Assembly: GCA_018608765.1 (NCBI GenBank)
Contig: JABAYY010000081.1
Span: forward strand, 1-37,973
DNA from: Flavobacteriaceae bacterium
Lineage (GTDB): Bacteria > Bacteroidota > Bacteroidia > Flavobacteriales > Flavobacteriaceae
Length of the DNA stretch: 37,973 bases
Reading direction: 5' to 3'
This document shows, piece by piece, positions 1 to 37,973 of the stretch. The notes under the pieces are model-generated. The model was given only the letters and a program-made list of their open reading frames with translations. It was not told where the DNA came from and did not search any database. Every line of letters begins with the position of its first letter. The first letter of the stretch is position 1. The position numbers were made by a program, and so were the translations under genes.

Positions 1-592
1 TTAATATCATTTTCGCTAAATCTCCTGCATAGGTTGGAGTTCCTATTTGATCTGACACTACGTTAATTTCATCGCGCGTTTCGGCCAATCTTAGCATCGT
101 TTTCATAAAATTAGTCCCATGCTCAGAATATAACCATGATGTTCTGATAATAAAATGTTTTTTTAATGTTTTCTGGATCTCAACTTCTCCTTTCAGTTTA
201 GAAGCTCCATACACGCTTATTGGATTAGGAGTATCTGTTTCAGTGTAAGGCTCACTCCTATTTCCATCAAACACAAAATCAGTCGAAACATGAATTAGAA
301 TAGTATCCTGAGCGTTACAAACAAGCGCTAAATTTTTTGAGCCTTGTGCGTTTATTTCAAATGCTTTCTCAACTTCTGTTTCTGCCTTATCAACTGCTGT
401 ATAAGCTGCACAATTGATACAGTAATCAATTTTTGGGTGGGTTTTAAAAAACTCCTCTACGTCGTTCAAGTTACGAATATCTAGCTCTTGATAGTCCGTA
501 TAAATAAAATGTAATCCCTTATGCTGCTTAGCACGATCTTTAATACAACTTGCCAATTGCCCGTTACTTCCAGTTACCAATACATTGATCAT
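1..592 (-). CDS. rfbD: dTDP-4-dehydrorhamnose reductase, 3' part cut by window edge
   Basis: This enzyme reduces dTDP-4-dehydro-L-rhamnose to dTDP-L-rhamnose, the last step of the rhamnose donor pathway in the cytoplasm. About 197 N-terminal residues are visible of a usual length near 285-300. The frame is open to the left edge without a stop. An N-terminal Rossmann nucleotide-binding motif (TGSNGQLAS, residues 7-15), the HVSTDFVFDG segment (101-110) and the SDR catalytic pair Y128 and K132 in YGASK identify the family. The start ATG overlaps the rfbC stop in an ATGA arrangement, so the two are translationally coupled. It is the last visible gene of the rhamnose operon. The call is firm; only the C-terminus is unseen. 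Confidence 0.95.
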   Translation of the reverse strand, partial: MINVLVTGSNGQLASCIKDRAKQHKGLHFIYTDYQELDIRNLNDVEEFFKTHPKIDYCINCAAYTAVDKAETEVEKAFEINAQGSKNLALVCNAQDTILIHVSTDFVFDGNRSEPYTETDTPNPISVYGASKLKGEVEIQKTLKKHFIIRTSWLYSEHGTNFMKTMLRLAETRDEINVVSDQIGTPTYAGDLAKMIL

Positions 593-1134
593 AGCTCTAT
601 GTTTGAAAGTGTTGGTAATACTAAGTCTTTTTCAGAAATAATAAATTCATTAGACGGCAGCCTCCAGTCAATTCCTAGAGAAGGGTCGTCATATCGAAGC
701 CCTTGCTCCGAAGCTTTATTGTAAAAATTATCGCATTTATAAGAAAAAATAGCGGTGTCGCTAAGCACTATAAACCCGTGTGCGAACCCTCTTGGTACAA
801 AAAGTTGTTTTTTGTTGTCTTCGGATAACTCAATTGAAAAATGCTCACCAAACGTGGGCGAGTTTTTTCTCATATCTACAACTACATCTAAGACCTTTCC
901 TTTAATAACCCTTACAAGTTTAGCCTGTGCATAATCGCCTGTTTGAAAGTGTAGCCCCCTTAGAACACCTTTAGAAGAAAACGATTCGTTGTCTTGAACA
1001 AAATCAATATCCTTTCCAATTAATTCATTAAACTTATTTTGATTGAAACATTCAAAAAAATACCCTCTTGTGTCTTTTAAGACGTTGGGCTCTATAAAAA
1101 AGCAACCTTTAAGTTTTGTTTCTGTGGCTTTCAT
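589..1134 (-). CDS. rfbC: dTDP-4-dehydrorhamnose 3,5-epimerase
   Basis: This cupin-fold epimerase converts dTDP-4-dehydro-6-deoxy-glucose to dTDP-4-dehydro-rhamnose in the dTDP-rhamnose pathway. The 181-residue length matches the family. Family landmarks are GVLRGLHFQ (around residues 56-64, with catalytic H62), LFVPRGFAHGF (111-121), Y132 in SYKCD, and D170 near the C-terminus, which lines up with the catalytic Asp of known RmlC enzymes. The gene starts one base inside the rfbA stop (TAATG) and ends in an ATGA overlap with rfbD. Gene order and coupling suggest stoichiometric production of the rhamnose enzymes. Confidence 0.96.
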   Translation of the reverse strand: MKATETKLKGCFFIEPNVLKDTRGYFFECFNQNKFNELIGKDIDFVQDNESFSSKGVLRGLHFQTGDYAQAKLVRVIKGKVLDVVVDMRKNSPTFGEHFSIELSEDNKKQLFVPRGFAHGFIVLSDTAIFSYKCDNFYNKASEQGLRYDDPSLGIDWRLPSNEFIISEKDLVLPTLSNIEL

Positions 1135-2000
1135 TATTTTTTATTCAGTAGTTCCATTAAATTTTTACTGTACCCGCTTTTTAATAAAGGCTCTGCTAAT
1201 CTTTTTAATTGGGCTTCATCTATATACCCCATTTCGAATGCAACTCCTTCAATAGCGCCTACTTTTAATCCTTGTCTTTGCTCAATGACCTCTACGAACT
1301 GAGAGGCCTGCATTAACGACTGAAATGTCCCTGTATCTAACCACGCTGTTCCTCTGTCTAAAATACTGACACTAAGTTTGCCTTGCTTAAGATATGCTTT
1401 ATTTACGTCTGTTATTTCTAACTCGCCTCGGTGACTGGGTTTAATGTTTTTTGCAATATCAACGACGGTATTGTCATAGAAATATATCCCAGGAACGGCA
1501 TAGTTCGATTTTGGATGTTCTGGTTTCTCTTCAATAGAGACCGCTTTTCCTTCTTTATTAAACTCAACAACTCCGTAGCGTTCTGGGTCATTAACTCTAT
1601 AGGCATAAATAATTCCGCCTTCAGGGTCATTGTTTGCTTGTAAAAGTTTTTCTAAACCCGTACCATAAAAAATATTGTCTCCTAAAATAAGCGCCACTTT
1701 ATCATTCCCAATAAACGCTTCACCAATTAAAAAAGCCTCTGCCAATCCATTTGGGTGTTCCTGCTCCGCATATTCAAAAGAACATCCGTATTTTTTACCA
1801 TCCCCTAGTAGCTTTTGAAATAATGGTAAATCTTTTGGAGTTGAAATAATCAACACCTCGTTTATGCCCGCATACATCAGTGTTGACAACGGATAGTAAA
1901 TCATAGGCTTATCATAAATAGGCATCAACTGCTTACTTACAGAAAGTGTTAAGGGGTGAAGTCGTGTTCCAGATCCACCAGCGAGAATGATTCCTTTCAT
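1134..2000 (-). CDS. rfbA: Glucose-1-phosphate thymidylyltransferase
   Basis: This enzyme makes dTDP-glucose from dTTP and glucose-1-phosphate, the first step of dTDP-L-rhamnose synthesis. The 288 residues agree with RmlA (about 290). The N-terminal nucleotidyltransferase signature GGSGTRLHP (residues 8-16) and the downstream [11 protein letters not shown] and LGDNIFYG segments are clear. It is followed by rfbC with a one-base overlap. Upstream, an 87-base gap separates it from rfbB; a tiny open frame there ends in an ATGA overlap with this start codon. Identification is secure. Confidence 0.97.
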
Positions 2001-2080
2001 GTGTCTATATCTATTATTTTTAAAAAGGTCACATGCTGTTCGCTAATAGTCATTTTCTTGGGTAATATTGATTTTAGCAT
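1997..2080 (-). CDS. Possible 27-residue peptide between rfbB and rfbA
   Basis: A short frame starts at the ATG at 2080 and ends in TGA at 1997-1999, overlapping the rfbA start as ATGA. The product ([10 protein letters not shown]..., ending IIDIDT) has no family I recognise. Its stop-start coupling to rfbA suggests a small leader that passes ribosomes to rfbA, or a remnant of a lost gene; the frame extends upstream without an ATG to near the rfbB stop. It may equally be chance in an 87-base gap. There is no supporting motif. Confidence 0.2.
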
Positions 2081-2087
2081 GCTCGTT

Positions 2088-3140
2088 TCATTTAACTTTA
2101 TTGTATTGTTTATTGTAATAGGACTGATAAGCTCCAGAAGTAACATTCTTAAGCCATGTATTATTATTTAAATACCAATCAATGGTGATGGCTAAACCCT
2201 CTTCAAAAGTAACGGACGGCTTCCAACCCAATTCTTTATTTATTTTTGAGGCATCAATTGCGTAACGTAGGTCATGCCCTGGACGGTCTTTAACAAATGT
2301 TATGAGATTTTCTGAATCTCCCTGAGGTCGACCAAGCTTCACGTCCATTTGTTTACATAACTCCTTGATTAGGTCGATGTTTTTCCATTCATTGAAACCT
2401 CCAATGTTATAAGTTTCTTTGTTTTTTCCTTTATGAAACACCAAATTAATCGCCTCTGCATGGTCTTTTACGTACAGCCAATCTCTTGTATATTCTCCAT
2501 TTCCATAAACTGGAAGGGGGGCTCTGTTTATAATATTATTAATAAATAACGGGATTAACTTTTCTGGAAATTGATTCTGCCCGTAATTGTTTGAGCAGTT
2601 AGAAATTACATACGGCAATCCGTACGTTTCACCATAAGCCCTTACTATGTGGTCAGAACTTGCTTTTGAGGCAGAATAAGGTGAGTTTGGGTCATATGGA
2701 GTGGTCTCCGTGAACAACCCTGTTTGCCCTAAGGTGCCATAGACCTCATCCGTACTTACGTGATAAAATAATTTGTCTTGAAAGTCATTTTCCCACGTCT
2801 TTTTAAAGGCGTTTAATAGAATCGTGGTACCAACAATATTTGTTTTAACAAAGGCTAAGGGATCTTTTATCGACCGATCAACATGAGACTCTGCTGCTAA
2901 ATGGATGACACTCTCAAATTGGTGTTGTTCGAACAGCTTATTGATGAACTCTTCGTCGGTTATATCGCCTTTTATGAAGATATAATTTGGCTTAGACTCA
3001 ATTTTTTTTAAGTTCTCTAAGTTACCCGCATAGGTCAGGGCGTCTAAATTAAAAACAGTGTGTTGGGGGTAGTTTTCAACAAATAAGCTTAGGACATGGG
3101 ACCCTATAAAACCAGCTCCTCCTGTAATTAAGACTTTCAT
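2088..3140 (-). CDS. rfbB: dTDP-glucose 4,6-dehydratase
   Basis: This extended SDR enzyme converts dTDP-glucose to dTDP-4-keto-6-deoxyglucose, step two of the dTDP-rhamnose pathway. It shows the NAD-binding motif TGGAGFIGS (residues 6-14), the catalytic T130-D131-E132 in HVSTDEVYG, and Y155xxxK159 in YSASK. The length of 350 is typical. Its start overlaps the stop of the upstream Wzz-like gene as ATGA. All four rhamnose genes (B, A, C, D) are present in this order, so the pathway is complete in this locus, apart from the cut end of rfbD. Confidence 0.97.
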   Translation of the reverse strand: MKVLITGGAGFIGSHVLSLFVENYPQHTVFNLDALTYAGNLENLKKIESKPNYIFIKGDITDEEFINKLFEQHQFESVIHLAAESHVDRSIKDPLAFVKTNIVGTTILLNAFKKTWENDFQDKLFYHVSTDEVYGTLGQTGLFTETTPYDPNSPYSASKASSDHIVRAYGETYGLPYVISNCSNNYGQNQFPEKLIPLFINNIINRAPLPVYGNGEYTRDWLYVKDHAEAINLVFHKGKNKETYNIGGFNEWKNIDLIKELCKQMDVKLGRPQGDSENLITFVKDRPGHDLRYAIDASKINKELGWKPSVTFEEGLAITIDWYLNNNTWLKNVTSGAYQSYYNKQYNKVK

Positions 3141-4219
3141 ACACTCATTTTAAACTTTTCTATAAATTTTAAAAATTCTATCCCAAACAAAATGGCAAGG
3201 GCTACTAAAAACGCTAAAACGCCAAGAAATAAGGTCATACTCATTTCTATTCCTAAAAATGTTATTGTAGTGCTCGCAAACCCTGAGTCCTGCTTGTTCG
3301 AAATCATTTCAATGATATATTGCTTGTCTAATAGTTCTCTTTCTATTTCTACCAATTGACTTCTCAATTCTAAATCACTTTGATATAAATCAAATTCTTT
3401 AGTTTTTTCTACTTCGCTAGACCCTTCAAAAGTAATTCCAATTTCGGAAGTTTTAGCACTTTGGTCCGCATCTATCCCTTGTTCCAAAACTTTCTTATAA
3501 GTGTCCTGAAGGGACTCTGATTTAACTAGGGCAAGCTCCAGCGCTTCTTTGGTTTGGGTAAGCTCCACAATGTCTTTACGCTGCTCATTAAGGAAAAACG
3601 GATTTAAATTAATCGACTCAACAATGTTTTCAAAAACGGATTTGAAACTGTTTCGTTCTGAAGACTCAATTCTAATTTGCTGATATTTATGAGTATAATC
3701 TTCGTTGTTTTTTAAGAAATCTTCATATTCAATTTTGGTCGCTGCCAAAGAGTCTAATTGCTTGACATACTTATTAAACGCTACGAGTTTGTTGTTTTCA
3801 CTAACAACAGGTTTCACGTCAAATGCTAAAATAGACTTCGTTTTCTCGACATCTAAATTTAAAACTGTTCCTAGTATTTGATAATCTCCTTGTCTTAATA
3901 AGTCATTATAATAGCCCACCGAGTTGTAGAGGTTCTCACCCGTTGGATAGTTTTGCACCACCGTCACGGAGGATTCATACTTAGGGGTTGCCGTTTTTTT
4001 GCTAAAAGCACCAATTGCAAGCCCCGAAATCGTTGCCAATGCAAGAATAATGATTCGTTTCTTCACAAGAAAAATGACCCATATAAAAGCTAAAAAAAGA
4101 TTCTTGAAAATTCTAAGAATAAAATTAAAAAACCGCTCAAAAATATTTCCGATAAGCTTAAAAAGCTGTCCTAAATCAACTTCTTCAGAATTGTTGGGGG
4201 TGTTAGAATTAGTGCTCAT
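3137..4219 (-). CDS. Wzz/GumC-like polysaccharide chain-length determinant
   Basis: A 360-residue inner-membrane protein with Wzz-type architecture: a cytoplasmic N-terminus, a hydrophobic stretch at about 30-52 followed by a membrane segment at about 54-72, a long charged, coiled-coil-prone periplasmic region, and a C-terminal membrane helix at about 328-350. Wzz proteins set the chain length of surface polysaccharide made by Wzy-type systems. No Walker motif or tyrosine-kinase domain follows, so it is not a BY-kinase fusion. It sits 9 bases after the DUF6909-like gene and overlaps rfbB by 4, which fits a polysaccharide role. The sequence is divergent, so the subfamily is uncertain. Confidence 0.8.
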   Translation of the reverse strand: MSTNSNTPNNSEEVDLGQLFKLIGNIFERFFNFILRIFKNLFLAFIWVIFLVKKRIIILALATISGLAIGAFSKKTATPKYESSVTVVQNYPTGENLYNSVGYYNDLLRQGDYQILGTVLNLDVEKTKSILAFDVKPVVSENNKLVAFNKYVKQLDSLAATKIEYEDFLKNNEDYTHKYQQIRIESSERNSFKSVFENIVESINLNPFFLNEQRKDIVELTQTKEALELALVKSESLQDTYKKVLEQGIDADQSAKTSEIGITFEGSSEVEKTKEFDLYQSDLELRSQLVEIERELLDKQYIIEMISNKQDSGFASTTITFLGIEMSMTLFLGVLAFLVALAILFGIEFLKFIEKFKMSV

Positions 4220-4228
4220 AATGTATTA

Positions 4229-5914
4229 TTAATTAAATATCTGATGTAAAATTTGTTTCGTAATTAAATAAGTTGGTTTTACGCCACTTGAACCGAGTCC
4301 TCCCGACGCTAAAGTACTGCCTGTTTCTAGAGGATTATCACTTGCATAGTAAGCATATCGAACCTTAACACTGGGGTTGATACTGCGACGAACCTTTGAG
4401 GCCGCTTGTATTGCTTTTTGATAATGAGCGCCTTCCATCTCCAGACCAATAACATTCCATGTAGAATCATGGAAAAACTTTAAAAGGTCCTTGTTTTGAA
4501 GCGAAGTGCCCAAAACAGTTACCATTGTGCCTTCACAAACTTTCAAGTCTTTCGTGTCAAAATCCTTAAGTGTTAACTCGTTTTTAAAAGGGTAATTATC
4601 GGCGGTTCCTTCAAAAATATGTGCCGACGGAATCATGATATCCCCTTTAGAGCCTTCTAAAATACCTGCTTTCCCCATTATAGAAATAGAATCCACATTA
4701 AGGTGGATGTTTTTTTCTGTTGTTTTAAACGGCTTTAATAGTTCGTCAATCGTTTCGTAAGCTTGCTCGCCGAAAGCATAGTCCATAACAATAATTACGG
4801 GAGCTTCATTTGATGTCTCAAACTCAAACTCTGTGTTAGAAAAATCAATCTTAGAGGAGTCAAAAATTTGAACATCTATATTGGTTCCAGACTTGTCTTC
4901 TATAAAAATCATGCCTTCTTGCAACGCGACTTGTTTAGTTTTATTGCGAAGTAGCTTGTTTTCCTCTTTACTCAATAATTCATATACCGTAAAAATATCC
5001 TGCTTGGCACACAAATCTTTAAGAGCTTTAGGCGCATGAATAGTGTTCATCACACTGTGTAAATTGGCGGAAATAATGTGAATTGGGCGATTAATTAATT
5101 GATGCTTCTGGAGCGTCTCTTTTATTGTATTTGCCCAAACTTCTCCGTGAATATGGTGCCCCAATCGTTCTCTTAAAACAGGGCTAAAGTTGATGGTTCG
5201 TTTTGAATTGTCTATAATTTCTTCAATCGCACGCTTACCTAACCAATAAATAAGATGCAAGAAGTGATCTGGTTGTTTTGGCGTTGAAAACTGGTCATAA
5301 ACCTCTAAAATTTCTTCGAAAGTTCTGCCCAGAATATTTCCTGTATGTGTGATCGCTAATTCGCGTTCTTTTTGATTTAGCTTTTTCTTAGAAAGTACAG
5401 CAGACTCCAGCTTAACCCAATCTCTAGTAGTCGTTCCTTTGTCGTCAATAACGACACGTTTTGCAATTTTGTGTGACTCAATAAACATAAATGTCAAATG
5501 GGTCAAAATATCATAAATCTCTGAACGTCCTCTAGTGATTTCAATATTCATTTGCTCAAAATCAATTCGATAACAATTGCGACGGCGTTTGGAAGGTACG
5601 ATTACTTCAAAATGAGAGTTTCCAAAACCTTCAGCACTCGTTAAGTTTATCAGAATACACTCTTCGATGCCTACTGGCAATCGATCCACCACATAAAGCA
5701 AGCCTTCTAGTTCTGTTTTGTCCCCGCCAATAGAACCGTAGATTTCGGGACGTAATTGGAGCAATGCTTGACGTAAGGTTTCCCCTGAAACACCCATTGG
5801 TTTATAAAACCCTCGATTAAATAAATGACGCATGGTCAAATACATACGCTCTATTGCGTGAGAACTTTCTTGGGCTCGGGTACGATTGATATTTTTTATT
5901 TGAGGTTTTTGCAT
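4229..5914 (-). CDS. DUF6909-like protein with nucleoside-phosphorylase-like C-terminus
   Basis: A 561-residue soluble protein without signal peptide or membrane segment. I believe it matches the Bacteroidota family DUF6909, of unknown function, but I cannot check this here. The N-terminal half is not recognisable. The C-terminal part resembles the nucleoside phosphorylase / AMP nucleosidase fold. A GDIMIPSAHIFEG stretch recalls the family's GDxVIxxxA segment. GLEMEGAHY (E492-M493-E494) matches the EME motif that binds ribose. YYASDNPLE (D526) matches the S-D-x-P segment carrying the catalytic Asp in AMP nucleosidases. A perfect TAnnTTTG element lies just upstream. It follows GH3 by 18 bases and precedes the Wzz-like gene by 9. 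Function is inferred, not established. Confidence 0.65.
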   Translation of the reverse strand: MQKPQIKNINRTRAQESSHAIERMYLTMRHLFNRGFYKPMGVSGETLRQALLQLRPEIYGSIGGDKTELEGLLYVVDRLPVGIEECILINLTSAEGFGNSHFEVIVPSKRRRNCYRIDFEQMNIEITRGRSEIYDILTHLTFMFIESHKIAKRVVIDDKGTTTRDWVKLESAVLSKKKLNQKERELAITHTGNILGRTFEEILEVYDQFSTPKQPDHFLHLIYWLGKRAIEEIIDNSKRTINFSPVLRERLGHHIHGEVWANTIKETLQKHQLINRPIHIISANLHSVMNTIHAPKALKDLCAKQDIFTVYELLSKEENKLLRNKTKQVALQEGMIFIEDKSGTNIDVQIFDSSKIDFSNTEFEFETSNEAPVIIVMDYAFGEQAYETIDELLKPFKTTEKNIHLNVDSISIMGKAGILEGSKGDIMIPSAHIFEGTADNYPFKNELTLKDFDTKDLKVCEGTMVTVLGTSLQNKDLLKFFHDSTWNVIGLEMEGAHYQKAIQAASKVRRSINPSVKVRYAYYASDNPLETGSTLASGGLGSSGVKPTYLITKQILHQIFN

Positions 5915-5922
5915 AAGTACTA

Positions 5923-5930
5923 CAAATATA
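5923..5930 (-). promoter_or_regulatory. -7 element TATATTTG before the DUF6909-like gene
   Basis: A perfect match to the Bacteroidota TAnnTTTG -7 element lies on the minus strand between the GH3 stop and the start at 5914, with only 8 bases between element and ATG. No TTG is seen at the expected -33 distance. It would give an internal promoter for the polysaccharide part of the operon. Confidence 0.45.
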
Positions 5931-5932
5931 CA

Positions 5933-7435
5933 TTAATTAGTCTGAATATTTTTAGTCAAAACATCTGCGATTTTTCGATCGTTAGATAATCGAGGTGTTT
6001 TATTCTGTCCTCCCAACTTGCCAATAGTTTTCATATAAGCCTGAAAGCCCCCTTTTTGAACCTGTGTAATTTTTAATGGTTGCAGGACTTTTCCTTGTAT
6101 CAAATCCAAATAATAACTATTTTGGAGTTGAAGTGCAGTGTCGATTTGAGCTGCAAACGCTTCAATATCAGATGGAGAATTTTCAAATTCAATAAACCAT
6201 TCATGATAGGGCAATCCTTGTGAAGGTGCTATTTGAGGTGCAACCGTAAATTCACTGACACTTAATTCTGTTGATTTTAAGGCACTTAAAAGGGCGTGCT
6301 CAACTTCTTTTGCTATGACATGTTCACCAAAAGCGGAAATAAAGTGTTTGATACGACCGCTGACAATCACCCTGAAAGGAGCTAGCGATGTAAACTGTAT
6401 CGTATCCCCAATATTATAAGCCCAAAGTCCCGCGTTCGTTGAGATAATAATAACATAGTTTACCCCTATTTTAACATCTTTTAGAGTCAATCGAGTGGGA
6501 GAGACGTCAAAAAAAGTATCCGCAACTATAAATTCGTAAAACATCCCAGAATCTAGTTGAAGCAACATCCCTGGTTGATTCTGCTGATCTTGAAAAGCAA
6601 AAAATCCTTCACTGGCAGGGTAAAGCTCTACACTGTCTATTTTTCTTCCTATTAAACTTTCAAATTTAGAACGATAGGGTTCATAGTTCACCCCTCCAAA
6701 AATAAAAAGACTGAAGTTTTTAAATAGGTCTCCAACCTTTTGCCCTTTTTCTTCGATGAGTTTTTCAAAATACATTTGAACCCAAGATGGAATCCCTGCA
6801 ATTACAGACATATCTTCGTTCAAAGTCTCTTGAACAATCATATTCACCTTGGTTTCCCAATCCTCAATACAATTGGTTTCCAAAGAAGGTAATCGGTTTT
6901 TTTGAAGGTATTTAGGCACATAGTGTGCTACAATCCCTGACAAGCGCCCGAGTTGAATGCCGTTTTTAGTTTCTAACACTGGACTTCCTTGTAAGAAAAT
7001 CATTTTACCCGTTACAATTTTGGTGTTTCCTGTTTGATGAATATAAAGTAAAATAGCGTTTTTGGCGGCCTCAATGTGACCCGGCATACTGTCTTTTGTA
7101 ATAGGAATGTACTTAGCACCGGAAGTTGTTCCAGATGTTTTTGCAAAATATAAAGGCTTGCCTTTCCATAAAATATTTGCTTTGCCAGCAACCACTTTTT
7201 CAACATAAGGCTTCAAAGCTTCATAGTCCCTTACAGGAACATTCTTCACATAATCTTGGTGAGTCTTAATGTTATTAAAGTTGTGGTCCCTTCCAAATTG
7301 GGTCGAAGAAGCATCGGCAATCAAAGATTGAAAAACCCGTTCTTGGGTTTCAATAGGGTTTGAGGCCCACTTATTAATTTTATTATAAATTCTAGCCGCA
7401 TAAATTTTTGCAGCAAAGGCTTTAATTGATGGCAT
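5933..7435 (-). CDS. GH3 family adenylate-forming protein
   Basis: GH3 proteins activate a carboxylic acid with ATP and, in plants, join it to an amino acid (auxin- or jasmonate-amido synthetases). The acid used by bacterial members is not known. This 500-residue protein has the phosphate-binding motif FAKTSGTTSGAKYIP (about 97-111), the acyl-adenylate motif YPASEGF, and a later GDTIQF segment matching the motif-3 region. The length is at the short end of plant GH3 enzymes. It is cytosolic, with no signal peptide. It lies 11 bases after the M23 peptidase gene and 18 before the DUF6909-like gene, suggesting a shared envelope-linked unit. Family firm, substrate unknown. Confidence 0.88.
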   Translation of the reverse strand: MPSIKAFAAKIYAARIYNKINKWASNPIETQERVFQSLIADASSTQFGRDHNFNNIKTHQDYVKNVPVRDYEALKPYVEKVVAGKANILWKGKPLYFAKTSGTTSGAKYIPITKDSMPGHIEAAKNAILLYIHQTGNTKIVTGKMIFLQGSPVLETKNGIQLGRLSGIVAHYVPKYLQKNRLPSLETNCIEDWETKVNMIVQETLNEDMSVIAGIPSWVQMYFEKLIEEKGQKVGDLFKNFSLFIFGGVNYEPYRSKFESLIGRKIDSVELYPASEGFFAFQDQQNQPGMLLQLDSGMFYEFIVADTFFDVSPTRLTLKDVKIGVNYVIIISTNAGLWAYNIGDTIQFTSLAPFRVIVSGRIKHFISAFGEHVIAKEVEHALLSALKSTELSVSEFTVAPQIAPSQGLPYHEWFIEFENSPSDIEAFAAQIDTALQLQNSYYLDLIQGKVLQPLKITQVQKGGFQAYMKTIGKLGGQNKTPRLSNDRKIADVLTKNIQTN

Positions 7436-7446
7436 TTTAATCGGTT

Positions 7447-8313
7447 TTAAAAGTCAATAAAGGTCGATGGATTCAATGGGATGCCATTGTTCCAAAGTTC
7501 AAAGTGTAAATGTGGCCCTGTGCTTAACTCTCCTGAAGATCCAGAAATAGCGATGACTTCTCGTGATTTCACATATTCGCCTTGTGATTTTGTAAGCGAG
7601 GAATTATGCTTATACACAGAAATTAATTCATCACCGTGATCTATAATGATCACATAGCTCGCGTCTGAAGTCCAAGAGGCAAACAAAACACGCCCATCTG
7701 CAGTTGCTTTAACGGGTGTATTTTTTGGAATGACAACATCAACCGCGTAATGTTTTTCTTTTGTGTCAAAACCAGCGCTGATGGAGCCATTGACAGGAGG
7801 GAAGAATACAAAGTCTGTGACCGTTGTCGCAGTTTCAAATAAATTATATTTATCCTCATTACTCACTTTAGCTCTTAATATAGAATCCGCTTTTGAAGGG
7901 TTTAAATCCAAAATATCTGTGTCCGCTTGAGCAGCCTTAAAGATAGAATCTTTATTTATGACAACTGCGCTCACTTCTCCTCGCAACACTCTTTTAACAG
8001 ATGTGATATAAGCGTCATTCATATTAATCACATCGAGTAAAGAGTCGGTCTTAAAGTCCAGCTCTAATGCTTGCTTTTGAAGGGCTGTTGAAGAATAGCC
8101 GGGAATGTATTCCCGAACAGGTGTAAACGCAATAAAAACAGTGGTGATTGCTACCAATAAAATTGCAATTAGAGAGCCTAAAACAAAAACATTGAGACGT
8201 GTTAACTTGAACGCTAATCGCTCTTCAAAAGTATCTTCGTTTAATACCACTAAACGGTATTTATGAAGTAACTTTTTATGTAGTTTCTTTTTATGTGTTT
8301 TGTTTCTGGTCAT
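7447..8313 (-). CDS. M23 family (LytM-type) membrane-anchored peptidase
   Basis: A 288-residue type II membrane protein: a basic N-terminus, one membrane helix at about 43-64, a coiled linker, and a C-terminal M23 peptidase domain. Zinc-ligand motifs are KHYAVDV (His and Asp) and GPHLHFELW near the C-terminus. M23 enzymes cut peptidoglycan cross-links or act as activators if inactive; both motifs are present here, so it is probably active. It is the first gene of the leftward run into GH3, and diverges from tatA across 118 bases. The start is supported by a -7 element only 7 bases upstream. Confidence 0.9.
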   Translation of the reverse strand: MTRNKTHKKKLHKKLLHKYRLVVLNEDTFEERLAFKLTRLNVFVLGSLIAILLVAITTVFIAFTPVREYIPGYSSTALQKQALELDFKTDSLLDVINMNDAYITSVKRVLRGEVSAVVINKDSIFKAAQADTDILDLNPSKADSILRAKVSNEDKYNLFETATTVTDFVFFPPVNGSISAGFDTKEKHYAVDVVIPKNTPVKATADGRVLFASWTSDASYVIIIDHGDELISVYKHNSSLTKSQGEYVKSREVIAISGSSGELSTGPHLHFELWNNGIPLNPSTFIDF

Positions 8314-8320
8314 TACAAGA

Positions 8321-8328
8321 CAAAATTA
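8321..8328 (-). promoter_or_regulatory. -7 element TAATTTTG for the M23 peptidase operon
   Basis: A perfect TAnnTTTG on the minus strand ends 7 bases before the M23 start codon at 8313. If transcription starts the usual few bases downstream, the mRNA would have almost no leader. No good -33 TTG is visible. Confidence 0.5.
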
Positions 8329-8373
8329 ATTAAAAATTAAGCGATTCGTGTGTTTATAACGGACTAAAGTTTA

Positions 8374-8389
8374 AAATAACCCGTTATTT
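8374..8389. repeat. Palindrome AAATAACccGTTATTT in the M23/tatA divergent gap
   Basis: Seven-base perfect arms (8374-8380 and 8383-8389) around CC, placed between two divergent promoters. An outer ATAACGG at about 8357-8363 also pairs with CCGTTAT at 8381-8387. It could be an operator for a dimeric regulator shared by both genes; no regulator is known. Confidence 0.35.
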
Positions 8390-8402
8390 AAAGGATAATT
8401 AT

Positions 8403-8410
8403 TAACTTTG
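8403..8410 (+). promoter_or_regulatory. -7 element TAACTTTG for tatA
   Basis: A perfect TAnnTTTG match 21 bases upstream of the tatA ATG, giving a short leader of normal size. A convincing -33 TTG was not found. Confidence 0.5.
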
Positions 8411-8431
8411 TAATCTAAAATTTATAACATT

Positions 8432-8626
8432 ATGAACATGTATATGTTACCCTTAGCTATTGGTGCTCCACAAATCATTTTAATTGTGGTTGTTGTTCTT
8501 TTGTTGTTTGGCGGCAAAAAAATTCCTGAACTTATGAAGGGTTTAGGGGGTGGTATTAAAGAATTCAAAAAAGCCAGTCAAGACGAAACAAAAGACACTG
8601 AAAATATCGAAGATAAAAAAGACTAA
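8432..8626 (+). CDS. tatA: Twin-arginine translocase subunit TatA/TatE
   Basis: A 64-residue Tat pore subunit that exports folded proteins across the inner membrane with TatC. It has the short N-terminal membrane helix (about 11-26), the FGGKKIPEL hinge motif, the amphipathic helix [12 protein letters not shown] and a charged acidic/lysine tail, all classic TatA. There are two other ATGs within the first five codons, so the exact start is slightly uncertain. tatC is not in this window. The gene is monocistronic: own promoter upstream, strong hairpin terminator right at the stop. Confidence 0.93.
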
Positions 8627-8654
8627 ATAAATCCCGGACACGCTGGGATTTATT
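8626..8654. terminator. Bidirectional terminator between tatA and the DUF4837 gene
   Basis: Perfect ten-base arms AATAAATCCC (8626-8635) and GGGATTTATT (8645-8654) enclose a 9-base loop and are followed by GTTTTAT. The A/T flanks on both sides let it act in both directions. It begins at the tatA stop and its right arm contains the DUF4837 stop codon, so one element serves both convergent genes. Confidence 0.85.
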
Positions 8655-9627
8655 GTTTTATGGTTATCGATCGTATAATCGCTTCTAATTCAAAGATGTA
8701 ATCGCGTTTACCAACAGAAGGCGCAAACACGAATCCTTCAGCAATCAAATAGCGATTGTTTACTTTGTCTTCTATCCAATAATTTATAAAGGGGCCAGAC
8801 ATAAAAGCGTCTTTTACTTGCCAAATACTTTTTGTTTCATAGCTAGTTAAATTCGCTACTTTAGTGTCACCAAAAAAGGGCCTATATGCATTTTCTGTCG
8901 TCATATAGCTGCCATCGACAGGCCCTGGAATGTAGCGCTTCCCGATAGAATCTCGCACTGTAATTACCCTTTTTGCAAGAGATTCTTTGGTCATTTTTGC
9001 ATCAAAAGGAAGTGTGTATAGTAATAAATTCACCGTCCCTGTTTTAATATCTCTTCGTATCCAAGAAAAATTATCTACCTGTTTGGCAATGCGATAAAGC
9101 GACGAAAACTGAATGTTAATCCCAAACTGCTCGGAGAGGGTCGTTGAATTGTAAAGCGTCTTTCTGGTTCGACGTTGCTTTTCTTGAATCTCTTGAGATT
9201 TGAAAACTTTAACAATCTTACCCTGATTTGTTATAAATTGATCTTTAATTTCTTGATTGGTCATTCCGCCAACCGTAACCATCCTTTGAGGTAACGCATA
9301 AGGATCTTTATAAAATTTTGTGGCGGCTGGGACTCCTTTATTTATTTTTAAAACGAGTCGGGTATTTTTCACAAACCCTGTAAAAACTGAAGAGGGAATT
9401 TGTCGTAATGTAAGTTGAGGCTCGTCTTGAGGCAAACCATACAGGGGGGCGCCAATGGTATATCGAATGGTCTCACCAACAGATGATTCCCATAAATCAT
9501 TATCAATTACCACCGATAAATCATTGATGTTTCCTGAAGATTTAGGCTTATAAACTTTGGTGGTGTTCGAGTCCTCACAAGCAGATAAAAGGAACAATAA
9601 ACATAACGCTTTTAAAAAATGTCTCAT
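8650..9627 (-). CDS. DUF4837 family lipoprotein
   Basis: A 325-residue predicted lipoprotein of the Bacteroidota family DUF4837, whose function is unknown. The signal peptide ends in LLSAC with the lipidated cysteine at residue 17, followed by acidic residues. The body is a single globular periplasmic domain without catalytic motifs that I recognise. It sits 11 bases after the lytic transglycosylase gene and is the last gene of the pgk operon, which hints at a cell-wall role. The family name is from memory of the sequence pattern (SGNINDLSVVID near the mature N-terminus). Confidence 0.85.
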   Translation of the reverse strand: MRHFLKALCLLFLLSACEDSNTTKVYKPKSSGNINDLSVVIDNDLWESSVGETIRYTIGAPLYGLPQDEPQLTLRQIPSSVFTGFVKNTRLVLKINKGVPAATKFYKDPYALPQRMVTVGGMTNQEIKDQFITNQGKIVKVFKSQEIQEKQRRTRKTLYNSTTLSEQFGINIQFSSLYRIAKQVDNFSWIRRDIKTGTVNLLLYTLPFDAKMTKESLAKRVITVRDSIGKRYIPGPVDGSYMTTENAYRPFFGDTKVANLTSYETKSIWQVKDAFMSGPFINYWIEDKVNNRYLIAEGFVFAPSVGKRDYIFELEAIIRSITIKQ

Positions 9628-9638
9628 CGAGCTGTGTT

Positions 9639-11126
9639 TTAGTTAGAAATAATCAAAGTCATCCCTGGTTTTAAATTACTGTCCCAAATATCATTCCATT
9701 CTTTGAGGTTTTGAATAGAAATACCTTTTAGTTTATTTGAAATACTCCAAAGGGAATCGCCAGACTTTACTAAATATGTTGATTTTTTAGAGGAATTTTT
9801 AATGCTTTTGGTGACAGATTTTGAGTTTTTAAAAGGGTCGTCTGCAGTCGGGTTTCGGGAATAAATTGTCAGTCGTTGACCTATTTTTAAATCATTGGTT
9901 CGCAATCCGTTCCATTTTTTTATTTGACTCACTCTGACTCTGAATTTACGTGCAATTTTTCCTAAATAATCCCCTGATTTAACTTTATATCTAATTTTAG
10001 AATCGATTTTAAAAAATTGCGGCAAAGGTTTCTCGCGCGCTTCAAACTCCGCTTTGGCTGCGGCATAAATTTGGGTTTCATTTTGAACAAAATCACCAAT
10101 TTTGGAAAGAGGAAGCCTAAGCGTATAGGATTTATTATCTAAAACAGGAATAAGGTCTAATTTGTAAGATGGATTGAGGTGTTGTAGTGTTTCTATTTTG
10201 ATCGCCGTAAACTCAGCAACCTGATCCAAAGAAATCATTTGTTTGACGTGAATGGTATCCGTTGCTATGATTGGAAGTTGATTGCTTTCAACTTGAAATC
10301 CGTGAGCTTCCGCATATTCAAAAAGATAAAGAGTTGCTAAAAAAGCAGGGAGATAGCCTGCGGTTTCACTTGGAAGAAACGGTCGAATGTTCCAATAGTT
10401 TTGATAGCCTCCAGATCTTCGAATTGCCTTCGTGACATTTCCAGGGCCTGAATTATAGGCCGCTAAAGCAAGGTCCCAGTCACCAAACGTTTTATACAGG
10501 GATGCTAAGTATTTCGCAGCAGCATTGGTAGAACGTAAAGGGTCGCACCGTTCATCGACATAACTACTGACTTCAAGGCCATATTGCTTGCCTGTGGCAA
10601 ACATAAACTGCCAAAGCCCTGTAGCCCCCACGCGCGATTTTGCTCGCGGTTTTAAAGCCGATTCAACAACAGCCAAATATTTAATTTCGAAAGGAAGGTT
10701 GTGTTTGTCTAAAATTTCCTCAAACATTGGAAAGTAGTACTGACTGCGATTGATCAAGGTTTCCGTGGAGCGTTTCCGACTTTTTAAATAGCGCTTTATA
10801 ACACTTTCCAAAGCGGGGTTGTATTCGATATTGAAAGGACTTTTTGCATCAAGAAAAGCCAATCGTTTTTTGAGTGTATCCGTTGGTAACTCTGGATAAT
10901 AGATTGGCTCATAAAACTGGTTGGAAACGCTATTTGATAGCGTATCATATAATGAATTATTATACACTTCATTATACCAACGCTTTTCAATCTTCTGGAC
11001 CTTTTTAAGGCTTAGTGAATCAGAGTCAGTCGGTCGTGTATTCTCCACGTTCAAGCTGTCAATACTTTGACTGTGTAAAAGACCACTACTTAATATTCCG
11101 AAAAATAAAAAAACACTTAATTTCAT
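9639..11126 (-). CDS. LysM-containing lytic transglycosylase (MltD-like)
   Basis: This exported enzyme cleaves the glycan strand of peptidoglycan to form 1,6-anhydro-muramic ends. A signal peptide (about 1-20) is followed by a family 1 SLT domain. Its catalytic glutamate is E155 in VVESALKP, followed by SRVGATGLWQFM and AYNSGPGNV (223-231). A degenerate LysM lies at about 293-340 and two good LysM repeats at about 379-423 and 449-495, which bind peptidoglycan. The 495 residues fit MltD-type proteins. It lies 53 bases downstream of pgk without an evident promoter, so it is probably co-transcribed with it. Confidence 0.93.
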   Translation of the reverse strand: MKLSVFLFFGILSSGLLHSQSIDSLNVENTRPTDSDSLSLKKVQKIEKRWYNEVYNNSLYDTLSNSVSNQFYEPIYYPELPTDTLKKRLAFLDAKSPFNIEYNPALESVIKRYLKSRKRSTETLINRSQYYFPMFEEILDKHNLPFEIKYLAVVESALKPRAKSRVGATGLWQFMFATGKQYGLEVSSYVDERCDPLRSTNAAAKYLASLYKTFGDWDLALAAYNSGPGNVTKAIRRSGGYQNYWNIRPFLPSETAGYLPAFLATLYLFEYAEAHGFQVESNQLPIIATDTIHVKQMISLDQVAEFTAIKIETLQHLNPSYKLDLIPVLDNKSYTLRLPLSKIGDFVQNETQIYAAAKAEFEAREKPLPQFFKIDSKIRYKVKSGDYLGKIARKFRVRVSQIKKWNGLRTNDLKIGQRLTIYSRNPTADDPFKNSKSVTKSIKNSSKKSTYLVKSGDSLWSISNKLKGISIQNLKEWNDIWDSNLKPGMTLIISN

Positions 11127-11179
11127 TCTATAAGACCCCTATTTCTGTTAATACCATCTTTAAACGCACTCAGTGGAAC

Positions 11180-12367
11180 TTACTCAGAAATAGCTGCAAT
11201 CCCCGGAAGAATTTTCCCTTCTAAACTTTCAAGCATAGCACCACCCCCTGTACTTACATAGCTCACTTTGTTTTCAAAACCAAACTGCTTTACAGCTGCT
11301 ACAGAGTCGCCTCCACCAACAAGTGAAAAAGCACCGTTTTTTGTTGCTTCAGCAATAGAATCTCCTAATGCTATTGTTCCGCTAGAAAATGTTTCCATTT
11401 CAAAAACACCTAATGGGCCGTTCCATAAAATAGTTTTACATTGCTGTACAACTTTATTAAATATCGCCTTTGATTTTGGACCACAATCCAAACCTTGCCA
11501 GTTTTCTGGAATGGCTCTAACATCTACTATTTGTGTGTTAGCATCATTACTAAAATCATCTGCTGCCAATACATCTACAGGGATGTGAATTTGAACATTT
11601 TTAGACTTAGCTTTTTCAAGAATTTCAAGGGCCAAATCCATTTTATCATCCTCACAAATAGAATCACCAACATGTCCGCCTAATGCTTTTACAAATGTAA
11701 ATGTCATTCCGCCACCTATAATTAAATGGTCTACTTTATCTAAAATATTATCTATAATTGTGATTTTTGAGGAGACTTTAGCGCCTCCCAAAATTGCTAA
11801 AACTGGCTTTTCTCCCGTTTGCATTACTTTACCAATACTGTCAATTTCTTGAGCTAATAAGCTTCCAAAACATTTATTTACTGGAAAAAACTGAGCGATA
11901 ATAGTTGTTGATGCATGGGCTCTGTGCGCAGTTCCAAAAGCATCATTGATATAAAAATCTCCTAACTTAGAAAGCGCCTCAGCAAAGCCAAGATCTCCTT
12001 TTGTTTCTTCGCTATGGTATCTTAAGTTTTCCAATAACAACACCTGGCCAGGCTCTAAGTTGTCGGCTGCAGCTTGGGCTTCTTCTCCAACACAATCGCT
12101 AGAAAACAAAACCTGAACCCCTAAAATAGTTTCAAGTGTACTTACAATATGACGCAATGAAAATTCAGGTTCTTGAGCAGTAGGGCGGCCTAGGTGAGAC
12201 ATTAAGATACAGCTACCGCCATCTTCCAAGACCTTTAAAATAGTTGGTTTTGCTGAAACAATTCTAGTGTCATCAGTAACTTCAAATTGAGAATTTAAAG
12301 GCACATTAAAATCTACACGTATTAATGCTTTGGTATTATTAAAATTTAAGTTCTTTATACTTTTCAT
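11180..12367 (-). CDS. pgk: Phosphoglycerate kinase
   Basis: This glycolytic enzyme transfers the acyl phosphate of 1,3-bisphosphoglycerate to ADP. The 395-residue length is normal. Landmarks are RVDFNVPLN near the N-terminus, MSHLGRP, the GGAKVSSKI nucleotide-domain segment, GPLGVFE, and the GGGDSVAAV ATP-binding loop near the C-terminus. A perfect -7 element lies about 36 bases upstream. It heads a minus-strand operon with the lytic transglycosylase and DUF4837 genes, an unusual pairing of a glycolytic gene with wall enzymes. Confidence 0.98.
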   Translation of the reverse strand: MKSIKNLNFNNTKALIRVDFNVPLNSQFEVTDDTRIVSAKPTILKVLEDGGSCILMSHLGRPTAQEPEFSLRHIVSTLETILGVQVLFSSDCVGEEAQAAADNLEPGQVLLLENLRYHSEETKGDLGFAEALSKLGDFYINDAFGTAHRAHASTTIIAQFFPVNKCFGSLLAQEIDSIGKVMQTGEKPVLAILGGAKVSSKITIIDNILDKVDHLIIGGGMTFTFVKALGGHVGDSICEDDKMDLALEILEKAKSKNVQIHIPVDVLAADDFSNDANTQIVDVRAIPENWQGLDCGPKSKAIFNKVVQQCKTILWNGPLGVFEMETFSSGTIALGDSIAEATKNGAFSLVGGGDSVAAVKQFGFENKVSYVSTGGGAMLESLEGKILPGIAAISE

Positions 12368-12402
12368 TTCTTCGAGATAATATGGTTTAATTTATAAAAA
12401 AT

Positions 12403-12410
12403 CAAAGGTA
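12403..12410 (-). promoter_or_regulatory. -7 element TACCTTTG for pgk
   Basis: A perfect TAnnTTTG on the minus strand 35 bases before the pgk ATG, in the 190-base divergent gap with holB. No clear -33 TTG is visible. The rest of this gap (12411-12545) shows no further structure that I can support. Confidence 0.55.
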
Positions 12411-12545
12411 AGTAATTCTTTTAGCCTAAGGAAAAACCGTTTAGGAAAGTTGAGACTAGAAGTCGAAAAAATTAAAGTTTCAAAATTTGTAGCTAGAAGG
12501 GGCTTTGGAGAACTAGATTTCATGAGGAGATTCAATTAAATCTGC

Positions 12546-12553
12546 TATCTTTG
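12546..12553 (+). promoter_or_regulatory. -7 element TATCTTTG directly before holB
   Basis: A perfect TAnnTTTG whose last base is only 4 bases from the holB ATG at 12558. Transcription would start at or next to the A of the start codon, giving a leaderless mRNA. Confidence 0.55.
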
Positions 12554-12557
12554 TTTT

Positions 12558-13685
12558 ATGACTTTTGAGGATATTATAGGGCAATCTTTTTTAAAAACAC
12601 ACTTAACACAAAGTATAAATTCTGGACGTATTCCACATGCACAACTTTACGTTGGTAAACGTGGTGTAGGCGCACTCCCTATAGCGATTGCCTATGCCGA
12701 CTATTTAATGAAACAACAGCAAGAAGGGGTTGGAACAATGAACCCACTCACTCATCCAAACATACACTTTGTTTATCCTGTAACTACGAGCGATAAGGTT
12801 AAATCAAAACCCATCTCATCCAACTACCTTACGGAATGGCGCAACTTTATAGAAACGAATCCATATGGATCCATAAACGATTGGTATGACCTAGTTGGCG
12901 TGGGTAATAAACAAGGAAATATTGGGGTCGAGGAAGCAAATGATGTTGTATCTAAAATGTCATTAAAGGCGTTTAACGGCGGTTATAAAGTGATGATTGT
13001 TTGGATGGCGGAAAAGATGAATTCCATGTGTGCCAATAAGTTACTGAAACTAATTGAGGAGCCTGCGGATAAAACAGTAATCATCCTTGTTACAGAAGAC
13101 GAAGAGCAACTCATTAATACCATTCGCTCACGTTGTCAAGTAGTTCACTTAAACCCGCTTTCGGAGGAAACTCTAAAAAGCACATTGATTAACACTCATA
13201 ACACCGAAAGTGATTTAGCACAAAACATTGCCCACCAATCGGAGGGAAGCTATAGTAGAGCGTTAGACTTATTAAGTCAGGAGCCTGAGGACCTTAAGTT
13301 TGAAGCCTGGTTTATCGCTTGGGTTCGGACAGCATTTCAAGCAAAAAGCAATAAGCAGTCTATTAATAGTTTGATGGCTTGGAGCGCCGAAATATCAAAA
13401 GCTGGTCGAGAAATTCAAAAACAATTTTTAGACTACAGTTTGCGATTTTTTAGACAAGCAATGCTATATAATTATGGAGCTAAAAGTCTGGTATTCATGA
13501 ACTTAAGCGACAAATCCTTTAAGTTTGAAAACTTTGCTCCTTTTATTGACGCTTCCAACATTGCTGAAATAACAAAAGAAATTGAACTGGCAAACTACCA
13601 CATTGAGCGCAATGCGAACCCTAAGATTGTACTAACAGATTTATCTATCAAACTAACAAGACTGTTACATCTTAAGAAAGCCTAG
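12558..13685 (+). CDS. holB: DNA polymerase III subunit delta'
   Basis: A clamp-loader subunit that helps load the beta clamp during replication. The 375-residue protein opens with the clamp-loader pattern FEDIIGQSFLKTHL and RIPHAQLYVG. The P-loop position reads VGKRGVGALP (residues 32-41), lacking the Lys-Ser/Thr of a working Walker A, as expected for delta', which does not hydrolyse ATP. KLLKLIEEP and TIRSRCQVV (sensor/SRC motif) follow. The N-terminus matches homologues, so this ATG is right even though a -7 element sits 4 bases before it. Its stop overlaps the stop of the convergent OmpH-like gene. Confidence 0.92.
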   Translation: MTFEDIIGQSFLKTHLTQSINSGRIPHAQLYVGKRGVGALPIAIAYADYLMKQQQEGVGTMNPLTHPNIHFVYPVTTSDKVKSKPISSNYLTEWRNFIETNPYGSINDWYDLVGVGNKQGNIGVEEANDVVSKMSLKAFNGGYKVMIVWMAEKMNSMCANKLLKLIEEPADKTVIILVTEDEEQLINTIRSRCQVVHLNPLSEETLKSTLINTHNTESDLAQNIAHQSEGSYSRALDLLSQEPEDLKFEAWFIAWVRTAFQAKSNKQSINSLMAWSAEISKAGREIQKQFLDYSLRFFRQAMLYNYGAKSLVFMNLSDKSFKFENFAPFIDASNIAEITKEIELANYHIERNANPKIVLTDLSIKLTRLLHLKKA

Positions 13686-14197
13686 TTTTTGCTACTATAG
13701 CTTTCATTAAGCGCCTTTAAGATTTCTTGCGTTAGGTCTGATGTTTCTTCACCATACAAAACACTTCCAGCCTCGTTACTTCCTAAAATATAATTGTAGC
13801 TATTTGATTTGCCATAGGCTTGAACAAACTCTTTAACTCTATTAATAATAGAATCGTTGAGTGTTTGGCTTTCTTGTGCAATTTGCTGTTGTTCAAACTG
13901 GACACGTTGAGATAATACTTGTTCTTTTTGTTGAAGTTCTTGAGATAGTTTTTGAATCGCAGATTGCGACATTTTTCTTGCTTTTAACTCGGCTTCTTTA
14001 ATTTCTAATTCAAATGCAGACCGTAAACTATCTGTACGTATTTTGAAAGCTTCAATTTTAGTATTCAAGGTCGCTTCAACATCTTTTCGTTCTTGGTACT
14101 CATTTATTAAAACTCCGTTATCCACAAAGCCAATTTTTTGTTGTTGGCAGGCTGTTAGACTTATAATCGTTAAAAATACAATGGCTAATTTTTTCAT
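13682..14197 (-). CDS. OmpH/Skp family periplasmic chaperone-like lipoprotein
   Basis: A 171-residue protein with a lipoprotein signal peptide (ISLTAC, Cys at 17), then the OmpH pattern IGFVDNGVLINEYQERKDVE and a long Gln/Glu/Lys-rich helical region, as in Skp-like chaperones that hold unfolded outer-membrane proteins. Classic Skp is soluble; the apparent lipid anchor sets this one apart. The C-terminal part (SYNYILGSNEAGSVLYGEETSDLTQEIL) is the family's usual ending. It has its own promoter upstream and shares four bases of stop codon overlap (CTAG) with holB. Confidence 0.85.
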   Translation of the reverse strand: MKKLAIVFLTIISLTACQQQKIGFVDNGVLINEYQERKDVEATLNTKIEAFKIRTDSLRSAFELEIKEAELKARKMSQSAIQKLSQELQQKEQVLSQRVQFEQQQIAQESQTLNDSIINRVKEFVQAYGKSNSYNYILGSNEAGSVLYGEETSDLTQEILKALNESYSSKN

Positions 14198-14222
14198 GAT
14201 GGCTTTAGTTTGTTTGTGAATG

Positions 14223-14230
14223 CAAAAGTA
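14223..14230 (-). promoter_or_regulatory. -7 element TACTTTTG for the OmpH-like gene
   Basis: A perfect TAnnTTTG on the minus strand, 25 bases before the start codon at 14197, in a 228-base non-coding gap. A TTG occurs 13 bases upstream of it, closer than the usual spacing of about 19-21. Confidence 0.5.
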
Positions 14231-14283
14231 AAAAAACTAATTACAATAGTATAAAAATAAGTGCTTGACTTACCTTATAATAA

Positions 14284-14297
14284 AAAACTATAGTTTT
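14284..14297. repeat. Palindrome AAAACTATAGTTTT upstream of the OmpH-like gene
   Basis: A perfect 14-base palindrome about 87 bases upstream of the start codon at 14197 and about 54 bases upstream of its -7 element. It may be an operator or part of a weak terminator for the methyltransferase gene. In AT-rich DNA such a palindrome could be chance. Confidence 0.25.
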
Positions 14298-14425
14298 ATT
14301 TACTTTCAATTGTGAAAAGCTATTGTTTTTGACTTAATTAGGCGGTGCTTAAATCGTCAAAAATAAAAACAGAATGTCATTGCAGGGGGTTTAAGGAGAA
14401 AAGACGCTGAGAGGGCTTTAAAACG

Positions 14426-15280
14426 CTAATCCTTGTTTTTAAGGACATAAATAAGCGACGAATACTCTCCAGACTTTAATGCCTTTAAATTTGAAAGAAA
14501 TCCCACCCAAATACTATTAAGAATTTTAAGAGACCCTGTTTTTAGTTTGTTGGAAAGCAAGCTGACATAATAAGCGTCCATAACTAAAGGGTGGGTAACA
14601 TCTAACTTCATTTGAACTTCAGAAAAAAGGTGTGAAATTGATTGCTGGGAAAAGTGCCACAAGTGTCTTGGGACGTCATAAGCCGCCCAAAAGTTTTTAA
14701 AATAATGCGCATCAAAGCTTTTAAAATTTGGGACTGCAACGACAATGCGGCCATTTGGCTTCAAAAGTTTCCGGAACGTTTTTATATCATCTTCTAAGTT
14801 TGGGAGATGCTCTAATACATGCCAAAGGGTAATAACATCAAACGATTTTTCAGGGAGCGTGTGCAGGGTAGCGGTATCAAAGACAGTCTTAGAAGCTTTT
14901 AAATTTGCGAGATTTCGCGCAGTCGGATTAGGCTCTATCCCTGTTACATCCCAACCTCTTTTTTTAGCAGCTCGTAAGAAAAAACCTGTGCCGGCCCCGA
15001 CATCCAATAACGCGGCCTGTTTTGATTGATACGGTTTTAAAAGCCGGAGTTTTCTTCGCACTGAAATAGAACGAACGGCATGGTACAAAAGATCGAAAAG
15101 AGACTTTCGCTGATTGGTGTGAGAAATATAATTAGTGTCAGAGTAGTAGTTTGAAAGCTCGGAGTCTGACGGCTTAGGATGCGTGTAAAGTAACTCTTTT
15201 GATGCGTCATAAAAGAGCTCAAAGGAGTCTCCGCTCACGGAGTAGTCTTTAAGTTTCAGATGGCTCTTATGCAATTTCAT
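14426..15280 (-). CDS. Class I SAM-dependent methyltransferase
   Basis: A 284-residue cytosolic methyltransferase of the Methyltransf_23/UbiE-like type. The SAM-binding motif LLDVGAGTGFFL lies at about 91-102. An acidic ribose-binding position follows in VTGIEPNPTA, then the post-I/II region DVITLWHVLEHLPNLEDD and LKPNGRIVVAVPNF. The N-terminal 80 residues, including YDASKELLYTHPKPS, resemble the region before the domain in methyltransferases of polysaccharide or lipid pathways, but the substrate cannot be read. It starts just after a parS-like site, 31 bases downstream of mnmG, and may be co-transcribed with it. Confidence 0.85.
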   Translation of the reverse strand: MKLHKSHLKLKDYSVSGDSFELFYDASKELLYTHPKPSDSELSNYYSDTNYISHTNQRKSLFDLLYHAVRSISVRRKLRLLKPYQSKQAALLDVGAGTGFFLRAAKKRGWDVTGIEPNPTARNLANLKASKTVFDTATLHTLPEKSFDVITLWHVLEHLPNLEDDIKTFRKLLKPNGRIVVAVPNFKSFDAHYFKNFWAAYDVPRHLWHFSQQSISHLFSEVQMKLDVTHPLVMDAYYVSLLSNKLKTGSLKILNSIWVGFLSNLKALKSGEYSSLIYVLKNKD

Positions 15281-15285
15281 AGTGA

Positions 15286-15301
15286 CGTTCCACGTGGAAC
15301 A
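15286..15301. promoter_or_regulatory. parS-type centromere site (second copy)
   Basis: The sequence cGTTCCACGTGGAACa contains the perfect 14-base palindrome GTTCCACGTGGAAC (15287-15300) of the bacterial parS family bound by ParB/Spo0J. Its outer left base is C instead of T. It lies in the 31-base gap between the mnmG stop and the methyltransferase start, so it was kept in a very small space. Confidence 0.8.
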
Positions 15302-15311
15302 ATTAGGTTAA

Positions 15312-17183
15312 CTAACGCCCCATATATACGAGTAGCACTGAAATGTCGTTTGGGGAAACCCCACTAATTCGAGAAGCTTGTGCGACCGTTGTAGGTTGTA
15401 TTTTTTTTAGTTTTTCACGCGCTTCATAACTCATAGATTTAATTTGAGAATAATCAAATCCATCAGGAATTTTGACATATTCTAACCTAGTAAGTTTGTC
15501 CGCGTTATTCTTTTCTTTGGCTATATATCCAGAATACTTCACTTGTATTTCAGCCTGCTCAATTACCTCATTGTCCAAATCATTGGATTGTACATAGGCT
15601 TCAACTGCTTCAAACTTTCGAACATCTTCGATGCCAATATTGGGTCTTGAAAATATTTTAAACATTTTGTCAGACTGACGAATGGGTTGTGAGTTTTTGC
15701 TTTCTAAAACAGGATTTGCTTCTTCTGGCTTGACGCTTTGTGTTCTAAAAAAACCGACAAATGCTTCAGCTTTTGATAGTTTTTCCTCCATTCTTTTGAG
15801 ACGTTTTTCACTTGCAATGCCAAGCTCATAACCTTTAGGTGTCAACCTAATGTCCGCATTATCTTGACGAAGAAGGGTGCGATATTCAGCTCTAGAGGTA
15901 AACATTCTATAAGGTTCTTCAGTGCCTTTGGTAATAAGGTCGTCAATGAGTACACCAATGTAAGCTTCATTTCTTTTCAACACAAAAGGCTCTTTTTCTT
16001 GGACTTTTAAGCTGGCATTAATTCCAGCCATCAATCCTTGCGATGCCGCTTCTTCGTAACCTGTCGTTCCATTGATTTGACCCGCAAAATATAAACCTTT
16101 AACCAACTTGGTTTCTAAAGAATGTAACAACTGAGTAGGAGGGAAGTAGTCGTATTCAATAGCGTATCCCGGTCTAAAAAACTTTACGTTTTCAAAACCT
16201 TTAACAGCACTTAATGCTTTAAATTGGACATCTTCTGGCAAGGAGGTTGAGAACCCATTAATATAATATTCTACAGTATTCCAACCTTCAGGTTCTACAA
16301 AGATCTGATGGCGGTCTTTATCTGCAAAACGATTTATTTTATCTTCTATAGAGGGGCAGTATCGTGGGCCTAGACTTTGGATACGTCCATTAAACATAGG
16401 AGAACGATCAAAACCTTCTCTTAATAAATTATGGACTTCTAAACTCGTGTAAGACATATGACAAGGCCGCTGATTTGTTAGGGGCTTTGTAATGTCTGAA
16501 TAAGAAAACTTCTCAGGTGCTGAATCCCCTGGCTGTTCAATCATTTTAGAAAAATCCAAGGAACGGCCATCTACTCTTGGGGGCGTTCCTGTTTTCATTC
16601 TTCCAGACTCAAAACCTAAATCAACGAGTTGTTCGGTGATGCCAGTAGCTGCCTTTTCACCAGCACGACCACCGCCAAAATTCTTATTACCTATATGAAT
16701 CAAACCATTCAAAAAGGTACCATTTGTAAGCACCACAGTTTTTGCTCGAATCTCTAATCCTAAAGAGGTTTTGACCCCTTTTACCTCGTCGCCTTCAACC
16801 ACAAGTCCAGTAACCATTTCTTGATAAAAATCAAGGTTTTTCGTTTGCTCTAGTAACAACCTCCAGTCTTCTGCAAAACGCATGCGATCACTCTGTACTC
16901 GAGGACTCCACATAGCGGGTCCTTTAGACTTGTTAAGCATCTTAAACTGAATGGCAGAAGTGTCGCTTACAATCCCGCTATACCCTCCAAGAGCATCAAT
17001 TTCACGAACGATTTGTCCTTTAGCAATTCCACCCATAGCTGGATTACACGACATTTGGGCTATGTTTTGAAGGTTCATTGTGACCAACAAGGTGTTGCTG
17101 CCCATGTTGGCAGCAGCAGCAGCAGCCTCACTTCCTGCGTGGCCGCCCCCAACTACAATAACGTCATATATTTTATCAAACAT
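15312..17183 (-). CDS. mnmG: tRNA uridine-5-carboxymethylaminomethyl(34) synthesis enzyme MnmG (GidA)
   Basis: An FAD enzyme that, with MnmE, installs the carboxymethylaminomethyl group at the wobble uridine of several tRNAs. The 623 residues are the normal length. The FAD-binding motif VVGGGHAGSEAA is at about 10-21 and the signature MSCNPAMGGIAKG at about 44-56; the GYEEAASQGLMAG segment and the C-terminal SxxDIS-type ending are present. It is flanked on both sides by parS-type palindromes. A -7 element sits 46 bases upstream, with the first parS between promoter and start, so ParB binding could affect its transcription. Confidence 0.98.
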   Translation of the reverse strand: MFDKIYDVIVVGGGHAGSEAAAAAANMGSNTLLVTMNLQNIAQMSCNPAMGGIAKGQIVREIDALGGYSGIVSDTSAIQFKMLNKSKGPAMWSPRVQSDRMRFAEDWRLLLEQTKNLDFYQEMVTGLVVEGDEVKGVKTSLGLEIRAKTVVLTNGTFLNGLIHIGNKNFGGGRAGEKAATGITEQLVDLGFESGRMKTGTPPRVDGRSLDFSKMIEQPGDSAPEKFSYSDITKPLTNQRPCHMSYTSLEVHNLLREGFDRSPMFNGRIQSLGPRYCPSIEDKINRFADKDRHQIFVEPEGWNTVEYYINGFSTSLPEDVQFKALSAVKGFENVKFFRPGYAIEYDYFPPTQLLHSLETKLVKGLYFAGQINGTTGYEEAASQGLMAGINASLKVQEKEPFVLKRNEAYIGVLIDDLITKGTEEPYRMFTSRAEYRTLLRQDNADIRLTPKGYELGIASEKRLKRMEEKLSKAEAFVGFFRTQSVKPEEANPVLESKNSQPIRQSDKMFKIFSRPNIGIEDVRKFEAVEAYVQSNDLDNEVIEQAEIQVKYSGYIAKEKNNADKLTRLEYVKIPDGFDYSQIKSMSYEAREKLKKIQPTTVAQASRISGVSPNDISVLLVYMGR

Positions 17184-17198
17184 TGATTACATTGTTAA

Positions 17199-17214
17199 TG
17201 TTCCACGTGGAACA
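17199..17214. promoter_or_regulatory. parS-type centromere site TGTTCCACGTGGAACA
   Basis: A perfect 16-base palindrome matching the conserved parS consensus of chromosomal ParABS systems (TGTTnCACGTGnAACA). It lies 15 bases upstream of the mnmG start, in the mnmG/ybeY gap. In many bacteria parS sites cluster near oriC and gidA/mnmG. ParA and ParB genes are not in this window. Confidence 0.88.
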
Positions 17215-17229
17215 AATCATTTGCAAATG

Positions 17230-17237
17230 CAAATATA
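17230..17237 (-). promoter_or_regulatory. -7 element TATATTTG upstream of mnmG
   Basis: A perfect TAnnTTTG on the minus strand in the 67-base gap between ybeY and mnmG. It stands about 16 bases from the parS palindrome, which would fall around or just after the transcription start. No -33 TTG is evident. Confidence 0.5.
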
Positions 17238-17250
17238 ATACTTTAGAAAA

Positions 17251-17664
17251 TTAATTGACACGTTGTTGAAGATAGAACTCTTCTTTAGAGCGCATAATAA
17301 CCTCCTCTGAAGAGGATTTGTCTTTATAACCACAATAATGTAGTATTCCATGAGCCATAACCCTAGAGAGCTCTGTGTCGAAACTTTGATTGAATTCATG
17401 AGCGTTTTCACGAACGCGTTCTATAGAAATAAATATTTCGCCATGAATTTCTTTACCAACAGAGTAGTCAAAACTAATCACATCCGTAAGTGTGTCGTGG
17501 TTTAGAAACTCAACATTTAATTTGTGGAGGAAGGCGTCGTCACAAAACACTATAGAAACCTCTCCTTCGTTATGGTTTTCTTGTGAAATAATAGAACTGA
17601 GCCAAGAAGCTGTAGCGTCACGGCTGGAAATTTCAAAGGGTACTTCGGAAAGAAAACTAATCAT
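17251..17664 (-). CDS. ybeY: rRNA maturation endoribonuclease YbeY
   Basis: A metal-dependent RNase acting in 16S rRNA 3' end maturation and ribosome quality control. The 137-residue protein has the UPF0054 core: LNVEFLNHDTLTDVISFDY, then GEIFIS, then the metal motif HGILHYCGYKD (105-115). In most YbeY proteins this reads HGxLHxxGYxH; here the third ligand position is Asp (D115) rather than His, which I believe is common in Bacteroidota. Its start overlaps the end of the DUF4175 gene by 8 bases, implying translational coupling. Confidence 0.94.
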   Translation of the reverse strand: MISFLSEVPFEISSRDATASWLSSIISQENHNEGEVSIVFCDDAFLHKLNVEFLNHDTLTDVISFDYSVGKEIHGEIFISIERVRENAHEFNQSFDTELSRVMAHGILHYCGYKDKSSSEEVIMRSKEEFYLQQRVN

Positions 17665-20600
17665 TTTTTAATTTAAAATATTCTTGAACTTTTTGCTTAA
17701 ATTCTTGACGCAAAGGTAAGCTTTGTCGGTTCAATATTTCAATAGTGTTGAAATATTGTTTGATGGTTTCAACGCTTGCAGGGGGCGCCTGTGAACGCTC
17801 TGCTTTGCTGGTGTTTGAAACCCGCTTTGTATCTTCACCCTGCTGCTGAACAGCCTTTTCAAGTTTTAAAAGTTGATGTTTAAGAGCTTGCATTTTCTGT
17901 AAAGAAGCTTCTGTAATACCTTGATTTATAAGGTTTTGCTCTATTTTCTCCATAGAATCTAATAGTTTTTGACCCTCACCTCCAATGCCTTTTTTATCTA
18001 TCAAATCCTGTAAAGCGTTTCGCAACTCTTGCTGCTTTTTAAAAATCTCAAACAGTTCGCCGTTGTCTCCTTCAGGGTCTTCGCCTTGAAGACTTTGACG
18101 GCCTTGTGGCCCTTGTTTTCCGGGTCGACCCTCACTACCCTCTTGACCGTTTTCTCCACTCTTACCTTCTTGACCTTCTTTTTTAGACTCTCCTTCTCCT
18201 TTTTCTGAACCCTCTTGATCTCCTTCGGGGTTTTCACCTTTTTTACCGAGCTGTTTTTCCATTTGCTTGCTCAATGCTTCTTGACTCATAATAATGTCGG
18301 GGAGTTGCATTTCGCCTTTACCTTGTCCGGGTGCCATTTGCATCTGCATTTCCATATTATCTAGGGTATTGCTTAGCATGTCAGCTAGTTTATTAGTGGC
18401 TGTAACAGTAAATTGCTGGGTACCTATTGCTTCTCGGAAACTGTTTTCTGAGAGGAGCTCAAGACTCTTGTCAATATTAAAAAAAACTTCTGTGATCTCT
18501 TTGTTGATGGACTCAGAAATCATAGGTTGACGTAATGACAAAGAGAACAGACTGTCATCAACATGTTCAAAGTGTTCGCGTAAATTACTTTGCCTTACAA
18601 GACGCTTTGCATGCCCTGTAGTGTTTGTCGTGGAAGACTGAAAACGCTTCATAAGGGCTTCTTGATCAAACGAAAATAATAATAAATTATCCAAAATTTG
18701 ACGAAGTACTTCAATGTCTTCACTCATTTGCTGACCGCCACCACCACTCATTTGTTGAGCCATTTTCTGACCCATCTGTTGCATTTTTTGAGCTGCTTTC
18801 TTTTGGCTTTTTTGAGCTTTAGAGAGTTTTTCATTTTGATCTTGAGGATCGGAGGATTCTTCTTTGTCTCCTAAATTATCGCTTGCATTCTCTTGATCCC
18901 TCTCAATTGAATCTTCTAAGTTTGAGTCGTCAGGGAGCTCAAGGGGTTTGGACAAAGCGTCATTGTCTTTTCTTAACTTTTCTAGCGCTTCGGTTAGCTC
19001 CTTAAATTCTTTGCTTAGCTGGTCTTGAGCTGCTTTGGTGTTTTTATCTTCGGATTCTTCGGCTAATTGCAACTGTTCTTTAGATAGTTCGTCTAAGGTG
19101 TTTTGAAGCTGCTCTGCTTTTTTGGACACATAATAGCGCTTTGTTAACTCCAACAACTGTTCTAAGCTGCGTTGTTTGTTTTTGTTTTGCTTTGCCATTT
19201 TTTCTAATTTTTCGGCCAAGTCTTCTTTATTAATTTTCTCTGTGATTTTTTTTAATTCCTCCAATAGTTTTTCGTCCTTTTCTAAAGCTTCTTTTTGTGC
19301 TTCAAGCCTCTTTTCCAGTTGCTCCTTAAAAGGATCTTTTTCTTTGGATTTTTCGAACTGATTTAGATTCTCCTTCATTTTTTTATTGAAGTCTTTTAAC
19401 AGCTTATCTTGCGCCTGCTGGCGTTCTAAAAAAGATTTTAATTTTTGTTGATCGCTAAAATTAAGTTGTTCCTTTTCTTTTTGGTTTTGAGAAATTTCAT
19501 TGAGATTCTTGTCTTGTTCAGACAGGGTGTTCAATGCTTTTTGAAACGCAGTAGTGAGTTCGCTTTGCTCTTCTAATTGAAGCTCTTGAATAGTGTCTTC
19601 ACTCTTTGAGTTATAGTTAAAAACGCGGCTTCTATTGGATTTGTTTTTATGAAAGGGATCATTGTCGAAAACTTCAAAATAGAGCGCGTACGCCGTATCG
19701 TCTATAAGCTCTAAGTTAGACGGAAATATCTGTGTAAACTCTTGAAAAGTTGTGGCATTAGAAGGTAAAACAAATTCCTTAATATTGGTTATATCTGAGA
19801 CAGGATAATAAAAGAGCTTTAATGCGTTAATCCCATAGTCATCTGAGATTTGACCATAAAAATAAAGAGAAGCCTGATAAGTAGAATCTTGTTTCATTTC
19901 AACCTTTATAGCGGGCATCTGGTCTTTGATTGTTTGTAATGAAAACGAAAGGTTTTCATAGTTTTTGAGCTTGTCGTTACTTGTTTGGATGGTGTAGTTT
20001 AGCGTTTCAAAGACCTGTTTCTTAAACTGAAATTTTTGGTTGGACATCTCAAAAGACAAGCGCTTGTCTTTATAAGAAAATGCAACCGAGTCTGTAGCCT
20101 TGGTAATCAACTCCCATTTTAACTTGGTGCCTTCGGGGATTGTAGCATTTCCATTATTCACAATTTTTTGATCTGACTTTCCTGTATAAGAAGGAAAGTC
20201 CAAATACATGTCAAAGCTCAGCAAGACTGGGATGGGCAACACATTAAGGCGGTAGGGTTTAGAAACCACCTTCGCAGATTCCAACTTGAAATCTATAGGG
20301 ACTTTTGGCTGTGAGAAAACGTACTCAAAAACCCCTAATTTAGTTTGCTTTAAAATATATGCTTCTTGATTAAATACAATCTGAACAGACTCTGGAACAA
20401 CAGACCCCACGGTTTTGACGACTAGAGTAAAAGGAGTGTTTTCGACAGCTTCGAGAGTGGAATTAATGACAAAAAATTCGAAAGGTGCGGGCGGCGAATA
20501 AGCGGTGTTGTAATTAACAACTCGTTTTAGGCTATCGCTAAAAATCGCTTGTTTGCCAAATGCGATACACACAAAAAGGATGAGCACAGGAGTTGCCGCA

Positions 20601-21064
20601 TATCTTAAATATTTAAGGTTCTCAGAAAAGTTAACGGCACTTTTGAAGGAAATAAGACTTAAATTATTAGATTTTTGTTCGATACTTGCTAAAAGAAATT
20701 CGGTGTGTTCCGATTGTTGATTGAGCTGAAGAACATTTAAAAGTTTGTCTTTTACTTCTGGAAAATGATCTCCGACAATTTTAGAAGCGGTTTCAAAGTC
20801 AATACCTTTTTGAATCTTAAAATACTTAGCGAGGGGGATGAAAATAAAACCATAAAACAGCACAGCTTCAAAACCAAAAACACACCAAAACAAAAGCAAG
20901 CGACCGGTAGAGCCAAGCCAAAAGAAATGCTCAATACTCAAAAGTAATAATGCGTAAAGCAATCCAGTCGCAAAAAACAATAGCAACCCTTTCAAAAGAG
21001 CACTTAGGTAATAGCGCCTGATGAAGTGTTTTAATTTTTGTTCTATAATTTGAAAGCTGTTCAA
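17657..21064 (-). CDS. DUF4175 family large membrane protein
   Basis: An 1135-residue protein of the DUF4175 family, with no known function. Two membrane helices are at about 22-45 and 55-80, and a third at about 151-172. A large beta-rich periplasmic region of roughly 350 residues follows. After that comes a long Lys/Glu/Gln-rich coiled-coil section (about 520-760). A low-complexity Gly/Glu/Gln/Lys stretch with frequent glycines, at about 910-1005, is collagen-like in feel. The C-terminus is again helical. It heads the DUF4175-ybeY-mnmG run, and the 8-base overlap with ybeY suggests one mRNA. A weak -7 match (TAATTTTA, 21086-21093) precedes it. Confidence 0.85.
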   Translation of the reverse strand: MNSFQIIEQKLKHFIRRYYLSALLKGLLLFFATGLLYALLLLSIEHFFWLGSTGRLLLFWCVFGFEAVLFYGFIFIPLAKYFKIQKGIDFETASKIVGDHFPEVKDKLLNVLQLNQQSEHTEFLLASIEQKSNNLSLISFKSAVNFSENLKYLRYAATPVLILFVCIAFGKQAIFSDSLKRVVNYNTAYSPPAPFEFFVINSTLEAVENTPFTLVVKTVGSVVPESVQIVFNQEAYILKQTKLGVFEYVFSQPKVPIDFKLESAKVVSKPYRLNVLPIPVLLSFDMYLDFPSYTGKSDQKIVNNGNATIPEGTKLKWELITKATDSVAFSYKDKRLSFEMSNQKFQFKKQVFETLNYTIQTSNDKLKNYENLSFSLQTIKDQMPAIKVEMKQDSTYQASLYFYGQISDDYGINALKLFYYPVSDITNIKEFVLPSNATTFQEFTQIFPSNLELIDDTAYALYFEVFDNDPFHKNKSNRSRVFNYNSKSEDTIQELQLEEQSELTTAFQKALNTLSEQDKNLNEISQNQKEKEQLNFSDQQKLKSFLERQQAQDKLLKDFNKKMKENLNQFEKSKEKDPFKEQLEKRLEAQKEALEKDEKLLEELKKITEKINKEDLAEKLEKMAKQNKNKQRSLEQLLELTKRYYVSKKAEQLQNTLDELSKEQLQLAEESEDKNTKAAQDQLSKEFKELTEALEKLRKDNDALSKPLELPDDSNLEDSIERDQENASDNLGDKEESSDPQDQNEKLSKAQKSQKKAAQKMQQMGQKMAQQMSGGGGQQMSEDIEVLRQILDNLLLFSFDQEALMKRFQSSTTNTTGHAKRLVRQSNLREHFEHVDDSLFSLSLRQPMISESINKEITEVFFNIDKSLELLSENSFREAIGTQQFTVTATNKLADMLSNTLDNMEMQMQMAPGQGKGEMQLPDIIMSQEALSKQMEKQLGKKGENPEGDQEGSEKGEGESKKEGQEGKSGENGQEGSEGRPGKQGPQGRQSLQGEDPEGDNGELFEIFKKQQELRNALQDLIDKKGIGGEGQKLLDSMEKIEQNLINQGITEASLQKMQALKHQLLKLEKAVQQQGEDTKRVSNTSKAERSQAPPASVETIKQYFNTIEILNRQSLPLRQEFKQKVQEYFKLKND

Positions 21065-21314
21065 CTGAGGTTTGATTTAAGAAACTAAAATTACAATAAT
21101 AATCCATATGAAAGGGCTCTTTTTTGGATAGCTCAAAAAAAACTATAAGTTTAACACTGATTTTGATCCCAAGTCTAAATCTTCAAAAGCAACTTAACCG
21201 AAGTTTTAGCGATTATTTTATTTGAATTTTAGGTGAACCTTGGGAAACCAGAGTGACACAATACATGCCAATTTGGGATGTATTATTGAACAAAACACTG
21301 ATTATAATGGAAAT

Positions 21315-22290
21315 ATGAACATTGATGTTCAAGAATTAGAGAGATTATATAAAAATAATTCGCACAAGAGTATTATAAAAAAACTCACTGAATCAAATTC
21401 TAATAATTTACCTTTTGAAATAAAATTGCATTTTGCAAGAGCTTACATTAATGAATCTCATTATGATGATGCAATAGTACTTTTAAATAGCGAAGTTGAT
21501 AAAGGAGAAAATGACGTCTTCTGGAATTATCTTCTTTGTTATGCTTACTATCAGAAAGGTAATTTTTCTGCCTATTCCCCAGATGATATTGATTTGCAAA
21601 AAGAACAATTAGAATTTTATGAAATAGCAAAGAAGTATAATGACCAAGGCTTGAACTTAGATAAATCTCACGAAAGACTTACTTTTTTAAAACCTTTTAT
21701 TAATACGTATTTAGGAAACTCTCAAAAAGCTTTAAAGCGGGCAATGAGACCAAAACCTGTAAAAGTCAAAATTACAAAAGAGGAATATGAAAGAAAATAT
21801 TCAAAAATTTTTGATGATTATTTTGATAAAATTAGTTCAGATACACTAAAATTACACCGCACAGCCGATTCTTGGAATTGGGATGAAGATTACAAGTATC
21901 TATTTATTATAGCGAAGAATAAAAATACAGATTTAGGAACAGCCCTTATGCTTTTTTGGCAAGGACAACCACTTGATTATTGGCTTCCATATACTTCTGT
22001 TATAGAGGTAGAAGAACAGAATAAAAAAGCATATGAATTATTTAGAGTTGCTGTGCCAAAATATTACTAGCAATTTTTACACAAGAGGTAGCGTAGCGTA
22101 TAATCCGAAAAGTGACAGTGGAACAAATTGGACAGAAGAGTATAACGAGCAAAATAACTCAAAGGAGTTGGAGACTATATTTTTTCAGAAAACAGAAGGT
22201 AAAAAAATAAAAAGTATCTATACAGAAGGCTTTCCTGATGGAGTGTGGAATAAGGTTGATAAATTAGATGAGCGATTTTACTACAAATAA
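21315..22290 (+). pseudogene. DUF4274-domain gene split by an apparent +1 frameshift
   Basis: The first frame encodes about 251 residues from the ATG at 21315 and stops at 22070. A TTG at 21240 would add 25 residues but looks less likely. A second frame, open from before 22033 to 22290, continues the protein sensibly (SNFYTRG..., GTNWTEEYN) from about 22069. The N-terminal part has TPR-like helices (LHFARAYINESHYDDAIVLL). A DUF4274 core at about 180-215 reads LHRTADSWNWDED and DLGTALMLFW. The shift lies near the TAC-TAG-C at 22065-22071 and looks like one inserted base. Base use is visibly more AT-rich than in the neighbours. It could be a dead gene, a sequencing error or, less likely, recoding. 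DUF4274 function is unknown; such genes often occur in accessory clusters. Confidence 0.65.
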
Positions 22291-22425
22291 ACTGGTTACA
22301 ACACAATGTATAAGTAATAGCGGATTGAGTGCTAACTCGAACTGTTTTTCATTTAATTATAGTATAATTTGAGCCGAAAAGTAGTCGAATAAAACCGCTA
22401 CTACTCATACACAAAACCGTTAGCT
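22291..22425. repeat. Long imperfect hairpin, attC-like cassette end
   Basis: An 18-base arm at 22306-22323 pairs with 22395-22412: 15 Watson-Crick pairs plus three A/C mismatches, which become G-T/G-U wobble pairs on the minus strand, so the bottom strand folds fully. An outer GGTT/AACC pair (22294-22297 with 22415-22418) extends it, and the element ends in CCGTTAGC, close to the integron GTTRRRY box. The loop includes AATTATAgTATAATT (22355-22369). It lies directly after the broken DUF4274 gene, as attC sites follow their cassette gene. No integrase gene is in the window, so attC identity is an inference. Confidence 0.45.
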
Positions 22426-22512
22426 AAACACAAAAGTTTAAAAAAAACACCCGCCTTGAAAAACTCTTAAATACTCGTTGATTTAAGCAGATCAAAAACG
22501 CCGGCTATTTCT

Positions 22513-22543
22513 TTGGGGAATGCGTTCAGCAATTCTATCTTTG
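22513..22543 (+). promoter_or_regulatory. Promoter of gltX (TTG, 20-base spacer, TATCTTTG)
   Basis: The best complete Bacteroidota promoter in the window: TTG at 22513-22515, a 20-base spacer, and a perfect TATCTTTG at 22536-22543, 18 bases before the gltX ATG. Its position downstream of the hairpin shows gltX does not depend on read-through from the DUF4274 gene. Confidence 0.75.
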
Positions 22544-22561
22544 TGGCACTAATACAAGACC

Positions 22562-24079
22562 ATGAATACACCGATTCGCGTACGATTTGCACCAAGCCCT
22601 ACAGGGCCACTCCATATTGGAGGAGTTCGAACTGCTCTTTTTAATTATCTATTTGCTAAAAAACACGGCGGGACTTTTGTGCTTCGTATCGAAGATACCG
22701 ATCAAAAACGCTATGTTGACAGTGCTGAAGACTATATAACAAACGCACTCAACTGGTGCAACATTCCTTTTGATGAAGGCCCCGGAAAAGACGGTGGTTT
22801 TGGTCCGTACAGACAAAGTGAGCGCAAGCATTTGTACAGGCAATATGTAGATTTACTGATTGAAAACAACAAAGCCTATTATGCTTTTGACACGGCTGAG
22901 GCACTGGACGAAGAGCGCAAAAACCACGAAGCAAAGGGCAAAACCTTTATCTATAACTGGCATAACAGAACCCGAGGCAGACTCATAAATTCATTGGTCT
23001 TATCCAAAGAAGAAGTCGCTGAAAAGATAGCAAATGGCGAGGATTATGTCGTACGGTTTTTAGCACCTCAAGATGAAACTCTGGAGCTTACCGACTTGAT
23101 TAGAGGCACAATAAAAATTGACACCAATACCCTTGACGATAAAGTATTGTTCAAATCAGATGGCATGCCCACCTATCACCTTGCCAATGTCGTAGATGAT
23201 TATTTAATGAAAATATCACACGTCATTCGTGGAGAAGAGTGGTTGCCTTCCTTAGCGCTGCACCAATTACTTTACAATGCGTTTGGGTGGGAAGCACCTG
23301 AATTTGCGCACTTGCCCCTCATATTAAAACCAACGGGAAAAGGAAAGCTAAGCAAGCGCGATGGCGATAAGCTAGGATTTCCAGTATTTCCATTAAATTG
23401 GGAAGATTCTGCAACCAACAGTGTGTCAAAAGGCTACAAAGAAAGCGGCTACTTTCCGGAAGCTGTGGTCAATTTCTTAGCTTTCTTAGGCTGGAATCCT
23501 GGTACAGAACAAGAACTTTTTTCATTAAGTGAACTCGTTGAAGCCTTTGATTTAAAAAATGTCAATAAGGCCGGCGCACGCTTTGACCCAGATAAGACAA
23601 AATGGTTTAACCACCAATACATGCAAAAGGCAACAGTTGAAACATTAACCGAAACATTTATAAACACAACGCCAGGGCTTGAGTCTATTGACCCTGGTTA
23701 TGTAGAGCTTACTGTAAACCTCATCAAAGAACGCGCAACCTTCCCATCAGAGTTTTGGGGATTGAGTCATTACTTTTTTGAGGCCCCTGAAAATTTCGCA
23801 GAGGCAGCACTTAAAAAAGCCTGGAAAGAACATTCTAAAGATTTAATGATTCAACTAATTAGCGAACTTGAAGCCGCTGACGACACTAGTGTAGACACCC
23901 TTCAAGCCGCCGTAAAAGGATGGATCACCAAAAACGAAATCGGCTTTGGGAAAATAATGATGCCATTAAGGGTGGCGCTTGTAGGCGCACTAGAGGGTGT
24001 TGATGTTTTTGACATCATCTATCTGATAGGAAAAACCGAAACAATCAAACGGATTCAATCCCTCATTGACCGTCATTAA
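22562..24079 (+). CDS. gltX: Glutamyl-tRNA synthetase
   Basis: A class I aminoacyl-tRNA synthetase charging tRNA-Glu. The 505-residue protein has the ATP-binding signature PSPTGPLHIGG (11-21), the RIEDTDQKR segment (42-50), and KLSKR (262-266) in the KMSKS loop. The anticodon-binding helical domain occupies the C-terminal third. The length is typical of bacterial GluRS. It has its own promoter and is followed after 71 bases by lepA, which has a further promoter. I see nothing to suggest a GlnRS or a truncated tRNA-modifying paralogue. Confidence 0.97.
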   Translation: MNTPIRVRFAPSPTGPLHIGGVRTALFNYLFAKKHGGTFVLRIEDTDQKRYVDSAEDYITNALNWCNIPFDEGPGKDGGFGPYRQSERKHLYRQYVDLLIENNKAYYAFDTAEALDEERKNHEAKGKTFIYNWHNRTRGRLINSLVLSKEEVAEKIANGEDYVVRFLAPQDETLELTDLIRGTIKIDTNTLDDKVLFKSDGMPTYHLANVVDDYLMKISHVIRGEEWLPSLALHQLLYNAFGWEAPEFAHLPLILKPTGKGKLSKRDGDKLGFPVFPLNWEDSATNSVSKGYKESGYFPEAVVNFLAFLGWNPGTEQELFSLSELVEAFDLKNVNKAGARFDPDKTKWFNHQYMQKATVETLTETFINTTPGLESIDPGYVELTVNLIKERATFPSEFWGLSHYFFEAPENFAEAALKKAWKEHSKDLMIQLISELEAADDTSVDTLQAAVKGWITKNEIGFGKIMMPLRVALVGALEGVDVFDIIYLIGKTETIKRIQSLIDRH

Positions 24080-24099
24080 TTAATCTGAATATTGTGTGG

Positions 24100-24117
24100 T
24101 AAATTTGATTACTTTTG
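24100..24117 (+). promoter_or_regulatory. Two overlapping -7 elements upstream of lepA
   Basis: TAAATTTG (24100-24107) and TACTTTTG (24110-24117) both match TAnnTTTG perfectly in the 71-base gltX-lepA gap. A TTG at 24092-24094 is 15 bases from the second, shorter than usual spacing. At least one is likely to serve lepA. Confidence 0.5.
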
Positions 24118-24150
24118 CCTTTGCATACAACGCATCTTGAACTAGAGTAA

Positions 24151-25947
24151 ATGAAGCATATTAGAAACTTTTGTATCATCGCCCATATTGACCACGGTAA
24201 AAGCACCTTGGCAGATCGTTTGTTGGACTTTACTGGAGCAGTTACTGAGCGCGAAAAGCAAAGCCAATTACTCGACTCGATGGATTTGGAACGCGAACGC
24301 GGAATTACGATCAAGTCGCATGCAATTCAAATGGACTACACCTATAAAGGGCAAGAATACACTTTAAATTTAATTGACACTCCTGGTCATGTTGATTTTA
24401 GCTATGAGGTCTCTCGATCGATTGCTGCTTGTGAAGGGGCGCTATTGATTGTCGATGCCGCACAAAGCATACAAGCACAAACCATTTCAAACTTATACTT
24501 GGCACTGGAAAATGATTTAGAAATTATTCCCGTTTTAAATAAAGTTGATTTACCAAGTGCAAACCCCGAAGAGGTGACAGATGATATTGTGGAGCTTCTG
24601 GGGTGTGATCCTTCAGAAGTCATTCCTGCAAGTGCTAAAACAGGTATTGGAATTGAAGCAATTTTAACGGCTATAATAGAAACGATTCCACCACCAAAAG
24701 GGGATCCTGAAGCTCCTTTACAAGCGCTTGTTTTTGATTCCGTTTACAACTCGTTTAGAGGGGTTGAAACGTATTTTAAAATCGTTAATGGGAGTATTAA
24801 AAAAAACCAACAGGTAAAATTTATAGCCACTGGAAAAGTATATGGAGCCGATGAGGTGGGAACACTGAATCTAACCCAAACACCAAAAAAAGAAATTAAA
24901 ACCGGCGATGTTGGATACCTAATAACAGGCATAAAAGATGCTCGCGAAGTTAAAGTTGGGGATACCATTACAGATGCAAAATACCCAACAACCGAAGCAG
25001 TCGAAGGGTTTGAAGATGTGAAGCCAATGGTTTTTGCAGGATTGTATCCTGTAGATACCGAAGAATACGAAGAATTGCGTGCCTCTATGGAAAAACTCCA
25101 ACTGAACGACGCTTCCTTGGTATTTCAAGCTGAAAGTTCCGCTGCCTTAGGGTTTGGATTTAGATGTGGATTTTTAGGAATGTTGCATTTAGAAATTATC
25201 CAGGAACGCTTAGAACGTGAATTTAATATGACGGTAATAACAACCGTTCCCAATGTGTCTTACCACGCTTTTACCAGAAAAGATCCTGATACCGTTGTAA
25301 TACTCAACAATCCAACAGATTTACCAGATCCATCTGGACTGGACCGAATTGAGGAGCCTTACATTAAGGCTTCTATCATTACAAAGTCTGATTTTGTTGG
25401 AAATGTCATGTCGTTATGTATTGAAAAACGTGGACAAATTACAAGCCAAAATTACTTAACGCCAGAACGTGTAGAGTTAACCTTTGATATGCCATTAGCT
25501 GAAATTGTATTTGATTTTTATGACCGATTAAAAACTGTTTCTAAAGGCTATGCATCGTTTGATTATTCACCTATCGGGATGCGAGTTTCAAAACTCGTCA
25601 GGGTTGATGTGTTACTAAACGGACAAACTGTAGATGCGCTTTCGGCTCTAATCCACATAGATAATTCGGTGACTATTGGTAAAAAAATGTGTGCCAAACT
25701 AAAAGAGCTTATTCCGAGACAACAGTTTGATATTCCTATTCAGGCTGCAATTGGTGCGAAAATTATTTCGAGAGAGACCGTAAAAGCCGTCCGTAAGGAT
25801 GTCACCGCCAAGTGTTACGGTGGAGATATATCCAGAAAACGAAAGCTTTTAGAAAATCAGAAAAAAGGTAAAAAACGTATGCGTCAAGTAGGGAGTGTTG
25901 AAATCCCACAAGAGGCATTTATGGCTGTCCTAAAGCTTAACGATTAA
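24151..25947 (+). CDS. lepA: Elongation factor 4 (LepA GTPase)
   Basis: A ribosome-bound translational GTPase implicated in back-translocation and in 30S biogenesis. The 598-residue length is standard. The G1 motif AHIDHGKST (11-19), the switch I region RERGITIKS, the G3 motif DTPGH (76-80) and the G4 motif NKVD are intact. The LepA-specific C-terminal domain with [23 protein letters not shown] is present, which separates it from EF-G. It is on the plus strand after gltX; the next gene starts 70 bases later. Confidence 0.98.
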
Positions 25948-26017
25948 ACTAATTTTAGGTTTTTATATTTTTAAAGAAAGTCTTATATTTCAGGATAATC
26001 TTTAAACATAAAATTGA

Positions 26018-26866
26018 TTGAGCGCTATTACATTTAAAACGATCGGGATTGGAGTTACTTTTTCTCCTAACCTAGAGGCTAATATTAATGAGGCGGCACG
26101 TTTAGCGTTGTGTTTTGGCAGTAAATTAGTGCTAATCCATGTCGGCGAAGCTTCTGAAAAAAAATCAAGCTCTTTCTTAAAGTTTTTAAGCCCATTTGAA
26201 AGTAAAGGCTTGGAGTTTGAATTGTTTTTCAAATCTGGAGACCCTGTGACCGTAATTCTAGGTTCTACAGAAGAAAAAAAAGTAGACTTACTCATTATTG
26301 GAGCGCTCAAAAAAGAGAATTTTCTTAAATACTACCTCGGGTCTATCGCTCGGAAAATTACGCGACAGGCAAAATGCTCTGTACTTCTTTTGATCAACCC
26401 TTCAATAGAGCGTATCCCCTGTAAGCATATTGTTGTCAACGGCCTAAAAGACCCAAAAACAAAAGAAACTGTCACAACTGCATTTTTAGTAGGCCACAAA
26501 TTAGGGGCGGATAAAATTACAGTAGTTGAAGAAATTGATCAGGAAGAAGTGAGTGTGAATGTTGATGACGATAAATCCCTCAGAAAGTCAACTATCATCA
26601 AAGAACGATTGCGTTTAAGAGAAGAAGCGCGTGTTAAGGTAGTGTTAGATACGATTCCTGCTAATTATACAAAAGATATGACTATAAAATCCCAGCCAAT
26701 TTTTGGGAAACGAGGGTATTCTATAGGGCATTACGCACAAGTAGCACGGGCAGATTTATTAGTAATGAATGCACCATCTAAAATGACGTTTTGGGACCGC
26801 TTATTTCCACACGATATCGAACACATTTTAACTGAATTACCAACCGATGTATTAATTGTACAATGA
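26018..26866 (+). CDS. Tandem universal stress protein (two UspA domains)
   Basis: A 282-residue cytosolic protein with two UspA-like domains, at about 1-135 and 140-282. The first opens FKTIGIGVTFSPNLEANINEAARLA and contains LLIIGALKKENFLKYYLGSIARKI, which resembles the UspA nucleotide-binding loop. No ATG fits: a TGA at 26015 blocks extension, so the start is the TTG at 26018, an uncommon start that may lower its output. Its stop overlaps the SulP start as ATGA. The tight coupling suggests it monitors or regulates the transporter. Nucleotide binding is not proven. Confidence 0.85.
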   Translation: MSAITFKTIGIGVTFSPNLEANINEAARLALCFGSKLVLIHVGEASEKKSSSFLKFLSPFESKGLEFELFFKSGDPVTVILGSTEEKKVDLLIIGALKKENFLKYYLGSIARKITRQAKCSVLLLINPSIERIPCKHIVVNGLKDPKTKETVTTAFLVGHKLGADKITVVEEIDQEEVSVNVDDDKSLRKSTIIKERLRLREEARVKVVLDTIPANYTKDMTIKSQPIFGKRGYSIGHYAQVARADLLVMNAPSKMTFWDRLFPHDIEHILTELPTDVLIVQ

Positions 26867-29058
26867 GAACAAAAGAAACTTCATTTGTTGGGTTTATAAA
26901 AAACCTTCCAAAAAATATGTTTTCTGGCTTAGTCGTCAGTCTAATCGCCCTTCCATTAGGCTTGGGGTTGGCCATGGCTAGTGAGGCGCCCCCTATTGCT
27001 GGGGTTATCACAGCAATCGTTGGCGGTATTATTGTCTCTATTTTAGGTGGAAGCCATGTGACTATTTCTGGGCCAGGAAACGGCCTGGTAGGGGTTGTGT
27101 TGGTAGCGATTACAACGCTTGGACTCACCGCTACTTACGCCGCAATTATCTGCTCTGGTGTAATCTTAGTAATCCTTGGCTTTTTAAGGCTCGGGAAGTT
27201 GGCAGACTACTTTCCGTCCTCAGCAATTCAGGGGATGTTAGCAGCGATTGGGCTTATTATTTTAGGAAAGCAATTCCATATAATGCTTGGAAATAAAATT
27301 GTTAGAGAAAGCGGGATTGATTATTTGTTAGAAATACCTAATACTTTGATTGCGGTCTTTAATTATCAAGACAAGGGATTAATTTATGCGGCGGTTGCGG
27401 GAATTTTAAGCTTGGCTATCATGGTTTTTTATTCAAAGATTCGAAACAAATATCTGCAACTGATTCCTGCACCCATGTGGATTGTAATTGTGTCTGTTGG
27501 GTTTAGTTATTATTATGAGTTTATCCTAAAAACGACGAATCCTATTTCGGACGCCTACATGATTCCTGGAATTCCAAATATTCAAGAAATAATAACGGAC
27601 ATTCCAACACCCAACTTTGACATGGTAGGGACGCTCTCATTTTGGTCAAGCGTCGTGGCTTTGACGTTAATTGCTAGTATCGAGTCGTTGTTAAGCATTA
27701 AGGCTGTTGATAAATTAGATGTTCTTAAAAGACGCTCCAACGTAAACAAGGACATTAAAGCTCTTGGACTGGCAACTGTCGTAAGTGGGTTTTTGGGTGG
27801 ATTAAATGTTGTTACTGTTATTGCAAGAAGCTCTGTCAATGTAAACAACGGCGGAAGTAATCGTTCGTCCAACTTGTTTCATGCCTTATTTTTGGTTGTA
27901 TTTATTGTGCTTTTTAGTACCGAACTCACAAGAATTCCACTCACCGCTTTGATGGCGATACTTGTGTATACAGGCTATAAATTAGCATCGCCAGACGTTG
28001 TCCGGCGAATTTTTACGATAGGTAAAGAACAGCTAATCATATTCTTTGCCACACTTTTTGTAACCTTAAAAGTTGGATTGATTTCTGGTATTATCGCTGG
28101 GTTGATTGCGACGTTTATTATTCATATTGTAGTCACAAAAAGTCTTAGTTTATTTATAAAAAATATTCTAAAGCCTAATGTTTTAATGTTCAAAGAGGAA
28201 AATGGAAACTATTTCATTAGTGTGAAACATTTCTGTAGTTTTCTGAATTTCAACATCCTGAAGAGTAAATTAGAGGCAATTCCTGAAAAAAGTGATGTTA
28301 TTTTGGATTTTTCATTGTGTGGTTTTGTGGATCATTCTGTTATGGAAAACGTCCATGACTATCAAGAGTTGTTTCATAAAAAAGGAGGTAATATAGGTGT
28401 GATAGGCTTAGATATTTTAGGGACAAAATCCGAACATCCTTTTGCTTTGAGGCGCTTGTTACCACTTCAAAACATTATTCCAAACAATAAAACAAAACGT
28501 CAAAAAAACCTTGAATTAGTAGCGGGTGATTTTGAATTAAAGTTTGACCCCTTAAAGCGCAAAAGCAGTCTGTTTTTAGAAAACTTCATTTACTTTAAAA
28601 CAAAAAAGGTGGAGCATGTTTTTAATCAACTTTCAGCAAAAAACAACCCCTGCCGTTTATTTGACATTACGTATTCTGAAGGTGAGTTTATCGCCAAGGA
28701 AGTTGTGCGATCCACCATGCTTTACATCAAAACATCTTCGAGTGTTCCGGCGTTTACATTAGACAAAGAGGGGTTGCTAGAGCGGCTGTATGCATTGGCG
28801 GGATATAGGGATATTGCTATTAAAAACCATGCTGATTTTTCTAACCGATTTTATTTAAGAGGCGAAAATGCGCGCGCTATCAAAACGCTTTTTACAGATG
28901 AACTTGTGCTGTTTTTTGAAAGCAATGCCTATTATCATATAGAATCTAGTAAAGATGGTTTGTTGGTTTTTAGCAAAGAACGCATCGCAAGTATTAAGGA
29001 GATTAAAGCATTACTAGACTTTGGGGTTCGACTAAACGCAATCATAAACAAGGTTTAA
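26863..29058 (+). CDS. SulP family anion transporter with STAS and extra C-terminal domain
   Basis: A 731-residue inner-membrane transporter of the SulP (SLC26-like) family, which move sulfate, bicarbonate or other anions. About 12-14 membrane segments fill residues 20-435, including the conserved GLVVSLIALPLGLGLAMAS start and the SHVTISGPGNG loop. A STAS-like domain follows at about 440-560 (VILDFSLCGFVDHSVME). The last 170 residues (about 560-731) form a further soluble domain that I do not recognise, with FYLRGENARAIKTLF and GLLVFSKERI. It is coupled to the Usp gene by a 4-base overlap. The substrate is not determinable; bicarbonate is a fair guess from marine relatives. Confidence 0.88.
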   Translation: MRTKETSFVGFIKNLPKNMFSGLVVSLIALPLGLGLAMASEAPPIAGVITAIVGGIIVSILGGSHVTISGPGNGLVGVVLVAITTLGLTATYAAIICSGVILVILGFLRLGKLADYFPSSAIQGMLAAIGLIILGKQFHIMLGNKIVRESGIDYLLEIPNTLIAVFNYQDKGLIYAAVAGILSLAIMVFYSKIRNKYLQLIPAPMWIVIVSVGFSYYYEFILKTTNPISDAYMIPGIPNIQEIITDIPTPNFDMVGTLSFWSSVVALTLIASIESLLSIKAVDKLDVLKRRSNVNKDIKALGLATVVSGFLGGLNVVTVIARSSVNVNNGGSNRSSNLFHALFLVVFIVLFSTELTRIPLTALMAILVYTGYKLASPDVVRRIFTIGKEQLIIFFATLFVTLKVGLISGIIAGLIATFIIHIVVTKSLSLFIKNILKPNVLMFKEENGNYFISVKHFCSFLNFNILKSKLEAIPEKSDVILDFSLCGFVDHSVMENVHDYQELFHKKGGNIGVIGLDILGTKSEHPFALRRLLPLQNIIPNNKTKRQKNLELVAGDFELKFDPLKRKSSLFLENFIYFKTKKVEHVFNQLSAKNNPCRLFDITYSEGEFIAKEVVRSTMLYIKTSSSVPAFTLDKEGLLERLYALAGYRDIAIKNHADFSNRFYLRGENARAIKTLFTDELVLFFESNAYYHIESSKDGLLVFSKERIASIKEIKALLDFGVRLNAIINKV

Positions 29059-29059
29059 C

Positions 29060-29917
29060 ATGAAACTATACCCCATCAATGTTGGTAATTTTAAGTTAGA
29101 CGGTGGCGCGATGTTTGGTGTGGTTCCAAAATCTATTTGGAGTAAGACAAACCCTGCCGACGAAAATAACATGATTGACATAGCGTCTCGCTGTTTATTA
29201 ATTGAAGATGGAAACCGTTTGATTTTGATAGATACAGGAATGGGGACCAAGCAAAGTGATAAGTTTTTTAATTACTATTACCGCTGGGGAACACACACAT
29301 TGGATGGGGCACTTGCTTCGCACGGGTTTTGTAAAGATGATGTCACGGATGTGTTTTTGACTCACTTACATTTTGATCATTGTGGCGGTTGTGTGCAGTG
29401 GAATTCTGATAAAACAGGCTATGAAATTGCCTTTAAAAATGCTACTTTTTGGAGTAATGAGGACCACTGGAAGTGGGCAATAAATCCAAACAAGAGAGAG
29501 AGTGCTTCATTTTTGTCTGAAAATATTAGGCCTGTAAAAGCTAGTGGGCACTTGAAACACCTCACTGTTCCTAACGGAGATATATTACACAACACTAATT
29601 TGGGATTTGATGTGTTTTTTGCAAACGGTCACACGGACAAACAAATGATACCTATGATTTCTTACAAAGGAAAAACCATATGTTTTATGGCGGATTTACT
29701 ACCAACCGTTGGGCATATCTCCCTGCCGTTTGTGATGGGATACGACACAAGACCTTTACTAACCTTAGATGAAAAAGAGCGTTTTTTAAAACTGGCTGCA
29801 GATAAAAATTATTTTTTATTTTTGGAGCATGACGCGCACAACGAATTAATTACTGTCAAGCATACCGAAAAAGGAGTGCGTCTCGGTGATATTCACGATT
29901 TTAATAATCTATTTTAA
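29060..29917 (+). CDS. MBL fold metallo-hydrolase
   Basis: A 285-residue metallo-beta-lactamase fold hydrolase. The signature THLHFDHCGG (101-110) carries the usual HxHxDH metal ligands, with further ligands in FANGHTDKQ (about residue 192) and LEHDAHN near the C-terminus. There is no signal peptide, so it is cytosolic. The pattern resembles the lactonase/AidB-like branch of small MBL hydrolases, but the substrate cannot be told. It starts one base after the SulP stop, and the S8 protease gene starts 10 bases after its stop. Confidence 0.85.
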   Translation: MKLYPINVGNFKLDGGAMFGVVPKSIWSKTNPADENNMIDIASRCLLIEDGNRLILIDTGMGTKQSDKFFNYYYRWGTHTLDGALASHGFCKDDVTDVFLTHLHFDHCGGCVQWNSDKTGYEIAFKNATFWSNEDHWKWAINPNKRESASFLSENIRPVKASGHLKHLTVPNGDILHNTNLGFDVFFANGHTDKQMIPMISYKGKTICFMADLLPTVGHISLPFVMGYDTRPLLTLDEKERFLKLAADKNYFLFLEHDAHNELITVKHTEKGVRLGDIHDFNNLF

Positions 29918-29927
29918 TCCCAAAAAG

Positions 29928-31541
29928 ATGAAACAAGCCCTACACAAACAGTTTCTAAAATTCACCTATTTTTTAGGGGTATTCTTGATCTTAAGTTGCG
30001 GATCTCGATCTGCTGTCTTATCAACTCCTATTGGGAATATTGATTTAACGCCTCTTAAAGCAATAGAACTTACTGATGCCGAAGAAAAAGAATGGAGTCA
30101 TTTGGATCTCAAAACGGATACAATTCCCGGTGTTAGTTTACAGAGGGCCTACAAAGAACTGGTGAAGCCTAAAAGTAAAACCATTATTGTGGCGGTTATT
30201 GACTCTGGAATCGATATTGATCATGAAGATCTTAAAGAGAATATCTGGGTCAATTCAGGTGAAATACCAAACAATGGAAAAGACGATGACGCTAATGGCT
30301 ATATTGACGATGTTAATGGTTGGAATTTTTTGGGAAATGCAAGCAATGAACAATTAGAATACGTAAGGTTGGTAGCAAGTGGCGACACAAGCAACCCACG
30401 ATTTACGGAAGCGAAAGAGCTGCTCTCTAAAGAATACGAAAAGACCAATAAAAACAAGAAGCAATACGATGAAATCTTAACACAGTTGACAACATCAGAT
30501 GCTGCAGTAGCAAAGTATCTAAAAAAGACGCACTATACCAAAGAAGATGTTGATGGAATCTTTACAACTGACTGGGATCTACTTAAACATGCTAGGATCA
30601 TTAAGCAGTCCTACGGTTTTGGGTTTGATAGTGTTGAGGCTCTGATGAAAGATTTAAAAACTGGTTTAAAAGCGTTTAATGAGCGCTTGGACTATAAACT
30701 CAATATAGGTTTTGATGGAAGAAAAATTGTTGGAGATAATCCCAATGACTTAAATGACCGGAACTATGGAAATAGTGATGTCAGGGCGAAAAATGGTCGC
30801 ACTCATGGAACGCACGTTTCTGGGATAATCGCTGCTAAACGCAACAATGGTATCGGCATAAATGGTGCTGCTAATAATGTAAAAATTATGGCAATCCGCA
30901 ACACACCAAGCGGCGACGAATACGATAAGGATGTCGCTTTAGGTGTGTATTACGCCGTTGATAATGGTGCTAAAGTGATTAATATGAGTTTTGGAAAAAG
31001 CTTTTCACCTCACAGCGATTGGGTAAGAAATGCTATTGCTTATGCTGCTGAAAACGATGTGTTAATTGTAGCGGCTTCAGGAAATGATGGTAAAAACACC
31101 GATCTGAAAAATTACTTCCCAAATGATCAAATAAACAATGGAACTGAGGTTTCAAACACCTTTTTGAAGGTCGGCTCAAATGGTCCTAAATATGGTTCTT
31201 CCTTGGTTGCTAGCTATTCAAACTATGGGAAAAGTACTGTAGATGTTTTTGCACCTGGTTCTCAAATTTATTCAACCTATCCAAAAGAAAGCTACGAATT
31301 TGCAAGTGGCACCTCTATGGCAGCTCCTTTAGTGGCGGGTGTGGCTGCTTTGATCTTTTCACAATATCCAAACCTCAGCGCTGCTCAAGTAAAACAAATA
31401 CTCATCACATCAGGAATCGCTATCAACAAAAAGATGTCTCTTGGAGACGGAACTACGAAGCCGTTTTCTGAATTATCAAAATCTGGGAAAATAATCAACG
31501 CTTACAACGCTTTGATAATGGCATCAAAACTATCTAAATAA
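29928..31541 (+). CDS. S8 (subtilisin) family serine protease, lipoprotein
   Basis: A 537-residue surface or periplasmic protease. I chose the ATG at 29928 because it gives a proper lipoprotein signal with LILSC (Cys at 24); a longer frame from 29886 would overlap the MBL gene and spoil the signal. The catalytic triad is Asp92 (VAVIDSGID), His293 (THGTHVSG) and Ser463 (SGTSMAAP), with the oxyanion Asn386 in AASGND. An insertion of about 200 residues separates Asp and His, much longer than in subtilisin, rich in charged helices. No Por or Pro-domain C-terminal tail is seen. Confidence 0.93.
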   Translation: MKQALHKQFLKFTYFLGVFLILSCGSRSAVLSTPIGNIDLTPLKAIELTDAEEKEWSHLDLKTDTIPGVSLQRAYKELVKPKSKTIIVAVIDSGIDIDHEDLKENIWVNSGEIPNNGKDDDANGYIDDVNGWNFLGNASNEQLEYVRLVASGDTSNPRFTEAKELLSKEYEKTNKNKKQYDEILTQLTTSDAAVAKYLKKTHYTKEDVDGIFTTDWDLLKHARIIKQSYGFGFDSVEALMKDLKTGLKAFNERLDYKLNIGFDGRKIVGDNPNDLNDRNYGNSDVRAKNGRTHGTHVSGIIAAKRNNGIGINGAANNVKIMAIRNTPSGDEYDKDVALGVYYAVDNGAKVINMSFGKSFSPHSDWVRNAIAYAAENDVLIVAASGNDGKNTDLKNYFPNDQINNGTEVSNTFLKVGSNGPKYGSSLVASYSNYGKSTVDVFAPGSQIYSTYPKESYEFASGTSMAAPLVAGVAALIFSQYPNLSAAQVKQILITSGIAINKKMSLGDGTTKPFSELSKSGKIINAYNALIMASKLSK

Positions 31542-31552
31542 TATATACTAAT

Positions 31553-33379
31553 ATGAAACATACATTTTACTTACTTGCATTATTATTGGGATTAAATTCC
31601 CTATACGGTCAAAATAATTTTGAGTACTGGCAACAACATGTGGACTACGAGATGGACGTAAAAATTGATGTGAATACCTTCAATTATGGGGGAACTCAAA
31701 AACTAATTTATACCAACAACTCTCCAGATGATTTGGGGCGCGTGTTTTATCATTTATTTTACAATGCTTTTCAGCCTGGCAGTGAAATGGATGTACGTTC
31801 CCTTACTATTGCAGATGCAGATTCAAGAGTTGAAGATCGAATTAGTAAACTTAAAAAAGAAGATTTTGGATTTCTAAACGTTGTTAGCTTGACCCAAAAT
31901 AGTGTTCCATTAGAGTATACTGTGGCTGGAACCGTGTTGGAAGTTCAATTAAACACGCCTATCAAATCAGGAGAGTCCGCGTTGTTTGAAATGACTTTTG
32001 AAGGGCAAATACCGCCTGTTATTCGTAGAGCAGGAAAAAACAGTAAAGAAGGTGTAGCGCTCTCTATGGCGCAGTGGTACCCAAAAATGGCAGAATATGA
32101 TTTTGAGGGCTGGCATGCCGACCCTTATATTGGAAGAGAATTTCATGGAGTATGGGGCGATTTTGATGTGAAACTAACCCTAGATAAAAGCTATACAGTT
32201 GGTGGGACAGGGTACTTACAAAACCCTACTGAGATTGGGCATGGTTATGGAACTAAAGAAACAAAAAACAAGACCGATTTGTTAACGTGGCATTTTGTAG
32301 CTCCAAATGTTCATGATTTTACATGGGCTGCAGACCCTATGTTTGTTCATGACACCCTACAAGTTCCGGACGGACCGTTGTTACATTTTTTGTACAAAAA
32401 GTCTTTAAAACGTGAATTCAAAAAAAGGTGGAAAGACCTACAAGAACCAACAAGTGAGATAATGCAATACTACAGCAACAACGTTGGAAAATATCCTTAT
32501 GAACAATACTCCGTGATTCAAGGGGGTGATGGCGGTATGGAATACGGCATGTGTACACTTATTACGGGAGAACGCAGTTTTGAAAGCTTGGTGGGAGTAA
32601 CGGCCCATGAAATTGGACACACCTGGTTTCAGTTTTTAATGGCTTCAAACGAAAGTAAACACCCATGGCTCGATGAGGGCTTCGCGGAGTACACATGTAC
32701 GTTTATTGAAAATGAAATTTTTGGCGTAAAGACCACTGAGCCTATGAAACGCAATTTCGATCGCTATTACAATCTCGCGCTAAGCGGTAAAGAGCAACCC
32801 ATGAGTACGCACGCAGACCGATTTGCTTACAATACTGCGTATAGCATCTCAACATACAGTAAGGGTGCATTGGTGTTGGCACAATTACGATATATTATAG
32901 GGGAGGAAAATTTTTGGGAAACCTTAAAAAAATATTTTGAGGATTGGGCGTTTAAACATCCGACTCCAAACGACTTTATCCGTTGTGCCGAAAAAACTTC
33001 TGGTTTGGAATTGGAATGGTTTTTGACCGATTGGACGCAAACCACCAATACAATTGATTACGGAGTTAAAGAGGTGATTGCTTTTGAGGGGCAATCAGTT
33101 GTGACGTTGGAGCGCATTGGACTAATGCCAATGCCTGTAGAGGTACAAGTGCTGATGAAAGATGGGAGCGCTATAAATTATTACATACCTTTACAGATGA
33201 TGCGGGGTGAAAAACCACTTACGAGTAATGAGGTATTATTAAAAGATTGGGCTTGGGCACACCCAGAATATCGTTTTTCTGTAGATGTAGATCCATCAAA
33301 AATTGGGTCTATTACCGTGGATGTAAACAAAGAAACGGCAGATGTAAACAAAGAAAACAATCAGCTTATAGTATTATAA
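31553..33379 (+). CDS. M1 family zinc aminopeptidase
   Basis: A 608-residue exported gluzincin. A signal peptide (about 1-19) is followed by a beta domain and then the catalytic domain. The GGMEYG substrate-binding motif is at about 328-333. The zinc motif HEIGH is at 352-356 with the second glutamate E375 in WLDEGFAEY, and a catalytic-type Tyr lies in TYSKGALVL (about 437). The C-terminal helical domain found in larger M1 enzymes is absent or short. It is 11 bases after the S8 protease gene and 3 before rnpA, so these genes are probably one transcript. It likely trims peptides in the periplasm. Confidence 0.94.
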   Translation: MKHTFYLLALLLGLNSLYGQNNFEYWQQHVDYEMDVKIDVNTFNYGGTQKLIYTNNSPDDLGRVFYHLFYNAFQPGSEMDVRSLTIADADSRVEDRISKLKKEDFGFLNVVSLTQNSVPLEYTVAGTVLEVQLNTPIKSGESALFEMTFEGQIPPVIRRAGKNSKEGVALSMAQWYPKMAEYDFEGWHADPYIGREFHGVWGDFDVKLTLDKSYTVGGTGYLQNPTEIGHGYGTKETKNKTDLLTWHFVAPNVHDFTWAADPMFVHDTLQVPDGPLLHFLYKKSLKREFKKRWKDLQEPTSEIMQYYSNNVGKYPYEQYSVIQGGDGGMEYGMCTLITGERSFESLVGVTAHEIGHTWFQFLMASNESKHPWLDEGFAEYTCTFIENEIFGVKTTEPMKRNFDRYYNLALSGKEQPMSTHADRFAYNTAYSISTYSKGALVLAQLRYIIGEENFWETLKKYFEDWAFKHPTPNDFIRCAEKTSGLELEWFLTDWTQTTNTIDYGVKEVIAFEGQSVVTLERIGLMPMPVEVQVLMKDGSAINYYIPLQMMRGEKPLTSNEVLLKDWAWAHPEYRFSVDVDPSKIGSITVDVNKETADVNKENNQLIVL

Positions 33380-33382
33380 TAA

Positions 33383-33730
33383 ATGGAACGTTTAAAAGGA
33401 AAAAAGCAAATAGAGCAGTTGTTCATTACTGGAGTTTCGGTGGGGGCATTTCCTTTAAGAATGGTGTATTTAAAAGGTGGTGACAAACATTTGGTGGGGG
33501 TTTCTGTGAGCAAAAAACATTTTAAAAATGCGGTGGATCGCAACCGAATTAAACGCCTTTTAAGGGTGGCTGTAGAAAAACAACTCGCTATGACACTAGA
33601 AAAAATGGAATCGAAATTCTGTTTAATGGTTTTATATGTTGGAAAAGAAATGCCCAACTCACCTCAACTAAAAGAGCAGTTTGAATTTCTAATAAAACGT
33701 TTTAATAAAAAAGAAGCGCATGAACTTTAG
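33383..33730 (+). CDS. rnpA: Ribonuclease P protein component
   Basis: The protein subunit of RNase P, which removes 5' leaders from tRNA precursors. The 115-residue protein has the basic signature VDRNRIKRLLR (51-61) and the preceding LVGVSVSKKHFKNA segment. Length and charge are typical. In most bacteria rnpA follows dnaA and rpmH; here it sits between an M1 and an S41 peptidase gene, 3 bases from one and overlapping the other by 11 bases. Its expression is therefore tied to an envelope-protease run. Confidence 0.93.
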   Translation: MERLKGKKQIEQLFITGVSVGAFPLRMVYLKGGDKHLVGVSVSKKHFKNAVDRNRIKRLLRVAVEKQLAMTLEKMESKFCLMVLYVGKEMPNSPQLKEQFEFLIKRFNKKEAHEL

Positions 33731-35351
33731 CCTTAAAAAAAGAGGAATATTACTGGGAATTATAGCGTTGGTTTTTATCTCGACCACAGCTTATAAAAAC
33801 GATTATTTTGAAATTGCTAAGCAGTTGGATATTTTCACTACCCTGTTTAAGGAGGTTAACATGAATTATGTGGATGAAACAAACCCCGCTGATTTAATGC
33901 AAGAAAGTGTCAATCAGATGCTGAAAGAGTTAGACCCTTACACAACTTATATGAACGAGCAGGATGTAGAAAGGGCTCGAATGTATCAATCAGGAGCTTA
34001 TGTTGGAATTGGAGCAACCATTAATACGTCAGAGAATAAATTAGTTGTTGTTGAGGTTTATAAAGATTTACCTGCGGATAAGGTAGGGTTAAAATCGGGG
34101 GACGAAATTATTAAGATTGATGGGCTCGCGGTGAGTGATTTAAAAGAAAGTGCGACCCAATTTTTGAATGGGAAAAAAAACACAAAAGTGTCCTTAACAT
34201 ACCTTCGTGATGATAAAGCGACTGATATAGTTGTATCTAGAGGAGATGTAAAACCAAAGGCGGTTCCAGTTTCTAAACTGTTGTCAAATGGCATTGGCTA
34301 TATTGCTTTAGATCGTTTTACAAAAACAGCTTCTAAGGAAGTAGAAGGCGCACTGAAATTGATGCTTATAGATGAAGCAAAAGGGGTTGTTTTAGATTTG
34401 AGAAACAATCCGGGGGGGTTACTTCACGAAGCGGTTAAAATTGTAAATTTATTTGTTCCTAAAGGGCAGTTGGTGGTGTCAACAAAATCGAACGTTGAAA
34501 CTTACAACCAGACATTTGAAACTCAGAAACAACCGTTGAGTTTAGAAATTCCATTGGTTGTTTTAATAAACCAAAACAGTGCTTCTGCTAGTGAAATTGT
34601 GGCGGGGGCGCTTCAGGATTTAGACCGTGCTGTCATTGTTGGAAAAAGGAGTTTTGGAAAAGGTTTGGTGCAAAGACCTAAACCCTTGCCTTACGGATCG
34701 CAATTAAAAGTAACTATCTCTCGTTACTACACACCCTCTGGGCGTTGTATTCAAGCCCTAGACTATAGAAATCGAAAAAAGGATGGGTCTGCTGTTCGAT
34801 ATGATAAAAACCAGTACACTGCCTTTAAAACTACAAATGGTAGGACGGTATATGATGGTGGAGGAATTGAGCCTGATATAATCGTTGGGAAAGAGAAGCC
34901 CAATAAGTTCATAGAGAAGCTTTTAAAAAGTTCCTTGGTGTTTGATTACTCAAATCAATATTTTCATAACAATACCGTTGGTGATATGGAAAGCTTCCGC
35001 TTGGATAAAAAAGATTTTGAGCGTTTTAAAAAAATGAGTCTTGATAAAAAATACAGTAATATAAGTGACGCTCAAGAAGCTATTGATCAATTAAAAAACA
35101 CACTAAGTGAAGAGGGTTTTAGGGCGATGGAACGAGGTTTGGAAGACTTAGAAGCATCTGTTCAGACGACCAAAATGGAGTTAATTGAGGCTTTTAAAAA
35201 TGATATCAATGCCACTTTGGAAGGAGAAATAATAAAACGCTATTTTTACAGGGAGGGAATGTACACGTATTTTCTTGCTACAAACAACGAGGTGTTTAAG
35301 GCGCAAGAAATTATAAATGATAGTGAACTCTATAAAAATATATTAAGGTAA
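33720..35351 (+). CDS. S41 family C-terminal processing protease (CtpA-like)
   Basis: A 543-residue membrane-anchored or exported protease. A basic start followed by an N-terminal hydrophobic segment at about 9-24, then a helical region, a PDZ domain at about 90-175 (including KVGLKSGDEIIKIDG), and the S41 catalytic core. Catalytic residues are S289 in NQNSASASEI and K314 in SFGKGLVQ, with the expected 25-residue spacing. The region beyond 430 is a helical tail of about 110 residues not needed for catalysis. The gene overlaps rnpA by 11 bases. Confidence 0.94.
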   Translation: MNFSLKKRGILLGIIALVFISTTAYKNDYFEIAKQLDIFTTLFKEVNMNYVDETNPADLMQESVNQMLKELDPYTTYMNEQDVERARMYQSGAYVGIGATINTSENKLVVVEVYKDLPADKVGLKSGDEIIKIDGLAVSDLKESATQFLNGKKNTKVSLTYLRDDKATDIVVSRGDVKPKAVPVSKLLSNGIGYIALDRFTKTASKEVEGALKLMLIDEAKGVVLDLRNNPGGLLHEAVKIVNLFVPKGQLVVSTKSNVETYNQTFETQKQPLSLEIPLVVLINQNSASASEIVAGALQDLDRAVIVGKRSFGKGLVQRPKPLPYGSQLKVTISRYYTPSGRCIQALDYRNRKKDGSAVRYDKNQYTAFKTTNGRTVYDGGGIEPDIIVGKEKPNKFIEKLLKSSLVFDYSNQYFHNNTVGDMESFRLDKKDFERFKKMSLDKKYSNISDAQEAIDQLKNTLSEEGFRAMERGLEDLEASVQTTKMELIEAFKNDINATLEGEIIKRYFYREGMYTYFLATNNEVFKAQEIINDSELYKNILR

Positions 35352-35387
35352 ACAGATGTATATCGACATTTAAGAATTGAAAATAAG

Positions 35388-36218
35388 ATGAAAAAGATTG
35401 TTTTTTTATTGTTTTTATTAATAACCGTAGCGCAAGCGCAAACAGGAAATACACACGTCGTATATTTTGAGACTGGTCAATATGAGGTGCCGGAAATAGA
35501 AACAAACCGACTGGTGTTGTTTATTCAAAGTCTGAAAGATATTGAAATAGAACGTATTGCTATTTACGGATTTTGTGACGATCGCGGTAGTGATTCTTAC
35601 AATTTAATATTATCCCAGGACAGGGCTAATGCTATTAAAAAAATATTTTCAGGATTCGGGGTGGACGACAACCTTATTAGTAATGTTGATGGAAAAGGAG
35701 AGGTATTATTGCGTGTTATTTCTTCTGATAATCTAAATATTATAAGAGGTTTAAACCGAAAAGTTGAGATCAACGTAGTGTATAAGATTACAGAAACAAA
35801 GGGGGTTGTTAAAGAAGAAAAAGAATATCGTTTTTTGAATGATAAGTTAAAGGTTGGAGATAAAATAACCCTTGAGAATATTTTATTTAAAACAGGTTAT
35901 AGTTATATCGTAGAAGAATCTGTACCCGTCCTAGAAATGATGGCGGATGCATTGAGAGAAAGAGACGATATCTATTTCACGATAGAAGGCCATGTTTGTT
36001 GTACAAAAAACGCAAGAGATGCTGTAGATAGAAAGACTGGAAAACGAAACTTATCTTTAGCAAGGGCTAAATATATATATGATTACTTGGTTCAAAAAGG
36101 GGTTAAAAGAACCCGAATGCGTTATGTGGGTCTAAAAAACAAGTACCCGCTTGGAAAAGCAATGAAGTACGATAAACGAGTAGAAATTAAAATCACCTCA
36201 ATTTCGAAGAGAAATTAA
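35388..36218 (+). CDS. Protein with two tandem OmpA-like domains
   Basis: A 276-residue exported protein (signal peptide about 1-18, VAQAQ end). Two OmpA-C-like domains follow: one at about 22-130 (VVYFETGQYEVPE, CDDRGSDSYNLILSQDRANAIKKIF) and one at about 160-272 (ILFKTGYSYIVEESVPVLEMMADAL, FTIEGHVCC, NLSLARAKYIYDYLV, DKRVEIKI). There is no beta-barrel, no linker anchor and no lipobox, so it may be a soluble periplasmic peptidoglycan binder. It lies 36 bases after the S41 gene and could be its tail cistron. Its stop overlaps the convergent GNAT stop (TTAA). Confidence 0.82.
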   Translation: MKKIVFLLFLLITVAQAQTGNTHVVYFETGQYEVPEIETNRLVLFIQSLKDIEIERIAIYGFCDDRGSDSYNLILSQDRANAIKKIFSGFGVDDNLISNVDGKGEVLLRVISSDNLNIIRGLNRKVEINVVYKITETKGVVKEEKEYRFLNDKLKVGDKITLENILFKTGYSYIVEESVPVLEMMADALRERDDIYFTIEGHVCCTKNARDAVDRKTGKRNLSLARAKYIYDYLVQKGVKRTRMRYVGLKNKYPLGKAMKYDKRVEIKITSISKRN

Positions 36219-36658
36219 ACTTTAACCATCGCAATGTGTGGAATTCCGTCTTCTAAGTAAGATTCACCTGTTGTTTTAAATCCTAGATTATTATAGAATT
36301 TTTCTAAATATTTTTGTGCTGAGAGCTTTATTTCTTTTGTTTCAAAAGTAGTTTCAACAGCGTTTATAGATGCTGTCATTAGTTGATGTCCATACTTTAG
36401 ATGGCGTTCTTTTTCTGAGACAACTACACGACCTATACTGGCTTCTTTAAAATAATCGCCGGGCTTAAAAATCCGCGTATAAGCGATAATAGAAGTATCC
36501 TTTTTACCAATAACATGTAGTGCTTTTTGGTCCTTTCCATCGACATCTTGATATACACAATCTTGCTCCACCACAAAAACTTCACTTCTTAATTGTAATA
36601 AAAAATAGAGTTCCTCTAAAGATAATTGATCGAACGTTTTGACAGATATATCTAGCAT
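36215..36658 (-). CDS. GNAT family N-acetyltransferase, ElaA-like
   Basis: A 147-residue acetyltransferase of the GNAT fold. The N-terminal LRSEVFVVEQDCVYQDVDGKD (about 22-43) is the ElaA-family hallmark. The acetyl-CoA loop follows as GRVVVSEKERHLKYGHQLM, with the usual C-terminal FYNNLGFKTTGESY. The acceptor is unknown. It lies 3 bases after the CDF transporter gene in the same direction, so it is probably the last gene of the rpiB-CDF-GNAT run. Confidence 0.88.
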   Translation of the reverse strand: MLDISVKTFDQLSLEELYFLLQLRSEVFVVEQDCVYQDVDGKDQKALHVIGKKDTSIIAYTRIFKPGDYFKEASIGRVVVSEKERHLKYGHQLMTASINAVETTFETKEIKLSAQKYLEKFYNNLGFKTTGESYLEDGIPHIAMVKV

Positions 36659-36661
36659 AAT

Positions 36662-37564
36662 TTAATCTTGAATAATTATAGTTTTAGGATCTGAACTCCC
36701 AAACTCTGGTTGTATATTAAAGTGGTTAATATTGAATTTTTGGAAAAGGGTGGTTTCTATAGTTTTAAGAATTGTATTAAATTCTGAGAATTTTAAATCT
36801 ACATTAAAATCAATATGCGCTTCTAAATGAATTTCTGTTTCATTTAACTGCCATACATGAATGTGATGAATATTATTTATATGTTCTAACTTATTTACTT
36901 CTTCAACAATAGCATCTATTTTAATATGTTTTGGGGTAAATAACATAAGAATGTGAAAAGACTCTTTAAGTAAGTTATAGCCAACTACAACTAGATACAC
37001 TGCAATCGCAATTGTTAAAGCTGCATCTACCCAATAAATTTGATAGAACCTCATTAAAAGCCCTCCTATCAACACTGCAATACTAGCAAGCATATCTGTT
37101 AATAGGTGTAAATATGCAGAACGAATATTTATACTATGAGCACTGTCTTTTTTTAATAACAAAACACTAAGACCATTAAAAACAATCCCTAAAATTGAGA
37201 GCCCTATAACTAAATCAGGCTCTATTGTTTGAGGATTAAAGAAACGTTTTACAGCTTCAAACATTAAATATATAGCAATAATAATTAGAGAAGAAGCATT
37301 AACAAAAGCTGCGATAATTTCGGCACGTTTATATCCAAAAGTTCTTGAAATAGTTGCTTTTTTCTTTGATAATCTCGCTGCTATATAAGAAATAACAAGT
37401 GATATTACATCTGTTAAATTATGTAATGCATCGCTTAAAAGCGCAAGACTTCCAGATAAAAAACCACCAATTATTTGGGCAAGCGTAATAACACTATTTA
37501 ATAAAATAGAAATTAAAAGGTTCCTACCTGTATGATCGGAAGTATGCTTATGAGAATGCCCCAT
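36662..37564 (-). CDS. Cation diffusion facilitator (zinc/divalent metal efflux)
   Basis: A 300-residue inner-membrane transporter of the CDF family, which exchange zinc or related divalent ions for protons. A histidine-rich cytosolic N-terminus (MGHSHKHTSDHTG) is followed by about six membrane segments. Two HxxxD metal sites are visible, H48-D52 in helix 2 and H153-D157 in helix 5, the pattern of zinc transporters such as ZitB/CzcD. The C-terminal cytoplasmic ferredoxin-like domain is present (HINNIHHIHVWQLNETEIHLEAHI). It lies 6 bases after rpiB. Exact metal not provable here. Confidence 0.9.
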   Translation of the reverse strand: MGHSHKHTSDHTGRNLLISILLNSVITLAQIIGGFLSGSLALLSDALHNLTDVISLVISYIAARLSKKKATISRTFGYKRAEIIAAFVNASSLIIIAIYLMFEAVKRFFNPQTIEPDLVIGLSILGIVFNGLSVLLLKKDSAHSINIRSAYLHLLTDMLASIAVLIGGLLMRFYQIYWVDAALTIAIAVYLVVVGYNLLKESFHILMLFTPKHIKIDAIVEEVNKLEHINNIHHIHVWQLNETEIHLEAHIDFNVDLKFSEFNTILKTIETTLFQKFNINHFNIQPEFGSSDPKTIIIQD

Positions 37565-37570
37565 TATATG

Positions 37571-37973
37571 TTAGCAAGGTTGTATTTTATTAATTCTATT
37601 TTGATGACGTCCGCCTTCAAAATCAGTTTTTAAAAACGTATCAACCATAACTAAAACGTCTTCTATTTCAGTAAAACGAGCTGGAATACAAAGGATATTC
37701 GCATTGTTATGTTGACGTATTAAAGAAACAATTTCATTTGTCCAACAAATACCCGCTCTTACACTAGCATACTTATTTGCTGTCATTGCCACTCCATTAG
37801 CACTCCCACAAATAAGAATACCGTAAGTTGATGTTTTTGATTCTACATCTTTTGCAACGGGATGAACAAAATCTGGGTAATCGACACTTGAATCAGAGTC
37901 TGTTCCATAATTTGTGACTTCTATATTTTTAGATTTAAGGAATTCTATAATTCTAAATTTATAATCTGTGCCT
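37571..37973 (-). CDS. rpiB: Ribose 5-phosphate isomerase B, 5' end cut by window edge
   Basis: This enzyme interconverts ribose 5-phosphate and ribulose 5-phosphate in the pentose phosphate pathway. The last 134 codons are visible; the N-terminus, including its first Asp-His segment, is beyond the right edge. Landmarks are YGTDSDSSVDYPDF, the catalytic-cysteine loop ILICGSANGVAMTANK, AGICWTNE, and FLKTDFEGGRHQNRINKI near the end. The loop reads GSANG where GSGNG is usual. An internal ATG at 37792 is not the start, since the upstream codons match the family. It is the first visible gene of the rpiB-CDF-GNAT run. Confidence 0.9.
   Translation of the reverse strand, partial: GTDYKFRIIEFLKSKNIEVTNYGTDSDSSVDYPDFVHPVAKDVESKTSTYGILICGSANGVAMTANKYASVRAGICWTNEIVSLIRQHNNANILCIPARFTEIEDVLVMVDTFLKTDFEGGRHQNRINKIQPC

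Follow-up and report, generated by a model that had tools for sequence, protein, structure and literature searches.

Two probable parS sites flank mnmG in a Flavobacteriaceae bacterium, and matching sites recur beside mnmG across Bacteroidota

The DNA analysed here (the window) is one entire contig (C12) of 37,973 bases, taken from a Flavobacteriaceae assembly of 2.07 Mb in 105 contigs that is 87% complete and 6.6% contaminated. It carries mnmG (gidA), which encodes a tRNA uridine modification enzyme, between a ybeY-like gene upstream and a SAM methyltransferase-like gene downstream (Table 1). The spaces on the two sides of mnmG are short, 31 bp between its end at 15312 and the methyltransferase start at 15280, and 67 bp between its start at 17183 and the end of ybeY at 17251, and each holds one copy of the 14-bp core GTTCCACGTGGAAC, at 15287-15300 and 17200-17213, respectively. 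An earlier note on this DNA had described a perfect 16-base palindrome at 17199-17214, a repeat of its 14-base core at 15287-15300, and the placement of both in very short gaps on either side of mnmG, all of which is exact in the sequence. The core of the downstream copy stops 6 bp before the start codon of the methyltransferase-like gene. The upstream copy is preceded by TATATTTG, which matches TANNTTTG, the consensus of the Bacteroidota -7 promoter element; following the promoter rule of the phylum, this copy would presumably lie within the first transcribed bases.

Table 1. Features of the window around mnmG
Feature	Coordinates	Strand	Remarks
SAM methyltransferase-like gene	14426..15280	-	284 aa ORF; name by sequence reading
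Probable parS site 2, CGTTCCACGTGGAACA	15286..15301		14-bp core 15287-15300; between mnmG stop and methyltransferase start; exact downstream site in 69/80 related loci
mnmG (gidA), tRNA uridine modification enzyme	15312..17183	-	623 aa ORF; TIGR00136, 844.8 bits, above cut-off
Probable parS site 1, TGTTCCACGTGGAACA	17199..17214		perfect 16-bp palindrome; just 5' of mnmG start codon; exact upstream site in 75/80 related loci
TATATTTG, -7-like element matching TANNTTTG	17230..17237	-	site 1 starts 15 bp downstream
ybeY-like gene, upstream of mnmG	17251..17664	-	137 aa ORF; name by sequence reading
Candidate origin-side turning region	18001..22562		cumulative GC skew lowest at 18-19 kb; predominant gene strand switches from minus to plus at about 21.1-22.6 kb

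Palindromes of this length are common by chance, and the window contains 7 of any kind against 3.7 expected, which is unremarkable for any single one. The signal therefore lies in the exactness of the two copies, their recurrence, their place and their genome-wide count rather than in the palindrome as such. At the composition of the window, about 0.003 exact copies of GTTCCACGTGGAAC would be expected over 2.07 Mb; two are observed in this 87% complete assembly, both flanking mnmG and none elsewhere. Thus the whole-genome scan for the 14-mer that the earlier note had proposed, with scattered copies as the outcome that would speak against it, finds no scatter. When up to two mismatches are allowed, 2 further places appear genome-wide, and a control with the reversed pattern gives 1 match. 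Within the window alone the count is only mildly unusual, as the 3 matches found at up to three mismatches were reached in 6 of 100 shuffles.

Two candidates for a third site were considered and rejected. The window match at 10363-10376 is coding sequence, part of a conserved L-P-[RS]-E-T stretch (L-P-S-E-T in the window) of a LysM/transglycosylase-like gene. Similarly, the one-mismatch form CTTCCACGTGAAAC, which recurs 4.5-8.4 kb from mnmG, consists of L-P-R-E-T codons in the nine loci checked (L011, L018, L019, L020, L021, L023, L027, L039 and L042). The L-P-R-E-T codons of the LysM/transglycosylase-like gene are thus a trap for parS motif scans.

The pairing of these sites recurs in most of the family genomes sampled. 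In a sample of 60 genomes from 60 genera, the source genome among them, the pattern GTTNCACGTGNAAC, which the core fits, is present in 59 genomes and occurs exactly twice in 51; the sample contains 125 such sites altogether, whereas the reversed control pattern occurs 6 times. Where the places of the sites were listed (35 genomes), the sites lie 1.9-2.5 kb apart on one contig in 29; the remaining six comprise two genomes with one site, two with the sites split over two contigs, one with three sites within 1.6 kb (G023), and one that is incompletely listed. mnmG itself is missing from the assembly of the sole genome lacking sites (G005), and in a genome with one site (G035) the mnmG match reaches merely 19.5 bits, so that both shortfalls look like assembly gaps.

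A second view comes from the best 80 mnmG loci of named genomes, a set biased to close relatives in which 62 loci are longer than 21 kb. Exact sites on both sides of mnmG are found in 66 of these 80 loci (counts for the single sides are given in Table 1), and none of the 186 exact sites is more than 1.5 kb from mnmG. Without exception, these 186 sites have C/T and G/A at the two free positions of the pattern; the search pattern itself dictates the other twelve core bases, and around the 75 nearest upstream sites the flanking columns reach an agreement of only 0.39-0.87. Two loci (L074 and L090) have no site at up to one mismatch.

Some loci depart from the common arrangement. Most relatives have one exact copy upstream of mnmG, and three Flavobacterium loci (L029, L033 and L035) have six or seven, in arrays that extend over about 0.3-1.1 kb and look like a growing centromere; in L029, four extra copies centred on CACATG stand beside the exact array. 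The centre CACATG in place of CACGTG, as in TGTTCCACATGGAACA, occurs in L025 (Kordia), L029, L046, L062 and L065, and it is the only form on the upstream side in L025 and L046. These CACATG-centred sites, which like other one-mismatch sites were left out of the exact-site counts, possibly reflect a shift in ParB preference.

The tie to mnmG reaches well beyond the family. All 31 phylum genomes searched contain mnmG, and 29 of the 30 loci fetched, representing 16 of 17 families, have an exact site no farther than 1.5 kb from the gene. The exception, G072, has two sites on a different contig from mnmG. Exact sites on both sides of the gene are found in 10 of the 30 loci, and outside the family some sites lie farther away: 2 of 4 in G089 (at 7 and 13 kb), 4 of 7 in G062 (at 5 kb) and 1 of 2 in G064. 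Taken together, these counts indicate that adjacency to mnmG is general, and that strict bracketing and confinement are mainly features of the closer relatives. Neighbouring genes are also kept: among the 80 related loci, 77 contain a relative of the ybeY-like gene, 74 one of the methyltransferase gene, 60 one of a large DUF4175-like gene and 59 one of gltX (names by reading), and the link of the sites with mnmG may therefore be in part ordinary origin synteny.

Two further observations concern gene content in the window. A plus-strand ORF of 276 aa at 21240-22070 lies in an A+T-rich stretch (29% GC in the 21-22 kb bin), where the DUF4175-like gene and gltX are 1.5 kb apart; these two genes are separated by less than 300 bp in 27 of 51 related loci and by at least 1 kb in 21, and the ORF may be an insertion. 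An rnpA-like gene (name by reading) is located at 33383-33730, 16 kb from mnmG. In many phyla, rnpA and mnmG belong to one origin cluster.

A protein that could bind the sites is encoded in the same genome. The earlier note had named absence of a parB gene as an outcome that would count against parS, and a check for the gene found one ParB_N protein of 299 aa. Its gene lies on a different contig (C20) from the sites, directly behind a gene of 253 aa read as ParA from its Walker sequence; the parAB pair thus does not adjoin the sites, adjacency of the two being common for parS without defining it. The protein aligns with solved ParB structures, best with 7bnk (1.5e-49) and also with Caulobacter ParB (6t1f). 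In Caulobacter numbering it keeps Q162, G170, K171, R173, N178, G201 and R204, which match contact residues of ParB described in PMC7383237, and it has K at position 172 (S in Caulobacter), Y at 179 and K at 184. According to the same paper, in the parts cited here, R173 and G201 are absolutely conserved in ParB and altered in Noc (Q173 and R201), and K at position 184 is permissive for NBS binding. Both R173 and G201 are present in the 30 best-scoring family ParBs, as are Q162, N178 and R204; the pattern that locates the helix, passed by 30 of 30, itself demands G170 and R173 and does not demand all of the others. A parB gene was found in 58 of the 60 family genomes, and in all 51 of those with a completeness of 90% or more and a contamination of 5% or less. 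The contact residues of the source ParB are thus of the parS type, though position 172 is K.

Where these sites lie with respect to the replication origin was assessed in relatives, the source genome being in 105 contigs. Five single-contig family genomes were sampled at 20 places of 20 kb each, giving a resolution of 130-195 kb, and in all five, dividing the chromosome into two arms by GC skew works best with the switch inside the interval containing parS. By a second scoring, the parS interval ranks 1, 1, 1, 2 and 1 of 20 (the 2 belonging to G056), the ranks for dnaA being 6, 10, 18, 17 and 16 and those for parB 20, 10, 11, 13 and 11. Agreement is poorer for gene-strand bias than for GC skew, with the best split 77 (G059), 238 (G014), 1088 (G032), 247 (G056) and 791 kb (G023) from the sites. 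In an uninterrupted 400 kb of G032, skew reaches its minimum 76-78 kb off the sites and is almost flat in between. Across eight single-contig family genomes, dnaA is located 931-1919 kb from the sites in every case, and the best parB 839-1465 kb from them. In the window itself the skew minimum and the turn in gene direction lie close to mnmG (Table 1), the skew of the window being confounded with gene direction. The skew switch at the sites in relatives, the skew minimum of the window and the turn in gene direction together make it very probable that the window is origin-proximal.

The position of oriC is given by these data only as a neighbourhood, because searches for DnaA boxes and for a turning point in averaged skew gave no sharp place. 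At up to one mismatch the window contains 14 DnaA boxes against 10.9 expected, which is no more than chance, and in the 400 kb around mnmG of G032 three boxes are nowhere clustered in a stretch of 800 bp. Skew averaged around mnmG over 62 loci has no sharp turning point, with the minima of single loci scattered over the whole stretch.

Conservation in the family and the phylum, together with a parS-type ParB in the same genome, supports the identification of the palindromes as parS, as had been proposed when the pair was first noticed, and on these sequence grounds they are very probably parS sites. Their fit to the pattern, the small number of clustered copies and the position near the origin in relatives are all those of chromosomal parS. 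Their position beside mnmG could also be read in terms of transcription: the palindromes would be operators of a dedicated regulator, or of ParB acting as one, with control of mnmG and the methyltransferase gene as their main job. The geometry has some appeal, as site 1 follows the -7-like element by 15 bp, the core of site 2 ends 6 bp short of the methyltransferase start, and the nearest upstream site precedes the mnmG start by 6 to 127 bp in the 75 related loci that have one. That same range, however, means that the distance to mnmG varies widely, and of 79 related loci only 26 have TANNTTTG in the 200 bp that precede mnmG, so that the placement behind such a promoter element is not general. 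Moreover, arrays of six or seven exact upstream copies, over as much as about 1.1 kb, are more easily understood as a centromere than as an operator; the palindromes have the consensus sequence of ParB sites, and in relatives the locus lies at the skew switch. Operators are accordingly a very unlikely main function, and modulation of mnmG or the methyltransferase gene by ParB is putative, being only compatible with the geometry.

It could further be supposed that the sites are unbound relics of an ancestral origin cluster of mnmG and parAB, now slowly decaying. The present distance of parB (0.84-1.47 Mb in 8 of 8 genomes) is what such a history would leave behind, and the downstream site is indeed mismatched in part of the Tenacibaculum and Polaribacter loci. 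Decay is difficult to reconcile, however, with exact cores in 59 of 60 genera, with a C/T and G/A rule that admits no exception among the 186 exact sites, with the multiplication of sites in some Flavobacterium, or with a ParB that keeps R173 and G201 in 30 of 30 cases, and we consider relics highly improbable. That the palindromes serve as RNA hairpins in the mnmG transcript, as an attenuator or a processing site, is scarcely credible: inverted repeats do lie in or beside the predicted transcript, but asymmetric copies in the mnmG sense (which are not independent of one another) include 44 with the pair-breaking C-A and 23 with the wobble-keeping T-G, the opposite of what hairpin selection should give.

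Chromosomal parS of the ParABS system is thus the closest known relative of the two sites. The core fits the parS consensus TGTTTCACGTGAAACA quoted in PMC10197239, its two variable places being occupied by C/T and G/A, and, as in ParABS, the copies are few, clustered and on the origin side of the chromosome in relatives; unlike the usual arrangement, the sites of this family are far from both parB and dnaA (8 of 8 genomes) and beside mnmG. That paper describes parS clusters of 12 gut bacteria, Bacteroides caecimuris included, and reports that parS clusters at the origin, which was placed partly by parS itself, and that dnaA is not always there. The passages drawn on here do not name a link with mnmG; the present arrangement was traced through 60 genera of a single family and, in the phylum, through 16 of 17 families. 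Noc, with its NBS sites, belongs to the same protein superfamily, and the ParB described here has the K184 that is permissive for NBS (PMC7383237). However, this ParB and 30 of 30 relatives carry R173 and G201 rather than the Q173 and R201 of Noc, and the sites are not scattered. Among titles and the beginnings of abstracts in the open-licence literature, none evidently ties parS to mnmG in Bacteroidota; Livny and others (2007) may have listed such sites earlier in their parS survey.

The earlier note had also suggested that the two sites form a ParB loading zone near the origin. The near-origin part is supported by the GC-skew switch in five of five complete relatives, and a loading zone for the usual partner, Smc-ScpAB, seems unlikely, because neither an Smc above cut-off nor ScpA was found in the 60 family genomes. 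With up to nine first-look candidates scored per genome, no protein in the 60 family genomes exceeded the cut-off for Smc (TIGR02168), the best reaching 46.7 against 567.35 bits, and ScpA (PF02616) was matched in none of the 60; the condensin search across these genomes consisted of these two families. In the source genome, only two proteins, of 365 and 553 aa, exceed the cut-off for SMC_N, and by size they fit RecF and RecN. The usual partner of ParB, Smc-ScpAB, therefore seems to be lacking in Flavobacteriaceae. PMC10197239, as far as it is cited here, likewise mentions two Bacteroidetes that have no homologues of known condensins. Across the same 60 genomes, parB and parS have been kept in the family despite the lack of any detected Smc or ScpA.

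The joint reading that we favour with high confidence is that the two palindromes are chromosomal parS, at which ParB would load and from which it would spread, with ParA segregating the origins. By analogy with ParB of other species, the protein encoded behind the ParA-like gene elsewhere in the genome would bind both palindromes, load there as a CTP-dependent clamp and spread across mnmG and its neighbours to build a partition complex, after which ParA would separate the newly copied origin regions. On this view the adjacency to mnmG would persist because the centromere kept its origin-proximal place next to that gene, and dnaA and parAB would be the ones that ended up elsewhere. Although the kind of element is already known, its tie to mnmG across the phylum, its distance from dnaA and parB in the family, and the lack of any detected Smc or ScpA make the case more than routine.

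For studies of the phylum, the pair of sites offers a one-motif marker of the origin region that should be useful in fragmented assemblies, and in eight single-contig relatives the parS motif is a better guide to the origin than dnaA. A bolder and rather doubtful proposal is that the centromere has been locked to mnmG across Bacteroidota through deep time, with dnaA and parAB elsewhere and canonical Smc-ScpAB lost at least in Flavobacteriaceae, and that the lock consists of a coupling between ParB and mnmG or of condensin loading. If this were true, ParB occupancy and mnmG expression would be coupled, and tRNA modification would be tied to origin copy number or segregation; alternatively, a yet-unknown condensin would be loaded at the two sites. 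Because ParB and parS persist in these genomes although neither Smc nor ScpA could be detected, the role that ParB may play without Smc can be tested at a defined two-site centromere.
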